Assembly (NCBI RefSeq): GCF_000152965.1 | Contig: NZ_CH902583.1 | Coordinates: 2,239,892-2,303,891, forward strand | DNA: 64,000 nt | Origin: Roseobacter sp. MED193 | GTDB lineage: Bacteria; Pseudomonadota; Alphaproteobacteria; Rhodobacterales; Rhodobacteraceae | Direction: 5' to 3' | In this document: positions 1-64,000 of the stretch, piece by piece | Layout: each line of letters opens with the position of its first letter | How positions within the stretch are numbered: position 1 is the stretch's first letter | Made by a program: the position numbers and the translations under genes | Notes under the pieces: model-generated | The model's input: only the letters and a program-made list of their open reading frames with translations | What the model was told of the DNA's origin: nothing | Database searches by the model: none

Positions 1-9
1 AGAAGTACC

Positions 10-801
10 ATGCGTCATGACCCAGCAGGAGCCTCAATCGTGATCATGCTGCGCAGTCTCAAGCTCTATGGCATGGCAAATGCGGTAGAAGATCTGGTTG
101 CCCAAGGTGGCCCAGCTTTTGAGGCCGCAACACCCATGTTGTCCCAATTGCTCAAAGCGGAGATTGCCGAACGGGAAGTGCGTTCAATCACATATCAAAC
201 AAAGGTGGCCCGCTTTCCGTCGTACAAAGACCTCGCTGGCTTTGAGTTTAGATCCAGTGACATCAATGAAGCGACCGTCAAGCAACTGCATCGGTGCGAG
301 TTCATGGAGAACGCTGAGAATGTCGTGCTCATCGGCGGACCTGGAACGGGCAAGAGCCATGTCGCGACCGCAATCGGTGTTCAGGCCATTGAACATCACA
401 GGTGCAAGGTTCGCTTCTACTCAACCGTCGAACTGGTCAACGCGCTAGAACAGGAAAAGGCGCTCGGCAAGACCGGAAAGATGGCAGAGATGATGACCAA
501 AATTGACCTCGTGATTTTGGATGAACTTGGCTACTTGCCGTTCAGTCCATCCGGCGGCGCACTGCTGTTCCACCTGCTGAGCAAACTCTATGAACGCACC
601 AGCGTCATCATAACCACCAACCTCAGCTTCTCAGAATGGGCCCAGGTCTTCGGAGATGCAAAGATGACCACGGCGCTGTTAGATCGCCTCACACACCGCT
701 GTCACATCCTGGAAACCGGAAACGACAGCTACCGCTTCAAAGCCAGCTCAGAAGCCGCAAAGAAAACACGAAAGGAAACGCCGACATTGACCAAAACATA
801 A
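10..801 (+). CDS. istB: IS21-family helper ATPase IstB
   Basis: IstB is the AAA+ ATPase that assists the IstA transposase of IS21-type elements in target selection and strand transfer. The 263-residue product has an N-terminal IstB region ([17 protein letters not shown]), a Walker A motif GGPGTGKSH near residue 110, and a Walker B segment [13 protein letters not shown] near residue 165, followed by the sensor region [10 protein letters not shown]. Length is normal for the family (about 250). The partner istA should lie immediately to the left, outside the window. The gene appears intact, so the element may still be active if istA is intact too. Confidence 0.93.
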
Positions 802-823
802 CCGCTGATACATAAACAAAGGT

Positions 824-859
824 GGGTCAAATCTCGGTGAAAATACCGGGTCAGTTCTC
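824..859. repeat. Direct repeats in the IS21 right terminus
   Basis: GGGTCAAATCTC at 824-835 and GGGTCAGTTCTC at 848-859 are two direct copies spaced 24 bp apart between istB and the flagellar gene. IS21-type ends typically carry such repeated transposase-binding sites. Confidence 0.5.
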
Positions 860-881
860 AACGCAAATCAACAATCATTCA

Positions 882-2327
882 TTACATCCTCAGAAGAGTT
901 TGCATCATCTCATCAATAGCCGAGAGCATTTTTGCATTTGCAGCATATGCGTTCTCGATGAGCATCATGTTTTGCAGCTCGGCGTCCGAATCCACACCAA
1001 GAGCCAGTTCAGCCTGGGCCAGTTCGGTGTAGCTGGTGGCAGCATAGCTTAGCATGTTGTTGGCACTGTCACTGTCGCGGGCAAAACGCGACATGACAGA
1101 GGCACTGAGCGTGTTGAGATCCGAAGAAATGAGGCCCAGCTTCGTCGTTGAAACTGTCCGGTTCTCGCTGATGGCTTCGGAATAGGCAATAAGCTGGCTT
1201 GCATCACCAGGGTCACCCTCGGTGGCCGCGTAGAGACCATCACGCAGACGCCAAGTCTCTGCCTGACCATCCATGGCCACCAGATCGTTCAGTTCCAGTC
1301 GCGCCGACAGGCCAACTGTGTCGGAAGGATCAAATGCGCCGCCACCGTCGGTAAAGATCCCGGCATCTGTTGCCCCAATTGTCGCATCCAAGGCGGGATC
1401 CTGAAAGCGTTCCACCAAATCTCGCGCCATGGCATCCAGATCGTTCTGGGCTTCAACCGTGACATTGTCGCGGATATCAAAGGCCGCAATCAAAGTGCCG
1501 CCCCGCAAAGGTCCAGTGCTGGAGGTATCCATTGCAAGCCCGTTGATTTCCAGACCCGACAAAAGCCCATTCGCCTGGGTCATCTGTGGCTCAATCGTGC
1601 GGTTCACGTCAAAGCTCAACTCGGCTGCCTTACCGTCCAGCAAGGCAACGCCGCCAACGGTATAGAGCGCAATCCGACCCTGATCACGTTGGACAACATT
1701 GACCGGAATGGCCTGGTTTACCGCGTCCACCAGGAGATCACGTTGATCTTCCATCGCCGTGGTATTTGCACCCGTCGCCTGGGAAACGATGATCCGCGCA
1801 TTGAGTTTCTCCAGCTCTTTCAGCTGAGTGTTCAGCTGATCGACCTGCAGATCAATGGAGGATTCAGCGGCTTCCCGTTGCTGGTTCAACCCTTCAGCCG
1901 CATCAGTGATGGATTGAACCACCAGACCTGCCTTTACCGAAAGATCATGAAGACGTTCGGTAGAATCCGGCCGCGATATGGCTTCGACTAAGGCCGAATC
2001 AAAGTTCGAAATCTGAGCCGAAATGGACGTACTATCATCGACAGTGCCGACGAAGTTCGACATCCGAGAATAGAAATTGGCATAGACTTCGACCTTGGCA
2101 TATTCGGCCTCAGCTTTGCGGGTTGTAGATTGCAAGGCTGGATCGATATTGCGTTCCACGTCGCCAATCCTGACTCCAGCCGCGTATTGGCTGGAGGACA
2201 GGTTCAGCTTCTGTGAGGAGTAGCCAGGCGTCAGCGCATTGGCCAGGTTCTCCGAAGTTACTTGGGACAACCGCGCATTGGCAGTCAGTCCGGTCATCGC
2301 GGAGTTAAGTGCACTTGTGATAGACAT
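882..2327 (-). CDS. flgK: Flagellar hook-associated protein 1 FlgK
   Basis: FlgK forms the first junction ring between the flagellar hook and the filament and is exported by the flagellar type III system. The 481-residue product begins with the flagellar rod/hook N-terminal signature (MSITSALNSAMTGLTANARL, then SENLANALTPGYSSQ) and ends with the matching C-terminal helix (LMLIENAYAANAK-type segment, here MMLIENAYAANAKMLSAIDEM). It lies 44 bp downstream of flgE on the same strand, so the two are probably co-transcribed. An IS21 element ends about 8 bp beyond the stop codon. The reading frame is intact, but flgL/flgI, expected next, are not in the window. Confidence 0.93.
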   Translation of the reverse strand: MSITSALNSAMTGLTANARLSQVTSENLANALTPGYSSQKLNLSSSQYAAGVRIGDVERNIDPALQSTTRKAEAEYAKVEVYANFYSRMSNFVGTVDDSTSISAQISNFDSALVEAISRPDSTERLHDLSVKAGLVVQSITDAAEGLNQQREAAESSIDLQVDQLNTQLKELEKLNARIIVSQATGANTTAMEDQRDLLVDAVNQAIPVNVVQRDQGRIALYTVGGVALLDGKAAELSFDVNRTIEPQMTQANGLLSGLEINGLAMDTSSTGPLRGGTLIAAFDIRDNVTVEAQNDLDAMARDLVERFQDPALDATIGATDAGIFTDGGGAFDPSDTVGLSARLELNDLVAMDGQAETWRLRDGLYAATEGDPGDASQLIAYSEAISENRTVSTTKLGLISSDLNTLSASVMSRFARDSDSANNMLSYAATSYTELAQAELALGVDSDAELQNMMLIENAYAANAKMLSAIDEMMQTLLRM

Positions 2328-2371
2328 GTCAGGCTGCTCTTTCTAAGCCGGAGTCAAAGTATCAGCGGTTA

Positions 2372-3673
2372 TTATCGCTTGATGTTCGTGGTTTCCTGAA
2401 GCATCTCATCGACGGTCTGGATCACTTTGGCATTGGACGAATAGGCCCGCTGCGTCTTGATCATATCCGTCAGTTCGGTCGCCACATCGGTGGCAGATTC
2501 TTCCTGCGCATAGGAAGCAACTTCACCTGTTGGCCCATCTCCCGCATCCCACAGGAAGTAGGATCCACTGTCTGAAGACGGCAGGTAAGTTTGGTTATCC
2601 AGCGATTTCAGGCCGTTCAGATTTGGCACATCCACCAGCGGGATCTTAAAGATGACACGGCTGGCACCTGAATCGTAGTTGGCGCGGACATAACCCTGTG
2701 GGTCGACCTCAACACCAACCATGGTGCCCACTTCAGAACCATCCTTGGTCACAGAGGCCGGAGCAAAGGTATCCGAAAGCTGGGTGAAACCATCGCTTTC
2801 GCCAATCATGCCCAGATTGATTTCCATCGGGCCGCCATCCACGTTCACCACAACGCTGCCAGTTGCCGGATCATAGGCACCGCCTGACACCGCGGTCACT
2901 GAGGCCAGGGAGCCCCCAGCGGTCCGGGAATCGTTGAAGGTCATGGTATATTCCCCGATCACTGCGCCACCAGAGGCGCTGTCAGTGATCTGCATGGTCC
3001 ATTCGTTTGAGGTCCCGGTTGCAGGCACTGTCGGGGTATAGGTGATACCCAGTGTCTGCGAGCTGCCCAGGTTGTCATAGTATTCAACCGTCATGTTGCG
3101 CACGGTGCCAGCGCTGCCCGCTTCGGTATCGGTCGCAGGAAGGTTCACCCCAAGGCCTACATTGGTTGTTGGCTCACCAGTCAGCTGGTTCATGTTGTAC
3201 TGAACCGGCTCCAGCCCTTCGGCCGTGTCGCGTGGGCCGTCAGAAACAGTTCCATCCGGGTTAGCCGGCCAGCCCAGCAACACCAGGCCAGAATTTGTCG
3301 TCAGATAACCATCCGCATTGGTCCGGAACGACCCGGTTGTGGTCATCAGCATGGTTGGTGAACCATTGCCACCTTCGATCTCGGTCAGCGAAGCAACTGG
3401 CAGCATGCCACGGCCACTAACGGCAAGGTCAGTCGAGTTATTGGTGCCAACCAGTGGGCCACGCTGATCAATAAGGCGCATATTGCTGGCAGACACACCG
3501 CCTGCAGAATATCTGCCACCCGAGGAGCCAACCACCATGGATTGGAAATCCGTCTCTACTCTCTTGTACCCGCTGGTCGACGAGTTCGCGATATTGTCCG
3601 AAATTGCGGCCAATGAACTCGCGTTTGCACTCAATCCGGAAACACCGGCATTCAGGGCGGAAGAAATGGTCAT
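2372..3673 (-). CDS. flgE: Flagellar hook protein FlgE
   Basis: FlgE is the structural subunit of the flagellar hook. The 433-residue protein has the N-terminal rod/hook signature (SALNAGVSGLSANASSLA, SDNIANSSTSGYKR), a large variable central domain rich in Gly, Thr and Ser, and the C-terminal signature (ELTDMIKTQRAYSSNAKVI, then TVDEMLQETTNIKR). The ATG at 3673 is preferred over an upstream in-frame start at 3712 because it begins the family signature and has AGAAAGG about 7 bases upstream. A near-perfect CtrA-type box lies at 3731-3745. flgK follows 44 bp downstream. Confidence 0.94.
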   Translation of the reverse strand: MTISSALNAGVSGLSANASSLAAISDNIANSSTSGYKRVETDFQSMVVGSSGGRYSAGGVSASNMRLIDQRGPLVGTNNSTDLAVSGRGMLPVASLTEIEGGNGSPTMLMTTTGSFRTNADGYLTTNSGLVLLGWPANPDGTVSDGPRDTAEGLEPVQYNMNQLTGEPTTNVGLGVNLPATDTEAGSAGTVRNMTVEYYDNLGSSQTLGITYTPTVPATGTSNEWTMQITDSASGGAVIGEYTMTFNDSRTAGGSLASVTAVSGGAYDPATGSVVVNVDGGPMEINLGMIGESDGFTQLSDTFAPASVTKDGSEVGTMVGVEVDPQGYVRANYDSGASRVIFKIPLVDVPNLNGLKSLDNQTYLPSSDSGSYFLWDAGDGPTGEVASYAQEESATDVATELTDMIKTQRAYSSNAKVIQTVDEMLQETTNIKR

Positions 3674-3730
3674 GTTGCGCCTTTCTGCTGCAATAAGTCG
3701 TTCTTGGAGCAACAGCTAGCGCATCAGCAC

Positions 3731-3745
3731 TTAACGGGCGGCTAA
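3731..3745. promoter_or_regulatory. Near-consensus CtrA-type box upstream of flgE
   Basis: TTAA, 7 bases, CTAA: one mismatch from the palindromic TTAA-N7-TTAA pattern bound by CtrA in Caulobacter and its relatives. Its centre is about 65 bp upstream of the flgE start. Binding is inferred from the pattern alone. Confidence 0.4.
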
Positions 3746-3797
3746 CAGATAAAATGCAATTTATACTGCGCCGCCCGAGGGTAGATTTATATGGGGA

Positions 3798-4631
3798 TCA
3801 CTCGCGGAGAAGGATGATTTCCACACGATTATTCCTAACCGCCATCGGGTTTGTCACCGCAAGTTTTCGGTCTGCATGTCCCGTAATCCGGTGGATTCGG
3901 CTGGATTTCATGCCCCCCGATTCGAGCAGTGTCCGTGCGACGTTTGCGCGGGCATGAGACATTTCCCACACTGGGTTCTGTGCCAGAACCACCGGGTGCG
4001 ACTGGATATGCCCACTGATGGCAATGTCATTGGTCACACTGGCACTGACCCGCGCAACCATGCGCACCAGATCCCGGAACAGAGGCGTTGGCTCTGCGCC
4101 TCCAGCCTCAAAGAGACTGACACCGTCTGTCTCAAACAGCTCAACAATCAAACCTTCGTCAGTGACGCGGGTAATGATGTGCCGTGACATCTCCACCGAA
4201 ACCATGCTTTCACCGCCACGCCCCTGAAGCTGCTCTTCGATAGCACGAAACTTGCTGTCTTCCTCAGCCTTCTCAGCGTCGCTAACACCTGTCTCACCCT
4301 GGGCTTTCTGAGCGTCCATTGGATTGATGTCCGACGCACCTGTACCTGACTGCGGCTGAATGTCTTCGGTGAACATGCTGTCGCCCTGGAAGGCGCCATT
4401 GCCGCCACCGGAAATCCGGCTCAGCGGGATCGATGGCGAGAAGTAATCCGCCAGACCTTTACGTTGTTTCTCAGTTGTTGCGTTCAACAGCCACATCAAC
4501 AAGAAGAACGCCATCATGGCTGTCACAAAGTCCGCATAGGCCACCTTCCAGGCGCCCCCGTGGTGACCACCGCCACCGCTGACTTTTTTCTTCTTGATGA
4601 TAATGGGCGCCAGTCCGTTTTGTGCGCTCAT
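3798..4631 (-). CDS. motB: Flagellar stator protein MotB
   Basis: MotB pairs with MotA to form the proton channel of the flagellar motor and anchors it to peptidoglycan. The 277-residue product has a basic N-terminus (IIIKKKK), a Gly/His-rich stretch, one membrane segment (ADFVTAMMAFFLLMWLLN) preceded by the conserved proton-carrying Asp in YADF, and a C-terminal OmpA-like peptidoglycan-binding domain with ITGHADRK and NRVEI. The ATG at 4631 is chosen; an in-frame GTG at 4643 adds only four residues. motA is not adjacent. A perfect CtrA-type box lies 49 bp upstream, and flgE follows after 124 bp. Confidence 0.92.
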   Translation of the reverse strand: MSAQNGLAPIIIKKKKVSGGGGHHGGAWKVAYADFVTAMMAFFLLMWLLNATTEKQRKGLADYFSPSIPLSRISGGGNGAFQGDSMFTEDIQPQSGTGASDINPMDAQKAQGETGVSDAEKAEEDSKFRAIEEQLQGRGGESMVSVEMSRHIITRVTDEGLIVELFETDGVSLFEAGGAEPTPLFRDLVRMVARVSASVTNDIAISGHIQSHPVVLAQNPVWEMSHARANVARTLLESGGMKSSRIHRITGHADRKLAVTNPMAVRNNRVEIILLRE

Positions 4632-4679
4632 ATCCACCACCACTAATTTTCACCCACTATTGGGATATCAGTTGGGGTG

Positions 4680-4694
4680 TTAAATGGCCCTTAA
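4680..4694. promoter_or_regulatory. Perfect CtrA-type box upstream of motB
   Basis: TTAA at 4680-4683 and TTAA at 4691-4694 are separated by exactly 7 bases (ATGGCCC), the full CtrA recognition pattern. Two further TTAA half-sites follow at 4698 and 4714, giving four within 38 bp. The box is centred about 56 bp upstream of the motB ATG. Flagellar genes are known CtrA targets in alphaproteobacteria; binding here is inferred. Confidence 0.6.
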
Positions 4695-4814
4695 CAGTTA
4701 AACTTGCCGGCAGTTAAGACATGTAAAGAGAGGGTTTCACCTGTGCCACGGCCAGTAACGGGCCAAAATCAGCTCTAGAATGGCCGAGCCGTGGTAAATA
4801 GAGGGTGAACATTT

Positions 4815-4844
4815 TGCGCCCCAACTACAAATCAGTGGGGCGCA
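4815..4844. terminator. Hairpin downstream of the acyl-CoA ligase gene
   Basis: TGCGCCCC and GGGGCGCA form a perfect 8-bp stem around a 14-base loop, starting 8 bases beyond the ligase stop codon at 4852. No clear run of T follows on either strand, so it is a weak candidate for an intrinsic terminator or an mRNA 3' end stabiliser. Confidence 0.35.
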
Positions 4845-4851
4845 GAACGGT

Positions 4852-6474
4852 TTAGTTGTCTTCGAGCAGAATCGAGCCAAAGGATTCGCGCAGTTTATTT
4901 TTCAAAACCTTACCAGTCCCGCCCAGAGGCAGCTCGGTCACAAAGACCACTTTGTCGGGGATCTGCCAGCTGGCCACCTTGCCCTCATAGTGGGTCAACA
5001 GTTGTTCTTCGGTAAGCGCGCTATCGGACTTAATGGCAATCACCACTGGACGTTCATCCCATTTCGGATGCTGCGCCGCAATGGCAGCGGCCTGGGCCAC
5101 TTGAGGGTGCGACATGGCGATATCTTCCAGTTCCACAGTCGAGATCCACTCGCCACCAGATTTGATGATATCTTTGGAGCGGTCACGGATAATCATGTAG
5201 CCGTCGCCATCAATAGTGGCCACATCTCCGGTATCAAACCAGCCATCCATGGTCAGAGCGCTGGCCTCCTGGCCAAAATAGGTGTCGATGATCCAATGGC
5301 CACGAATTTGTAGTTCACCCTGGGTTTCCCCATCATGGGGCAGCACATGGCCGGACTCATCAACTATGCGCAACTCAACGCCATAGGGTGGGCGCCCTTG
5401 ACCTTCGCGAATGGCACCTTTTTCGGTATCAGACAGATCCTGGTGCTTTTGCAGCAGATGATTCAACGTTCCGAGCGGGCTGGTTTCGGTCATGCCCCAG
5501 GCATGGATCAGCTCCACCCCGTATTTGTCACGGAAGGCCGGGATCATCACCGTTGGCAGCGCCGAGCCGCCCACAACGGTGCGAGTCAGGCTTTCGGCCT
5601 TGCTGCCGGTTTTCTCCAGTGCCTGCAACAGGCCCATCCAGATGGTTGGCACGCCCAGCGCCAGTGTCACCTTTTCACCGTCGATCAGACGCACTAGGCT
5701 TTCTCCATCCAGATTTGGCCCGGGCAGCACCAGCTTGGCTCCGACACCGGCAGCGATATAGGGCACGCCCCAGGCATTGACGTGGAACATCGGGACCACT
5801 GCCATCACGGTATCACGCGCCGAAATCGCCAGGCCATCCGGCTGGTTGCCACCCAGCGAATGAAGCACTGTGGTCCGGTGCGTGTACTGAACGCCCTTTG
5901 GATTGCCGGTGGTGCCCGAGGTATAGCACAGGCTAGAGGGCATATTCTCATCCAGCACGGGCCAGCTATAGTCGTCAGCCTCAGCGCCAATCAGCTCGTC
6001 ATAGAACAGAATACCCGGCACCGCCTCGGCAGCCTCCTCATCGCGAGGCCCCATCAGAACGATATGTTTGATGGTCTTGAAGTGTTCTTTCAACTGGCCC
6101 ACAGCAGGTACAAAAGTGGCATCAATGAACAAGACCTGATCTGCCGCATGATTGATGATATAGATCAGCTGCTCAGGCTTCAGGCGCGGATTGATCGTGT
6201 GGCAGATCATGCCTGCCCCTGCGACACCAAAATAGATCTCCAGGTGGCGGCGATTGTTCCAGGCGATGGTACCGCAACGCTCCCCCTGGGCCACACCCAA
6301 ACGCTCCAGAGCGGCGGCCAGTTTACGGGCGTTTGCCTCGATCTCACCCCAGCTGGAATGCACCACCTCGCCTGAGGTCTCTACCGACGTCACTGTGGTT
6401 TCGCCGTGGTAACGACCCGCATGTTCAACCAGAGAACTGATTGTCAGCGGTTTGTGCATCATTTTACCAAGCAT
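4852..6474 (-). CDS. Acyl-CoA synthetase (AMP-forming), medium/long-chain or DmdB-like
   Basis: This ANL-superfamily ligase activates a carboxylic acid with ATP to acyl-AMP and then acyl-CoA. The 540-residue product shows the P-loop-like motif YTSGTTGNPKGV near residue 190, HAWGMTETSP near 330, the DGWFDTGDVATID motif near 425, the hinge IIRDRSKDIIKSGGEWIS, and the C-terminal lysine context PLGGTGKVLKNKLRE. These are all the expected catalytic elements. Overall it resembles the roseobacter group that includes fatty-acyl and methylmercaptopropionate (DmdB) CoA ligases; the sequence does not settle which. It starts 18 bp after the GMC dehydrogenase with GAGGAG upstream, so the two form one operon. 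Confidence 0.85.
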   Translation of the reverse strand: MLGKMMHKPLTISSLVEHAGRYHGETTVTSVETSGEVVHSSWGEIEANARKLAAALERLGVAQGERCGTIAWNNRRHLEIYFGVAGAGMICHTINPRLKPEQLIYIINHAADQVLFIDATFVPAVGQLKEHFKTIKHIVLMGPRDEEAAEAVPGILFYDELIGAEADDYSWPVLDENMPSSLCYTSGTTGNPKGVQYTHRTTVLHSLGGNQPDGLAISARDTVMAVVPMFHVNAWGVPYIAAGVGAKLVLPGPNLDGESLVRLIDGEKVTLALGVPTIWMGLLQALEKTGSKAESLTRTVVGGSALPTVMIPAFRDKYGVELIHAWGMTETSPLGTLNHLLQKHQDLSDTEKGAIREGQGRPPYGVELRIVDESGHVLPHDGETQGELQIRGHWIIDTYFGQEASALTMDGWFDTGDVATIDGDGYMIIRDRSKDIIKSGGEWISTVELEDIAMSHPQVAQAAAIAAQHPKWDERPVVIAIKSDSALTEEQLLTHYEGKVASWQIPDKVVFVTELPLGGTGKVLKNKLRESFGSILLEDN

Positions 6475-6492
6475 TTCGCCTGTCTCCTCATA

Positions 6493-8115
6493 TTATTCTG
6501 CGGCAAGCGCCGCATGGCCACGGATCATATCCGCAGCCTTTTCAGCAATCATTATGGTGGGCGCGTTGGTATTGCCGCCTATCAGCCGTGGCATGACAGA
6601 GGCATCGACAACGCGCAGCCCCTCCAGGCCCCGCACCTTCAATTCCGGATCGACAACAGCCATGTCATCCTGCCCCATCTTGCAGGTCCCCACCGGATGA
6701 TAAATCGTATCCGAGCGGGAACGGATGTGCTGCTCCAACGCTGCGTCATCCGGCTCTTCTTTGATAAAGAGTTCTTTATGAATAAAGCCCGCCAATGGTG
6801 CAGTCTGCATCAGCTGTCGCGTCTTACGCGCGCCCTTCATTAGCACCGCCAGATCTTCGGGATCGGACAGAAACTGTGGGTCAATGCGTGGCGGTGCCAT
6901 GGGATCCGCCGAGCTCAGCCCCACCGAGCCCCGCGATTTTGGTCTGAGCACGCAGACATGACAACTGAACCCATGGCCCATGTGCAATTTGCGCGCATGA
7001 TCATCGACAATTGAAATCACAAAATGCAGCTGGATATCAGCGCGTTCTAGGTGGCTTTCGGTTTTGAGGAAGGCCGCCCCTTCGGCAAAGGGGGTAGAAA
7101 GCATACCTGTTCCAGATTTGCGCCAATCGGCCATATGTTTCAGCAGCGACAGACTGCCGGGCAGCGAGATGCCAAAATTGTCGCGATCTTTGCTTTTGTA
7201 GGCCAGGGTGAAATCCAAATGGTCCTGCAGATTCTGGCCAACGCCGGGCAGCTCATGCACCAACGTGATGCCATGGGGCTCGATATCCTCAGCCCGGCCA
7301 ACACCGGAGAGTTGCAACAATTGTGGCGAATTAAATGCTCCGCCACATAGGATCACCTCACGCTTTGCTGTGACCTGCTTCTCCTGGCCGCCCCGGCGAT
7401 AGGCAACGCCCGTGGCGCGCTTTCCCTCAAACAGCACCCGGCTGGCATGGGCCTTGGTCAAGATCGTCAGGTTGGGGCAGTCCATCACCGGATGCAGATA
7501 GGCTGCCGCTGCCGAGCATCGCTCACCATTCCTATCCTTGGCGTGGAACTGAGTGACCTGATATTCGCCGATGCCTTCGTTGTCGCCGCTGTTGAAATCC
7601 GCAACCTCGCGGATCTGCAACGCCTGCCCAGCCTCGACAAAGGCGCGCGTTATAGGGCGTGGGGATTTCTGGTTACTGACCTGCAAAGGCCCGCTGTCAC
7701 CATGCACCGCATCACTGCCGCGTTCGTTGTTTTCGGCCCGTTTGAAATAGGGCAGCACCGCCTCCCAGTTCCAACCGTCACAGCCCAGATCGGCCCATTC
7801 GTCATAGTCCTTGGCGTGGCCACGCACATAGAGCATGGCATTGATGGCGCTGGACCCGCCCAGCGCCTTACCGCGCGGCTGATAGCCTTTGCGGCCGTTC
7901 AACCCCGGTTGCGGCACCGTTTCAAAAGCCCAGTTGTTGATCTTGGGGCGCCCAGGCAGCATGGCAACAACCGCAGCAGGGGCACGCACCAGAATGCTGT
8001 CGCCCTTGCCGCCGGCCTCAATCAGGCAGACCGTAGCAGAAGACTCCTCGCTCAAACGTGCAGCCAATGTGGACCCCGCAGAGCCACCCCCGACAATCAC
8101 ATAGTCAAACTGCAT
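6493..8115 (-). CDS. GMC-family FAD alcohol dehydrogenase (choline/alkanol dehydrogenase type)
   Basis: Glucose-methanol-choline oxidoreductases use FAD to oxidise primary alcohols to aldehydes. The 540-residue product has the N-terminal dinucleotide fold YVIVGGGSAGSTLAARL, the GMC signature RGKALGGSSAINAMLYVRG near residue 80, the motif HPVGTCKMG near 470 bearing the catalytic His region, and the terminal GNTNAPTIMIAEKAADMI. The ATG at 8115 is chosen because GGGAGG lies 6 bases upstream; longer starts place the FAD motif too far in. Similarity is to BetA/AlkJ-type enzymes. The downstream CoA ligase suggests an alcohol to acid to acyl-CoA route, but no aldehyde dehydrogenase is adjacent. Confidence 0.87.
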   Translation of the reverse strand: MQFDYVIVGGGSAGSTLAARLSEESSATVCLIEAGGKGDSILVRAPAAVVAMLPGRPKINNWAFETVPQPGLNGRKGYQPRGKALGGSSAINAMLYVRGHAKDYDEWADLGCDGWNWEAVLPYFKRAENNERGSDAVHGDSGPLQVSNQKSPRPITRAFVEAGQALQIREVADFNSGDNEGIGEYQVTQFHAKDRNGERCSAAAAYLHPVMDCPNLTILTKAHASRVLFEGKRATGVAYRRGGQEKQVTAKREVILCGGAFNSPQLLQLSGVGRAEDIEPHGITLVHELPGVGQNLQDHLDFTLAYKSKDRDNFGISLPGSLSLLKHMADWRKSGTGMLSTPFAEGAAFLKTESHLERADIQLHFVISIVDDHARKLHMGHGFSCHVCVLRPKSRGSVGLSSADPMAPPRIDPQFLSDPEDLAVLMKGARKTRQLMQTAPLAGFIHKELFIKEEPDDAALEQHIRSRSDTIYHPVGTCKMGQDDMAVVDPELKVRGLEGLRVVDASVMPRLIGGNTNAPTIMIAEKAADMIRGHAALAAE

Positions 8116-8272
8116 TGCTTCCCTCCCCGAAAACCCTGTGGGTTTAAGCAGAGCCAAGGCAACAAGCGCTGTCCACCCTTACACAGCGTAATTTGAAGCA
8201 ATCACAAAAAACACAGGCCAAGGGACCGCAATCAGCTCTGTGTTGCTCCTGCAATCCCTCGGTTTAAGCCTG

Positions 8273-9784
8273 CTAGGCCTTTGCGGCATCGGCCTCTTTT
8301 GGCTCACCGCTGTCGGAAGCCTGGCCCTCTGGCGAAACAGGTTCGATATCTTCGACATCAACAATATCCTGCACCACCACGGCGTCAGAGGCCGAATCGG
8401 CGGCGGCTGTCGCCCCCGTGATCAAAGGCAGCATATGCACACCTGTGGCACTGGCCACCTCTGGCGTTTCTGGCCGCTGCCAGCTCAGGGTGTCGAAGCT
8501 GGTGCAATGTTCACAAACCGGTGCCCATTCCGCATGGATATGGTTGCAATTGGTGCAGAGCCACTGCGGCCCACGTGGCGCCGTCAGCGCCCGTGCCAGC
8601 CAGGCCTGGGTCACAGCATTATCAGCGCCCTCGCCCTTCTCGATTGCCGCCATCAAGGTTAGCACTCGCGCATCCGGCGCCCGTTCGACCAGATCACCCA
8701 GTGCACGGCGCGCCTCTGGGAAATCCTCGGCAACGATATGCAGTTCAGCCATAACCAGACGGGTTTCGTCATCCTGGGGCTTGAGCCGCGCCAATTGATC
8801 AAAGCGTTTCACCCGCTGCGGGGCGGTTTCTTCTGGCTCAACCTCGGCAAAGACATGGGCAAGGTCTGGGTGCGGCTGCGCCTCCCAGGCTTTTTTCAGC
8901 ACCTTGATGGCATTGCGTTTCTTGCCCTGCTCCAGATAAGCGCGCGCGGCCATAGCCGCCGCCGGAACCAGGTCAGGCGAGAGTCGGTTAGCTTCAATAG
9001 CCTGTTCGCGCTGCTCAAGGGAGGCTGCCTCATCTGCAACTTCGCGCGAGGCCGACAGGGCCAGCACCGCATCGCGTCGCTTAAAGACATCGCGCGGCAG
9101 TGAGCCAGATTTCAGCTTGGCCGACAGGGTCTTGCGCGCACCCGCCCAATCCTCTGCCTGAGCCTGGAGCTGCAACAGGGTGTCCTGAACCTCTTCGTGC
9201 TTGGGACGCAGGGCCAAGGCTTTTTCGGCCAGTTGCAGCGCCGTGTCCTTGTCCCCTTCTGAGAGTTTTTGCTTCATGATGCCACGCACGCCAACAAAGC
9301 GGGTGGTCTGATCGCTCAGCAAGCGTTTATAGGCCTCAGCCGCCTTATGGGTATCTCCGGCCATCTCTGCGGCCTGCGCTGTCAACAAATCCGTGAGTTG
9401 CGGATTATCAAGATAGCGCGCCGCCTTAGAGGCCTTGGTCAGCGCCAAGCGACCCTCGCCAGAGGCTAGCGCCATCATGCCATCTGACAGCGCCTGATAG
9501 CCCTTGCGCTCGCGTCCCTTGTCAAAGTAGCGAGACATCGCCGTCTCATCGCCGTTGAGGAACTTGAGCGTGGCAACCAAGAGCGTCAGCAGCTTGAGGA
9601 AGATCCAGACTGACAGCACCAACACACCCAGCGCCAGCACCGATTGCAGCGCCCCAAGGGTATATTCGGTGCCCGCCACGGTGATCTGAACCCCACCCGC
9701 AGTTTCCATCAAAATGCCCGCCCCAAAGGCGATCAGCGCCACCAGGGCAACAAAAACCAGAATTTTCAACAATGACCAGAGCAT
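8273..9784 (-). CDS. HemY-type inner-membrane TPR protein with C-terminal zinc ribbon
   Basis: The 503-residue product starts with two membrane segments (about residues 4-25 and 45-70), then long TPR-like helices, matching the proteobacterial HemY_N/TPR family encoded in heme loci. Near residue 410 there is CTNCNHIHAEWAPVCEHC, a four-cysteine zinc-ribbon-like motif, followed by an acidic low-complexity tail. Despite its name this family is not the protoporphyrinogen oxidase; its role in heme biosynthesis is unclear. It follows the mic60-like gene by 10 bp and hemD, so the three are probably one operon. Confidence 0.82.
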   Translation of the reverse strand: MLWSLLKILVFVALVALIAFGAGILMETAGGVQITVAGTEYTLGALQSVLALGVLVLSVWIFLKLLTLLVATLKFLNGDETAMSRYFDKGRERKGYQALSDGMMALASGEGRLALTKASKAARYLDNPQLTDLLTAQAAEMAGDTHKAAEAYKRLLSDQTTRFVGVRGIMKQKLSEGDKDTALQLAEKALALRPKHEEVQDTLLQLQAQAEDWAGARKTLSAKLKSGSLPRDVFKRRDAVLALSASREVADEAASLEQREQAIEANRLSPDLVPAAAMAARAYLEQGKKRNAIKVLKKAWEAQPHPDLAHVFAEVEPEETAPQRVKRFDQLARLKPQDDETRLVMAELHIVAEDFPEARRALGDLVERAPDARVLTLMAAIEKGEGADNAVTQAWLARALTAPRGPQWLCTNCNHIHAEWAPVCEHCTSFDTLSWQRPETPEVASATGVHMLPLITGATAAADSASDAVVVQDIVDVEDIEPVSPEGQASDSGEPKEADAAKA

Positions 9785-9794
9785 GGCAGCTTCC

Positions 9795-11060
9795 TTATTT
9801 GGCGTTCAGGCTTTGGGCCAGTTGATCAACAGCCGCAATGGCTGCCAGACGTGTTTGGGCGGAGGCCTGCCAAGCGGCAAAAGTCGCTTGGGCCGCCTCG
9901 GGCAGGGTCTCTATCTCTGCAAGCGCATCTGCAATAGCGCCAGACTGCACTGCTGCCTCGGCGCGGGACAAAACCGCATCAGCGCCGTCTCCCTCTTGTG
10001 GTGTCACCGAACGTGCGCCAAGGTGACGATTGACATAGTCCATCAGACCACCGCTGCCCTTGGTTTCCTGCCGCGCCAGCGCCAATGCCTCACGCGCGAG
10101 CGGCGCATAGCCGGCTTGCAGGCCAGACAGCGTGGCAACACCGGCCTCGCCACTTCCGGACAGATCCTGAGGAACAACAACCTGCAGGCTGTGCAGCTCC
10201 GCCAGAGGCTCGGCAAAGCTGCCGCCTGTATCCAGCGAAATACGGATTTTTGCCAAAGCCAACTGAGCCGCCGCAATGCGCGCCGCTTCCAGGCTGGCCT
10301 TCTCCGTGAGACGGGCCTCGGCCAGCATCTCTTCAACCTCAGAACGCTGGGTTGCCAAGCTTTGCTGCAACTTGGCCAATTCGCCCTCAAAGGCGGCAAC
10401 CGCCTCGGGAGAAGCCGCATCGGTCAGGGGGCGTGCTTCTATCTGTTCCAGCCGGGCATTTAGATCCGTGATCTCGGCAGAGCTTGCAGAACCCGGCGCC
10501 GGAGCATCACGCAGGGCTGATACGGCAGCTTCGAGCACATCAAGACGTGTATTCAAAGGCGCAACATCTGGCAGATCAATACTACCAAGTTGCCCCTGAA
10601 GTCCGGCAATCTGTTCTTTCAAGGCTGCTTGTTCCTTGGCATTGGCTGCCATATCGGCCTCATAAGCCGCCTGGTCTATGCCGCCACTGCCCAGAAGGCT
10701 GGCAGGCATAACCGAGTTGAGGAACCCGCCCTGGCCAACAACAAAACCAAGCACAGCAGCCACGGCCCCACCAAGAAAGGCTGACCCAAATCCACCACGT
10801 TTTTCAATAATACGTTCGATTTCCGGCTGATGCGCGCTTCGTGGCTCTTCGGATTCACTCTGTTCGTCTGAGGTCTCAGTCTCAGAGGAGACCTCTGTAT
10901 CTTCTTCGCCCAGGTCAAGCGTCTGCGAAGCGCTCTTCTCCTCTGTCAGCTCGTCTGTGGCAGAGCTTTCTATTTCAGAGGATGGCGCATCCTTTGCCCC
11001 AAGGTCCTGCGTGTCAGCCTCTGGCTTGATCACATCATCCGCAGTTGTCTTGTCAGCCAC
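9795..11060 (-). CDS. Mic60/mitofilin-like inner-membrane protein
   Basis: The product (421 residues) has a long acidic, Ser/Glu-rich N-terminal region (about 1-85), one membrane segment with glycine motifs (FGSAFLGGAVAAVLGFVVGQ), a long coiled-coil region and a C-terminal conserved helix domain. This architecture and the position between hemD and hemY match the alphaproteobacterial homologue of mitochondrial Mic60, which shapes intracytoplasmic or envelope membranes. The start is GTG with GGGGAGG 5 bases upstream. It lies 53 bp downstream of hemD. The membrane-shaping function is established for homologues and inferred here. Confidence 0.8.
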   Translation of the reverse strand: MADKTTADDVIKPEADTQDLGAKDAPSSEIESSATDELTEEKSASQTLDLGEEDTEVSSETETSDEQSESEEPRSAHQPEIERIIEKRGGFGSAFLGGAVAAVLGFVVGQGGFLNSVMPASLLGSGGIDQAAYEADMAANAKEQAALKEQIAGLQGQLGSIDLPDVAPLNTRLDVLEAAVSALRDAPAPGSASSAEITDLNARLEQIEARPLTDAASPEAVAAFEGELAKLQQSLATQRSEVEEMLAEARLTEKASLEAARIAAAQLALAKIRISLDTGGSFAEPLAELHSLQVVVPQDLSGSGEAGVATLSGLQAGYAPLAREALALARQETKGSGGLMDYVNRHLGARSVTPQEGDGADAVLSRAEAAVQSGAIADALAEIETLPEAAQATFAAWQASAQTRLAAIAAVDQLAQSLNAK

Positions 11061-11113
11061 ACTGGCCTCCCCTTGATTCTCAAATCACTTAAACTCAGCA
11101 CAACGCCCTGACC

Positions 11114-11878
11114 CTACTGCGCCGGATTGCCACCCTCAAGGTGCGCCAACCGAACTGCGGCATCACGGACCATCACAGCCATATTGCGAGCATCCGGCAT
11201 CTTACTTACCTGCAAGTCTTTGTAGTGCAAGCCCTTCAACTCAACTGCCACGGCCTGACTTAACGCAATCAAAGACAAATTAACTTGATCCAGCCCCAGA
11301 CTGGCAAAATGCCGCGCAGTACGTGGTGAAAAAAGCGGCGTAATGACTCTGTCCTGCGCCCGGATTTTTTGCATAATCTCATCTGTTAGCGGCAAAAGCT
11401 GCTGCTCATAGATTGTCTGCCCCTCGCAGGGCAGACCAGCGGCCGCCAAGTTTCGCGCAATATCGCCACGGGTATGGCGCCCGTGCAAATGTAACAGGGG
11501 TGCGGCTGGTCTGGCATCCCTAAGATACGCAATCAGTTCTGCTGCTGTGGCTCCGCAACATTGCGCGCGCCACCCAGCCTTTTCTGCGGCTCTGGTTGTA
11601 CGCTGCCCAACACAAAAGGCTGGCAAGGAGTTCGGCGCCTGACCTGCCGCCAGAACTCCATTGCTGGAGGAGAAAACCACTCCTTTGTGTCCGTCAAAAG
11701 CAACCGGCACATCAAGCGCCCGTATCCGCATTAAGGGGGCGTAAATCACATCCAGATGTGCTTGCAGCTCATCCGGCAGCTGCGCCACAAATCCCTGCGA
11801 TGCTTCGAGTGGGCGCGTCATCAACAGGGCAATCTTGGTGGGTTCAGCACGGCGTTCAGAAACCGGGGCGTTGGTCAT
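11114..11878 (-). CDS. hemD: Uroporphyrinogen-III synthase
   Basis: HemD cyclises hydroxymethylbilane to uroporphyrinogen III, the branch-point precursor of heme, sirohaem and cobalamin. The 254-residue product has the family start ALLMTRPLEASQGFVAQL, the segment VVFSSSNGVLA, and a late ITPLFSPRTARHFA motif, typical of this poorly conserved family. The ATG at 11878 has AGGAG 8 bases upstream. It leads an apparent operon hemD - mic60-like - hemY-like and is divergent from tsaD with a 75-bp shared promoter region, the usual alphaproteobacterial order. hemC is not in the window. Confidence 0.87.
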   Translation of the reverse strand: MTNAPVSERRAEPTKIALLMTRPLEASQGFVAQLPDELQAHLDVIYAPLMRIRALDVPVAFDGHKGVVFSSSNGVLAAGQAPNSLPAFCVGQRTTRAAEKAGWRAQCCGATAAELIAYLRDARPAAPLLHLHGRHTRGDIARNLAAAGLPCEGQTIYEQQLLPLTDEIMQKIRAQDRVITPLFSPRTARHFASLGLDQVNLSLIALSQAVAVELKGLHYKDLQVSKMPDARNMAVMVRDAAVRLAHLEGGNPAQ

Positions 11879-11953
11879 GCTTTGGGCTCCTGGGATTGTT
11901 TGCCTGCCCTATAGGTGCTAGCTCCACCAGCAATCTGATGCAACGGGTAGACT

Positions 11954-13051
11954 ATGACACAAAGCCTGACACTTTTGGGGCTGGAAAGCAGCTGTGACGA
12001 TACTGCCGCCGCCGTGGTGCGGCAAGAGCCAGGCCAGCGCGCCGAGGTGCTTTCGTCAATCGTCTTTGGCCAGACCGAACTGCACAGCGCCTTTGGCGGT
12101 GTCGTTCCGGAAATCGCCGCCCGCGCCCATGCGGAAAAGCTAGACCACTGCGTTGTGGATGCGCTGGCCGCTGCCGGAGTAACCCTGCAGGATCTCGATG
12201 CCATCGCAGTCACCGCCGGGCCGGGATTGATTGGCGGGGTAATGTCCGGGGTGATGTGTGCCAAGGGCATTGCTGCCGCAACCGATCTTCCGCTTGTTGG
12301 CGTCAACCATCTGGCGGGCCACGCCCTGACGCCTCGCTTGACCGATGATGTGGCCTACCCCTATCTGATGCTGCTGGTGTCTGGTGGTCACTGCCAATAT
12401 CTGATCGCCCGCGGCCCCGAGGATTTCACCCGCCTGGGCGGCACCATTGATGACGCCCCCGGTGAGGCATTTGACAAGACCGCGCGCCTCCTGGGTCTGC
12501 CACAGCCTGGTGGCCCTTCGGTGCAGAAAGAGGCCGAGAACGGCGATCCCAAACGTTTCCGCTTTCCCCGACCGTTGATCCAGCGCGAAGATTGCAACCT
12601 GTCCTTTTCCGGTCTGAAAACCGCACTGATGCGAATGCGCGATCAGATCGTTGACGAAAAATCCGGCCTGACGCGGCAGGACCGCGCCGATCTTTGCGCC
12701 GGGTTCCAGGCAGCTGTAGCGGATGTTCTGGCCTCCAAAACCCGCCGCGCGCTAGCAATTTATCTGGCTGAAAATCCCGCCACGCCAACCCTGGCTGTGG
12801 CCGGGGGTGTGGCTGCAAATACCGCGATTAGATCCGCATTAGAGACTGTTTGTGCAGAATTGGACACTCAGTTTGTGGCCCCACCTCTGGCCCTGTGCAC
12901 GGATAATGCCGCAATGATCGCCTATGCCGGCATGGAGCGGTTCCGGGCTGGGGCCCGTGACGGGATGGATCTGACTGCCCGCCCCCGCTGGCCCCTGGAT
13001 CAAAACAGCCCGGCGATGCTGGGATCAGGACGCAAGGGAGCCAAGGCATGA
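11954..13051 (+). CDS. tsaD: tRNA N6-adenosine threonylcarbamoyltransferase TsaD
   Basis: TsaD transfers the threonylcarbamoyl group to A37 of ANN-decoding tRNAs, giving t6A, together with TsaB, TsaE and TsaC. The 365-residue product begins [16 protein letters not shown] and contains the metal-binding HAEKLDH near residue 60 and [13 protein letters not shown] near 115, then [10 protein letters not shown] and the late [14 protein letters not shown] motif. All the key histidines are present. Its stop codon overlaps the gpsA start by 4 bp (ATGA). Its partner tsaE lies about 12 kb downstream at 24451. Confidence 0.96.
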
Positions 13052-14010
13052 GCCTCTCTGTGCTTGGCGCCGGCGCCTTTGGCACCGCTCTGGCGATTTC
13101 ATTGGCCAAACAAGCGCCAGTCACACTTTGGGCCCGAGACGCCGAGCATGCCGCAAAGATGCGGGAAGGCCGCTGCAATACCGCCCGACTGCCGGATATC
13201 CCCCTGCCGGAGGCTTTGACGCCCACCAGCGATTTCCACCTGGCTGCCAGTGCCGAGGTGCTGCTGCTGGCGGTGCCTATGCAGAAACTGCGTTCAGTTC
13301 TGGAGGCCAACCGCGAAGCATTGGACAGCAAAGTTCTGGTGGCCTGCTGCAAAGGCATTGAGCTGAAAACCGGGCTGGGCCCAATTGCAGTGATCTCTGA
13401 GGTCCTGCCCGGTGCCAGATCCGCCTTGCTGACCGGTCCCAGCTTTGCCGCCGATATTGCCCGTGGTCTGCCCACGGCGTTGACCCTGGCCTGTGCCGAT
13501 GCGGATCTGTGCCGCCGCTTGCAGGAGCAACTGACCACCGCAAATCTTCGGCTGTATCGCACCACGGATACCTGTGGTGCCGAATTGGGCGGGGCGCTGA
13601 AAAATGTCATCGCCATAGCCTGTGGCGCCGTGATTGGCGCCGGGCTGGGCGATAGCGCCCGTGCGGCGCTCATGACGCGCGGCTATGCCGAGATGCAGCG
13701 TATGGCACTGGCCTGTGGGGCAAAGCCAGAAACCCTGGCCGGCCTCTCCGGCTTTGGTGATTTGACGCTCACCTGCAGCTCAACCCTGTCGCGCAATTAC
13801 CAATTGGGCCTGTCCATCGGACGTGGCGACGGTTTTGATCCCACTGTCACCGTGGAAGGGGCCGCCACTGCGCGCGCCACCGCAGCCAAGGCCAAAACCA
13901 TGGGGCTGGATATGCCCCTGACCGAGACCGTCGTCGGATTACTGAATGGTGACTTGACGATTGCTTCCGCCAGCGCTCAACTGCTGGCACGCCCTTTGAA
14001 AGAGGAATGA
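13048..14010 (+). CDS. gpsA: Glycerol-3-phosphate dehydrogenase [NAD(P)+]
   Basis: GpsA reduces dihydroxyacetone phosphate to sn-glycerol-3-phosphate, the backbone for membrane phospholipids. The 320-residue product starts with the nucleotide-binding fold [18 protein letters not shown], carries [10 protein letters not shown] near residue 110, [17 protein letters not shown] near 132, and the conserved catalytic lysine region [15 protein letters not shown] near 185, followed by [14 protein letters not shown]. It overlaps tsaD by 4 bp and is followed by a YciI gene one base after its stop, so the genes from tsaD to the EVE gene form a tight operon. Confidence 0.96.
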
Positions 14011-14011
14011 A

Positions 14012-14284
14012 ATGCTGATTGCCCTGATCGCCCGCGACAAGCCCGGCCACCTGCAAACTCGCGTGGACAACCGTGCCGCGCACCTTGCCTATATCGAAGA
14101 GACCGGCGTTGTTGCCCAGGCCGGCCCTTTGCTGGATCAGGATGGCGAAATGGCCGGCTCTTTGGTCATTCTCGACATCGAAGACATGGCCGCAGGCGAG
14201 GCCTGGGCCGCAGGGGACCCCTATAACAAGGCCGGTTTGTTTGAGGCGGTTGAGCTGATCACCTGGAAGAAGGTCATCGGCTGA
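14012..14284 (+). CDS. YciI family protein
   Basis: A 90-residue YciI-like protein (ferredoxin-like fold, often dimeric) starting LIALIARDKPGHLQTRVDNR, with HLAYIEE and an internal GSLVILDIEDMAAGEAWAAGDPY stretch read in parts; the His and Asp positions typical of the family's putative active site are present. The biochemical role of stand-alone YciI proteins is not settled. A GAGGA sequence inside the end of gpsA serves as its ribosome-binding site. Its stop codon overlaps the EVE gene start by one base (TGATG). Confidence 0.88.
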   Translation: MLIALIARDKPGHLQTRVDNRAAHLAYIEETGVVAQAGPLLDQDGEMAGSLVILDIEDMAAGEAWAAGDPYNKAGLFEAVELITWKKVIG

Positions 14285-14706
14285 TGCGCTACTGGCTGTT
14301 CAAATCGGAACCCTCCACCTGGGGATGGCCGGATCAGGTCGCCAAAGGTGAAACGGGCGAGGAATGGGACGGCGTGCGCAATTATCAGGCCCGCAACTTC
14401 ATGCGCGAGATGCGCCTTGGCGATCGCGGCTTCTTCTATCACTCGCAAAAAGAAAAATCGGTGGTGGGTATAGTTGAGGTCTGCGCCGAATCGCATCCCG
14501 ACAGCACCACCGAAGATGACCGCTGGGATTGCGTCGATATCAAAGCCCTGCGCGCATTTACCCAGCCAGTAAGCCTGGATCAGATCAAGGCGGATCCTAG
14601 GCTGGAAGAGATGATTCTAGTGCGCAACTCGCGCCTGTCAGTGCAACCGGTGACAGAAGCCGAATGGCGTGCGGTCTGTGCCTTGGGGCAGACAGAAGCG
14701 GATTGA
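14284..14706 (+). CDS. EVE domain-containing protein
   Basis: The 140-residue protein is essentially one EVE domain, a PUA-like fold that recognises modified bases in DNA or RNA. It starts YWLFKSEPSTWGWPDQV and has WDGVRNYQARNFMREM near residue 30 and GFFYHSQKEKSVVGI near 55, the conserved aromatic cage context. It is the last member of the tsaD-gpsA-YciI-EVE operon; the neighbour TsaD is a tRNA modification enzyme, but a functional link is only a guess. Confidence 0.92.
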   Translation: MRYWLFKSEPSTWGWPDQVAKGETGEEWDGVRNYQARNFMREMRLGDRGFFYHSQKEKSVVGIVEVCAESHPDSTTEDDRWDCVDIKALRAFTQPVSLDQIKADPRLEEMILVRNSRLSVQPVTEAEWRAVCALGQTEAD

Positions 14707-14753
14707 TCTGGCAGTCTTTTCATCAAGCGGATGTGTTTGGGAGGAGATGAACC

Positions 14754-15149
14754 TTGGAAATTCTGAATGTTTTGGCCGCTGCGCTGGCGGGTTTTGCCCT
14801 GGGCGCGGTTTATTACGGCATCTTGGCAGAGCCCTGGATGGTTGCCGCTGGCATCAAACGCGGGACAGATGGCAAACCAGAGAGCGGCCAGACCCCGATG
14901 ATCTTTGCCCTCAGCTTTGTGTTGCAATTGCTGGTGGCCGGCATGATGCGCCATGTCTTTGCCCTGTCCGGGATCACCACAGCGGGTGCTGGCTTAATTG
15001 CTGGCCTTGGGGTTGGGTTGTTTTTCATCAGTCCCTGGATTGCACTCAACAACCTCTACGCCGGGCGCCCAGTGAAACTGACTGTTATTGATGGTGGCTA
15101 TGCCGCGCTGGCCTGCGCTTCTATTGGCCTGGTGCTCTGTCTGTTCTGA
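14754..15149 (+). CDS. DUF1761 family integral membrane protein
   Basis: A 131-residue protein with four predicted membrane segments (about residues 5-24, 50-68, 78-96 and 112-130). The first ends in FALGAVYYGILAEPW, the DUF1761 hallmark. Function unknown. The start is a TTG with GGAGG placed 8 bases upstream; an ATG nearby is in a different frame and does not produce the membrane protein. It follows the EVE gene by 47 bp and may be co-transcribed. Confidence 0.82.
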   Translation: MEILNVLAAALAGFALGAVYYGILAEPWMVAAGIKRGTDGKPESGQTPMIFALSFVLQLLVAGMMRHVFALSGITTAGAGLIAGLGVGLFFISPWIALNNLYAGRPVKLTVIDGGYAALACASIGLVLCLF

Positions 15150-15484
15150 ACACCAGATCCGGCCAAAGCAACTCAGAGCTGTCTGTCAAAGCCACGCCCT
15201 CTTATGGGTAAAATAGAAAAGGGAAGATCCAACCGACAGGTAGGATCTTCCCTTCCACCCCGCGTGCTCCACAGTCCACCACACGCGTATGAAAATTCCG
15301 TCCTAGCCGTCCTGGCTGGTTCCTTTGTGGTAGCTCACTTGTGGATGTTTTTGCAAACCCAATGCACGGACAATACCATTCAAATGCAAAGCACCCAGCG
15401 ATTTTCGCCGGGTGCTTAACTCTCAAGAGCTAGAATTTATATTCTAAAGCAATACCTTAGACAGGATATTGCTTCGCCTCTGGC
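15150..15484. other. Gene-free 335-bp stretch with several hairpins
   Basis: No convincing coding sequence. It contains a perfect 12-bp stem (15219-15254), a second hairpin (AGCACCC/GGGTGCT, 15390-15416), a palindrome TAGAATTTATATTCTA (15431-15446) and a further stem AAGCAATA/TATTGCTT (15447-15474). The density of structure just downstream of the DUF2853 gene suggests 3' UTR processing or a small RNA on the minus strand, but there is no direct evidence of transcription. Confidence 0.5.
15211..15254 (-). terminator. Intrinsic terminator (minus strand)
   Basis: Perfect 12-bp inverted repeat AAGGGAAGATCC / GGATCTTCCCTT with a 12-base loop, followed on the minus strand by TTTTCTATTTT. It lies about 230 bp past the DUF2853 stop codon, so it would end either a long 3' UTR or an unannotated small RNA. 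Confidence 0.55.
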
Positions 15485-15826
15485 TTAACCGTAGACAGAT
15501 TCTTTGCCAAAATGTTTGGTCAGCATGTAGTAGACAACCGCGCGATACTTATTGCGCTCGGACTTGCCATAGATCTCAACAACCTTGCCAATGGCTTCCA
15601 TCAGCTCCGGACCATCGGCCAGACCCAGTTTTTTGATCAGGAAGTTGTCTTTGACGGTTTCCAGCTCGCTCTCCTGGCTTGAGGCCACGGTGGAGGCATC
15701 GGCATTATAGATCGCAGGACCACAACCAATGGTAACCTTGGTCAGCAGGTCCATGTCTGGTTCCATGCCGCATTTGTTTTTCAGATCATCAGCATATTGC
15801 GCGATCAGATCGTCTCTCTTACCCAT
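15485..15826 (-). CDS. DUF2853 family protein
   Basis: A 113-residue soluble, mostly helical protein beginning GKRDDLIAQYADDLKNKCG and ending YYMLTKHFGKESVYG, recognised as a DUF2853-type protein. It has two cysteines (near residues 19 and 35). Function unknown. The ATG at 15826 has GGAGAA about 6 bases upstream. It is monocistronic, with a small orphan gene divergently upstream. Confidence 0.8.
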   Translation of the reverse strand: MGKRDDLIAQYADDLKNKCGMEPDMDLLTKVTIGCGPAIYNADASTVASSQESELETVKDNFLIKKLGLADGPELMEAIGKVVEIYGKSERNKYRAVVYYMLTKHFGKESVYG

Positions 15827-16031
15827 AAACGTTCTCCAGCTACAGTGTTGTGGTCGGCCAAAATCAAGAAATTGCAGAGGCTTAACGAAAGACTAACGCC
15901 AGAGCGGCAAGAGACAAAGGAAAAGTTTTGCCAGCTTTTCCCCCCAAGGCATTCCGTGATCTTTACGCGGTGGGTTCAGTCTGACAGTTTTCAAGTTGGA
16001 TTTGCATGTCAGGACACAAAGGTCTGATGCT

Positions 16032-16337
16032 ATGAAGCGGGTGTTCTTGGTTGCTGCGATTTTAGGCTTGCTAGGAGCAGCTTTTCTGCAATGGCAAAAG
16101 CATCGGTACAAACTCATGGTTCAAGATGCAGAGCAGCAATGCAACATCTTGGCAATTTCACACAGCGACACTGACCTGCTGCCTCATGAAGTTGACTGTG
16201 CCCTTGTTCACCACGACGTCCTGATGACCTTCAGACTGGGCCCGAACTCCAATTTTTATTGGGACTGTTTGCCCCCGGATCAGGTGATGCTTCAGCGTCT
16301 CACAGCCAGCAACTGCAAGTTCTATAAAAGACAATAA
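16032..16337 (+). CDS. Small membrane-anchored hypothetical protein
   Basis: Unrecognised 101-residue product with an N-terminal hydrophobic anchor (VFLVAAILGLLGAAFLQW) and a periplasmic-side remainder that contains four cysteines, possibly forming disulphides. An in-frame ATG at 15996 would add 12 residues, but the ATG at 16032 places the anchor at the N-terminus as expected and has AAAGG about 11 bases upstream. It ends 46 bp before the ahcY terminator hairpin, which could also stop it. Codon use is more A+T-rich than neighbouring genes, compatible with a recent or orphan gene. Confidence 0.45.
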   Translation: MKRVFLVAAILGLLGAAFLQWQKHRYKLMVQDAEQQCNILAISHSDTDLLPHEVDCALVHHDVLMTFRLGPNSNFYWDCLPPDQVMLQRLTASNCKFYKRQ

Positions 16338-16383
16338 AACAGTTCCGAGCACCCAATTCTGACGAACTGGAAGCCTGTCTTAC

Positions 16384-16427
16384 AAAAAAGACGCCACCCA
16401 AGGTCTCCCTTGGATGGCGCCATTTTT
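16384..16427. terminator. Bidirectional intrinsic terminator of ahcY
   Basis: A 14-bp stem with two mismatches (16390-16403 paired with 16408-16421) around loop TCTC, flanked by six A on the left (six T on the minus strand) and five T on the right. It ends ahcY on the minus strand and probably the small plus-strand gene as well. Confidence 0.8.
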
Positions 16428-16444
16428 CAGATCTGGATCAGATC

Positions 16445-17836
16445 TTAGTAGCGGTAATGCTCTGGCTTGAACGGACCTTCGGGGGTCACACCGATATAGG
16501 CGGCTTGCTCAGAGGTCAGGCTAGACAGTTTCACGCCGATGCGTTCCAGGTGCAGACGCGCAACTTTTTCATCCAGATGCTTAGGCAGGATGTATACTTC
16601 GTTCTTGTATTCATCGCCGCGCAGCCACAGCTCGATCTGAGCCAGAACCTGGTTGGTGAACGATGCCGACATCACAAACGACGGGTGACCTGTCGCATTG
16701 CCGAGGTTCAGCAGACGACCCTCAGAGAGCAGGATCAGACGGTTGCCCGAGGGCATTTCGATCATGTCGACCTGTTCTTTGATGTTGGTCCATTTGTGGT
16801 TCTTCAGGTTTGCAACCTGGATTTCGTTGTCAAAGTGGCCAATGTTGCCAACGATGGCCATGTCCTTCATCTCGCGCATGTGCTCGATGCGGATCACGTC
16901 CTTGTTGCCGGTGGTGGTGATGAAGACATCAGCGCTGTCGACAACATCTTCCAGACGGACAACTTCAAAACCGTCCATGGCGGCCTGCAGGGCACAGATT
17001 GGGTCGACTTCGGTGACTTTCACGCGCGCGCCAGCACCAGCAAGCGAGGCAGCCGAGCCTTTGCCAACATCGCCGTAACCACAAACAACGGCAACTTTGC
17101 CGGCCATCATGGTGTCAGTGGCGCGGCGGATACCGTCAACCAGCGATTCTTTGCAGCCGTATTTGTTGTCGAACTTCGATTTGGTGACCGAATCGTTCAC
17201 GTTGATCGCAGGGAAAGGCAGCTGGCCGTTTTTCTGCAGTTCATACAGACGGTGAACACCAGTGGTGGTTTCCTCGGAAACACCCAGGATCGCTTCGCGG
17301 GTCTTGGTGAACCAGCCGGGGGTTTCGGCCATACGCTTCTTGATCTGGGCAAAGATGGCTTCTTCTTCTTCCGAAGTGGGCACTTCGATAAGATCGGTCT
17401 CGCCGGCCTCAACACGGGCACCCAGCAAAACGTACAGTGTTGCATCGCCACCATCATCGAGGATCAGGTTGGCTCCTTCGGGGAACATGAAGGATTTGTC
17501 CAGGTAATCCCAATGCTCTACCAGGGTCTGGCCCTTGATCGCAAAGACAGGAACACCAGCCTCAGCGATGGCAGCAGCAGCGTGGTCCTGGGTCGAGAAG
17601 ATGTTGCAGGAAGCCCAGCGCACATCCGCGCCCAACGCGACCAGTGTTTCGATTAGAACGGCTGTCTGAATGGTCATGTGCAGCGAGCCAACGATGCGCG
17701 CGCCCTTCAGCGGTTTTTCTTCGCCGTATTCTGCGCGCAATGACATCAGGCCCGGCATTTCGGTTTCTGCGATGTCCAATTCCTTGCGGCCAAATCCGGC
17801 TAGCGCAATGTCTTTTACGATATAATCCTCGGCCAT
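16445..17836 (-). CDS. ahcY: Adenosylhomocysteinase
   Basis: AhcY hydrolyses S-adenosylhomocysteine to adenosine and homocysteine, keeping the methylation cycle running. The 463-residue product shows [16 protein letters not shown] near residue 50, [17 protein letters not shown] near 220, the NAD-binding [10 protein letters not shown] near 260, and the C-terminal [11 protein letters not shown] and [11 protein letters not shown] tail. The ATG at 17836 has GGAG 7 bases upstream. It sits near senC-regA, echoing the Rhodobacter senC-regA-hvrA-ahcY order. I recognised no SAH riboswitch upstream. Confidence 0.97.
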
Positions 17837-18111
17837 GGTCGGCTCCATTCTGGTTACGAGTGCAATTTATCGCCGCAGGTAACATCGCAATAGTTTATAA
17901 GCAACGAATATGGGGACATTCCGTGTCCGGAGCCCTCATTTCCCCGCAAAATTTTGCCTCTGAATGTCGAAAACCTCGGGTTTGGGACCCTGGCTCGACG
18001 CTGGCGACAGGCCTTTGCCCTCAAAATGCTAAGCGCCATAGGCAAAACCGCTTCCCCAACGAGATGCAAAACGCTAGTCAGAGACAATCGACGCACCACC
18101 GGATTTTTTCT

Positions 18112-18708
18112 ATGCCCGCCAAACCCGCCCGCGCCTGGCAACGTATGCTCTCGGGTCGCCGCCTGGATCTGTTGGATCCCACACCCATGGATATCGAAAT
18201 CAGCGACATCGCCCACGGTTTGGCCTTTGTCGCGCGCTGGAACGGTCAAACGCGCGGGGATTTTGCCTATTCAGTGGCAGAGCATTCGCTACTGGTGGAG
18301 GAGCTGTTTTCGCGCATGTATCCCAAGGCCGCTGTGAAATGGCAACTGGCGGCTCTCCTACATGACGCCCCTGAATATGTCATCGGCGATATGATCTCTC
18401 CGGTAAAGGCTGCTGTGGGGCCAGGCTATAGCGAGCTGGACCAGCGTCTGACTTCGGCCATCCACATCAAATTTGGCCTGCCTGCGCAGCTGCCAAAGAC
18501 AGTCAAAGCCCAGATCAAACGAGCGGATAAGGTCAGTGCCTGGATGGAGGCCGTGCAGATCGCCGGTTTTTCTGAGGCCGAAGCCAACAAACTGTTTGGC
18601 AAGCCCAAAACCGAAGTGACAGAGGGGCTCGCTATCGATTTACGCCCGCCTCTTCAGGTCCGCCAAGCCTTTGTTGCCCGCCATACGGATCTGCTGAGTA
18701 GAATTTGA
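18112..18708 (+). CDS. HD-family phosphohydrolase (YfbR-like 5'-nucleotidase)
   Basis: The 198-residue protein has the HD-domain metal-binding pattern: EHSLLVEELF near residue 60 and LLHDAPEYVIGDMISPVK near 80, and a late IKRADKVSAWMEA. These match YfbR-type 5'-deoxynucleotidases, which salvage nucleoside monophosphates; substrate is not determinable here. The start at 18112 is chosen because it opens the conserved region (MPAKPARAWQRMLSG). An in-frame ATG at 18064 would add 16 residues; neither has a strong ribosome-binding site. It is convergent with the GT61 gene and divergent from ahcY. Confidence 0.82.
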   Translation: MPAKPARAWQRMLSGRRLDLLDPTPMDIEISDIAHGLAFVARWNGQTRGDFAYSVAEHSLLVEELFSRMYPKAAVKWQLAALLHDAPEYVIGDMISPVKAAVGPGYSELDQRLTSAIHIKFGLPAQLPKTVKAQIKRADKVSAWMEAVQIAGFSEAEANKLFGKPKTEVTEGLAIDLRPPLQVRQAFVARHTDLLSRI

Positions 18709-18734
18709 TATCAAAGAAGCCGCTGCCCTGCAGA

Positions 18735-19886
18735 TCAGGAGGGTTTTTCGCGTTTTCGCTTGGGCTTAGCTTCAACAAAACCGCTCTGCCCACCCAGACC
18801 TTTGTCTTGCAGAATCTGATTGCGCTCCTCCTCGGACAGGACTTGCCACGCGGCAGTTTCCGAAATGAAGCCCAGACGCGACAGAGTTTCGCCGATGATC
18901 TGATGATTCAATTCGCCAAAGCTCAACCGATTGGATTTACCGGATTTTTCAGGCACCCATTCCGCGCGCAGACCGCCAATCACCACCGGATTACATCTGC
19001 AAAAACTCTCTACATGCTTTGCGAGCAAGTTATTGGCGCCCGAACTGCGGCGCAGGATCATTGCAACCCTTTGCTCTGGGCGCCCCACCATGGCAAAAAG
19101 ATGTAGCGCAGACCCGTCAGCGGCAATGACCTGCTTGGCCGCCTTGTAGCGGGCGACCTGGACCGTGAGACTGTGTTCTTGAGGATGAAATATCTCATAG
19201 CCTTCAGCCTCTAGCAGGGTTTCCAGCTGTTCTTCCCCCAAAAGCCCCCCTTTGCCTAGGCCCAGCTTCGAGCGTGAGATGTAGATCTTCTCCGGGCCGT
19301 CCGCCTCAACATGAGTGGCAAACCTGTCATGAACAGTACGACGAAACTTGCGCGTCCCTACCGTGATTTTGCCCAGGCCAAACCCCTGCCCTGGGACCAC
19401 CAGTTCCTCGACGCGGGTGGGTCGATCCACCACCTCTATCGGTAGATCCGTACCAAACAGCGACAGGTACTCACGATGATAGCCTCGGACATCTTTGCCG
19501 ACTTTTGGGCGTTTGGGTATAAAGATGACGCCTCGAATATCATCTTCCACGCTGGGCAGGGCCCAAAGGCGCGAAGAGCTTTCAACTAAGAAATGCCCAA
19601 AGTGAGCCCATAGCACCCCACCCCAAAGCCAACGACCCTCCAGGGTTTGCCGGACTTTTCTGGGTCGTTCCGGTTCTATGGAAATCGGGCGAAACTTGCG
19701 CCAGAGCGCCGCCTCTGGGCAGTAGCTGCCGTCGGAATAGAGAACCCCCGCCGGCTGCACCAAAGCGCTGATTTTGGGCGGCACTACGCAGGCATCTGCA
19801 AGGGTTAGCATTTCTTCAGACCAGCCCCCCGTGGGCAAAGGCTGGTCGTCCGGGTCAAACTCCGGTCCGCTTGTATTATTTGACAT
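18735..19886 (-). CDS. Glycosyltransferase family 61 protein (DUF563)
   Basis: The 383-residue product matches the GT61/DUF563 family: GVLWAHFGHFLVESSSRLWAL near residue 90, KIYISRSKLGLGKGG near 200 and VIAADGSALHLFAMVG near 260. Such enzymes add sugars to capsule, exopolysaccharide or protein; the acceptor is unknown. There is no signal peptide, so it is probably cytoplasmic. It lies only 8 bp downstream of regA and so may be co-transcribed with senC-regA, an unusual partner for a redox regulator. It occupies roughly the place of hvrA in Rhodobacter. Confidence 0.8.
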   Translation of the reverse strand: MSNNTSGPEFDPDDQPLPTGGWSEEMLTLADACVVPPKISALVQPAGVLYSDGSYCPEAALWRKFRPISIEPERPRKVRQTLEGRWLWGGVLWAHFGHFLVESSSRLWALPSVEDDIRGVIFIPKRPKVGKDVRGYHREYLSLFGTDLPIEVVDRPTRVEELVVPGQGFGLGKITVGTRKFRRTVHDRFATHVEADGPEKIYISRSKLGLGKGGLLGEEQLETLLEAEGYEIFHPQEHSLTVQVARYKAAKQVIAADGSALHLFAMVGRPEQRVAMILRRSSGANNLLAKHVESFCRCNPVVIGGLRAEWVPEKSGKSNRLSFGELNHQIIGETLSRLGFISETAAWQVLSEEERNQILQDKGLGGQSGFVEAKPKRKREKPS

Positions 19887-19894
19887 CTTAGTCC

Positions 19895-20449
19895 CTACCG
19901 AGGGCTGCGCTTTGCCAGAATACGCTGCAGCGTCCGGCGATGCATATTGAGTCGCCTCGCGGTCTCGGAGACATTGCGATCACACAGCTCATAGATCCGC
20001 TGGATGTGTTCCCATCTGACCCGGTCGGCGCTCATCGGATTTTCAGGGGGCGGCGGCAGCTCGTCGTCACCGCTGAGCAACGCATTCATAATATCCGCCG
20101 CATCCGCGGGCTTTGACAGATAATCCGTTGCGCCAATCTTGACCGCTGCGACTGCGGTAGCAATGGCACCATATCCAGTCAGCACGACAACTCGGCTATC
20201 AGGGCGCTTTTCGCGCAGCACCTCGACCACATCCAGCCCATTGCCATCCTCAAGCCGCAGGTCCACTACGGCAAAGGCCGGCGGGCGCGCTGTCGCAATC
20301 GCACTGCCTGCTGCAACCGAACCAGCGGTTTCCACCTCAAAACCACGTTTTTCCATAGCTTTGGCCAAGCGTCGCAGAAAGGGCTCGTCATCATCGACAA
20401 GCAAGAGTGACTTATCTGGTCCAATTTCCTGCAGTGCATTCTCGGCCAT
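19895..20449 (-). CDS. regA: Photosynthesis/redox response regulator RegA (PrrA)
   Basis: RegA is the global redox response regulator controlling respiration, carbon fixation and, where present, photosynthesis genes. The 184-residue product has an N-terminal receiver domain (LLLVDDDEPFLRRLAKAM), the phosphoacceptor Asp63 in FAVVDLRLEDG, the VVLTGYG and LSKPADA motifs, a proline linker (PPPPEN), and a C-terminal Fis-type helix-turn-helix (NVSETARRLNMHRRTLQRIL). Length is exactly that of the family. senC is upstream on the same strand, and the cognate kinase regB is divergent at 21304. Confidence 0.96.
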   Translation of the reverse strand: MAENALQEIGPDKSLLLVDDDEPFLRRLAKAMEKRGFEVETAGSVAAGSAIATARPPAFAVVDLRLEDGNGLDVVEVLREKRPDSRVVVLTGYGAIATAVAAVKIGATDYLSKPADAADIMNALLSGDDELPPPPENPMSADRVRWEHIQRIYELCDRNVSETARRLNMHRRTLQRILAKRSPR

Positions 20450-20544
20450 GCCCGGTTCTCCGCCAATTTTGCATATATTTATACGCTTGTTCTTGAATTT
20501 GATACTAGCGACCCGGCCCAGAAGGTCAAACAGCTCATCCCCTG

Positions 20545-21162
20545 TTACATGTTTTCGACAAAGCAGCTGACCTTGTCAGCAACCTGTTCAGGGGTTTCAT
20601 CGCGGCGGAAGAAGTCAACAAATCCGATCTCAGGCAGCACCAGATAGGCAAATGTGGAGTGATCAACCAAGTAGTAGTCTTCATCGCCAGGTTGGCGTTT
20701 AAAATAGGTCTTATAGGCCCGGCTTGCCGCTTTGACTTGCTCCAGTGATCCGGTCAGGCCAATCATCTTTTCATGCATGTTGTAGGCAAAATCGCCGACC
20801 ACCTCGGGGGTGTCGCGTTCTGGATCGATCGAAATAAAGACTGGCGTGGTGCTGATGCCGCGTTCCGCGAGCACATCTACAGCCTCCGCATTACGCGACA
20901 CATCCAGTGGGCAGACATCAGGGCAGAAGGTATATCCAAAGTACACTAGGGATGGTTCGGTAAAGACGTCTTTGTCAGTAACAGTCTCCCCCTTGCTGTT
21001 GATCAACTCGAACGGGCCGCCAATTGCATCGCCACCGCTCGCGATAGCACTGCCGCGACACTGGGCAAACTGGTCTGCGTCACCGCCGCGCGTTAACAAC
21101 CAGGTACCGCCTGCCAGCGCAGCGACAAAGAGAACAGCAAGAATTGAATAGAGGCGAGCCAT
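20545..21162 (-). CDS. senC: SCO1/SenC copper chaperone
   Basis: SenC/PrrC delivers copper to cytochrome oxidase and influences RegB signalling. The 205-residue protein has an N-terminal membrane anchor (SILAVLFVAALAGGTWLL), the copper-binding CPDVC in GYTFCPDVCPLDVSR near residue 80 and the distal His in DHSTFAYLV, all as required. The ATG at 21162 places the anchor at the N-terminus; a longer in-frame start at 21234 would add 24 residues ahead of it. It precedes regA by 95 bp and is divergent from regB, sharing a 141-bp promoter region. Confidence 0.93.
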   Translation of the reverse strand: MARLYSILAVLFVAALAGGTWLLTRGGDADQFAQCRGSAIASGGDAIGGPFELINSKGETVTDKDVFTEPSLVYFGYTFCPDVCPLDVSRNAEAVDVLAERGISTTPVFISIDPERDTPEVVGDFAYNMHEKMIGLTGSLEQVKAASRAYKTYFKRQPGDEDYYLVDHSTFAYLVLPEIGFVDFFRRDETPEQVADKVSCFVENM

Positions 21163-21303
21163 GTGATCACACTTTATGTTTAAGGAGGAGAGTTGATCGT
21201 TTCCGTCGCCAGACCTATCAAGAAACACAGACAATGCAAGCAGGCCAAAGGGTCACAGATCCGCGAGCCATCTTGAACCTTCCAAAGCTCCAGGAGCTCT
21301 AGC

Positions 21304-22695
21304 ATGCGCGATACAGAATTTAGCTTAATGCTGGGTGAGGAGCGCAGCCACTGGATTCGCCTGCGAACCCTGATCATGCTGCGCTGGTTTGCCATTGCCG
21401 GTCAGCTCATTGCCATCACCGTGGCGCAGAAGCTGTATAATCTGCAACTGGAGCTGGGCCTGTGCCTATTGGCCATTGGCGTTTCAGTGATCAGTAACTT
21501 GCTGGCGATCTTTGTGTTCCCGGAAAACAAGCGCCTGTCGGAGTTTGAGAACTTTCTGATGGTCCTGTTCGACCTGCTGCAATTGGGGTTCCTCCTTTAT
21601 CTCTCTGGGGGGCTGCATAATCCCTTTGCCCTGCTCGTGCTTGCTCCAGTGACCATTTCCGCTGCCATGATGGGACTTCGTTCCACCCTAATCATTGGGG
21701 GCACTGCCATCATCCTGGTGACCTTGATGGCCGAATTTCACATGCCGTTGCGCACGGCCCAGGGGTTCGTTCTGCGCATTCCGGATGTGTTCATCTTTGG
21801 CAACTGGACAGCTATTGTGATCGCCATCCTGTTTATTGGCGCCAACTCCTTTCGCATCAGCACTGAAATGCGGCGCATGTCCGATGCGGTCTCTGCGACC
21901 CAATTGGCCCTGTCACGGGAACAAAAGCTCACCGATCTGGGCGGCGTGGTTGCCGCCGCCGCCCATGAACTGGGGACCCCGCTTGCGACAATAAAACTTG
22001 CCAGCGGAGAGTTGATCGACGAGTTGGAAGACCATCCGGATCTGCGCGAAGATGCGGCGCTTATTCGCGAACAGGCTGAGCGTTGCCGCCATATCCTGCG
22101 GGACATGGGCCGGGCGGGCAAAGACGATCTTCATCTGCGTCAGGCACCCCTTTCAACAGTGATCCACGAGGCGGCTGAGCCCCATCTCAATCGTGGCAAG
22201 GAAATCCAGTTTGATGAGGGCCCGCTGGAGCACGGCAGTTTTCAGCATCCAACCATACTGCGCAAACCAGAGATCATTCACGGGCTGCGCAACCTCGTGC
22301 AAAACGCCGTTGATTTCTCCCGCTCGACAGTTTGGATTGACGCTGCCTGGAACGATGAGCGGATCTGCCTGACCATCGGCGATGACGGGCGCGGCTTTCC
22401 CTCCCATCTATTGGGGCGGATTGGCGATCCATTCATGAAACGGCGGCGCAGCGAAAGTGACCGAAAACAGCGTCCTGAATATCAGGGGATGGGGCTGGGA
22501 TTGTTCATCGCCAAAACTCTCCTCGAACGCACTGGCGCCGAGCTCACATTCACCAATGGCGCCACCAAGCCGCAGCCCCATCCGCAGGACCGCTGCGGTG
22601 CCATCGTAAAGGTCTCTTGGCCCCGCAGCAAAATTGACGCATTGATAGGAGAGAACGCCGTACCAAAAGGGGAAAATAAATGGATAGAAATTTAA
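21304..22695 (+). CDS. regB: Redox sensor histidine kinase RegB (PrrB)
   Basis: RegB senses redox state and phosphorylates RegA. The 463-residue product has about six membrane segments (residues 25-180), with the ubiquinone-binding GGLHNPF at residues 102-108, the H-box AAAHELGTPLATIKLASGE with His221, the redox-active cysteine (Cys261 in ERCRHIL), and the ATP-binding motifs LVQNAVDFS, IGDDGRGFP and GMGLGLFIAKTLLERTGAEL. All the regulatory residues known from the Rhodobacter protein are conserved, so redox sensing is likely intact. The PAS protein gene follows after 89 bp. Confidence 0.96.
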   Translation: MRDTEFSLMLGEERSHWIRLRTLIMLRWFAIAGQLIAITVAQKLYNLQLELGLCLLAIGVSVISNLLAIFVFPENKRLSEFENFLMVLFDLLQLGFLLYLSGGLHNPFALLVLAPVTISAAMMGLRSTLIIGGTAIILVTLMAEFHMPLRTAQGFVLRIPDVFIFGNWTAIVIAILFIGANSFRISTEMRRMSDAVSATQLALSREQKLTDLGGVVAAAAHELGTPLATIKLASGELIDELEDHPDLREDAALIREQAERCRHILRDMGRAGKDDLHLRQAPLSTVIHEAAEPHLNRGKEIQFDEGPLEHGSFQHPTILRKPEIIHGLRNLVQNAVDFSRSTVWIDAAWNDERICLTIGDDGRGFPSHLLGRIGDPFMKRRRSESDRKQRPEYQGMGLGLFIAKTLLERTGAELTFTNGATKPQPHPQDRCGAIVKVSWPRSKIDALIGENAVPKGENKWIEI

Positions 22696-22717
22696 CTGTT
22701 CACTTTTAGGTAATCAA

Positions 22718-22732
22718 TTAAACTACAGTTAA
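22718..22732. promoter_or_regulatory. Perfect CtrA-type box upstream of the DivL-like PAS gene
   Basis: TTAA at 22718-22721, seven bases (ACTACAG), TTAA at 22729-22732, then CC, matching TTAA-N7-TTAACC. It is intergenic, 52 bp upstream of the ATG of the PAS protein. If that protein is DivL, this would close a feedback loop on the CtrA pathway. Binding is inferred. Confidence 0.6.
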
Positions 22733-22784
22733 CCATTTTCGAGCCATCATAGGGAAAACAAGTACTGACGAGAGGCAGGACAAA

Positions 22785-24341
22785 ATGCAGAATATCATCT
22801 CGATCGAATGGTTGATGCTGGCCACACTTTGCTGCGCCACTGCAGCCGTCGCCGTCTGGTGGCTCTCGCCTGAGCAACGTTCCAAAGGCATGGAACAAGA
22901 TCTGTTGGTTGGCGATGGGCGCACCGATGCGGTTTTTCTCTTTGATGACACCAATCTGATTGGCTGGTCATCGGGGGCACGCAAGTTCATCGGCGAACAT
23001 GCAGAGCATTTCAGTTGGAACATGCTGCGGGACCAATTGGCCCGCAATTACCCAGGCCTGCCTCAAAGTCCCGGCTTTCTCAAAGATGTCGGCCCCTTGG
23101 TTCTTTCTGGAACCGCTTCTGCCGAAAGCCGCGAGGCCCACTGCGAATGGATTGATGGTATTACCCGTGTCCAACTGCGCCGCAGCACCCTGGAAGAACA
23201 AAATAAGTCTTTGGACCAAGAGCTCACCACCCTGCGCGCAGCAGTGCATCAGGCCCCCTACCCGGTCTGGCTGCAATCCGACGAAGGTGCCGTGACCTGG
23301 ACCAACCTTGCCTACGATGATCTTAGCCAAAAACTCCGCGGTCGTGACGCAGAATTCTCTGAACCCCTGTTCGATAATCTGGATGAGCCAAAATCCAGCG
23401 GCAAGGCTGAGCGGATCTCGATCCCGATGCCGGATACCACCAAACGCCTGTGGTACAATATCTCAACCACCGAAACCGAGGCCGGCTGGCTGTGCCATGC
23501 AGTGGATGTAAACGCCGTCGTCGATGCCGAGGTCGCCCAGCGCAACTTTGTGCAGACCCTAGCCAAAACCTTTGCCCAACTCTCTATTGGGCTGGCGATC
23601 TTTGACCGCAATCGTCAGCTGGTCCTGTTCAACCCTGTTTTGATTGACCTGACCGCGCTGCCAGCTGGTTTCCTCAGTGCGCGACCCACCCTGATGACCT
23701 TCTTTGACCGCCTGCGCGATCAACGCATGATGCCAGAGCCCAAGAACTATTCCAGCTGGCGTCACCAGATTGAAGACCTGCTTGAGGCCGCTGCCGAAGG
23801 TCGCTACCAGGAAACGTGGTCTCTACCTTCGGGCTCGGTCTATTCTGTGTCAGGACGTCCGCACCCCGATGGGGCTATTGCCTTCCTGTTTGAAGATATC
23901 ACCGCCGAGGTCACCCTGACTCGCCAGTTCCGCTCTGAGCTGGAAATGGGCCAATCAATCATGGATCAGATGGGCGAAGCAATTGCGGTATTTGCCAATG
24001 ACGGCACCATGACCTTCTCGAATGAGACCTATCACGCCCTGTGGAAAATGGACCCCGATGCCAGCTTTGCAAAGGTCTCCATCATGGATGCGGCCCGCAT
24101 TTGGCAAGACACCTGCACGGCGACCCCGGCCTGGGGTGAGATCCGCGACTTTGTGGCAGGCAGTGATGGGCGCACGCCCTGGTGGACCCAGGTGCAACTG
24201 CGCGATGGTACACCGCTGCTGTGCAAAGTGACCGCAATCCAGAACGGTGCCACAATGGTCAGCTTTCAAACGCCAGAACCAGGATTACCCCCCAAGGAAC
24301 AACAAAAATTTGCCATTACGGATCAAGGCGGCTCTGCCTGA
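22785..24341 (+). CDS. PAS-domain protein without kinase domain, DivL-like
   Basis: The 518-residue product has one N-terminal membrane segment (about 8-27) and then three PAS-like regions (about 45-130, 150-245, 255-360) and a fourth partial one (about 385-500), including VFLFDDTNLIGWSSGARKF, LAIFDRNRQLVLFNP and AIAVFANDGTMTFSNETY. It ends without HisKA or HATPase domains. From memory, the Rhodobacter capsulatus DivL regulator of CtrA phosphorylation is a PAS protein of this kind encoded near regB, so I propose this is the DivL homologue. The alternative is an unrelated PAS sensor. It lies upstream of tsaE-amgK-murU-addB-addA-trxA and has a perfect CtrA box in its promoter. Confidence 0.7.
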   Translation: MQNIISIEWLMLATLCCATAAVAVWWLSPEQRSKGMEQDLLVGDGRTDAVFLFDDTNLIGWSSGARKFIGEHAEHFSWNMLRDQLARNYPGLPQSPGFLKDVGPLVLSGTASAESREAHCEWIDGITRVQLRRSTLEEQNKSLDQELTTLRAAVHQAPYPVWLQSDEGAVTWTNLAYDDLSQKLRGRDAEFSEPLFDNLDEPKSSGKAERISIPMPDTTKRLWYNISTTETEAGWLCHAVDVNAVVDAEVAQRNFVQTLAKTFAQLSIGLAIFDRNRQLVLFNPVLIDLTALPAGFLSARPTLMTFFDRLRDQRMMPEPKNYSSWRHQIEDLLEAAAEGRYQETWSLPSGSVYSVSGRPHPDGAIAFLFEDITAEVTLTRQFRSELEMGQSIMDQMGEAIAVFANDGTMTFSNETYHALWKMDPDASFAKVSIMDAARIWQDTCTATPAWGEIRDFVAGSDGRTPWWTQVQLRDGTPLLCKVTAIQNGATMVSFQTPEPGLPPKEQQKFAITDQGGSA

Positions 24342-24374
24342 CTCTTGAGGCCTTTTGACAACCCCAAGGACCCA

Positions 24375-24411
24375 GAAGGGCGCGATCACCAGGTAAGGGA
24401 TTGCGCCCTTC
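24375..24411. terminator. Hairpin between the PAS gene and tsaE
   Basis: GAAGGGCGC and GCGCCCTTC form a perfect 9-bp stem over a 19-base loop in the 109-bp gap. No T-run follows, so termination is uncertain. Confidence 0.3.
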
Positions 24412-24450
24412 GCGCTTGCAGCCGGTGCAGCCCAGAGGCATTGTGCAGCC

Positions 24451-24984
24451 ATGACCAAATCCTGCGATCAAACCTCTTCTGACTTTCCCGGCACATCTGG
24501 CGCAGATAGCTCGGTTTCCTGTCTGCTGACCTCTGCTGAGGCAACAGCAGAGTTGGCGCGTCACCTGGCTACGCAGTTAAATCCGGGCGACTGTCTCTTG
24601 CTGGAGGGACCAATCGGGGCCGGAAAAACCCATTTCGCCCGCAGTTTGATCCAATCGCTCATGGTCCATCCCGAAGATGTACCCTCGCCAACTTTCACCC
24701 TGGTTCAGACCTATAATGTCCCCAGGGGGGAGCTGTGGCATGCGGACCTCTATCGTCTTTCTGCACTCGAAGAGATTGAAGAATTGGGCCTGTTTGAAGC
24801 CTTTGATGACGCCATTTGCCTGATTGAATGGCCCGACCGTTTGGCAGAGCTGACACCACCACATGCGCTACATCTGGAACTCTCGCTCGATCCAGCAGAG
24901 GAAGACTGCCGCCACCTGACCTTGACCTGGAGCGATGCCAAATGGCAAAACCGCATGAATGAGATAGCAAATGTCACAGCGTGA
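24451..24984 (+). CDS. tsaE: tRNA t6A biosynthesis ATPase TsaE
   Basis: TsaE is the ATPase that resets the TsaB-TsaD complex during t6A37 synthesis. The 177-residue product has Walker A in LLEGPIGAGKTHFARS near residue 50, PSPTFTLVQTY near 75, the Walker B-like LWHADLYRL near 92 and LIEWPDRL near 125. It carries a roughly 25-residue N-terminal extension compared with shorter family members; a later start is possible. Its 3' end overlaps amgK by 14 bp, indicating translational coupling. Confidence 0.93.
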   Translation: MTKSCDQTSSDFPGTSGADSSVSCLLTSAEATAELARHLATQLNPGDCLLLEGPIGAGKTHFARSLIQSLMVHPEDVPSPTFTLVQTYNVPRGELWHADLYRLSALEEIEELGLFEAFDDAICLIEWPDRLAELTPPHALHLELSLDPAEEDCRHLTLTWSDAKWQNRMNEIANVTA

Positions 24985-25978
24985 TGAACAGATTGCAGCG
25001 TTTTTGCAGCGAACCAGCCGCGGCGACTGGAGCGCTGTGCCCCTGGCCGGAGATGCCTCGGCGCGGCGCTATCAACGTCTGACCAGCCCAGATGGGCGTC
25101 ATTTGGTTTTGATGGATTCTCCCCCAAATAGCGGTGAAACAATCCGCCCCTTTGTGCGCATCGCCAACTACCTGCGCTCCCTCGACTTCAGCGCCCCTGC
25201 CATCATCGCAGAGGATGCTGAAAACGGCTTTTTGCTGACCGAAGATCTCGGCGATCAGCGCTTTTATGAGGTACTCAAACAAGATCCCGCCCAGGAAAGC
25301 AGGCTGTATTCCCTGGCCACGGATTTTCTGCTGCAACTGCATAGGAGCTCAGGATCCGGTGGGCTTCCCAACCTAGAGACCCTGGGGCCCCGCGTCATGG
25401 CCGAGATGTCCGCCTTGGTTATTGATCGCTATTGCGGCGCCATCAACGGCACGGTGACTGCTGATCTGCAAAACCGGTTTGAAAACCAGTTTGAGGATAT
25501 TTTGCGTCAGACCATAAAGGGCGACACGGTTTTTGTTCATCGCGATTTTCATGTGCAAAATCTAATGTACCTGCCCGATCGCGATGGGGTGGCGCAGGTC
25601 GGAGTGATAGATTTTCAGGACGCTCGCGTCGGTCACCCCGCCTATGATCTGGTGTCGCTGTTACAGGATGCGCGCCGCGACGTGCCTGCTGGTATCGAAG
25701 CCCGTATGATCGACCGCTATCTGGCGAGTACCCAGCTGGACAGCTCTGGATTTCGCAGCGCCTATGCGGTGATCGGCGTGCAAAGAAACCTGCGCATTCT
25801 GGGTGTGTTTGCCCGGCTGTCGCAAGATTTTGGCAAACCCCAGTATCTTGAGCTGATCCCTAGGGTGTGGGCTCATGTAGTAAACGGCCTGGAACACCCC
25901 GCTCTCGCCCCGCTGGCGGATATGCTGTTAAAGGAGCTGCCCGCGCCAACCCCCGAAAACCTGGCCAAGCTACGCTGA
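24971..25978 (+). CDS. amgK: N-acetylmuramate/N-acetylglucosamine anomeric kinase AmgK
   Basis: AmgK phosphorylates MurNAc or GlcNAc at C1 in the peptidoglycan-recycling shortcut that bypasses de novo UDP-MurNAc synthesis. The 335-residue product is an aminoglycoside-phosphotransferase-fold kinase: catalytic HRDFHVQNLMYL near residue 193 and the DFQDARVGHPAYDLVSL metal-binding motif near 218. It overlaps tsaE by 14 bp and murU by one base (TGATG). The pairing with murU supports AmgK rather than an antibiotic resistance kinase. Confidence 0.9.
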   Translation: MSQRDEQIAAFLQRTSRGDWSAVPLAGDASARRYQRLTSPDGRHLVLMDSPPNSGETIRPFVRIANYLRSLDFSAPAIIAEDAENGFLLTEDLGDQRFYEVLKQDPAQESRLYSLATDFLLQLHRSSGSGGLPNLETLGPRVMAEMSALVIDRYCGAINGTVTADLQNRFENQFEDILRQTIKGDTVFVHRDFHVQNLMYLPDRDGVAQVGVIDFQDARVGHPAYDLVSLLQDARRDVPAGIEARMIDRYLASTQLDSSGFRSAYAVIGVQRNLRILGVFARLSQDFGKPQYLELIPRVWAHVVNGLEHPALAPLADMLLKELPAPTPENLAKLR

Positions 25979-26694
25979 TGGGTACCGACCTTCTCTCTGA
26001 CACGTCTCGCGCTATTCCCAACGTGATGCTCTTTGCCGCCGGCTTTGGCACCCGTATGAAGGCGCTGACACAGACCTGCCCGAAACCGATGATTGCCGTG
26101 GCCGGACGCCCGCTGATCGACCACACGCTGGAGCTGGCGCAGGCTATCCAGCCAGACCGGGTCGTCGCTAATCTGCATTACTTGCCGCAAATCCTGGAGG
26201 CACATCTCGCGCCGAAGGACGTTTTGCTCAGCCCGGAACAGCCCCAAGTGCTTGATACCGGCGGCGGGCTGCGACAAGCCCTTCCCCTGCTGGGACCTGC
26301 GCCTGTCTTTACCGCCAATACAGATGTGATTTGGAAAGGGGTGAACCCATTTGAAATCGCGTTGAACGCCTGGAATCCAATGGAAATGGATGCCCTACTG
26401 GTCTGTATCCCCATTGCCCGTTGCTGGGGCCGCAAAGGTGCAGGGGATTTTAGCTGCGACAGCGCGGGGCGCATCAGCCGCGGAGGGGACCTGGTCTATG
26501 GGGGCGTGCAAATTCTCAAAACCGACGGGCTGCTTAACATCGAAGATCAGGTATTTTCTCTCAATCTTCTGTGGAACAAAATAGCCAATTCAGAACGGTT
26601 GTTTGCAGTAGAATATCCTGGTCACTGGTGCGATGTGGGTCACCCGGAAGGGATCGCCATCGCCGAGGATCTAATTGCCAATGATATTGTTTGA
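25978..26694 (+). CDS. murU: N-acetylmuramate-1-phosphate uridylyltransferase MurU
   Basis: MurU couples MurNAc-1-phosphate to UTP, giving UDP-MurNAc for re-use in the cell wall. The 238-residue product has the nucleotidyltransferase signature MLFAAGFGTRMKALT followed by PKPMIAVAGRPLIDH, then VLDTGGGLRQALPLLG and NTDVIW with the metal-binding Asp. The start at 25978 overlaps the amgK stop; longer upstream starts lie inside amgK. It overlaps addB by up to 14 bp. The alternative is a mannose-1-phosphate guanylyltransferase, disfavoured by the short length and amgK neighbour. Confidence 0.88.
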   Translation: MGTDLLSDTSRAIPNVMLFAAGFGTRMKALTQTCPKPMIAVAGRPLIDHTLELAQAIQPDRVVANLHYLPQILEAHLAPKDVLLSPEQPQVLDTGGGLRQALPLLGPAPVFTANTDVIWKGVNPFEIALNAWNPMEMDALLVCIPIARCWGRKGAGDFSCDSAGRISRGGDLVYGGVQILKTDGLLNIEDQVFSLNLLWNKIANSERLFAVEYPGHWCDVGHPEGIAIAEDLIANDIV

Positions 26695-29638
26695 ACCTCA
26701 AGACAGCCCCCGCGTTTTTGCCGTCCCAAACGGAGTGGATTTTCCCCGCGCCCTGGCGCAGGGACTTATTGAGCGCAGTACATCCCAGCCCCCAGAGGGT
26801 TTGGCGCGGGTTGACCTTATCCTCAACACCTCTCGAATGATGCGCCGTTGTCGCAACCTGTTTGAGGAAGGCCCTGCGCTCTTGTTGCCACGTATGCGCC
26901 TGCTCACAGATCTAGCGCGCGAGGCCAATCTGCAAGGTTTGCCACCGCCGCTGCCGCCGCTACGGCGCCGATTGGAACTGTCGCAGCTAATTGCCAAGCT
27001 GCTGGATGCACAGCCGGATCTTGCGGCGCGGTCCTCGCTCTATGATCTTTCGGACAGTCTGGCCAATCTGGTCGATGAGATGCAAAGCGAAGGCGTCAGC
27101 ACCGAAGTAATCCGAAATCTGGATATCTCAGATATGTCCGGACATTGGGCGCGAGCACAGCAGTTCATCGGAATCGTCGATCAGTTTATTGATTTGCATA
27201 GCGACACCGTTGATGTTCAGGCTCGGCAACGCCAGATGGTCGAGAACCTCATCGCCAAATGGCAGGTAGAGCCGCCCCAGCATCCGGTGATCCTGGCCGG
27301 CTCCACGGGTTCGCGTGGAACCACCCATATGCTGATGGAAGCCATCGCCCGCCTGCCCCAGGGCGCCGTGGTACTGCCCGGATATGATTTTGAACAACCC
27401 GCCGAGGTCTGGACCCATCTACGCGATGCACTCACCTCCGAGGATCACCCGCAGTATCGCTTTGCCAAACTGCTGTCCGACCTCGACATGACTCCCCGCG
27501 AGGTGCGACGCTGGAGCCCAGATGAGCCGGTCTCGCCTGCCCGCAACCGGTTGGTCTCGCTGGCCCTGCGCCCGGCACCTGTCACCCATGCCTGGATGAG
27601 CGAAGGGCCAAAACTGACCCAGTTGGACAAGGCCTGTGCCGATGTCACCCTGGTCGAGGCCCCAAACCCGCGCGGCGAGGCCCTGGCCATTGCGCTGCGC
27701 CTGCGCCAGGCTGCCGAGGAGGGCAAAACAGCCGCGCTGATCTCGCCCGACCGGATGCTGACTCGGCTGGTGTCCGCGGCGCTGGATCGCTGGGGTATCC
27801 TGCCCGATGATTCCGCCGGCCTTCCCCTGCAGCTAACCCCTCCCGGGCGGTTCCTGCGCCACGTGGCCGAACTGTTTTGCCGACCACTGACAGCGGATGC
27901 GCTGCTCACCCTGCTGAAACACCCGCTGACCAATGATGGCAGCAGTGCCGAGGCCGCGCGCGGTGAGCATCTGCGCCATACCCGTGACTATGAGCTCGAT
28001 CTGCGCCGCAATGGGCCGCCCTTTCCCGATGCTGAGAGTTTTGCGGCCTTTGGCATGGAGCGCGATCTGATACTTGGCTGGACAGATTGGCTGTCGCAAA
28101 ACTTTGCCGACCAGCAGGTAACCACACCACTGCCCCTCACTGATTGGGTCGCGCTGCTACGCGCCCGCGCCGAGGCGATTGCCGCTGGCAGTCAAGTCCA
28201 AGCAGAGGGGGAAAGCGGCACGCTCTGGGAAAAGAAAGCTGGCATTGAGGCGCTCAAGATCTTTTCCAATCTGGAGGCTGAGGCCGAACACGGTGGCGAG
28301 ATGTCAGCCCGCGATTTTGCCGATCTTCTGTCGGCCATCCTGTCGCAAGGCGAGGTGCGCGACCGCGACACCCCCTATGGATCAATCATGATCTGGGGAA
28401 CGTTGGAGGCCCGTGTGCAGGGTGCCGATTTGGTTATCTTGGGCGGGTTGAACGAGGGCAGCTGGCCGGAAGCGGCCAAGCCAGATCCTTGGCTGAACCG
28501 GCAATTGCGCCATCAGGCCGGTCTCTTGCTGCCTGAACGCCGCATTGGCCTGTCTGCACATGACTTCCAGCAGGCCGTGGCGGCGCCTGAGGTATGGCTC
28601 ACCCGCGCTGCCCGCTCGGATGAGGCCGATACCGTGGCCTCGCGCTGGCTCAATCGCCTGACCAATCTGTTGTCCGGCCTGCCCGATCAGGGTGGCAAGG
28701 CAGCACTGGACGCGATGCGGGCACGTGGGCAGGAATGGCTAGACTGGGCAGAAGCTCTGGAACAACCAACCGAGTTGCCGAGTGCACCGCGCCCCTCCCC
28801 GCGCCCGCCGGTTGCCAGCCGCCCGCGCCGGTTGACCATCACCGAAATCCCACGCCTGATCCGTGATCCCTATGCGATCTATGCCAAACATGTGTTGCGG
28901 TTGCGTCCTCTCAACCCGCTGGTACAGGAACCTGACGCCCTGTTGCGCGGCACTGTTGTGCATGAGATTTTTGAGGACTTTATCAGGGACAGCCTGGAAG
29001 ACCCCAGCCGCCTGACAGCCGATCACCTGATCGAGACCGCCCGTGCCCTGTTGGAACGGGATGTCCCTTGGCCCGTGGCGCGCCTTTTATGGCTCAGCCG
29101 CATTCAGCGACTGGCCGGCGACTTCATCCTGGCTGAGCAATCCCGCCAAAGCCGCGCCACCCCGCTGAAACTCGAGGCCATGGGCGAAGCCCGGCTGGAG
29201 CCGTTGGATTTCACCATAGCCTGCCGGGCCGACCGTATCGACCAAGATGAGCGCGGATTTTTGCATCTTTATGACTACAAGACCGGCGCGCCGCCCTCGG
29301 AAGCACAGCAGAAAAAATTTGAAAAACAGTTGTTGATCGAAGCCGCCATGGCTGAGGAAGGTGCGTTCAAGGAAATCGGCCCCGCCGAGGTCGCGCGCGC
29401 CGCCTTTATCGGCCTGGGTAGCAATCTGAAAGATGTGCCTGCACCGCTATCAGACCAGCCCCCGGCCAAGATCTGGGAGGAACTGAAACAGCTGATCGGC
29501 GCCTATTTTGAACAGGACCAGGGCTATTCCAGCCGCCGCATGGTGCATCGCGATGATATTGCAGGGGACTATGACCACTTGGCCCGGTTTGGTGAATGGG
29601 ATCGCAGTGCCACGCCCGAGCCCGAGGATCTGACATGA
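26681..29638 (+). CDS. addB: Double-strand break repair protein AddB
   Basis: AddB is the second subunit of the AddAB helicase-nuclease, which resects DNA ends and loads recombinase. The 985-residue protein starts ILFEPQDSPRVFAVPNGVDF and has a degenerate nucleotide-binding region, MIWGTLEARVQG, LGGLNEGSWPE near residue 590, and a C-terminal RecB-type nuclease motif (CRADRIDQ then LHLYDYKTGAPP). The ATG at 26681 is chosen; a TTG at 26675 with better spacing from GAGG would add two residues. It overlaps murU and is linked to addA by ATGA. Confidence 0.93.
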   Translation: MILFEPQDSPRVFAVPNGVDFPRALAQGLIERSTSQPPEGLARVDLILNTSRMMRRCRNLFEEGPALLLPRMRLLTDLAREANLQGLPPPLPPLRRRLELSQLIAKLLDAQPDLAARSSLYDLSDSLANLVDEMQSEGVSTEVIRNLDISDMSGHWARAQQFIGIVDQFIDLHSDTVDVQARQRQMVENLIAKWQVEPPQHPVILAGSTGSRGTTHMLMEAIARLPQGAVVLPGYDFEQPAEVWTHLRDALTSEDHPQYRFAKLLSDLDMTPREVRRWSPDEPVSPARNRLVSLALRPAPVTHAWMSEGPKLTQLDKACADVTLVEAPNPRGEALAIALRLRQAAEEGKTAALISPDRMLTRLVSAALDRWGILPDDSAGLPLQLTPPGRFLRHVAELFCRPLTADALLTLLKHPLTNDGSSAEAARGEHLRHTRDYELDLRRNGPPFPDAESFAAFGMERDLILGWTDWLSQNFADQQVTTPLPLTDWVALLRARAEAIAAGSQVQAEGESGTLWEKKAGIEALKIFSNLEAEAEHGGEMSARDFADLLSAILSQGEVRDRDTPYGSIMIWGTLEARVQGADLVILGGLNEGSWPEAAKPDPWLNRQLRHQAGLLLPERRIGLSAHDFQQAVAAPEVWLTRAARSDEADTVASRWLNRLTNLLSGLPDQGGKAALDAMRARGQEWLDWAEALEQPTELPSAPRPSPRPPVASRPRRLTITEIPRLIRDPYAIYAKHVLRLRPLNPLVQEPDALLRGTVVHEIFEDFIRDSLEDPSRLTADHLIETARALLERDVPWPVARLLWLSRIQRLAGDFILAEQSRQSRATPLKLEAMGEARLEPLDFTIACRADRIDQDERGFLHLYDYKTGAPPSEAQQKKFEKQLLIEAAMAEEGAFKEIGPAEVARAAFIGLGSNLKDVPAPLSDQPPAKIWEELKQLIGAYFEQDQGYSSRRMVHRDDIAGDYDHLARFGEWDRSATPEPEDLT

Positions 29639-32600
29639 GCAACCTCCCTCTGAAACATCGTGATGCCGCCTCCGAAGCGCAGTTTCGCGCCGCGCGCCCT
29701 GATGCCTCAACCTGGCTCGCAGCCAATGCCGGATCAGGCAAAACCAAGGTGCTGACCGACCGGGTGGCGCGGTTGTTGCTCAAGGGCGTGCAGCCTCAGC
29801 ACATCCTTTGCCTCACCTATACCAAGGCCGCCGCCAGCGAGATGCAGAACCGGCTGTTTCAGCGTCTGGGCGAATGGGCCATGCTCCAGGACAGCGAACT
29901 CACCGCTGCGCTTGGCGAGTTGGGCGAGGTCAATACCGCTTCTGAGGATCTGGCCCAGGCCCGCACGCTCTTTGCCCGTGCCATTGAGACTCCCGGTGGG
30001 CTCAAAATCCAGACCATTCACTCGTTCTGTTCGTCCCTCCTGCGCCGTTTCCCGCTGGAGGCCGGCGTCAGCCCACAGTTTTCTGAAATGGAGGACCGCG
30101 CCGCATCCCTGTTGCGCGCCGAGATTGTCGAGGATATGGCCAAGCGCGATCATGCCCATTTGGTAGAACCCTTGGCGCGCCATGTGGGTGGCAGTGATTT
30201 TGAGGATCTGACCGCCGCGATCTGCCAACGACGCGCCGAATTTGAAATAGCGCTGGACTGGCCTGCGCTACTGGCCCGGTTTGATCTGCCAGAAGAATTT
30301 GATCAGCCCGCTCTAGAGGCTCTGGTATTTTTGGGCGGCGAGGCGGAATTGCTATCGCGCACCCGCGCCATGCTGGAGACAGGCGGTACCACCGATCAGC
30401 GCGCAGCTGCCAAACTGGCAGGGATCACCACGCCGACACTGGCTGATCTTGCCACATTGGAAAGTATTTTTTTGACCGGCGCCAGCGCTGCTGATCCCTT
30501 TGCCGCCAAAGTGGGGAAATTCCCTACCAAGAAACTGCGCGAAGCCAATGTTGCCCTGATGGACCAGCTGGAACCACTGATGCTGCGGGTGGAGAGCGCT
30601 CGAGCCAAACGATTGGCCCTGATGGCGGCACGAAAATCCCAGGATCTGCACCAGTTCGCTCAGGCCTTTCTTCCGGAATATGAAGCCCGCAAACAACAGC
30701 GTGGTTGGCTCGATTTTGACGATCTGATCCTCAACGCGCGCCATCTGCTGAATGATCCGGCGGTGGCGGCCTGGGTGCTGTACCGCCTGGACGGTGGCAT
30801 CGACCATATCCTGGTGGATGAGGCCCAGGACACCAGCCCGGTGCAATGGGATGTGATCGAGAAACTGGCGCAGGAATTCACCGCCGGGATTGGCGCGCGA
30901 TCCGATGTCGAGCGCACCATTTTTGTGGTCGGCGACAAAAAGCAGTCGATCTATTCCTTTCAGGGGGCTGACCCGGATGCCTTTGATCGGATGCAGGTGG
31001 AATTTGCCAATCGCCTGTCCGAATCCGGATCAGGGCTGCAAAACGCAGCTTTGGAATTCTCTTTTCGCTCATCTGCGGCGATCCTGCGGCTGGTGGATCT
31101 GGTATTTAAGGACAGCCCACGCGCCGGGTTTCATAGCGACGCCCTGCATCGCGCCTTTAAATCCGACTTGCCCGGGCGGGTAGACCTGTGGCCGGCAGTG
31201 GAAAAGACCGATGACGACGATGAAAGCGACTGGACAGACCCAGTAGATCGACCTGGTAGCCGCCACCACACGGTTATTCTGGCAGAGCGCATTGCCCGTC
31301 AGATCAAGGAGATGATCGACAACAAGGTGACCATTCCCGAGGATGGCCCCACACGAGGCACCTTTCAGCGTCGCCCCGTGCATGCCGGGGATTTTCTCAT
31401 TCTGGTGCAACGCCGGTCCGAGCTGTTTTCTGAGATCATCCGCGCCTGTAAAAATGCCGACCTGCCCATTGCCGGCGCCGACCGGCTGAAGGTTGGGGCA
31501 GAGTTGGCAGTGAAAGATATCGCCGCTCTCCTGTCTTTTCTCGCCACGCCAGAGGATTCTCTGGCACTGGCTGAGGTGCTGAAATCGCCACTGTTTGGCT
31601 GGTCCGAACAGATGTTGTTTGACCTGGCCCATCGCCGCAGCAGCAAACACCTGTGGCCTGCCCTGCGCGACCGGCGCGAAGAGTTTCCCGAAACCATGGC
31701 AGTTCTGGATGACCTGCGTGACCAAACCGATTTTCTGCGGCCCTTTGATTTGATCGAGCGCATCCTAACCCGCCATCAGGGGCGGCAAAAACTACTGGGA
31801 CGTCTCGGAGCCGAAGCCGAGGATGGTATCAATGCGCTGCTGTCCCAGGCCCTGGCATATGAACGGTCAGATATTCCCAGCCTCACCGGGTTTCTGGTCT
31901 GGATGCAGACCGATGATCTGGATATTAAGCGGCAGATGGGGGCCTCGGGGGATATGATCCGGGTGATGTCAGTGCATGGCTCCAAAGGTTTGGAAGCACC
32001 CATCGTGATCCTGCCCGATACCGCCAAGCGCAACGCGCCCAGTGACGCCGAAATCATGGTGGCGGATGGCACACCCCTGTGGAAACTGCCCAAGGATCAG
32101 ATGCCGGATCTGCTGTTCTCTGCCCGCGAAGCGGCGCAAGAAAAACAACAAAATGAGCGGTTGCGGCTGTTATATGTCGCGCTGACGCGGGCCGAGAAAT
32201 GGCTGATCGTGGCCACCGCCGGAACGCTGTCGAAAGAAGGTGACAGTTGGTATCAGCGGGTCGAGGCAGCACTGCTCGAAGGCGGTGCCACCAAATGCGA
32301 CCTGCCCGGCGGCGAAGGTCTGCGTCTGTCCCATGGTGATTGGGAAGGGCTCGAACTGGTCTCAAAAGAGGTTCAATCAAAGCACCGCTCAGTATTACCG
32401 GAGATCTTTACCCACCTGGCGCCCGCCTATCTGGCACCAGAACCTGCGATTACCCCTTCGGATCTGGGAGGAGCCAAGGCATTGCCTGGCGATCAGGGGT
32501 TGGACGAAGAAGAGGCCAAAGCCCGCGGTAGCCGTCTACACCTGCTGCTGGAACATCTGCCTGGGCATCCAAGTAGCGATTGGCCGCTATTGGCGGATCG

Positions 32601-33003
32601 TTTGCTGTCTGAGGCCACAGATCGTGCCGCGCTTTTGGCCGAGGCCAGCGCCGTCCTGTCGAATGCCAGCCTGTCGCATATCTTTGCACCAGATACCCTG
32701 GCGGAGGTGCCGGTCACAGCCCATTTTGGCAGCCAACGCTTGTATGGTATCATTGACCGCCTGGTTGTTAGGCCTGACAAGGTGCTGGCGGTGGACTTCA
32801 AATCGAACGCTGAAGTGCCCAATACTGCCGCCGCCTGCCCCAAGGGACTGCTGCGTCAGATGGGGGCTTATGGCCATGCCCTGGCGCAGATCTACCCAGA
32901 TCGTCCAATCGAGACCGCGCTGTTATGGACTCGCAATGCCAGCCTGATGAGCCTGCCGCACGATCTTGTGACAGATGCGCTCAAGGAGGTGTTGGAACCT
33001 TGA
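29635..33003 (+). CDS. addA: Double-strand break repair helicase AddA
   Basis: AddA is the UvrD-type helicase and nuclease subunit of AddAB. The 1122-residue product contains Walker A WLAANAGSGKTKVLTDRVAR near residue 25, ILCLTYTKAAASEM, Walker B HILVDEAQDTSPVQW near 395, VVGDKKQSIYSFQGADP near 425, VMSVHGSKGLEAPIVIL near 775 and the nuclease motif LAVDFKSN near 1055. The start at 29635 overlaps the addB stop (ATGA). The pair is the alphaproteobacterial equivalent of RecBCD. Confidence 0.96.
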   Translation: MSNLPLKHRDAASEAQFRAARPDASTWLAANAGSGKTKVLTDRVARLLLKGVQPQHILCLTYTKAAASEMQNRLFQRLGEWAMLQDSELTAALGELGEVNTASEDLAQARTLFARAIETPGGLKIQTIHSFCSSLLRRFPLEAGVSPQFSEMEDRAASLLRAEIVEDMAKRDHAHLVEPLARHVGGSDFEDLTAAICQRRAEFEIALDWPALLARFDLPEEFDQPALEALVFLGGEAELLSRTRAMLETGGTTDQRAAAKLAGITTPTLADLATLESIFLTGASAADPFAAKVGKFPTKKLREANVALMDQLEPLMLRVESARAKRLALMAARKSQDLHQFAQAFLPEYEARKQQRGWLDFDDLILNARHLLNDPAVAAWVLYRLDGGIDHILVDEAQDTSPVQWDVIEKLAQEFTAGIGARSDVERTIFVVGDKKQSIYSFQGADPDAFDRMQVEFANRLSESGSGLQNAALEFSFRSSAAILRLVDLVFKDSPRAGFHSDALHRAFKSDLPGRVDLWPAVEKTDDDDESDWTDPVDRPGSRHHTVILAERIARQIKEMIDNKVTIPEDGPTRGTFQRRPVHAGDFLILVQRRSELFSEIIRACKNADLPIAGADRLKVGAELAVKDIAALLSFLATPEDSLALAEVLKSPLFGWSEQMLFDLAHRRSSKHLWPALRDRREEFPETMAVLDDLRDQTDFLRPFDLIERILTRHQGRQKLLGRLGAEAEDGINALLSQALAYERSDIPSLTGFLVWMQTDDLDIKRQMGASGDMIRVMSVHGSKGLEAPIVILPDTAKRNAPSDAEIMVADGTPLWKLPKDQMPDLLFSAREAAQEKQQNERLRLLYVALTRAEKWLIVATAGTLSKEGDSWYQRVEAALLEGGATKCDLPGGEGLRLSHGDWEGLELVSKEVQSKHRSVLPEIFTHLAPAYLAPEPAITPSDLGGAKALPGDQGLDEEEAKARGSRLHLLLEHLPGHPSSDWPLLADRLLSEATDRAALLAEASAVLSNASLSHIFAPDTLAEVPVTAHFGSQRLYGIIDRLVVRPDKVLAVDFKSNAEVPNTAAACPKGLLRQMGAYGHALAQIYPDRPIETALLWTRNASLMSLPHDLVTDALKEVLEP

Positions 33004-33065
33004 CGATCTGTTACGCTCTACCTAGGTTCCAACTCCAGTTGCCATAGATCTCAGGAGACATGAAC

Positions 33066-33386
33066 ATGTCCACCGTAGCCGTCACCGACGAAACATTTGA
33101 CGCCGAAGTCAAGAATTCCGCAGTCCCCGTTGTGGTGGATTTCTGGGCCGAATGGTGTGGTCCCTGCAAACAGATCGGCCCCGCTCTGGAAGAGCTGGCG
33201 GCGGAATACGGCGACAAGGTAAAAGTCGTCAAAGTTGATGTGGACAGCAACCCGAACTCCGCTGCAGCCATGGGTGTGCGTGGTATTCCGGCTTTGTTCA
33301 TCTTTAAGGACGGTCAGGTTGTTTCCAACCGTGCTGGTGCCGCGCCAAAGGCCGCGCTGCAGAGCTGGATCAACGAGTCCATCTGA
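33066..33386 (+). CDS. trxA: Thioredoxin TrxA
   Basis: The cytoplasmic protein-disulphide reductant. The 106-residue product has the active site [14 protein letters not shown] near residue 30, the conserved Asp in VVDFW, and the cis-proline loop [10 protein letters not shown]. The ATG at 33066 is preferred to the ATG at 33060 because AGGAG lies 8 bases upstream of it. It is 62 bp after addA with a weak sigma-70-like TTGACG sequence at 33000, so it can be transcribed alone. An intrinsic terminator follows. Confidence 0.96.
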
Positions 33387-33412
33387 TCAATCGGATCTCA
33401 GAATTTTTAAGG

Positions 33413-33438
33413 ACGCCCTCAACAGAGGGCGTTTTTTT
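33413..33438 (+). terminator. Intrinsic terminator of trxA
   Basis: ACGCCCTC, loop AACA, GAGGGCGT, followed by a run of seven T. It lies 26 bp after the trxA stop codon and is the clearest intrinsic terminator in the window. Confidence 0.88.
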
Positions 33439-33457
33439 CGTTTCAAGGACTAGCTTT

Positions 33458-33673
33458 ATGACCCCAGATTTTCGCCAAAAAGCCATTGCCATCTGCACAG
33501 ATAAGATTGCCAAGAAAGGCGAGGGCGTGGGCCTCTCCTTTTATGCCTTTTTCAAAAATCGCAATGATGATCCTGATCTGCTGATGCAGGTGGCATCCTG
33601 GTGGATCCAAAAGCATCACCTGGACCATTTCGAAAAGGCGGTAAAAATACGTGAAATGCTACGGGCTGAGTAG
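33458..33673 (+). CDS. Small conserved hypothetical protein (possibly DUF6500-type)
   Basis: A 71-residue soluble protein, TPDFRQKAIAICTDKIAKKG at the start, with a central GLSFYAFFKNRNDDPDLLMQ stretch and a helical C-terminus. The ATG has AAGGA 8 bases upstream and the gene sits between the trxA terminator and a repeat element, which argues for a real short gene. I am not sure of the family; DUF6500 is my best guess from memory. Function unknown. Confidence 0.65.
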   Translation: MTPDFRQKAIAICTDKIAKKGEGVGLSFYAFFKNRNDDPDLLMQVASWWIQKHHLDHFEKAVKIREMLRAE

Positions 33674-33701
33674 CCTCGCTCATCTGGCCGCTTCGCGCTG
33701 G

Positions 33702-33775
33702 ACGATCGTCCCGAGGGGGCGCAGCCCCCGTCGCCAAAGGCGACTCCCCTGGGATATTTTTGGCCAAATGAAGAT
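33702..33775. repeat. Roseobacter-type extragenic repeat (two hairpins plus ATATTTTTGG box)
   Basis: GGGGGC-GCA-GCCCCC (33715-33729) and TCGCC-AAA-GGCGA (33731-33743) are adjacent small hairpins, followed by GGGATATTTTTGGCCAAATG and AAG. A degenerate partner occurs at 58170-58222 with GAATATTTTTGGAAAAGTGA. Such intergenic elements are, to my recollection, widespread in Rhodobacteraceae genomes. Role unknown; could be mRNA 3' end structure or mobile REP-like DNA. Confidence 0.6.
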
Positions 33776-33837
33776 ATGGGGTTTTCTTTTGGGCTGGGCT
33801 GCACAGAGTGTGCAAACAGCAAAAACGGGAGGCAGGC

Positions 33838-34188
33838 ATGGCAAAAACACGGGTATTGGTGGAGTTCGGCATGGGCACTTCGCTCAGGAGAGAGGACTAC
33901 ACAGAAGCGGCCAAACGGGCGATCAAGGACGCGCTTTGGCATAATTCTGTCAGCCTTGCAGAGCTGTTTGACTTCCCCAAAGAAGCCATGATCATTGATG
34001 CAGAAATTGGGGTGGCCAAGCCAGACAAAGTGGATGTTGAGGCCTTGAGGGCGATTTTTCCCTATGGTCAGCCCAGTATCACGGTGACGGAGGGCGGGTT
34101 GGACGTGACAAAACCCCAGGGGCAAAGCGTGACGGTGATTGCAAATGCAGCGGTAATTGTTTCATTCGATATGGAGAGTGTGTCATGA
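33838..34188 (+). CDS. Lin0512 family protein (first of tandem pair)
   Basis: A 116-residue protein of the Lin0512 type: LVEFGMGTSLRREDYTEAAK near the start, KRAIKDALWHNSVSL, and a C-terminal GGLDVTKPQGQ followed by a hydrophobic strand. No function is established that I can state. The ATG at 33838 has GGGAGG immediately upstream. It overlaps the next gene, a paralogue, by 4 bp (ATGA), suggesting that the two products form a hetero-complex. Confidence 0.8.
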   Translation: MAKTRVLVEFGMGTSLRREDYTEAAKRAIKDALWHNSVSLAELFDFPKEAMIIDAEIGVAKPDKVDVEALRAIFPYGQPSITVTEGGLDVTKPQGQSVTVIANAAVIVSFDMESVS

Positions 34189-34550
34189 GCGACAAACGCA
34201 TCATTTTGGAAATGGGTACTGGCAACGATCTATATGGTCAGGACTACACCAAGGCCGCACGGCGGGCAGTGCAGGACGCCCTGCATCACTCGTCGATCAC
34301 CTTGTTTTCCAAACTGGGTATTGATCACACAGAGATGCGGGTGGAAGTCACCATTGCGGTGCAAGACCCTTCGCAGGTAGATTGTGATCTGGTAGCGCAG
34401 GATCTGCCGCGTGGGCACGCGACTGTAAGGGCCGTCAAAGGCGGGTTGAACATTGTGGATCCAGGGTCTGACGGCATGCATGTAGTGGCCACCGCCGCGA
34501 TTGAGGCCTGGTTGCCGGATCAATCAACTGCTTACAAGCTCTGCTCCTGA
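34185..34550 (+). CDS. Lin0512 family protein (second of tandem pair)
   Basis: The 121-residue paralogue of the preceding protein: ILEMGTGNDLYGQDYTKAAR, RRAVQDALHHSSITL, VKGGLNIVDPGSDG. The two align over almost their whole length with shared G-M/T-G-x-x-L, DYT-A-RA and GGL motifs but have clearly diverged. It is translationally coupled to its partner. A hairpin follows 7 bp after the stop. Confidence 0.8.
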   Translation: MSDKRIILEMGTGNDLYGQDYTKAARRAVQDALHHSSITLFSKLGIDHTEMRVEVTIAVQDPSQVDCDLVAQDLPRGHATVRAVKGGLNIVDPGSDGMHVVATAAIEAWLPDQSTAYKLCS

Positions 34551-34583
34551 AAAGACAAAGCCGCCCCTGGTCAGGAGCGGCTT
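34550..34583 (-). terminator. Convergent terminator between the Lin0512 pair and the DUF1127 gene
   Basis: AAGCCGC…GCGGCTT with inner CCTG/CAGG pairing (34558-34583). On the minus strand it is followed by TTTGTCTTTT, a good tail for the DUF1127 gene; on the plus strand the tail is weak. Confidence 0.6.
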
Positions 34584-34619
34584 AAATCATCTGGTGCTTC
34601 TGCACCCGGTCTGCAAATC

Positions 34620-34811
34620 TTACAGTTTGGAGATATCAGCCCGCGACAGGCCGATGTCGTCCAACTGTGCCGCGGTGAGCTGAGACAGCGCTTTGCGGGT
34701 CTGGCGGGATTCATTCCATTCAACCATGTTGGTTTTGAAGTTCATGATTCCGTCTACCAAACGAAGAACGGAGACTGCGCCCAGCGGCGCATGGAGGTTT
34801 GCGGTCGTCAT
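34620..34811 (-). CDS. DUF1127 domain small protein
   Basis: A 63-residue protein ending with the DUF1127/YjiS signature (ESRQTRKALSQLTAAQLDDI, GLSRADISKL). Small Arg-rich DUF1127 proteins in alphaproteobacteria are linked to RNA-based regulation and stress; in Rhodobacter sphaeroides one is co-transcribed with CcsR small RNAs. No CcsR-like CCTCCTCCC loops are visible downstream here. The ATG has AAAGGA about 9 bases upstream. Confidence 0.87.
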   Translation of the reverse strand: MTTANLHAPLGAVSVLRLVDGIMNFKTNMVEWNESRQTRKALSQLTAAQLDDIGLSRADISKL

Positions 34812-35011
34812 TGCACTAGTCCTTTAAATTCGTGTGTATTCACGTTGTCTGCTTGTGAGCCTCATGTAGGAGAGCTTACTGAGTCCTACAATTGCCCATT
34901 AAACAGTCCCGTTTTGCGCTCTGCGCATAGCAAGTTGGCAGTTTGTTAACGCCGAAAGAAGACACCGGAGGAGATACAGGTAGGCGCACCCCCCTGAGGA
35001 TCCCGCCGAGC

Positions 35012-35040
35012 CTTGTACAGCATCAGAGATGGATCCATAT
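35012..35040 (+). promoter_or_regulatory. Candidate heat-shock (RpoH) promoter of hslV
   Basis: CTTGTA at 35012-35017, 17-base spacer, CCATAT at 35035-35040, resembling the CTTG…CCCATnT pattern of sigma-32 promoters. It lies 27 bp before the hslV ATG, leaving room for a short leader with GGAGG. HslVU is a known heat-shock protease, which supports the reading. Confidence 0.45.
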
Positions 35041-35066
35041 AGATGGCAACAAAACTGGAGGTAAAA

Positions 35067-35657
35067 ATGGCAGATGATCAATTCCCTGGCTGGCACGGAA
35101 CCACCATCATTGGTGTCAAAAAGGGGGGTGAAGTGGTCATTGCCGGCGATGGGCAGGTCTCTCTTGGGCAGACGGTGATCAAGGGTACGGCCCGCAAGGT
35201 GCGCCGCCTATCCCCTGGCGGTTTTGACGTTATTGTAGGGTTTGCCGGATCCACCGCCGATGCTTTTACCCTGTTGGAACGTCTAGAGGCGAAACTGGAA
35301 GCCACACCCGGCCAACTAGCGCGGGCCAGTGTTGAACTGGCCAAAGACTGGCGAACCGATAAATATCTGCAAAAACTCGAAGCCATGCTGATTGTCACCG
35401 ACGGGACCGAGCTTTTGGTGATTACCGGGGCAGGGGATGTGTTGGAGCCCGAGCATAACGTCGCGGCGATTGGCTCGGGTGGGAATTTTGCCTTGGCAGC
35501 CGCGCGCGGCATGATGGACAGTGATCGTGACGCTGAAGCGGTCGCCCGCGACGCAATGGCGATTGCCGCTGACATCTGCGTCTATACAAATGGACGGCTA
35601 ACCGTAGAACGCATTGCCGCGGATGGCGATGTGTCAAAAATCACTTCGGAGAGCTGA
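35067..35657 (+). CDS. hslV: ATP-dependent protease subunit HslV
   Basis: HslV is the proteasome-like peptidase that works with the HslU unfoldase. The 196-residue precursor has an 11-residue propeptide ending in WHG, then the catalytic N-terminal threonine ([20 protein letters not shown]), [10 protein letters not shown], and [16 protein letters not shown]. The ATG at 35067 has GGAGG 5 bases upstream; an upstream ATG at 35043 lacks one. A heat-shock-like promoter precedes it. hslU is separated from it by a membrane protein gene. Confidence 0.95.
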
Positions 35658-35658
35658 T

Positions 35659-36729
35659 GTGAGCCAGATCGACCAGAATGACATTCGCGCCGCCGTTGGC
35701 TCTGGCCTGATAAGCGAGGCGCAAGCCGCCTCTCTACTGGCAATGTCCCACAGCCGACGTGGCGCGCGCGAGGACTTGGCACCTGGCGATGAACCCTTTG
35801 AGCTGTTCAAAGGCTTCAACGAGATTTTTATCGTCATTGGCATGCTCATTCTGGCCTCAGGCTGGGCCGCCGTCACCGCAGCCTATATCGCAGGATCCTT
35901 AGGTGGATATGTTGAAAAGACCATCGGCTCTTCGGCATTGGGGGCTGTTTTGCTCTGGATCTTTGCCGAGTATTTCATCCGCCGTCGCCGTATGATCGCC
36001 CCAGCCATTGCCCTGTCCCTGCTTTGGGCCGCCAACGCTGGTACGGGGATTACCGCGTTTTTTTCCGAACCTTTTATGGTGGCGCAGAACGATCTATCCA
36101 GCCTACCCCTGCCTATGGCACTGACCACGGCTGCGGTGGCGCTGTTTTGGTTCCGGTTTCGGGTACCATTTGCAATGGCGCTGATTGCGCTTGGGGTTTT
36201 TGCCCTCACCCTGATGATGGCCGCAGAACAGGCTGGCCGGCCAGATGGGATTAGCGATTTCTTCCTATTCTCCGCCTCTGGTCCCTTTGCCTGGGTAACG
36301 CTGGCTGTGGGGATTGCCGTCTTTGCGGTCGCCATGATGTTTGACCTCAGCGATCCGCATCGCGTCACCCGCCGCGCAGCCCAAGGGTTTTGGCTGCATG
36401 TTGTTGCAGCGCCAGCCTTGGTTAATACCATTGCTCTGAGCCTGCTGGACCAAGGCACAACTGGCGCGCAGCTGACGCTGGTTGCTGTCCTTTTTGCCTT
36501 TGCACTGGTGGCGATCATCATTGACCGCCGCTCCTTCCTGATTGCTGCCATCGGCTACAGTGTGACCCTGGCTGGCACCGTCTTTGATGGCGAGGGAGCC
36601 GCGATGACCATTCTTCTGCTTGGTTTCTTCCTGGTGATCCTTGGCGCCTTCTGGGCGCGGATCCGGGCGACCTTGCTCTCTCCTTTGGCTGGTGTGCTGC
36701 CGCTGCACCGCCTTCCTCCTTCTCACTGA
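35659..36729 (+). CDS. Multi-spanning integral membrane protein of unknown function
   Basis: Unrecognised 356-residue protein: a soluble N-terminal part (about 1-50, including [20 protein letters not shown]) and around ten hydrophobic segments (from [20 protein letters not shown] to [20 protein letters not shown]). It may be distantly related to DUF2157-type proteins. The start is a GTG one base after the hslV stop with GGAGAG upstream; it ends 13 bp before hslU. It is thus embedded in the hslVU operon and may be co-expressed in heat shock. Confidence 0.7.
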
Positions 36730-36742
36730 AACGAGACATCCC

Positions 36743-38056
36743 ATGACTGACCTGACACCCCGCGAAATCGTTTCTGAACTGGACCGCTTTATTATCGGAC
36801 AGGCCGAGGCAAAACGTGCCGTGGCCGTAGCGTTGCGCAACCGTTGGCGCCGCAAACAGCTCTCGGATGACCTGCGCGACGAGGTCTATCCCAAAAACAT
36901 CCTGATGATCGGACCCACCGGCGTCGGGAAAACCGAAATCTCCCGTCGCCTGGCAAAGCTGGCCCGTGCGCCCTTCATCAAGGTTGAAGCAACCAAATTC
37001 ACCGAAGTTGGTTATGTTGGCCGTGACGTTGAACAAATCATTCGCGATTTGGTGGATAGTGCCATCGTTCAAACCCGTGAATTCATGCGTGAAGACGTCA
37101 CAACCAAGGCCCAAAAGGCCGCAGAAGACAGGGTGATCGACGCGCTGGCTGGCGAAGATGCTCGCGAAATCACACGTGAAGTGTTCCGCAAAAAACTGAA
37201 ATCAGGTCAGCTGGATGACGCGCTGATCGAATTGGATGTCGCCGATAGCTCCAACCCCATGGGCAATATGTTTGATATTCCAGGTCAGCCTGGTGGCGGC
37301 AATATGGGGGTTCTCAATATCGGGAATCTCCTGGGCAAGGCCATGGGCGGGCGTACCGTGCGCAGAAAGATGACCGTTGCTGAAAGCTATGAAGTTTTGA
37401 TCAGTGATGAGGCCGACAAATTGCTGGATGATGAGGTGGTCACCCGCGCTGCTATTGAATCGGTAGAGCAAAGCGGCATCGTCTTTCTGGATGAAATCGA
37501 CAAGGTCTGCGCCCGGTCAGACGCCCGCGGGGGGGATGTCAGCCGTGAAGGCGTACAGAGGGATCTACTGCCCCTGATCGAAGGCACCACGGTCAGCACC
37601 AAACACGGCCCAATCAAGACAGATCATATCCTGTTCATCGCCTCCGGTGCCTTTCATGTTGCTAAACCCTCCGATCTCTTGCCTGAATTGCAGGGCCGTT
37701 TGCCAATCCGGGTCAATCTGCGCTCGCTGAGCGAGACCGACTTTGTCCGTATCCTAACGGAAACCGACAATGCGCTGACGCTACAATATACCGCCTTGAT
37801 GAAGACCGAAGAGGTTGAAGTGACCTTTACCGAAGATGGTATTGCCGCGCTCGCCAAGATTGCAGCAGAGGTAAACCATTCAGTGGAAAACATCGGCGCG
37901 CGTCGGCTTTATACTGTGATTGAACGGGTGTTTGAGGAACTCTCGTTCAACGCTCCCGATAGGGGCGGCGAGAAAGTCACTGTAAACGCCAGTTTTGTGG
38001 GCAAGCACCTGGGCGAGCTGGCAAGCAGAAGCGATCTGAGCCGCTACGTGCTTTAG
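36743..38056 (+). CDS. hslU: ATP-dependent protease ATPase subunit HslU
   Basis: HslU is the AAA+ unfoldase that feeds proteins to HslV. The 437-residue product starts [19 protein letters not shown], with Walker [18 protein letters not shown] near residue 55, the pore motif region [16 protein letters not shown] near 90, Walker [13 protein letters not shown] near 250, sensor [20 protein letters not shown] and the C-terminal SRYVL tail that docks into HslV. It follows the membrane gene of the same operon by 13 bp. Confidence 0.97.
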
Positions 38057-38161
38057 ACCTCGGGAGCTGTTGTTGTAATCCTGCAGAGATCGGTTTTATT
38101 CTGGCTCCCGGCTTGCTAGCCTGGGGCCAGATTTTCCGGCAAGATTAAACAAAGGTTTCTT

Positions 38162-39286
38162 ATGATTTTCCTCCGTTTGGCTGCTGGCCTCAGCCTTTTG
38201 CTTGCCCTGGGCTGTACTGATCGCAGCCTGTCTCCGGTCACGCCTTCGGCCCTGGAGGTCGGTACGGCAAGAACCGTTTTTGTCGCCACAAACCGGAATG
38301 AATTACCCGATGGATCCTTTGGACCAGAGCGGAGCGAAGACTATCATCTTCTTGAGCTGACGGTCTCGATACCGCCAAACCATACACCAGGAAAATTGGA
38401 GTTTGGATATGCAGACCCAAATCCGGAAACCCAATTCACTCTCGCCGCACGGCATCAGTTTCCACATCAGTCAGACTTTGATAAGCGCCTGCAAGCCGAG
38501 CTAAATCAGTTTCCTCCTGATGAACGGGACGTGCTTGTCTTTGTTCATGGCTTCAATAGCACCCAGGCCGAAACCGCGTTTCGCGCGGCACAGCTGAGCC
38601 ATGATCTGGATACGCCTGGTGCAACAATCGTATACTCATGGCCAAGCCTGGGCAGCCCTTTGGGCTATGCTTATGACGGGGACAGTGTCTTGTTTGCCCG
38701 AGATGGGTTAGAGCAGCTATTGCGGCACCTCAACAAGGCCGGAGCAAGACGGATCGTTCTTGCAGCCCACTCCATGGGTTCGCTTTTGGCGATGGAGGCC
38801 CTGCGTCAGATCGAGATCAGATCGCCAAATTGGTCAGAGCAGAACCTAGCTGGCGTGATCCTTCTGTCGCCGGATCTGGATCTGGATGTGTTTCGCAGCC
38901 AGATACAACAGTTCAAAACGGTACCTGAACCCTTTGTGGTCTTTGTATCGAGCAAAGACACCATCTTGAACATATCCCGGCGGATCCGCGGAACCCATAG
39001 CAGGGAACGTTTGGGGAGTTTGAGCTCAATCGAAGCCGTTTCTGACCTGCCAATTGATATTGTCGACACAACAGCCTTTGCGGATAGTGCGGAATCTGGT
39101 CATTTTGTCACTGCGACCTCCCCTACGTTCCTTGCATTGCTGAATAAGGCCCAGGCAACGGAAGGTGCCTTTGAGACCCGGCCTCAGGCCGTCGAAGAGT
39201 TTAGACAAATCTTGCCAGATACCGTTGTCAATCGCGACAGCGCCGGCGAGGCTCAAATGATGACCTTTACCGGCGGTGACCGCTAA
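38162..39286 (+). CDS. Lipoprotein alpha/beta hydrolase (DUF900 type)
   Basis: A 374-residue protein with a signal peptide and lipobox (LSLLLALGC, cysteine near residue 19), so probably a periplasm-facing lipoprotein. The body is an alpha/beta hydrolase: VLVFVHGFNSTQAETAFRAA near residue 125, nucleophile Ser in LAAHSMGSLLAMEAL near 200, an Asp in LLSPDLDLDVF near 240, and the late AESGHF near 317 supplying the catalytic His. Substrate unknown. It is monocistronic and convergent with the Smr gene. Confidence 0.82.
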   Translation: MIFLRLAAGLSLLLALGCTDRSLSPVTPSALEVGTARTVFVATNRNELPDGSFGPERSEDYHLLELTVSIPPNHTPGKLEFGYADPNPETQFTLAARHQFPHQSDFDKRLQAELNQFPPDERDVLVFVHGFNSTQAETAFRAAQLSHDLDTPGATIVYSWPSLGSPLGYAYDGDSVLFARDGLEQLLRHLNKAGARRIVLAAHSMGSLLAMEALRQIEIRSPNWSEQNLAGVILLSPDLDLDVFRSQIQQFKTVPEPFVVFVSSKDTILNISRRIRGTHSRERLGSLSSIEAVSDLPIDIVDTTAFADSAESGHFVTATSPTFLALLNKAQATEGAFETRPQAVEEFRQILPDTVVNRDSAGEAQMMTFTGGDR

Positions 39287-39301
39287 ACCAGCCTCAGTAC
39301 G

Positions 39302-39901
39302 CTAACGGGTGCGACGCAAATAGACGTAGTAAGCGCCTTCTCCGCCGTGGGTCACATGGGATTGTGTGACTTGCAGAACTGCCTGCGCCAGCGGTGGAAG
39401 GGCCAACCATTGTGGCACGTGATGGCGCAAAACGCCCCTTGGAACCGGTATTGGCCCTGGCTCATCCCGGTCCTTGCCCTTACCCGTGACCACCAGGACC
39501 AGCCGTTTTCCCGATGCCTGCGCTGACAGGATAAACCGGGTGAGCGCTGGATGGGCACTATCAACCCGCATGCCGTGCAGATCGAGTTTTCCCTCTGGCT
39601 TTAACTTGCCACGCTTCATGCGCCGAAAGGCTTTTTCGTCCATTTGCAACGGATTGGAGGCCAAGGCTTTGGCTGGCGTCGGTTTCAAACTATGCCGCTG
39701 TGGTTTTGGCTTGGCTTTGCTGCCCAGCTCAAACGCCTCCAGTAGGTTTTCAGACCGACCCTGAGGCACCTTGGCCGGTTTGGGCTTTGGCAAGGGCAGG
39801 CTAGGCGGTATCGTGTGGCTCCCGGGATGCAGGCGCTCAGTGTGCTCTACCACCTGGTGCCAAAGCTCTACCTCTTCAGATGTCAGTTTGCGCCTGCTCA
39901 T
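39302..39901 (-). CDS. Smr domain protein
   Basis: A 199-residue protein with a basic, proline-rich N-terminal half and a C-terminal Smr domain: KLDLHGMRVDSAHPALTRFI near residue 100, then LVVTGKGKDR near 135, GVLRHHVPQWL and GGEGAYYVYLRR. Smr domains are nicking endonucleases or RNA-binding modules. It overlaps the mltA stop by one base and is the last gene of a three-gene minus-strand operon (Tim44-like, mltA, smr), a conserved alphaproteobacterial arrangement. Confidence 0.92.
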   Translation of the reverse strand: MSRRKLTSEEVELWHQVVEHTERLHPGSHTIPPSLPLPKPKPAKVPQGRSENLLEAFELGSKAKPKPQRHSLKPTPAKALASNPLQMDEKAFRRMKRGKLKPEGKLDLHGMRVDSAHPALTRFILSAQASGKRLVLVVTGKGKDRDEPGPIPVPRGVLRHHVPQWLALPPLAQAVLQVTQSHVTHGGEGAYYVYLRRTR

Positions 39902-40977
39902 TAGTACTCATCCGGAACCAGCGCAAAAGCGCGTTGAATTGGCAGCAAAACCACCATCCGGCCCGGATCGCGCAGCCGACCTGCCGCCTGACCTGCGCTA
40001 TCGCCGGTTCCATAAAAGACGTCAGCGCGCTGCGCGCCTTTGATAGCGGATCCGGTGTCCTGTGCAATCATCAAACGGCGCATCTGCGTCTCGCCATCCT
40101 TCTCCATCCAAACAGGCGCGCCCAGCGGCGTGTATTTGGGATCAACCGCCAGCGTGCGCAGCGTGGTCACAGACCTGTTCATTGCACCAACCGGCCCTTT
40201 GGAGGGGCGGATCTTACGAATTTCACGGAAGAAAACATAAGATGGATTGTGCAGCAGTAATTCACGCCCGGCCACCGGATTGCGCCGCACCCAGGCCTTG
40301 ATTACTTGCGCACTGACTTGATGTGCCTTGTAGATGCCGCGGCGCACCATCTCTGTGCCGATCGACCTATAGGGGTGACCATTTGCACCGCCATAGCCAA
40401 TCCTGATAGTACTTCCATCGTTCAGGCGGATGCGGCCCGATCCTTGAATTTGAAGAAAAAACAATTCGACCGGGTCATCGACCCAGGCAATTTCCAAGCC
40501 CCGCCCCTGCATCACCGGACCGGTCAGGATATCGCGACGCGGCAACCATGGATTGCTGTGTTTTGCCTCTGGCGGCATCCGGTAAACCGGGTAGCGAAAC
40601 CGCGATGTACGGTAGCGGGATCCATCGAGTTCTGGTTCAAAATAACCAGTGAATAGGCCGGGGGTCCCATCCTCGATCAATACAGGCCGAAAGAACAGTT
40701 CGAAAAAGCTGCGGGCGCCGGTCTTACCTTCCGGCTGGGACAGAATCTGTGCCTGAGACTGCGCCAGAGCACAGAGGTTCTGCCAGTCCTGGTCCTTCAG
40801 ATCAGGGCAGGTTTCCAAAAAAACCTTCAGAGCTGCAGCGTGATTGTCATCCTCCCAACCCTTGAGTTGGGAGAAGTCCAGCATCTTGTAGGTGGTTTCG
40901 GCAGCCGCATCGCTGGCCGTCATCGCAGCCCCAGCAAGAGCTGCTGCCCGGAAGAAATCCCGGAGCATTGCACTCAC
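39901..40977 (-). CDS. mltA: Membrane-bound lytic murein transglycosylase A
   Basis: MltA cleaves peptidoglycan glycan strands to 1,6-anhydro products. The 358-residue protein has a signal peptide ending DAAA, the MltA domain (FTGYFEPELDGSRY near residue 125, LQIQGSGRIRLNDGS near 185, IGYGGANGHPYRSIG) and a 3D domain with the catalytic AQDTGSAIKGAQRADVFYG near 305. The GTG at 40977 overlaps the Tim44-like gene stop by 4 bp; the ATG at 40968 is equally plausible. Its anhydro-muropeptides could feed the AmgK/MurU route encoded at 25 kb. Confidence 0.93.
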   Translation of the reverse strand: MSAMLRDFFRAAALAGAAMTASDAAAETTYKMLDFSQLKGWEDDNHAAALKVFLETCPDLKDQDWQNLCALAQSQAQILSQPEGKTGARSFFELFFRPVLIEDGTPGLFTGYFEPELDGSRYRTSRFRYPVYRMPPEAKHSNPWLPRRDILTGPVMQGRGLEIAWVDDPVELFFLQIQGSGRIRLNDGSTIRIGYGGANGHPYRSIGTEMVRRGIYKAHQVSAQVIKAWVRRNPVAGRELLLHNPSYVFFREIRKIRPSKGPVGAMNRSVTTLRTLAVDPKYTPLGAPVWMEKDGETQMRRLMIAQDTGSAIKGAQRADVFYGTGDSAGQAAGRLRDPGRMVVLLPIQRAFALVPDEY

Positions 40978-41630
40978 CCGTCCGTGGCGACCAGCTGCCA
41001 GTTTGGATCATCAACACCCATACTACGGGCAAAGACCCAGATGTCTTTTTGGCGCTTGATCGCTTTGGCATCGCCTTCGACGATCTCACCTTCACGGTTC
41101 CGTACAACAGAGGTCATTTCACCGATAAAGCGCATAGTCAGTTCTGCAACCCCGGTGGTTTCATCAAAAATGGCGTCAACCACTGCGGTTTCGCGTACAC
41201 CGATGAACTCAGCCTCGATAGTCAGACCTTGATCCTCGCGTTGTGCAACGGCCTCGACAAAACTGTCAAAAACATCTTCGGCGAGAAAGCCCTGGATATC
41301 GTCCAGCTCACCCTTCTCAAATCCCATGAGGATCATTTCATAGGCACTGCGCGCGCCCTGAACAAATTCGCCCACTTGGAACGAAGGCTCAACCCGCTTC
41401 ATCGCGGCCAGTGCCTTTGCCTGATCTGATCCTTCTTCGACATAATCGGTGATATCACGATCAGGACCGCCCTCGATCACTTCGAGGTCAGGACCGTTGC
41501 TGCGCTTTTGTGTTGGGGCAACCGGCGGTTTTTCAAAACCCTCGCGTGTGCCCAGAACACTTCTGAGACGCAGGATTAAAAACACCGCAATACCGGCCAA
41601 AACCAAAAGACTAATCAAGGGCGACTCCAT
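40974..41630 (-). CDS. Tim44/TimA-domain protein
   Basis: The 218-residue protein has an N-terminal membrane anchor (SLLVLAGIAVFLILRL), an acidic linker, and a C-terminal Tim44-like domain (FQVGEFVQGARSAYEMILMG, AELTMRFIGEMTSVVRN, DIWVFARSM). Bacterial homologues of mitochondrial Tim44 are inner-membrane proteins of uncertain role. The ATG at 41630 has AGAGG 5 bases upstream; a longer start at 41681 would put the anchor internally. It is divergent from fxsA; secB nearby makes a protein-export link tempting but unproven. Confidence 0.87.
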   Translation of the reverse strand: MESPLISLLVLAGIAVFLILRLRSVLGTREGFEKPPVAPTQKRSNGPDLEVIEGGPDRDITDYVEEGSDQAKALAAMKRVEPSFQVGEFVQGARSAYEMILMGFEKGELDDIQGFLAEDVFDSFVEAVAQREDQGLTIEAEFIGVRETAVVDAIFDETTGVAELTMRFIGEMTSVVRNREGEIVEGDAKAIKRQKDIWVFARSMGVDDPNWQLVATDG

Positions 41631-41746
41631 AAGAACCTCTCGCTGGATATTCCGAGCCCGGTTTGAAACCTGGGCGTTCACTCCTTATGTAGGGGCTTGA
41701 GGGTGGCAAGTCTACCGTTCAGCGAATGTTCTAAGGAAAGCTCCAT

Positions 41747-42265
41747 ATGTATCTTTTTCTCGCCTTTCTGATGGTGCCTTTGATTGAAATTGGCCTGTTC
41801 ATTCAGGTGGGCGGTGCGATCGGCCTCTGGCCAACATTGGCCATTGTGGTGCTGACTGCGGTGCTGGGCACCTCGCTGGTGCGCTCGCAGGGTCGATTGG
41901 CACTGGGGCAGATGCGAAATTCCTTTCAAACCCTCTCTGACCCGGCTGAGCCACTGGCACATGGCGCAATGATCCTCTTTGCCGGCGCGCTGCTGCTGAC
42001 GCCCGGCTTTTTCACCGATGCCTTTGGCTTTGCCCTGCTAATGCCGCCAGTGCGGATCGCGGTCTATCGCTACATCAGCAAGCGGGTCACCGTGGCGCAG
42101 TTTCAGATGGGGTCCGGCACCATGCATGGGTCCGGTATGTCCGGGCGGGGAGGGCAAAGCACCCAGCCTTCTGGTCCCGGCGATATCATTGATGGTGACT
42201 TCGAAGAGGTAAGGCCCAGGAAGCCCAATCAAAAGCCTTCTGGTTGGGTCGAAGGTCCAAAATAA
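41747..42265 (+). CDS. FxsA family membrane protein
   Basis: A 172-residue inner-membrane protein with FxsA hallmarks: YLFLAFLMVPLIEIGLFIQV at the N-terminus, GTSLVRSQGRLALGQ near residue 45, and LLTPGFFTDAFGFALLMPPV near 85. The C-terminal third is a hydrophilic Gly/Ser-rich tail. FxsA overproduction relieves F exclusion of phage T7 in E. coli, but its normal role is unknown. It is upstream of secB by 91 bp on the same strand. Confidence 0.92.
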   Translation: MYLFLAFLMVPLIEIGLFIQVGGAIGLWPTLAIVVLTAVLGTSLVRSQGRLALGQMRNSFQTLSDPAEPLAHGAMILFAGALLLTPGFFTDAFGFALLMPPVRIAVYRYISKRVTVAQFQMGSGTMHGSGMSGRGGQSTQPSGPGDIIDGDFEEVRPRKPNQKPSGWVEGPK

Positions 42266-42356
42266 CCTGTCGCAGACTTGCGAGACTTCCTAGCCGTTGA
42301 GATACCGGAACCAAGCTGTTAAGCACGGGTCAAACTGATTTTTTAGGAGTATCTCA

Positions 42357-42842
42357 ATGGCCGAAAATGGCGCAAACGGGGGCGCACAGCAGCCCCAGGT
42401 CCAGATGAATATCCTGGGTCAATATATCCGTGACATGTCCTTTGAAAACGTCATGGCCCAAAAGGGCGCCGGCGGTGAAGTTCAGCCTGACGTCAATGTG
42501 TCGGTCAACCTGGATGCCAAGAAACGCTCGGTTGAGAACCAATATGAGGTCATGACCAAGCTGAACATCGAGTCCAAAAACAAAGAGGGCGGCGACGTTC
42601 TGTTTGTACTTGAACTGGAGTATATCGGCGTTTTCAACATCGAAGGTGTTCCAGAAGACCAGCTGCATCCTTTCCTGCTGATCGAATGCCCCCGCATGAC
42701 CTTTCCATTCCTGCGTCGCATCGTGTCCGATGTAACCCGTGACGGCGGTTTCCCACCGCTGAACCTCGACAACATCGATTTTGTTGCGATCTACCGCAAC
42801 GAGCTGGCCCGCCGTCAGTCCGAGGCCACGCTCCAGCAGTAA
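42357..42842 (+). CDS. secB: Protein-export chaperone SecB
   Basis: SecB is the tetrameric cytosolic chaperone that keeps preproteins unfolded and hands them to SecA. The 161-residue product has the family segments MNILGQYIRDMSFENVMA, NQYEVMTKLNI, LELEYIGVFNIEGVPE and a C-terminal PPLNLDNIDFVAIYRNELAR. Length is normal. A strong bidirectional terminator separates it from convergent dnaQ. Confidence 0.96.
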   Translation: MAENGANGGAQQPQVQMNILGQYIRDMSFENVMAQKGAGGEVQPDVNVSVNLDAKKRSVENQYEVMTKLNIESKNKEGGDVLFVLELEYIGVFNIEGVPEDQLHPFLLIECPRMTFPFLRRIVSDVTRDGGFPPLNLDNIDFVAIYRNELARRQSEATLQQ

Positions 42843-42860
42843 GCTCTCTGCCATACTAAA

Positions 42861-42897
42861 CAAAAACGCCGCTGATCCGTTCAGCGGCGTTTTTTGT
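42861..42897. terminator. Bidirectional terminator between secB and dnaQ
   Basis: AACGCCGCTGA, loop TCCGT, TCAGCGGCGTT (perfect 11-bp stem), flanked by A-run and T-run, so it serves both convergent genes. Confidence 0.9.
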
Positions 42898-42915
42898 TTC
42901 AGGGTCTGGGGTGTT

Positions 42916-43647
42916 TCACCCCTGCATCTGGTTCCACAGCGCATCCTCGCCCATCTTTTCCACAAAGGCCTCATGTGCTTCTGCCTCTTTTGCTGTGAGA
43001 CGCGAAGGCAGGGGCGTATGGCGCGGGGCAGGGCGCCAATCTTCGACCACCTGACCACCGCCAGCGGTGGCATTGGTGGACAGACCAAAATCCGGCTGAC
43101 GCCCGCCGCTAAGTTCCAGATAGACATCTGCAAGAATTTCAGAGTCGAGCAGGGCACCGTGCAGCGTTCGATTGCTGTTGTCGATCTGAAACCGACGGCA
43201 CAGCGCATCCAGCGTTGCCGGCGAGCCAGGAAAGCGCTTGCGCGCCATCGCCAGAGTATCCAATGCCTGCTCCATCGGCAAAGTGCGCAGCCCCATCCGG
43301 TCCAGCTCAAAGTTGAGGAACTTCATGTCAAAGCTGGCATTATGGATCACCATCCGCGAATCGCGCACAAAATCCAGAAAAGCCTGCCCAAATTTGGCGA
43401 AGACCGGTTTGTCACGCAGGGTGACCTGGCCTTTCTCTGGCTTTTGCGGTGGCTCCAGAAGGTCCGGGCCAATCCCATGAACCCCAAAGGCCTCCTGCGG
43501 CATGCTGCGTTCGGGATTGATATAGACGTGAAAAGTTTCACCGGTTGGCATGTGATTGAGCAGCTCAACCGCCCCGATCTCGACGATGCGGTCGCCGGAA
43601 AAAGGATCAAAGCCTGTGGTCTCGGTATCGAGCACAATTTCACGCAT
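42916..43647 (-). CDS. dnaQ: DNA polymerase III subunit epsilon
   Basis: DnaQ is the 3'-5' proofreading exonuclease of the replicative polymerase. The 243-residue product has the three exonuclease motifs: ExoI IVLDTETTGFDPFSGDRIVE, ExoII VIHNASFDMKFLN near residue 97, and ExoIII LHGALLDSEILADVYLEL near 160. The C-terminal clamp/alpha-binding tail is present. It overlaps coaE by 8 bp and ends the minus-strand run maf-aroE-coaE-dnaQ that reads away from the putative origin. Confidence 0.96.
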   Translation of the reverse strand: MREIVLDTETTGFDPFSGDRIVEIGAVELLNHMPTGETFHVYINPERSMPQEAFGVHGIGPDLLEPPQKPEKGQVTLRDKPVFAKFGQAFLDFVRDSRMVIHNASFDMKFLNFELDRMGLRTLPMEQALDTLAMARKRFPGSPATLDALCRRFQIDNSNRTLHGALLDSEILADVYLELSGGRQPDFGLSTNATAGGGQVVEDWRPAPRHTPLPSRLTAKEAEAHEAFVEKMGEDALWNQMQG

Positions 43648-44233
43648 CTGCTAATGTCTTTCTGATCTGGTCCAGAATACCGCCCACCTGCGCCTCAGCA
43701 TGATCAAGCGTATCCGTTTCGATAATGAAATCAGAGCGGGCGCATTTTTCATCAATCGGCATTTGTTTCGCAAGGATTTGCTCAAACTGAGCTTCACTCA
43801 TGGTGCCGCGGTCCAATACCCGAGCGCGCTGCGTCTCGGCATCAACCCGGACACAGGCCACGGCATCCATTGCGACCTCACCACCGGTTTCAAACAGCAG
43901 CGGGATGTCAAAAACCAAGATGTCGCTGGTGGCAGCATCACGAAAGGCCTTGCGATCTGCCGCCAGCAGGGGATGCACAATCGCTTCGAGCTGCTCAAAG
44001 GCTGCGGGATCCTTGGCAAGGATCCGTTTCAAAGCCTCCCGGCTAACGGCACCTTCAACAATTGCAGTAGGGAAAGCCACCTGCACCGGAACAACAGCCG
44101 CACCCCCAGCCGCATAGATCCGGTGCACTGCAGCATCCGCATCCCAGACTGCACATCCCATCTGTGCAAACAGACCGGCCGTGGTGCTTTTGCCCATACC
44201 AATCGAGCCAGTGAGGCCAAGATGAAATGTCAT
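43640..44233 (-). CDS. coaE: Dephospho-CoA kinase
   Basis: CoaE phosphorylates dephospho-CoA, the last step of coenzyme A synthesis. The 197-residue product has Walker A in LGLTGSIGMGKSTTAGLF, the substrate segment WDADAAVHRIY near residue 33, VFDIPLLFETGGE near 105 and the late RSDFIIETD. The ATG at 44233 overlaps the aroE stop (ATGA); longer starts lie inside aroE. Confidence 0.95.
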   Translation of the reverse strand: MTFHLGLTGSIGMGKSTTAGLFAQMGCAVWDADAAVHRIYAAGGAAVVPVQVAFPTAIVEGAVSREALKRILAKDPAAFEQLEAIVHPLLAADRKAFRDAATSDILVFDIPLLFETGGEVAMDAVACVRVDAETQRARVLDRGTMSEAQFEQILAKQMPIDEKCARSDFIIETDTLDHAEAQVGGILDQIRKTLADA

Positions 44234-45063
44234 CGCAGCGCCGCTGCCCGTGTCGCAGTATCCACATCGGGCCGCTGGCCGAACCAACGTTCAAAGCCAG
44301 GCACCGCCTGATGCAACAACATGCCGAGCCCATCAACCACTGTGCAACCCATCTCCTCGGCGGTTTGCAGCAGATTGGTTTTGAGCGGGGAATAGATCAG
44401 ATCAGTAACAACCATATTTGGCTTTAGCCCATCCAAAGGGACCCGAAGGCGCGGCTTTCCAACCATACCAAGCGAAGTGGTGTTTACCACCAGGGCAGCA
44501 TCTTCAATGATGTTGCCAGCCAGAACCCAATCAACCACCTGAATACGCTTACCAAAATCGCTATGAAGCTGCTCCGCCCGTTCACGCGTGCGGTTGGTCA
44601 ACAGGATCTCCGGCACCCCGGCCTCGATCAAAGAGGCCACAACAGCGCGACAGGCACCACCCGCGCCAAGAACTGCTGCCGGGCCACTGGTCGGAACCCA
44701 ATCCGGAGCACCCTGCTGCAGGTTGGTGATAAAACCGTATCCATCCGTGTTATCCGCCAAGATACTGCCGTCACTGCGAAAGATAATTGTATTGGCCGCG
44801 CCCATCAATTTGGCCCGGTCCGTTACCTTGTCAGCGATCTTCATTACGGCTTCTTTGTGCGGGATCGTGACATTGACGCCGACAAACCCGGCCTTTGGCA
44901 GGGTCCGGATCACTGTTTCCAGGTCCTCTGGCTCCACATGCATCGGCACGTAATGCCCCGCAATGCCGTGGGTCTTGAGCCAATGTGTCTGCAACTGCGG
45001 CGATTTCGAATGCGCCACCGGACAGCCGATCACGCCGGCAAGAGGGATCTTTTTATCGCTCAT
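44230..45063 (-). CDS. aroE: Shikimate dehydrogenase (NADP+)
   Basis: AroE reduces 3-dehydroshikimate to shikimate in aromatic amino-acid synthesis. The 277-residue product has the substrate-binding GVIGCPVAHSKSPQLQ, the catalytic lysine region NVTIPHKEAVM near residue 65, NTDGYGF near 108, and the NADP-binding AAVLGAGGACRAVV near 130, followed by LTNRTRERAEQL. It overlaps maf upstream and coaE downstream by 4 bp each. Confidence 0.96.
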   Translation of the reverse strand: MSDKKIPLAGVIGCPVAHSKSPQLQTHWLKTHGIAGHYVPMHVEPEDLETVIRTLPKAGFVGVNVTIPHKEAVMKIADKVTDRAKLMGAANTIIFRSDGSILADNTDGYGFITNLQQGAPDWVPTSGPAAVLGAGGACRAVVASLIEAGVPEILLTNRTRERAEQLHSDFGKRIQVVDWVLAGNIIEDAALVVNTTSLGMVGKPRLRVPLDGLKPNMVVTDLIYSPLKTNLLQTAEEMGCTVVDGLGMLLHQAVPGFERWFGQRPDVDTATRAAALR

Positions 45064-45659
45064 TGATCAATTACACCCTGTAGTCCCAGATAGTTGAGCA
45101 GTTCCACCAGAGGTAGTCCCAGAACATTAAAGTAACTCCCTTCAATGTTAGAAAACAAGCGTACGCCTTCTTCTTCCAGCTTATAGGCCCCAACTGCGTG
45201 CTGAATACTGTGCCAGTTGCGTGACACATAAGAAGACAGGTAGCCATCCGAACACTCCCGCATACGCAAACGGACCTGGCCTACATGACGCCAGATGGGT
45301 TCCCCATCGCGGTAGATCACCGCAGCAGACAATAGCATATGTCGTTTTCCACGCATCGCGCTAAGCTGCGCCAGGGCTTCTTCTTCGCTTTTTGGCTTTG
45401 ACAGAAGCGCACCCTCAAAATCCAGCACCTGGTCACACCCCAAAACCAATGGTCCTGGATTCTTCATGCTGACTTTGCGCGCCTTTGCTTCGGCCAGTGC
45501 ATCGGCAATATCACGGGGATTGGCACCCTCGGCCAAGAGTGAAGCTTTGATCGCCTCCTCATCCACGCGCGCGATTTGCACCTCAAAAGGCACATCGGCC
45601 TGACGCAGCAGCTGCGCACGGATTTCAGAACCGGAGGCCAACAGGATGTGGGCAGACAT
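45060..45659 (-). CDS. maf: Maf-like nucleoside triphosphate pyrophosphatase
   Basis: Maf proteins hydrolyse non-canonical or modified nucleoside triphosphates. The 199-residue product has the N-terminal motif LLASGSEIRAQLLRQADVPF, VLGCDQVLDFEG near residue 72, and the late GAYKLEEEGVRLFSNIEGS. The start of the N-terminal motif (ASGSEIR) differs from the canonical SxSxRR, as in other alphaproteobacterial members. It is the first gene on the left side of the putative origin. Confidence 0.92.
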   Translation of the reverse strand: MSAHILLASGSEIRAQLLRQADVPFEVQIARVDEEAIKASLLAEGANPRDIADALAEAKARKVSMKNPGPLVLGCDQVLDFEGALLSKPKSEEEALAQLSAMRGKRHMLLSAAVIYRDGEPIWRHVGQVRLRMRECSDGYLSSYVSRNWHSIQHAVGAYKLEEEGVRLFSNIEGSYFNVLGLPLVELLNYLGLQGVIDQ

Positions 45660-46071
45660 GTGGAAAACCCCATGGAAAAGACGCGCAAGTTTATAGGATG
45701 GTTTGTATGGTTTTCCGCGCTTTTGGCAAGTGCACAGGAAAAGTGGAAATTCCAGGAAAGGATCCGCTGATTCCTCCGCCGGGGATTGGGATAACTCTCC
45801 AAACCGGGATATCTATGATCTCCCCGATTCCTCCAAAGGTTATCCCCAGAGTAATCTAGGTTAACAAAGTGTTAATTACCCTTATTTTCAAAGATGTTAA
45901 CCAAAGTGTCACCAATGTGGCAACTTTGGGGCAAGCTATTCATTCACACTGGGGATAAGCCGGTGAAAGACTGAATAATCCACCGAAACCCTTGTCCCTA
46001 CAAAAACATCATCCTTTAAATCTTTCTTTATTATTATAAGGGTGGGTCATCTAAGCCTAAGCGAGAGACCG
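45660..46071. other. Putative chromosomal replication origin (oriC)
   Basis: A 412-bp gene-free stretch at a divergence point, with maf-aroE-coaE-dnaQ reading left and hemJ-rho-mnmE-mnmG-rsmG-parAB reading right. It contains DnaA-box-like 9-mers: TTATCCCAA (45786-45794, minus), TTATCCCCA (45840-45848, plus), TTATCCCCA (45950-45958, minus) and TAATCCACC (45976-45984, plus). The A+T-rich segments are 45859-45902, bounded by the dyad GGTTAAC…GTTAACC, and 46014-46040. Two GATTC sites (45769 and 45826) fit the CcrM motif GANTC. Location next to parAB with parS sites is the rule in alphaproteobacteria. Function is inferred. Confidence 0.78.
45861..45875. promoter_or_regulatory. Perfect CtrA-type box inside the putative origin
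   Basis: TTAA (45861-45864), seven bases CAAAGTG, TTAA (45872-45875), in the A+T-rich core of the candidate origin and 12 bp from a DnaA-box-like TTATCCCCA. In Caulobacter, CtrA binds such sites in the origin and blocks initiation. Here this is pattern-based inference. Confidence 0.55.
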
Positions 46072-46527
46072 ATGGACCTGACAGACTGGATGTTCACCCT
46101 CTACCCATATGCCAAATCACTGCACATCATGGCAGTGCTCAGCTGGATGGCGGGTTTATTCTATCTCCCGCGGCTGTTCGTGTATCACGTGGAGCAGGCA
46201 GAGAAGGTTCCTGAAAGCCTGTCGATCTTTGTTACCATGGAAGACAAACTGCATCGTTTGATCATGCGCCCAGCTATGACGGTGACATGGGGTGCAGGGC
46301 TGTTCATGGTGATGACCCCTGGGATCGTCGATTGGAGCTCTGTGTGGCCCTGGAGCAAGGCTTTGGGGGTCTTGGGAATGAGCTGGTTCCACTATTGGCT
46401 GTTGATGCGTCAGCGGGACTTTGCGGCTGGGAAAAATCGTCTCACCGGTCGAAGGTATCGGATGATGAACGAAGTCCCCACGCTGCTGATGGTGGTGATT
46501 GTCGTTTCAGTGATCTTCAAGTTCTGA
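46072..46527 (+). CDS. hemJ: Protoporphyrinogen IX oxidase HemJ
   Basis: HemJ oxidises protoporphyrinogen IX to protoporphyrin IX in the inner membrane, the oxidase type used by most alphaproteobacteria. The 151-residue product has about four membrane segments and the conserved histidine region YAKSLHIMAVLSWMAGLFYL followed by PRLFVYHVE, and LMRPAMTVTWGAGLFM-type features (here IMRPAMTVTWGAGLF). The ATG at 46072 has GAGAG upstream and opens the family-conserved N-terminus. It is the first gene to the right of the putative origin. Confidence 0.9.
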   Translation: MDLTDWMFTLYPYAKSLHIMAVLSWMAGLFYLPRLFVYHVEQAEKVPESLSIFVTMEDKLHRLIMRPAMTVTWGAGLFMVMTPGIVDWSSVWPWSKALGVLGMSWFHYWLLMRQRDFAAGKNRLTGRRYRMMNEVPTLLMVVIVVSVIFKF

Positions 46528-46581
46528 CCACAGCTCCCCATAGCGGCCATTTAAGGCGATACAGCGCGTCTGTAGGGGCAT

Positions 46582-46610
46582 TTGACTTAAGTCTCCTCAC
46601 CCCCTATGTA
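46582..46610 (+). promoter_or_regulatory. Candidate sigma-70 promoter of rho
   Basis: TTGACT (46582-46587), 17-base spacer, TATGTA (46605-46610), about 93 bp upstream of the rho ATG. The resulting leader of about 85 bases could allow autoregulation of rho, as seen in other bacteria. Pattern-based only. Confidence 0.45.
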
Positions 46611-46703
46611 TGGCGTCCAACAGGCCCGTCCGGGCACTCGTGTTCTCCGAACTTGATAATAGCAGCTCTCCCCAAATAGCCGGGGCAAAAAGGCCATATA
46701 TTG

Positions 46704-47975
46704 ATGACCGTCGAATCCCTCAATCTTTCTGATCTCAAGGCGCAAAGCCCCAAGAACCTTCTGTCTATGGCCGAAGAACTGGAGATCGAAAACGCCTCCA
46801 CCATGCGTAAGGGTGAGATGATGTTCCAGATCCTGCGCGAGCGCGCAGATGAGGGATGGGAAATCGGCGGCGATGGCGTGTTGGAAGTGCTGCAGGATGG
46901 ATTCGGTTTCCTGCGCTCGCCAGAGGCCAACTACCTGCCAGGCCCGGATGATATCTATGTTTCGCCAGAAATGATCCGTAAGCATTCGCTGCGTACGGGT
47001 GATACCATCGAGGGCCAGATCAAGGCCCCCCTGGATGCAGAACGCTATTTTGCGATGACCAGCGTCACTAAGATCAACTTTGAAGATCCTGAAAAGGCGC
47101 GCCACAAGATTGCTTTTGATAACCTTACACCGCTCTACCCTGATGAGCGTTTGAAGATGGAAGTCGAGGATCCCACCCTGAAAGATCGTTCAGCCCGTGT
47201 GATCGACCTGGTTGCGCCCATCGGCAAGGGCCAACGATCCCTGATTGTGGCACCGCCACGTACGGGTAAGACAATGATTTTGCAGAATATTGCGAACTCT
47301 ATTGAGAAGAATCACCCTGAATGCTACCTCATTGTTTTGTTGATCGACGAACGTCCAGAGGAAGTCACGGACATGCAGCGTTCGGTAAAGGGCGAGGTTG
47401 TCTCTTCCACCTTTGACGAGCCCGCTACACGCCACGTTGCTGTGTCAGAAATGGTGATCGAGAAAGCCAAGCGTTTGGTCGAACATAAGCGAGATGTTGT
47501 TATCTTGCTTGATTCGATCACAAGACTTGGTAGAGCGTTCAACACAGTTGTGCCCTCATCTGGTAAGGTATTGACCGGTGGTGTAGATGCGAACGCCCTG
47601 CAACGCCCCAAGCGTTTCTTTGGGGCTGCCCGGAACATTGAAGAAGGCGGTTCGCTTACCATTATCGCCACCGCGTTGATCGATACTGGCAGCCGCATGG
47701 ATGAGGTTATCTTTGAAGAATTCAAAGGTACCGGTAACTCCGAACTGGTTCTGGATCGCAAAATTGCCGACAAACGGGTCTATCCTGCTATCGACATCCT
47801 CAAATCCGGCACCCGGAAAGAGGAGCTTTTGGTCGACAAAGGCGATCTGGCCAAGACCTTTGTCTTGCGTCGTATCCTCAACCCGATGGGCACAACTGAC
47901 GCGGTAGAGTTCCTCCTGGGCAAATTGAAGCAAACCAAATCTAACTCTGATTTCTTTGACTCAATGAACACCTAA
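46704..47975 (+). CDS. rho: Transcription termination factor Rho
   Basis: Rho is the hexameric RNA helicase that ends transcription. The 423-residue product has the N-terminal helical domain ([20 protein letters not shown]), the RNA-binding cold-shock fold ([20 protein letters not shown]), Walker [18 protein letters not shown] near residue 180, Walker [17 protein letters not shown] near 265 and the Q/R-loop region [20 protein letters not shown]. The ATG at 46704 is chosen; an adjacent upstream TTG adds one residue. mnmE follows 32 bp downstream. Confidence 0.97.
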
Positions 47976-48007
47976 CAGCCGAAGGCCAGAAATAGAGGAA
48001 GGCCAAG

Positions 48008-49294
48008 ATGGATACGATCTTTGCACTGGCCTCCGCACAGGGGAAGGCTGGGGTGTCAGTCATTCGCATTTCTGGCCCTAATGCACTTGGTGTAGCGAAT
48101 CAGATTTGTGATCGTCCCCTCCCTGCCAAGGGGCGGGGGCTGCGTCGCCTTATTGATTTTGATGGCAGCCAACTGGATGAAGCTCTGGTTCTTAGTTTTG
48201 CCGCGCCGGCGAGTTTTACCGGCGAAAATATTGTCGAATTCCAAGTCCATGGCAGTACAGCTGTAGTTTCAGCAGTTCTGGATCGATTGACTAGAACCCC
48301 TGATCTGCGTTTGGCAGAGCCCGGAGAATTCACCCGGCGGGCATTGGAAAACGGTAAGCTTGACCTGGCCCAGGTTGAAGCTCTGGCTGATCTGATTGAT
48401 GCGGAAACTGAAGCTCAACGTAAGCAAGCTCAGGTGGTTCTGTCTGGTGGTCTGGGGCAGTTGGCCGAAAGATGGCGGGTGGATCTCATACGAGCGGCCT
48501 CTTTGATTGAGGTGACTATAGATTTTGCTGATGAAGACGTCCCTGTTGATGTTACTCCTGAGGTGACAACCCTTCTGAACTCTGTGGCACAGGATTTGGA
48601 AGCAGAGACAAAGGGCGTCAAAATTGCTGAGCGCATTCGCGACGGTTTTGAAGTTGCGATCATTGGTGCGCCGAATGTGGGAAAATCCACTCTTCTAAAT
48701 ATGCTTGCAGGCCGTGAGGCGGCCATCACGTCAGAATATGCCGGCACGACACGTGATGTGATTGAGGTCCGGATGGATTTGGCTGGTTTGCCTGTCACCC
48801 TCTTGGATACCGCCGGCCTACGGGATACCGATGATCATGTTGAGGGTATCGGTATTGAGCTGGCGCGCAAGCGCGCAGAACAAGCAGATCTGCGGGTTTT
48901 CTTAGTTGAGCCAGACGAAGCAATTGATTTGGAGATGAGACCTGGAGACATTCGTTTGCGCCCAAAAGCAGACATGCGAGAGATCTCCGACGGATCCATT
49001 TCAGGGAAAACAGGGCAGGGGGTTGACCGCCTGGTGACCCATATTTCCGATACGCTGAAGGATCGGTCCACACAGGTGGGTGTAGCGACGCGGGCCCGTC
49101 ATCGGGATATGATGCTGGCTGCTTTGAATAGCCTGAGTGAAGCACAGTTGGTCTTGCAACGGGGTGCGGAGTTCTATGAAATAGCGGCTGAAGACATTCG
49201 GTCAGCAGTTCGTTCTCTGGAAATGTTGGTTGGGCGCGTAGGTGTTGAAAATCTCTTGGATGAGATCTTCTCCAGTTTCTGTCTTGGAAAATAG
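48008..49294 (+). CDS. mnmE: tRNA modification GTPase MnmE
   Basis: MnmE and MnmG together install the carboxymethylaminomethyl group at U34 of certain tRNAs. The 428-residue product has the N-terminal folate-binding domain ([20 protein letters not shown]), the GTPase domain with [20 protein letters not shown] near residue 215 and [18 protein letters not shown] near 262, and the C-terminal FSSFCLGK with the catalytic cysteine. It lies 12 bp upstream of mnmG with a parS site in between. Confidence 0.96.
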
Positions 49295-49298
49295 GGAG

Positions 49299-49314
49299 TG
49301 TTTCACGTGAAACA
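49299..49314. other. parS: parS centromere site 1 (TGTTTCACGTGAAACA)
   Basis: A perfect 16-bp match to the universal chromosomal parS palindrome bound by ParB. It spans the translation start of mnmG. parA and parB lie 2.5 to 3.3 kb downstream. Confidence 0.95.
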
Positions 49315-51181
49315 TTCAGACTTTGACGTTGTTGTTATCGGTGGTGGCCACGCTGGTACCGAGGCAGCCCATGCGGCAGCACGTATGGGGGTCAGGACCG
49401 CTCTTATCACTTTGACACGCGAGGGTATTGGCGTGATGTCCTGTAACCCGGCAATCGGTGGCTTGGGAAAAGGACACCTGGTCCGCGAAATCGACGCAAT
49501 GGACGGCGTGATGGGCAAGGTTGCCGATCTGGCGGGTATTCAGTTTCGCCTCCTGAACCGACGAAAGGGCCCAGCTGTGCAGGGGCCCCGTGCCCAATCA
49601 GATCGCGGAATCTACCGCCGTGAGATGTTGAAACGGACTGACGTGCAGGAAAATCTGGAGATCATCGAAGGAGAAGCGACCGACTTCTTGATGCAGGGCA
49701 CCGCAGTTCAGGGTGTTGTTCTCGCTGATGGAAGTGAGATCCGAAGCAGGTTCGTAATCCTGACCACGGGTACCTTCTTGCGTGGGGTCATCCATATTGG
49801 TGATGTGTCCAAACCAGGCGGGCGGATGGGCGATCGTCCCTCAGTGAAACTGGCGGAGCGGTTGGATAGCTTCAAACTCCCTATGGGACGGCTAAAAACA
49901 GGTACCCCGCCGCGTTTGGATGGTCGAACGATCAATTGGGATATCTTGGAGGGACAGCCTGGGGATGAGGATCCAACGTTCTTTTCCTTTATGACCAAGG
50001 AGTTGTCCGCGAAACAAGTCGTTTGTGGTATAACCCATACAAATGAAAAAACTCATGAGATTATACGGGATAACCTGTCCCGTTCCGCGATGTATGGTGG
50101 GCATATTGATGGCGTCGGTCCCAGGTATTGTCCGTCAATCGAGGACAAAATTGTCAGATTTGCAGATAAGACCTCTCACCAGATCTTTTTGGAACCGGAA
50201 GGTGCCACAGATCATACGGTCTATCCAAACGGTATTTCCACCAGCCTTCCGGTGGATGTACAGGCGGACTACGTGCGGTCAATTGTGGGTTTGGAAAAAG
50301 CAGAGATTTTGCAACCGGGCTATGCGATTGAATATGACTATATCGACCCTCGTGCGCTCTCCTTGGACCTGTCGTTGAAAGATGTTCCTGGCCTCTATTT
50401 GGCCGGTCAGATCAATGGAACAACGGGATATGAGGAAGCTGCTGCCCAGGGATTGGTGGCCGGTCTAAGTGCAGCGGCTAAGTGCCGAGAGCAAGAACCA
50501 GTGATGTTTGGCCGGTCAAACAGCTATATCGGTGTAATGATCGACGACTTGACAACGCATGGCGTGACTGAGCCCTATCGTATGTTTACATCCCGTGCGG
50601 AGTTCCGGCTATCTCTCCGGGCAGACAATGCGGATCAGCGGCTCACGCCCCTGGCCATCGAGGCTGGTTGCATTTCGGAAGAGCGAAAAACCGCCTTTAC
50701 CGCTAAGATGGAGCATTTGGCGGACATTCGGGCCAAGATGGAGGATGGCGTCTTTACGCCAAAGCAGATCTCTGAGGCGGGAATATATGTTAACCAGGAT
50801 GGGAACAAACGGACGGGGTTTGAGGTATTGGCCTTTCCTGATGTGTGTTTCGAGGATCTTGTTCCCTTACTTCCTGAATGCGCCCATGCCAGCTCTGACA
50901 TCCGACGGCAATTGGAACGGGATGCACTTTATGTTCACTACATAGCACGGCAGGAAAAAGAGATAGCAGCGGTTAAGCGGGATGAAGGCTATGTTATCCC
51001 ACCAGAGTTCGATTACGGATCGATTGATGGGCTATCTGCGGAGTTGCAGCAAAAACTATCCACTACGCGGCCTGAAACCCTGGCGAAAGCGAGCCGGATT
51101 AACGGAATGACACCGGCTGGATTGGCTTTGGTTCTGGCCAGGTTAAGGAAGAACTCCCGTTCACAGGAGAAAGCGGGATGA
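49307..51181 (+). CDS. mnmG: tRNA uridine-34 carboxymethylaminomethyl enzyme MnmG (GidA)
   Basis: MnmG is the FAD/NADH partner of MnmE. The 624-residue product starts with the FAD fold [20 protein letters not shown] and has [20 protein letters not shown] near residue 47, [18 protein letters not shown] near 87, [14 protein letters not shown] near 195 and [17 protein letters not shown] near 365. Two GTG starts exist: 49298 (giving MFHVKH…) and 49307. GGGAG at 49294-49298 sits 8 bases before 49307 and overlaps 49298, so I prefer 49307. Either way parS overlaps the start. rsmG overlaps its stop. Confidence 0.95.
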
Positions 51182-51798
51182 GCGATAGAGCACTCCTTGA
51201 ACAGCTGAATGTTTCACGTGAAACAATAGAACGGTTGGAGAAGTTTGAAGAGGTTCTCCTGAAGTGGAACCCCCGTATTAATCTGGTTTCCAAAAACAGC
51301 CTACAAGACCTCTGGAACAGGCATATCGTTGATTCGGTTCAGGTCTTTACCTGTGTCGAAGATCTCGGCGTGTCTTGGGTGGATATTGGCAGTGGTGGGG
51401 GATTTCCCGGTATCGTCGTGGCGATCATGGCAGCAGAACATGCCCCCAAGACTAAGGTCACTCTAATCGAGAGTGATCAGCGCAAATCGGCTTTCCTGAG
51501 GACCGCAGCCCGCGAATGTGGTGTGCCGGTTACTGTTTTGAATCAGCGGATCGAAGAGGCTGACCCGCAGAATGCAGATGTTCTTTCGGCGCGTGCTGTC
51601 GCAGATCTGGACGCGTTGCTATATTTTTCAGAAAGACATCTTGCCAAGAATGGCTTGGGTGTGTTTCCGAAAGGAGCAAGCTGGAAAAAAGAGGTGGATA
51701 AAGCTGCAGAGAGATGGCGATTCGAAGTTGAACCGATTACAAGTTTGACTGAGACTGAAGCAGTTGTTCTTAAGATCAAAGGGGTTGCTCGTGCCTGA
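51178..51798 (+). CDS. rsmG: 16S rRNA (guanine-N7) methyltransferase RsmG (GidB)
   Basis: RsmG methylates G527 of 16S rRNA using S-adenosylmethionine. The 206-residue product has the SAM-binding [18 protein letters not shown] near residue 70, [17 protein letters not shown] near 95, and [14 protein letters not shown] near 138. The start overlaps the mnmG stop by 4 bp. Codons 11-16 (NVSRET) are encoded by the second parS site. Confidence 0.95.
51210..51225. other. parS: parS centromere site 2, inside rsmG
   Basis: A second perfect TGTTTCACGTGAAACA, lying within the rsmG coding sequence, 1.9 kb from the first and about 0.6 kb upstream of parA. The encoded peptide NVSRET is commonly conserved in RsmG homologues, so the DNA is under dual constraint. 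Confidence 0.95.
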
Positions 51799-52600
51799 CT
51801 TATCTCGCCCAGATGGGCCACGAATTATCGCGGTTGCAAATCAAAAGGGTGGGGTTGGCAAGACAACGACTGCAATTAACCTTGCAGCAGCTTTGGTAGA
51901 GACGGGTTTGCGCGTTCTGGTAGTGGATCTGGATCCACAGGGCAACGCTTCCACTGGTTTGGGCATAGATAGCACTGACAGAGATGCCACTACATATGAT
52001 CTACTTGTTGACGATGCACCACTAAATGAAGTGATTCGCACTACTGATATCGAGGATCTATGCATTATTCCTGCGACTGTGGATCTGAGCTCAGCTGATA
52101 TTGAGCTTTTTGCCAATGAAAAACGTAGCTTCTTGCTGCACGACGCCCTGCGGCAGACGGCGATGGACGAATACGATTGGGATTATGTGTTAATCGATTG
52201 TCCACCTTCTCTTAACCTTTTAACCGTGAATGCCATGGTGGCCTCTCATTCTGTGCTGATCCCTTTGCAAAGTGAATTCTTTGCCTTGGAAGGAGTCTCA
52301 CAATTATTGCTTACCATTCGTGAGGTACGCCAATCGGCCAACCCTGGTTTGCGGATTGAGGGGATCGTTCTCACTATGTTTGACCGTCGTAATAACCTGT
52401 CGCAGCAAGTTGAGCAGGACGCACGGGACAATCTGGGAGAGTTGGTGTTCAAGACTAAGATCCCCCGCAATGTCCGGGTCAGCGAAGCACCGTCCTATGC
52501 CTTGCCGGTGCTGAACTATGATGGCAATTCATTGGGCGCGCGAGCTTACCGGGCTTTGGCGGAAGAGTTGATATCAAACAACCAAACAATCGCGGCGTGA
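51791..52600 (+). CDS. parA: Chromosome partitioning ATPase ParA
   Basis: ParA forms ATP-dependent gradients on the nucleoid that pull ParB-parS complexes apart. The 269-residue product has the deviant Walker A IIAVANQKGGVGKTTTAINL, LVVDLDPQGNASTGLG near residue 40, and VLIDCPPSLNLLTVNAM near 135. The GTG at 51791 has AAGGGG 8 bases upstream and overlaps the rsmG stop by 8 bp; a longer in-frame start at 51764 lies deeper in rsmG and lacks this support. Confidence 0.96.
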   Translation: MPDLSRPDGPRIIAVANQKGGVGKTTTAINLAAALVETGLRVLVVDLDPQGNASTGLGIDSTDRDATTYDLLVDDAPLNEVIRTTDIEDLCIIPATVDLSSADIELFANEKRSFLLHDALRQTAMDEYDWDYVLIDCPPSLNLLTVNAMVASHSVLIPLQSEFFALEGVSQLLLTIREVRQSANPGLRIEGIVLTMFDRRNNLSQQVEQDARDNLGELVFKTKIPRNVRVSEAPSYALPVLNYDGNSLGARAYRALAEELISNNQTIAA

Positions 52601-52614
52601 GAGCGGAGTACAAA

Positions 52615-53520
52615 ATGTCAGAAAAAGCGAAGAACAAGCCTCGCGGATTGGGTCGTGGATTGTCTGCCTTGATGGCAGACGTGAACCCAGAGCCAGTGAG
52701 CACCAGTACAGAAGTACAGACTCCGCGTAATGCAGAGGTTCTGGTCCCGATTGAGAAGGTTGTGGCCAATCCGGATCAGCCACGTCGGCAGTTCCTACAA
52801 GAAGATCTGGACGATCTGACGGCTTCGATCAAGGAAAAGGGGGTTCTGCAGCCCCTGATCGTTCGGCCCCGCGATGGCGATATGTATGAAATCGTTGCGG
52901 GCGAACGCCGCTGGCGTGCCGCCCAGGCCGCGCAGCTGCATGAGGTTCCTGTGCTTATCCGGGACTATTCGGATGTTGAGATGATGGAAGTGGCCATCAT
53001 TGAAAACATCCAGCGATCGGATCTGAACGCGATGGAAGAGGCTCAAAGCTATAAGCAGCTGATGGAGCGCTTTGGTCATACCCAGGAAAAGATGGCGGAG
53101 GCCCTAGGAAAGAGCCGTAGTCACATCGCCAATCTTGTGCGTTTGCTACATCTCCCAGAGGACGTGAGGGCATTGGTCAATGACCGCAAGCTTTCAGCAG
53201 GACATGCGCGTGCGCTGATCACTTCTGACAATGCTTCAGAACTGGCACAGAAGATTGTCAAAGGTGGGTTGTCTGTTCGCGCGACTGAAGCTCTGGTCAA
53301 AAAGGACGCCGCGGGTCTCCAGGCCCCCGCGGCCGCGCGCAGATCTCCTCGACCGACGGACAAGGACGCGGATACCAAAGCGTTAGAGGGCGATCTTTCC
53401 GCGATACTGCGGATGAAAGTTTCGATAGATCATAAAACTGGCGGTGAGAGCGGCTCTGTCACGATCAGTTATGAGACTTTGGATCAGCTCGATGAGCTGT
53501 GCAATATTCTCAGCAAGTGA
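52615..53520 (+). CDS. parB: Chromosome partitioning protein ParB
   Basis: ParB binds parS, loads as a CTP-dependent clamp and spreads along DNA. The 301-residue product starts with the ParA-stimulating basic motif [17 protein letters not shown], has the CTP-binding region [11 protein letters not shown] near residue 95 and [18 protein letters not shown] near 120, and the helix-turn-helix [14 protein letters not shown] near 160, then a linker and C-terminal dimer domain. The ATG at 52615 has GGAG 6 bases upstream. Confidence 0.96.
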
Positions 53521-53874
53521 TCAGGCTCCAGGGCGCGTCCAGATAAAGGTCAAGACAGCTGTTAGAACAACGATCTGAATCAGGATGACGTGGGAGGGGG
53601 CTCCCAAGATAAATGAGAGCAAAAGAACGGCGGCGATCGAAAGGGTCGCCGCCTTTTTTGCGGCTGGTCGAATGGCACCGCGTTCGTTCCAGTCCAGAAT
53701 CATGGGGCCAAATGTACGATGGCTGATCAGCCAAGAATGCAGGCGTTCGGAGGAATTGGCAAAGAAGAAGGCGGCAAGAAGCAAGAAGGGGACGGTTGGC
53801 AGAAGCGGAAGAACGATCCCAATGACACCCAGGCCTAGCGATAGCAGTCCAAGCGCAGCATAGAGAAATCGCAT
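53521..53874 (-). CDS. DUF454/YbaN family inner-membrane protein
   Basis: A 117-residue protein with an N-terminal hydrophobic pair of segments and the YbaN signature VLPLLPTVPFLLLAAFFFANS followed by SERLHSWLISHRTFGPMI, then a C-terminal membrane segment. Function unknown. It converges on parB with directly abutting stop codons and follows hemW by 24 bp as the last gene of the rph-rdgB-hemW-ybaN operon. Confidence 0.9.
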   Translation of the reverse strand: MRFLYAALGLLSLGLGVIGIVLPLLPTVPFLLLAAFFFANSSERLHSWLISHRTFGPMILDWNERGAIRPAAKKAATLSIAAVLLLSFILGAPSHVILIQIVVLTAVLTFIWTRPGA

Positions 53875-53898
53875 TTATCTAATCCAACTTCCAATGGG

Positions 53899-55053
53899 TC
53901 AATCAACCAAAAGCTCGCGTAGTACTGCGTTCAGGACAGCACGACCTTGATCTGTCGCGCGGATCACCTGATCCGATGTAGTCACCATGCCAAGATTAAC
54001 AAGGTCTGCGATCCGGTCCTGGGGGAGTTCTTGTCCCGATAGTGCGGCATAGCGGGTGATATCCATTCCCTCGGCCAGGCGCATAGACATCATCATATAC
54101 TCTATTGCCGTGTCTTCACGGGGCAGGGCTTGGCATAGGCTTTCACCGGAGCCCTCTGAGACGGCTTTGAGCCAGGCACCAGGTGCGCGATGAGTCTCGG
54201 TGGCATAGCGTTGGCCATTCAGTGTCACACGGCCATGGGCGCCGGGTCCGATGCCGACATAATCTCCATAGCGCCAGTAGATTTGGTTGTGGCGGGATTC
54301 CTCTCCAGGGCGGGCATGGTTGGAGATTTCATAGGCAGGCATGCCATGGGCCGCACAGATCTCTTGGGTGGCTTGATACATATCAGCGGCGCTGTCATCC
54401 GTGGGAAGATCACGCAGTTTGCCACGGGCATAGCGATCGCCAAAGGCAGTGCCTTCTTCGATGGTCAGCTGATAGAGCGACAGATGATCAATCGCCATTG
54501 TCAGCGCCTCAGTGAGTTCGCTTTTCCAATGGGCCAGATCCTGACCTTGGCGGGCATAGATCAGATCAAAGCTGACCCGGTCAAAACAATTGCGGGCAAT
54601 GTCGAAGGCCGCGCGGGCCTCCGCGACGGAATGAATACGGCCCAAGCGACGCAGATCTACGTCGTTCAGCGCCTGGATGCCCATGGAGATCCGATTGACG
54701 CCGGCATCACGGTAGCCTGCAAAACGGCCAGCTTCGACCGATCCGGGGTTTGCCTCAAGGGTGATTTCGATGTCATTGGCAAAGGGCCAGATTTCACGTG
54801 CGCCTTCGATCACGGCTGCGACGGTTTCTGGCATCATCAGTGACGGTGTGCCGCCGCCAAAGAAAACCGAGTTCAAAACCCGGCCTTCCATTCCCTGTGA
54901 GACTCTCTTGAGTTCACTCAAGTAGGCTCTGACCCAGGCCTTTTGGTCTATTTTTGCGGTGACGTGACTGTTGAAGTCGCAATAGGGGCATTTGGCCTGA
55001 CAGAAGGGCCAGTGAACGTATAGGCCAAAGCCCCCATGACGCCAATCATCCAC
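53899..55053 (-). CDS. hemW: Radical SAM heme chaperone HemW
   Basis: HemW is a heme-binding radical SAM protein thought to insert heme into respiratory proteins; it resembles coproporphyrinogen III dehydrogenase HemN but lacks that activity. The 384-residue product has YVHWPFCQAKCPYCDFNSH with the CX3CX2C cluster motif near residue 15, FFGGGTPSLM near 65 and GVNRISMGIQALND near 120, plus YQLTIEEGTAF. The GTG at 55053 has AAAGG 8 bases upstream and overlaps the rdgB stop by 8 bp; longer starts lie inside rdgB. Confidence 0.93.
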   Translation of the reverse strand: MDDWRHGGFGLYVHWPFCQAKCPYCDFNSHVTAKIDQKAWVRAYLSELKRVSQGMEGRVLNSVFFGGGTPSLMMPETVAAVIEGAREIWPFANDIEITLEANPGSVEAGRFAGYRDAGVNRISMGIQALNDVDLRRLGRIHSVAEARAAFDIARNCFDRVSFDLIYARQGQDLAHWKSELTEALTMAIDHLSLYQLTIEEGTAFGDRYARGKLRDLPTDDSAADMYQATQEICAAHGMPAYEISNHARPGEESRHNQIYWRYGDYVGIGPGAHGRVTLNGQRYATETHRAPGAWLKAVSEGSGESLCQALPREDTAIEYMMMSMRLAEGMDITRYAALSGQELPQDRIADLVNLGMVTTSDQVIRATDQGRAVLNAVLRELLVD

Positions 55054-55660
55054 TGAAGCAGCCTTTGACAAAGGCGCTGACCGCACGGCCACGGTGGCTG
55101 ATGCGGTTCTTCTCGGCCTTGTCCATCTGGGCACAGGTCACGTCATAGCCTTCGGGCATGAACATCGGGTCATAGCCAAAGCCGCCTTCGCCACGAATGG
55201 GCCAGACCAGGTCGCCGGCCATGACGCCTTCAAAAACCTCGTCATGCCCATCCGGCCAGGCCAAAACCAGGGTGCAGCGAAACTGTGCGGAGCGCGGGGC
55301 ATCGGGGCCTTTTGCGGAGATTTCATCATTGGCACGGGTCATCGCCATCATGAAGTCTCGGCCATTTCCAGTCTCGGCCCAGTCGGCTGTATAGACACCG
55401 GGCGCACCATCCAGAGCATCGATGGTGATGCCGCTGTCGTCAGACAGGGCAGGGAGGCCTGTGGCTTTCGCGGCGGCATGGGCCTTGATCCGGGCATTGC
55501 CAACAAATGTGTCTTCGGTTTCTTCCGGTTCCGGCAGATCCATTTCTGCCGCACCCACAACCTTGACCCCAAAGGGTGCGAGGATTTCGGTAATCTCTTG
55601 CAGCTTTCCTGCGTTATGAGTGGCGACCAGGATCTGGTCGCCTTCAAATTTGCGGGTCAT
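55046..55660 (-). CDS. rdgB: dITP/XTP pyrophosphatase RdgB
   Basis: RdgB removes deaminated purine triphosphates (dITP, XTP) from the nucleotide pool. The 204-residue product starts with the motif [17 protein letters not shown] and has [20 protein letters not shown] near residue 70, [16 protein letters not shown] near 155 and the terminal [10 protein letters not shown]. It overlaps rph upstream by 4 bp and hemW downstream by 8 bp. Confidence 0.95.
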
Positions 55661-56370
55661 GCGCAGGCTGCCTTTTGCAGTGCGGCCAATTCCTGGGTGC
55701 CTTTTTCGGCGAGATCCATCAACTGGTTCATCTGATCGCGCGAGAAGACCGAGCCCTCAGCTGACATCTGCACTTCGATCAACTTTCCAGAGCCGGTCAT
55801 TACGAAGTTGCCGTCAACGCCAGCCTCTGAGTCTTCGGGATAGTCCAGATCCAGAACAGGCTGGCCGGCGTAGATGCCGCAGGAGATGGCAGAGACCGGA
55901 TCCATCAGCGGGTCGATTTTGACCTCACCGGCTTTCATCAGCTTGTTCACAGCCAAACGCAGGGCCACCCAGCCACCGGTGATTGCGGCACAGCGGGTGC
56001 CGCCATCCGCTTGCAACACGTCACAGTCGATGGTGATCTGACGCTCACCCAGGGCGACGCGGTCAACGCCGGCGCGCAGGGCACGGCCAATCAACCGCTG
56101 GATTTCAACGGTGCGGCCTCCCTGTTTGCCAGCTGCTGCTTCGCGACGCATCCGGGTATTGGTGGCACGGGGCAGCATTCCGTATTCTGCGGTGACCCAG
56201 CCGAGGCCGGAACCCTTGATAAAGGAGGGCACCCGAGGTTCCAGGCTGGCGGTGCACAGGACATGGGTTTCGCCCATTTTGATCAGGCAAGACCCTTCGG
56301 CATGTTTGGTGAAACCTGTCTCAATGGAGACAGAGCGCATTTCGTTTAGTTCTCTATTGGAGGGGCGCAT
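55657..56370 (-). CDS. rph: Ribonuclease PH
   Basis: RNase PH trims tRNA 3' ends by phosphorolysis. The 237-residue product starts [20 protein letters not shown] and has [17 protein letters not shown] near residue 42, [20 protein letters not shown] near 62, [18 protein letters not shown] near 120, and [17 protein letters not shown] near 185. It is full length. It heads the rph-rdgB-hemW-ybaN operon and is divergent from hrcA. Confidence 0.96.
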
Positions 56371-56431
56371 GGGCTATCCTTTTTTTGCTGCTCTTCCGAT
56401 AGCCGCCGGGAGTGCGGGGATGCAAGCATGA

Positions 56432-56459
56432 TTGACCTTTTCCCTATTCGCTCTTTAAT
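56432..56459 (+). promoter_or_regulatory. Candidate promoter of hrcA-grpE
   Basis: TTGACC (56432-56437), 16-base spacer, TTTAAT (56454-56459), 53 bp before the hrcA start. No CIRCE inverted repeat was seen in the 142-bp gap. Confidence 0.45.
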
Positions 56460-56512
56460 GCAAATTGGTACGCGGGGTGACCTCAATCCAGAAAATGACT
56501 GTAAAATCGTAG

Positions 56513-57580
56513 ATGACCGACGCCAAAGAAATACTCAGTGACATGAACGACCGCTCCCGCGAAGTGTTTCGGACGGTTGTAGAAAGCTATCTTGCAAGCG
56601 GCGAACCAGTGGGAAGCCGGACGCTGACACGGTCTTTGAATGAAAAGGTCAGTGCGGCGACAGTGCGCAATGTGATGCAGGATCTGGAGTATCTGGGTCT
56701 GCTGGACAGCCCTCATGTGAGCGCTGGACGTATACCAACGCAACAGGGCCTGCGAATGTTTGTCGATGGGCTACTGGAAGTCGAAGATCTGCAAGCGCGG
56801 GATCGGGAAAAGATCGACGCTACATTGGGCAAAACCGCAGGCGATGTTGGTGGCATGTTGGACCGGGTAGGCTCGGCTCTGTCGGGGGTTACTCAGGGGG
56901 CCTCCTTGGTGCTGACACCGAAACAGGAAAGCGAAATTCGCCATATAGAATTTGTCTCGCTGGCGCAGGATCGGGCGCTGGTGGTTCTGGTGTTTTCCGA
57001 CGGTCATGTGGAAAATCGTCTGTTTACCCCACCGCCGGGGCAAACACCCAGCTCGATGCGCGAGGCAGCAAATTTTCTGAATGCATTGATCGAGGGTCGT
57101 ACGCTGAGCGGTGTACGGCGTGACATGCAAAAGGAGATTGATGCCCGCCGACAAGAGATAGACGTTCTTGCACAGGACATGATCGAAAGCGGGCTGGCGG
57201 CCTGGGAGGAAGACGATAGCGAAAAGGCGCGGCTGATTGTGCGCGGCCGGGCAAATCTCTTAGGGGAAGGTGGCGGCGTACCCGAGGAGCTGGACCTCAT
57301 CCGTAGCCTGTTTGATGACCTGGAGCGCAAGCAGGATATCGCAGAATTCCTGGAACTGACCGAAGACGGTGAGGGTGTTCGCATTTTTATCGGTTCAGAG
57401 AACAAACTTTTCTCACTTTCGGGTTCCTCTTTGGTGGTCTCTCCCTATATGAACTCGGATCGAAAGATCATTGGCGCGGTTGGGGTGATTGGCCCGACTC
57501 GCCTGAATTACGGACGAATAGTGCCGATTGTGGATTACACGGCGCAACTGGTTGGGAAGTTGCTTTCTGACCGGAGCTAG
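56513..57580 (+). CDS. hrcA: Heat-inducible transcription repressor HrcA
   Basis: HrcA represses chaperone genes by binding CIRCE elements. The 355-residue product has an N-terminal winged helix (REVFRTVVESYLASGEPVGS, then KVSAATVRNVMQDLEYLGLL and SPHVSAGRIPTQQGLRMFVD), a GAF-like middle and the C-terminal IFIGSENKLFSLSGSSLVVS and GAVGVIGPTRLNYGRIVPIV. It is full length. grpE follows by 12 bp; no CIRCE site was seen in its own promoter, and dnaK/dnaJ and groESL are not in the window. Confidence 0.96.
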   Translation: MTDAKEILSDMNDRSREVFRTVVESYLASGEPVGSRTLTRSLNEKVSAATVRNVMQDLEYLGLLDSPHVSAGRIPTQQGLRMFVDGLLEVEDLQARDREKIDATLGKTAGDVGGMLDRVGSALSGVTQGASLVLTPKQESEIRHIEFVSLAQDRALVVLVFSDGHVENRLFTPPPGQTPSSMREAANFLNALIEGRTLSGVRRDMQKEIDARRQEIDVLAQDMIESGLAAWEEDDSEKARLIVRGRANLLGEGGGVPEELDLIRSLFDDLERKQDIAEFLELTEDGEGVRIFIGSENKLFSLSGSSLVVSPYMNSDRKIIGAVGVIGPTRLNYGRIVPIVDYTAQLVGKLLSDRS

Positions 57581-57592
57581 AGGTTGAGAAAA

Positions 57593-58153
57593 ATGGCAGA
57601 GCCCAGAAACGACGATTTTTTGGACGACATCGAAAATGTCGAGGCGGAAGAGCTGGCAGCGGAAATGGCTGAAATGGACGATGCTGCGATTGAGCTGGAC
57701 GAGCTGCGGGCGGAGCGGGATGAATACAAAGACCGCTTTATGCGCGCCCTGGCCGATGCTGAGAATTCTCGCAAACGTGGCGATAAAGCGCGTCGCGAAG
57801 CCGAGCAATATGGCGGTTCAAAGCTGTCGCGCGATATTCTGCCGGTCTTTGACAATCTGAAACGCGCGGTTGAATCGGCTACCGAAGAGCAGAAGGAAGT
57901 TTCTGCCGCTCTGATCGAGGGTGTCGAACTGACCATGCGTGCGCTGCTGGGTGTGTTTGAAAAACACGGCGTGCGCATTGTGTCACCACAGGTTGGCGAT
58001 CGCTTTGATCCGCAGGTGCACGAAGCCATGTTTGAGGCGCCAGTACCCGGAACCAAGGCTGGTGATATCATTCAGGTCTCGGCTGAGGGCTTTATGCTGC
58101 ATGACCGGTTGCTGCGCCCGGCGCAGGTTGGCGTGTCCTCGACCCCTGCCTAG
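57593..58153 (+). CDS. grpE: Nucleotide exchange factor GrpE
   Basis: GrpE is the nucleotide exchange factor of DnaK. The 186-residue product has an acidic N-terminus, a long coiled coil (DELRAERDEYKDRFMRALAD and ENSRKRGDKARREAEQYGG), and the C-terminal beta domain with GVRIVSPQVGDRFDPQVHEA. The ATG at 57593 is chosen with GAGG about 9 bases upstream; an in-frame TTG at 57584 is less likely. It is in an operon with hrcA. A REP-like element and a hairpin follow. Confidence 0.95.
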   Translation: MAEPRNDDFLDDIENVEAEELAAEMAEMDDAAIELDELRAERDEYKDRFMRALADAENSRKRGDKARREAEQYGGSKLSRDILPVFDNLKRAVESATEEQKEVSAALIEGVELTMRALLGVFEKHGVRIVSPQVGDRFDPQVHEAMFEAPVPGTKAGDIIQVSAEGFMLHDRLLRPAQVGVSSTPA

Positions 58154-58169
58154 GATAGAACATGGGTAG

Positions 58170-58222
58170 AACGGGCCGATGGGCCCGTTGCCTGCGGCGC
58201 GAATATTTTTGGAAAAGTGAAA
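58170..58222. repeat. Second, degenerate copy of the extragenic repeat
   Basis: A hairpin AACGGGCC-GATG/GGCCCGTT-type (58170-58189) is followed by GAATATTTTTGGAAAAGTGA, resembling GGATATTTTTGGCCAAATGA of the copy at 33702-33775. It lies downstream of grpE and convergent mutS. Confidence 0.45.
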
Positions 58223-58256
58223 GAGCGGCGCGCGAATAGCAGCCGCTCTCTTCTAT
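58222..58256 (+). terminator. Candidate terminator of grpE
   Basis: AGAGCGGC and GCCGCTCT form an 8-bp stem over a 12-base loop, followed by CTTCTATTTT on the plus strand. The tail overlaps the end of the convergent mutS gene by four bases. Confidence 0.45.
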
Positions 58257-60889
58257 TTTCCGGCCTCTTTCAGGCGGTAGAGTGCCTCAAGCGCTTCACG
58301 TGGCGACAGCTCATCCGGGTGCAGATCCTTTAGCAGCTCATCCACTGGGGAAGGCGCGGTCTGGACCTTGGGCTGTGGCGGCGGGGCTGCGGCAAAGAGG
58401 GGGAGATCGTCGATTTGGATCTTGGCTCCTGAGCCTTCGCGGCTGCCCTGTTCCAGCAGGTCCAGCACGTCGCGGGCCCGGGCAACGACAGAAGCGGGCA
58501 GGCCTGCCAGCTGCGCCACCTGCACCCCGTATGAGCGATCTGCTGCGCCCTTTTTCACCTCATGCAAAAAGATCACCTCGCCCTCCCATTCCTTGACCGA
58601 AACGGTTGCATTGTCGACGCCGGTGAGCTTGTTCGAGAGTTGGGTCAACTCGTGGTAATGGGTGGCGAAAAGCGCGCGGGACTGGTTGACCTCGTGTAGG
58701 TGTTCCAGGGTGGCCCAGGCGATGGAAAGCCCGTCATAGGTAGCGGTGCCGCGGCCGATTTCGTCCAGAATGACCAGGGCGCGATCATCTGCTTGATTGA
58801 GAATAGCGGCGGTTTCCACCATTTCGACCATGAATGTTGATCGCCCACGGGCCAGGTCATCCGAGGCGCCAACCCGGCTGAACAGCTGGCTGACCAATCC
58901 AATATGAGCGGATTCAGCCGGTACATAGCTGCCCATCTGCGCCAAGAGGGCAATCAGTGCATTTTGCCGCAGGAATGTCGATTTACCTGCCATATTGGGA
59001 CCAGTCAAAAGCCAGATGGCGGCACCGCTGCTGGTGGAGAGGTCACAATCATTGGCGACAAATCTCTCGCCGCCTTGTTGTCGCAGCGCCCGTTCTACAA
59101 CCGGGTGCCGCCCGCCAGTGATGGCAAAGGCGCGCGAGGCATCCACAAGGGGACGGGTCCAGTTTTCACCACGCGCCAGATCGGCCAGAGCGGTCAGTAG
59201 ATCCATCTCTGCCAGACCTCGGGCTGCGGCGTTCAGTCGTGCGGCCTGGTCCAGGATAGCCCCAGAAAGCTCTGAATAGAGCCGCTTTTCGATTTCCAGA
59301 GCGCGGTTTCCGGAATTCAGAATACGGGTTTCGATCTCGCTGAGTTCGACCGTGGTGAAACGCACCTGATTTGCGGTGGTTTGGCGGTGGATGTATTTTT
59401 CAGACAGCGGCGGCGACAGCATTTTATCGGCATGGGTGGCGGTCGTCTCGATGAAATATCCCAGCACATTGTTGTGTTTAATTTTCAACGAGGTGATGCC
59501 GGTATGGGCGGAATAGTCCTGTTGCATGCCCGCAATAACGGATCGGCCTTCGTCGCGCAGGGTGCGGGCCTCGTCGAGCTCCTCGTCATAACCAGCGGCG
59601 ATAAAGCCGCCGTCACGGGCCAAAAGCGGTGGCTCGGCCACGAGAGCCGCATCCAACAGATCCAGAAGCGCGTCAAAACCGGTAAGGTCAGCAGTCGCTG
59701 CGGTAACCAGAGGCGGTAGATCTTCGCTGGCGTTTCTACTGGCGATGGCGTCAGCCTGGGCCAGCCCGTTGCGGATGGCGGCAAGATCCCGTGGACCGCC
59801 TCGATCCAGTGCCAGACGGGACAGCGCCCGGTCCAGATCCGGGGTTTTGCGCAGGGCGTCGCGCAGTTCTTCACAAAGCTGATCGCGTTCGACCACAAAA
59901 TCCAGGGCCGCCAGCCGGGCATTGATCACATCGAGATTGCGCGAAGGGCTGGACAGACGCTGCTCCAGCAAGCGGGCACCGCCGGGAGTGACAGTGCGAT
60001 CTATCACCGAGAGCAGTGAGCCGGCTCGCGCACCAGAGAGTGAGCGGGTGAGCTCCAGACTGGCGCGGGTAGAGGCGTCGATTTGAACCACGCGGTCTTC
60101 CGCTTCCTGGACCGGTTTTTGCAGAAGAGGTAGTTTTCCTTTTTGGGTGATCTCGAGATAGTCGATCAAAGCACCCATGGCCGAGACTTCGGCCCGGCTG
60201 AAGCTGCCAAAGCCATCCAGAGCGTTGACACCAAACAGGGAACAGATGCGTTTTTCGGCTGCGGTGCTGTCAAAACTTGCCTTGCCCAGAGGCGTCAGCG
60301 GAATTTTGTACTCTTGGGCCAAAGAAGAGGTGGATTCAAAAATCGGGCCATCCGCAACGATCAGCTCTGAAGGCGCGAGTCGGGCCAGCTCGGGTGACAG
60401 GCGCACCTGGCTGATGGGCATCACATGAAAGGCACCGGTTGAGATATCGGCCCAGGCCAGGGCGGAATCATCGCGCAATTGGGAATAAGAGACGAGGAAA
60501 TTATGGCGTCGGGCCTCGAGCAGGGAATCTTCGGTTAGGGTGCCCGGGGTGACCAGTCGCACCACGTCGCGTTTGACCACCGATTTACCACCACGTTTCT
60601 TGGCCTCCGCCGGGGTTTCCAGCTGTTCTCCCACAGCAACGCGAAAGCCCTTGCGGATCAGGGTCAGCAGATAGCCCTCGGCAGCATGAAAGGGCACGCC
60701 ACACATGGGAATGTCCTGATCATTATGTTTGCCACGCTTGGTCAGGGCGATGTCCAGTGCCTCGGCGGCGTTGATGGCATCGTCAAAGAACATTTCGTAG
60801 AAATCGCCCATTCGGTAGAACAGTAGCGCATCCGGGTATTGTGCCTTGATGTCGAGGTATTGCGCCATCATGGGCGTGACTGTGGCCAA
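58253..60889 (-). CDS. mutS: DNA mismatch repair protein MutS
   Basis: MutS recognises mismatches and starts methyl-independent or MutL-dependent repair. The 878-residue product has the mismatch-reading Phe-X-Glu in FYRMGDFYEMFFDDA near residue 30, Walker A LLTGPNMAGKSTFLRQ near 645, Walker B LVILDEIGRGTATYDGLSI near 725 and ATHYHEL. The TTG at 60889 is chosen, with GGAG 7 bases upstream and agreement with the usual N-terminus xTVTPMMAQYL; ATG codons at 60871 and 60868 are alternatives. It is divergent from maeB. Confidence 0.95.
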   Translation of the reverse strand: MATVTPMMAQYLDIKAQYPDALLFYRMGDFYEMFFDDAINAAEALDIALTKRGKHNDQDIPMCGVPFHAAEGYLLTLIRKGFRVAVGEQLETPAEAKKRGGKSVVKRDVVRLVTPGTLTEDSLLEARRHNFLVSYSQLRDDSALAWADISTGAFHVMPISQVRLSPELARLAPSELIVADGPIFESTSSLAQEYKIPLTPLGKASFDSTAAEKRICSLFGVNALDGFGSFSRAEVSAMGALIDYLEITQKGKLPLLQKPVQEAEDRVVQIDASTRASLELTRSLSGARAGSLLSVIDRTVTPGGARLLEQRLSSPSRNLDVINARLAALDFVVERDQLCEELRDALRKTPDLDRALSRLALDRGGPRDLAAIRNGLAQADAIASRNASEDLPPLVTAATADLTGFDALLDLLDAALVAEPPLLARDGGFIAAGYDEELDEARTLRDEGRSVIAGMQQDYSAHTGITSLKIKHNNVLGYFIETTATHADKMLSPPLSEKYIHRQTTANQVRFTTVELSEIETRILNSGNRALEIEKRLYSELSGAILDQAARLNAAARGLAEMDLLTALADLARGENWTRPLVDASRAFAITGGRHPVVERALRQQGGERFVANDCDLSTSSGAAIWLLTGPNMAGKSTFLRQNALIALLAQMGSYVPAESAHIGLVSQLFSRVGASDDLARGRSTFMVEMVETAAILNQADDRALVILDEIGRGTATYDGLSIAWATLEHLHEVNQSRALFATHYHELTQLSNKLTGVDNATVSVKEWEGEVIFLHEVKKGAADRSYGVQVAQLAGLPASVVARARDVLDLLEQGSREGSGAKIQIDDLPLFAAAPPPQPKVQTAPSPVDELLKDLHPDELSPREALEALYRLKEAGK

Positions 60890-61048
60890 GGGAGATCTCC
60901 GCGATTTCGGTATTTTGGTTGTCGGACCATACAAATCGCCGGCCTGCGGCGAAAGGTGAAAACGTATAGTCGTTGTGGCAACTGATCGGCTGGGCTATGA
61001 AGTTCCAGCCCGCCTAGAAACGCCCCATAGAAAAGAACGACAGATACG

Positions 61049-63304
61049 ATGCCCAAAGCGAAGATTACCGACGAAGAAGCCCTCGCCTTTCACCTGGACC
61101 CGACGCCGGGGAAATGGGAGATCAACGCCACTGTCCCGATGACGACGCAGCGTGATCTGTCCTTGGCTTATTCGCCTGGTGTTGCAGTGCCCTGCGAGGC
61201 GATCGCGGCCAATCCAGAGACTGCCTATGACTATACCAACAAGGGCAACCTTGTCGCGGTGATCTCCAACGGCACCGCGGTTCTGGGTCTGGGTAATCTG
61301 GGTGCTCTGGGCTCCAAGCCGGTGATGGAGGGCAAGTCGGTTCTCTTTAAACGCTTTGCTGATGTGAACTCGATCGATATCGAGCTGGATACCGAAGATC
61401 CGGACAAATTCATCGAGGCGGTGCGTCTGATGGGGCCAACCTTTGGCGGCATCAATCTCGAAGACATCAAGGCGCCTGAATGTTTCATCATTGAGCAGAA
61501 GCTCAAGGAAGAAATGGATATCCCGGTTTTCCATGATGACCAGCACGGCACCGCGGTGATCTGTGCAGCTGGGTTGATTAATGCGCTGCATATCTCGGGC
61601 AAAAAGATCGAAGATGTGCGGATCGTGCTGAATGGGGCAGGGGCGGCGGGCATCGCCTGTATCGAACTGCTGAAACGCATGGGCGCGCGGCATGAGAATT
61701 GCATCGTCTGTGACACCAAGGGGGTGATCTATCAGGGTCGCACCGAAGGCATGAACCAGTGGAAATCGGCCCATGCCGTCACCACCGAACTGCGCACTCT
61801 GGAAGAGGCCATGGATGGTGCTGATGTTTTCCTGGGTGTGTCTGTGAAGGGTGCGGTGACCCAGGACATGGTTGCCAAGATGGCAGACAATCCGGTGATC
61901 TTTGCCATGGCAAACCCTGATCCCGAGATTACCCCGGAAGAGGCACACGAGGTCCGCGTTGATGCCATCGTTGCCACAGGTCGCTCCGACTATCCAAACC
62001 AGGTCAATAACGTGCTTGGTTTCCCTTATCTCTTCCGCGGTGCTCTGGATATTCATGCCCGTGCTATCAATGACGAGATGAAAATCGCTTGCGCCCACGC
62101 CTTGGCAGCTTTGGCGCGCGAAGACGTGCCAGATGAGGTGGCCCTAGCCTACGGTAAGTCGCTTACCTTTGGCCGCGATTACATCATCCCGACACCTTTT
62201 GACCCGCGCCTTATTCACCGTATCCCTCCTGCCGTTGCTAAGGCCGGCATGGATACCGGTGCCGCGCGTCGTCCGATTATTGATATGGAGGCCTATGAAA
62301 TTGGCCTCAAAGGTCGAATGGATCCGACGGCTTCAATTCTGCGCGGACTGAATGCGCGGGCGCGCTCAGCTCAAAGTCGCATGATCTTTGCCGAGGGCGA
62401 TGATCCACGGGTGCTGCGTGCCGCCGTCAACTATCAGCGTTCTGGCTTTGGCAAGGCGCTGGTGGTGGGCCGGGCCGAAGACGTCAAACAGAAATTGGAA
62501 GCTGCGGGGCTAAGCGATGCAGTGCGCGAGCTGGAGATCGTCAATGCGGCCAATACAACGCATTTTGATGTCTATAAGGACTTCCTGTTCAAGCGTCTGC
62601 AGCGCAAAGGTTTCGACCGTAAGGATGTGCATCGTCTGGTTGGCCGGGATCGCCATGTCTTTTCGGCGCTGATGCTGGCCCATGGCCATGGCGATGGTTT
62701 GGTGACTGGCGCGACCCGCAAATCGGCGCATGTTCTCGATCAGATCAACCACGTGTTTGATGCGGATAACAGCCACGGTGCTGCCGGGGTGACGGCTTTG
62801 CTACACAAGGGGCGCATCGTATTGATTGGCGATACTTTGGTGCACGAATGGCCAGATGAAAATGACCTTGCCAATATTGCTGAACGTGCCGCCGGCGTTG
62901 CCCGCCATATGGGGCTTGACCCGCGCGTGGCCTTTGTCAGCTTTTCGACTTTTGGCTATCCTGTTTCGGAACGTGCGGAGAAAATGCACCTTGCCCCGGC
63001 CGTCCTGGACAAACGTGGCGTGGATTTTGAATATGAAGGCGAAATGACCGTGGATGTGGCGCTTAATGCTGCTGCGCAAGAGGCCTACCCCTTCCAGCGC
63101 CTGACCGGCCCTGCCAATATCCTGATTGTCCCCGCCCGTCACTCGGCGTCGATCTCGGTGAAGCTGATGCAGGAAATGGGCGGGGCTACAGTTGTTGGCC
63201 CAATCCTGTCTGGCATCGATAAACCGATCCAGATCTGTTCCACCACCTCCACCGCCAATGACGTTCTGAATATGGCGGTTCTGGCAGCCTGCAATATCGG
63301 GTAA
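61049..63304 (+). CDS. maeB: NADP-dependent malic enzyme with phosphotransacetylase-like domain
   Basis: MaeB decarboxylates malate to pyruvate with NADPH production. The 751-residue product has a malic enzyme half (about 1-430: DLSLAYSPGVAVPCEAI, NGTAVLGLGNLGALGSKPVM, FHDDQHGTAVICAAGLINAL, NGAGAAGIACIELL, FAMANPDPEI) and a C-terminal phosphotransacetylase-like half (about 440-751: MIFAEGDDPRVLRAA, GGATVVGPILSGIDKPI), the usual proteobacterial fusion where the latter is a regulatory domain. It lies 159 bp from divergent mutS. A PfkB kinase gene follows after 5 bp. Confidence 0.95.
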   Translation: MPKAKITDEEALAFHLDPTPGKWEINATVPMTTQRDLSLAYSPGVAVPCEAIAANPETAYDYTNKGNLVAVISNGTAVLGLGNLGALGSKPVMEGKSVLFKRFADVNSIDIELDTEDPDKFIEAVRLMGPTFGGINLEDIKAPECFIIEQKLKEEMDIPVFHDDQHGTAVICAAGLINALHISGKKIEDVRIVLNGAGAAGIACIELLKRMGARHENCIVCDTKGVIYQGRTEGMNQWKSAHAVTTELRTLEEAMDGADVFLGVSVKGAVTQDMVAKMADNPVIFAMANPDPEITPEEAHEVRVDAIVATGRSDYPNQVNNVLGFPYLFRGALDIHARAINDEMKIACAHALAALAREDVPDEVALAYGKSLTFGRDYIIPTPFDPRLIHRIPPAVAKAGMDTGAARRPIIDMEAYEIGLKGRMDPTASILRGLNARARSAQSRMIFAEGDDPRVLRAAVNYQRSGFGKALVVGRAEDVKQKLEAAGLSDAVRELEIVNAANTTHFDVYKDFLFKRLQRKGFDRKDVHRLVGRDRHVFSALMLAHGHGDGLVTGATRKSAHVLDQINHVFDADNSHGAAGVTALLHKGRIVLIGDTLVHEWPDENDLANIAERAAGVARHMGLDPRVAFVSFSTFGYPVSERAEKMHLAPAVLDKRGVDFEYEGEMTVDVALNAAAQEAYPFQRLTGPANILIVPARHSASISVKLMQEMGGATVVGPILSGIDKPIQICSTTSTANDVLNMAVLAACNIG

Positions 63305-63309
63305 ACAAC

Positions 63310-64000
63310 ATGGCGATTTGGAATCTGGGCTCCATCAATGCCGATATGGTTTACACCATGTCCCATCTGCCAGTCGCCGGTGAAACCCTGGCGGCAAATG
63401 GATTGGACCAGTTCCTGGGCGGCAAGGGGGCCAATATGTCGGTCGCCGCCGCCCGCGCGGGTTCTGTGGTGCATCACATTGGTGCCATTGGCCCCGAAGG
63501 GGATTGGGCGGTTGAGCGGCTGATGGAATATGGAGTGGATACACGCCACATCGCCACACTGGATCTGCCCACTGGCCATGCCATCATTGCGGTGGACCAG
63601 GCAGGCGAGAATCAGATTATCCTGTTTCCCGGCGCCAATCGGTCGATCCCAGCAGATCAGGTTGGTCAGGCTCTCAGCATGGCACATGCCGGCGATATTG
63701 TGGTGCTCCAAAACGAGACCAATATGCAGGTCGAGACCGCAAAAATGGCCCAGGCCCTGGGGCTTAAGGTGGCCTATGCCGCTGCTCCCTTTGAGGCAGA
63801 GGCCGTGCGTCTCATTTTGCCCTACCTCGATCTACTGTTTTTGAATGAAGTCGAGGCCAAACAACTGCAGCAGGCAACAGGCAAATCCGCGGATGCTCTT
63901 GGTGTAGCGGATGTGATTGTAACCCTGGGCGCCAAAGGTGCTCGCCACTATACAAGCACATCTGATGAGGCCTCAGAGGTTGCAGCGCTTCCTGTCACTC
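63310..64000 (+). CDS. PfkB-family sugar kinase, ribokinase-like (3' end beyond window)
   Basis: The open frame continues to the window edge (230 residues seen of about 290-300). It starts IWNLGSINADMVYTMSHLPV and has the PfkB signature near the start, GLDQFLGGKGANMSVAAARA near residue 33, then IGAIGPEGDW, and IILFPGANRS near 105; the second signature with the catalytic Asp (usually DTTGAGD-type) would fall beyond the edge. Ribokinase is the best match, but adenosine or other sugar kinases are possible. It starts 5 bp after maeB, so it is co-transcribed. Confidence 0.85.
   Translation, partial: MAIWNLGSINADMVYTMSHLPVAGETLAANGLDQFLGGKGANMSVAAARAGSVVHHIGAIGPEGDWAVERLMEYGVDTRHIATLDLPTGHAIIAVDQAGENQIILFPGANRSIPADQVGQALSMAHAGDIVVLQNETNMQVETAKMAQALGLKVAYAAAPFEAEAVRLILPYLDLLFLNEVEAKQLQQATGKSADALGVADVIVTLGAKGARHYTSTSDEASEVAALPVT

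Follow-up and report, generated by a model that had tools for sequence, protein, structure and literature searches.

The 415-bp gap between maf and a hemJ-like gene in Roseobacter sp. MED193, which we predict to be the origin of chromosome replication, contains a CtrA-type box. Both TTAA halves of this box are under selection, and in the clade that carries it the box stands at a fixed distance from a DnaA box. We propose that CtrA binds this box within the chromosome origin and that bound CtrA~P would there tune DnaA assembly and the start of replication; on the sequence evidence gathered here, we consider this proposal about evenly poised between right and wrong. Positions below are those of the window, that is, the whole 64-kb stretch of DNA that was analyzed, which is part of a 4.12-Mb contig. 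Papers are cited by PMC number.

The predicted origin and its CtrA-type box

The gap (45660–46074, no strand assigned) separates two divergent genes, maf (45060–45659, minus strand; also used as a search query) and hemJ (46075–46527, plus strand; start codon at 46075 assumed); both gene names are presumptive. Cumulative GC skew across the window reaches its minimum in this gap. Sampled along the genome, GC skew switches from negative to positive between 2.18 and 2.33 Mb, a stretch that holds the box (2.286 Mb), and it switches back between 0.21 and 0.41 Mb. Downstream of hemJ follow what we take, from their sequences, to be rho, mnmE, mnmG, rsmG, parA and parB. We looked at the 30 genera whose HemJ matches rank best: maf and hemJ flank a gap of ~370–430 bp in every one (30/30), and the alignment of these gaps shows conserved DnaA-like boxes together with an A+T-rich block beside hemJ. 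Because of the skew minimum, the skew flip, the nearby parAB and the DnaA-like boxes in 30 genera, we predict that the maf/hemJ gap is the replication origin. No ATCCAC-like box was seen near hemJ in 17 of 80 added upstream pieces, and some of these pieces may therefore not be origins. Predictions of oriC in Rhodobacteraceae have been published (PMC6699656), as has related literature on the known background (PMC2877005). AT skew is most pronounced elsewhere in the window, at 36001–37000, where it reaches −0.23 across 1 kb.

Several further elements can be recognized within the gap. DnaA box TTATCCCCA occupies 45840–45848 on the plus strand, and an inverted DnaA box (minus strand; TGGGGATAA on the plus strand) lies at 45950–45958, on the far side of the central segment, with 9/9 columns invariant in the genus. 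Two further DnaA-like boxes are found at 45976–45984 (TAATCCACC, plus strand; ATAATCCAC-like in the 30-genus alignment) and at 45786–45794 (minus strand; TTGGGATAA on the plus strand). The sequence GATTCCTCC, which contains the CcrM-type site GANTC, occurs twice on the plus strand, at 45769–45777, with a GANTC that does not vary within the genus, and at 45826–45834, where four of the five GANTC columns are constant; these two copies are possibly methylation-sensitive sites. Adjoining hemJ is a block of 72% A+T (46001–46046, no strand assigned; CTACAAAAACATCATCCTTT..TTATTATTA) that hardly varies within the genus, can be recognized across the 30 genera and would be a candidate unwinding element.

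A sequence-only reading of this DNA had described a CtrA box in the A+T-rich core of a putative origin, next to a DnaA-like box and close to GANTC sites. Each of these elements is borne out: TTAACAAAGTGTTAA is present at 45861–45875, within a gap center (45861–45905) that is 76% A+T; 12 bp separate it from DnaA box TTATCCCCA; and GANTC-containing copies begin at 45769 and 45826. If base 45860 is included, the minus strand (45860–45875) reads TTAACACTTTGTTAAC, which agrees in 11 of 11 letters with the published Rhodobacterales CtrA motif TTAAC-N5-GTTAAC (PMC7232146). This is the sole perfect match within the window. The full motif occurs at seven distinct places in the 4.67-Mb genome, the reversed control at two forward and one reverse, and genome density predicts 0.0006 full motifs per 415-bp gap. 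The short form TTAA-N7-TTAA is found three times in the window against 0.15 expected from dinucleotide shuffling. Allowing one mismatch gives nine against 6.05 expected, with 11 of 100 shuffles reaching nine, and genome-wide the short form is no commoner than its reversed control (29 and 30 places); the rarity of the short form is for these reasons no argument. What sets the box above chance is its conservation, not the short motif alone.

Besides the full box, the origin contains a second, degenerate 11-bp direct repeat of the form GTTAAC-N5-TGTCAC (45896–45912, plus strand), and TTAA-N7-TTCA stands at the matching place in 8 of the 24 sister gaps looked at. The sequence GTTAACCAAAGTGTCACCAATGTGGC (45897–45922) is strongly conserved in the genus, and its tail past the second half-box is without explanation. 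Two observations concern full-length motifs and repeats elsewhere in the genome. A full TTAAC-N5-GTTAAC lies at 1500–1515 of locus L058 (G000:C1:1248330), ~50 bp before a glycosyltransferase/MshEN gene, and its 16-mer TTAACAGTGTGTTAAC is present in 7 of 12 genus genomes by sequence match only, gene context aside. An identical 16-mer, TTAACAAAAGGTTAAC, stands at three distant places (L047, L053 and L153), one of them before an HU-like gene.

Selection on the half-sites and rigid spacing to the DnaA box

We assign the strain to Pseudophaeobacter, after most of its nearest named relatives (some are labeled Phaeobacter sp. or Roseobacter sp.), and our genus sample consists of all 12 Pseudophaeobacter genomes offered by the search. 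TTAA-N7-TTAA is kept at the same origin position in all 12, the full 11-letter form in seven. In the genus alignment, all eight half-site columns are invariant as against one of the seven spacer columns, on a background of 50.5% invariant columns. Mapped on the flanking-gene tree, the halves show 0 changes in 8 columns and the spacer 20 in 7, where the gap mean is 1.24 per column. Four of 402 offsets (45831, 45861, 45896 and 45897) combine eight half-like columns that never change with a spacer in which four or more columns vary. The box is real, and both of its TTAA halves are under selection. A chance occurrence in an A+T-rich stretch would fit the composition of the gap center and the lack of genome-wide enrichment of the short motif; we rejected it on the conservation pattern, to which the spacing control and the clade distribution described below add, and regard it as very improbable.

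The genus alignment also bears on how the box is to be read. In the focal strain the two arms of the 15-mer are exact inverted copies of each other on either side of three bases, as would suit a dimeric protein binding TTAACA-N3-TGTTAA, and a Dnr/Fnr site, TTAAC-N4-GTCAA, shares one half with it (PMC7232146). Relatives do not keep this symmetry (TTAACAAAACCTTAA, TTAAAAAATCGTTAA), however, and the spacer is five rather than the four of the N4 inverted repeat. A palindromic Fnr/Dnr-type site, or another dimer site, is thus contradicted by the alignment; we rejected it and consider it extremely unlikely. For this lack of symmetry, the preferred reading of the box is a direct repeat whose period is 11 bp, as expected for a tandem of an OmpR-family protein.

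Beyond the genus, we looked at the 20 gaps that come next by HemJ rank (L067–L087 without L072, which is a genus member). These include Leisingera, Tritonibacter, Zongyanglinia, one of two Epibacterium and two Phaeobacter sp. records. T[TA]AA-N7-TTAA, a pattern chosen after the sister sequences had been viewed, occupies the matching position in 16 of the 20, with TAAA as the left half; spacers from 0 to 15 other than 7 are found in at most three of them. This rank-only set replaces an earlier sister set (18/24), which was biased because L092, L101 and L124 had been taken from outside the HemJ rank after box-like matches were seen. One record in the series, L067, is titled Nocardioides marinus, an actinobacterium, and carries a roseobacter origin region; it is mislabeled or contaminated.

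A hemJ-rho tree of 80 tips, rooted at its midpoint (support 0.98), places the box in 26 of 31 tips on one side and in 1 of 49 on the other; exact TTAA-N7-TTAA stands elsewhere in the gap in three more of those 49. With L087, which is absent from the tree and was placed by similarity, the clade comprises 32 gaps, 27 of which carry T[TA]AA-N7-TTAA. In all 27, the start of the box lies 21 bp after the start of the DnaA box, whereas the distances to two other conserved marks in the same clade gaps vary by up to 4 bp. The sequence-only reading had made conservation of the TTAA pair in related genomes a test of its claim, and the outcome is divided: the pair is kept throughout the genus, but, with the flanking genes in place, the box is missing from all but 1 of the 49 named gaps outside the clade and from 7 of 7 gaps of the genus of G097, which we call Phaeobacter-like because L278 resembles P. 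italicus L068 by eye. The box is therefore dispensable in that genus. A single gain, several losses and a switch between TAAA and TTAA would be the simplest history for these sequences.

Across the family, 199 genera were searched, 169 gave a HemJ match and 110 of these entered the counts. An order-wide ancestral origin site was rejected, as exact boxes are found in 8 of 110 genera (1.34 expected) and at scattered places. In a spacing control on the 109 other genera, spacer 7 occurs in seven, the next highest spacing in four and the other 20 spacings in 1.25 on average, an excess that may hint at further independent sites. Among 72 named gaps from outside the genus, spacer 7 does not stand out (four, against up to nine at other spacers), which speaks against a general rule.

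The center of the gap might alternatively be a site for IHF or another architectural protein, with the TTAA letters kept for that purpose. Using an assumed IHF consensus, in counts made after the alignment had been viewed, we find the IHF-like motif YAANNNNTTGWTW in the gap center of 20 of 49 gaps outside the clade, as against 0 of 32 inside it; anywhere in the gap, it occurs in 28 of 110 genera (5.1 expected). In 13 of the 32 clade gaps, TTAA and TT(G/A)TWT stand about two bases further apart than in the IHF-like form, and this arrangement might be a variant. An architectural site fails, however, to explain an invariant left half next to a free 7-bp spacer, and we regard it as quite unlikely. 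The same counts, with the box in 27/32 gaps and the IHF-like motif in 0/32 inside the clade but the box in 1/49 and the motif in 20/49 outside, suggest another, doubtful but conceivable reading in which CtrA took the seat of IHF in the origin center of this clade. The two would then use the same place and be mutually exclusive, and CtrA would belong to the initiation complex as a stereospecific component, placed two turns of the helix away from the DnaA box. Rather than being only a brake, it might then help initiation, as is hinted at by the D. shibae ctrA mutant (below).

CtrA, other candidate sites and competing regulators

CtrA itself is encoded in the genome, as a protein of 239 amino acids that is 74% identical to a typed Caulobacter query. 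Its gene sits far from the origin, toward ter, a distant location that has been described as usual in Rhodobacterales. The components of the CtrA phosphorelay and of the CcrM/GcrA system that we looked for, ChpT, GcrA and a RAMA-domain methylase, are encoded as well. The GcrA family control also matched in Sulfolobus, so the GcrA model is not perfectly specific; the RAMA control matched in Caulobacter only, and we presume the RAMA-domain methylase to be of the CcrM type.

A second TTAA-N7-TTAA in the window (4679–4695, plus strand) lies among flagellar genes, 36 bp upstream of the motB start codon. Six of 11 genus genomes have it in exact form (the contig of the twelfth ends too early) and the other five with one CTAA half; its spacer is variable. 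In the related P. inhibens, flagellar genes are silenced in CtrA-phosphorelay mutants (PMC12363192), and the motB box is probably a flagellar target, as expected of CtrA. Selected neighbors of the 29 genome-wide short sites, classified by Pfam, include motB, an HU-like gene, kinases, surface proteins and many genes without a family; most of the 29 sites may be there by chance.

The 11-bp direct repeat could be bound by an OmpR-family regulator other than CtrA, as about ten further full-length members are encoded in the genome. The sister left half, TAAA, departs from the CtrA consensus and falls outside even the looser TTWW rule (PMC1914354), which counts against the CtrA reading and for such a regulator. 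The focal box is nonetheless the full published CtrA motif, and the motB box has the same form, so that we consider another regulator unlikely. It is equally improbable, in our judgment, that CtrA binds the box for transcription of hemJ or maf, and not for replication. The gap is a divergent promoter region, and CtrA of Caulobacter also acts on a promoter within the origin. Promoter activation by CtrA is mentioned in PMC4468827. Yet the maf start is 201 bp and the assumed hemJ start 198 bp away from the box, whereas the motB box lies 36 bp from its start, and the conserved spacing is that to the DnaA box. The placement of the box between DnaA boxes, two turns from the first and ~200 bp from the starts, favors a role in the initiation complex over one at a promoter.

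A possible role in initiation and its precedents

We return to CtrA acting at the origin. Two CtrA~P molecules would sit in tandem on the two half-sites, on the same face of the helix, in the A+T-rich center between the inverted DnaA boxes at 45840–45848 and 45950–45958. The pair would stand two helical turns (21 bp) from TTATCCCCA, and bound CtrA could from there tune DnaA assembly and hence the decision to start replication. It may do so as a brake, with CtrA~P hindering DnaA assembly or unwinding, or as a helper; we slightly favor the brake. Caulobacter suggests a brake, the D. shibae ctrA mutant the opposite. Also to be set against our proposal are the single full site, the lack of genome-wide enrichment of the short motif, the absence of the box from one Phaeobacter-like genus, the distance of ctrA from the origin and the S. 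meliloti origin, which is not bound by CtrA (PMC4433202).

The gene neighborhood of the Caulobacter origin, Cori, is presumably similar to the focal one (maf, aroE, coaE and dnaQ), although the origins themselves are flanked by maf and hemJ here and by hemE and COG1806 in Cori. In both, CtrA-type sites (TTAA-N7-TTAA) lie near DnaA boxes in the origin, along with GANTC sites. Cori, with five CtrA sites and an IHF site (PMC1914354), differs from the focal gap with its one full and one degenerate box. In the focal clade, YAANNNNTTGWTW was seen in none of the 32 gap centers, 13 of which have the longer form that might be a variant. The statement in the sequence-only reading that the site mirrors the Caulobacter origin accordingly holds for a CtrA-type box beside a DnaA box, and not for the number of sites or, in the form counted, the central IHF-like motif. 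The Caulobacter origin is blocked by CtrA~P (PMC8116508; PMC4468827), yet removal of its CtrA sites disturbed replication only mildly under laboratory conditions (PMC4468827).

CtrA at origins is already known from Caulobacter and Hyphomonas, and possibly from Rickettsia. In Hyphomonas neptunium, an alphaproteobacterium whose placement in Rhodobacterales was disputed, CtrA binds next to the origin by ChIP-seq (PMC7200025); binding is demonstrated there but predicted at the focal site, and the lineage differs. The origins of Rickettsia prowazekii and Wolbachia have CtrA, DnaA and IHF motifs (PMC1914354), but these are hemE-neighbored origins of obligate intracellular bacteria. In Dinoroseobacter shibae, a roseobacter like the focal strain, deletions of ctrA, cckA and chpT alter the chromosome equivalents per cell, and without ctrA a smaller fraction of cells has more than two chromosome equivalents, an effect opposite in sign to that in Caulobacter (PMC4046655). 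CtrA site predictions exist for D. shibae (PMC6473078), and the available portions of these two papers name no origin CtrA site for it. According to PMC4468827, CtrA sites were not seen in other origins. Our own search, over titles, abstract openings and partial texts, with subscription literature mostly outside its reach, found no description of a CtrA site in a Rhodobacteraceae origin. The sequence-only reading had called direct origin control new or little described. Within the reach of that search this stands for a direct Rhodobacteraceae origin site, and as far as our searches reach there is no precedent for a clade-specific CtrA-type site with rigid DnaA spacing in roseobacters. The claim does not extend to CtrA and replication at large, since CtrA has been stated in print to influence replication in some Rhodobacterales (PMC8116508), and the H. 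neptunium ChIP-seq data are known as well.

If roseobacter origins do carry a CtrA-type box under selection, control of the origin by CtrA would have arisen anew in a group whose ctrA can be deleted (PMC8116508). The box would offer a direct route to explain the CtrA-dependent chromosome number in roseobacters, and it makes the distinction between a direct and an indirect CtrA effect testable. Its gain and loss between sister genera would provide a ready-made natural comparison. Through this box, CtrA may help decide the timing of chromosome copying in these bacteria.
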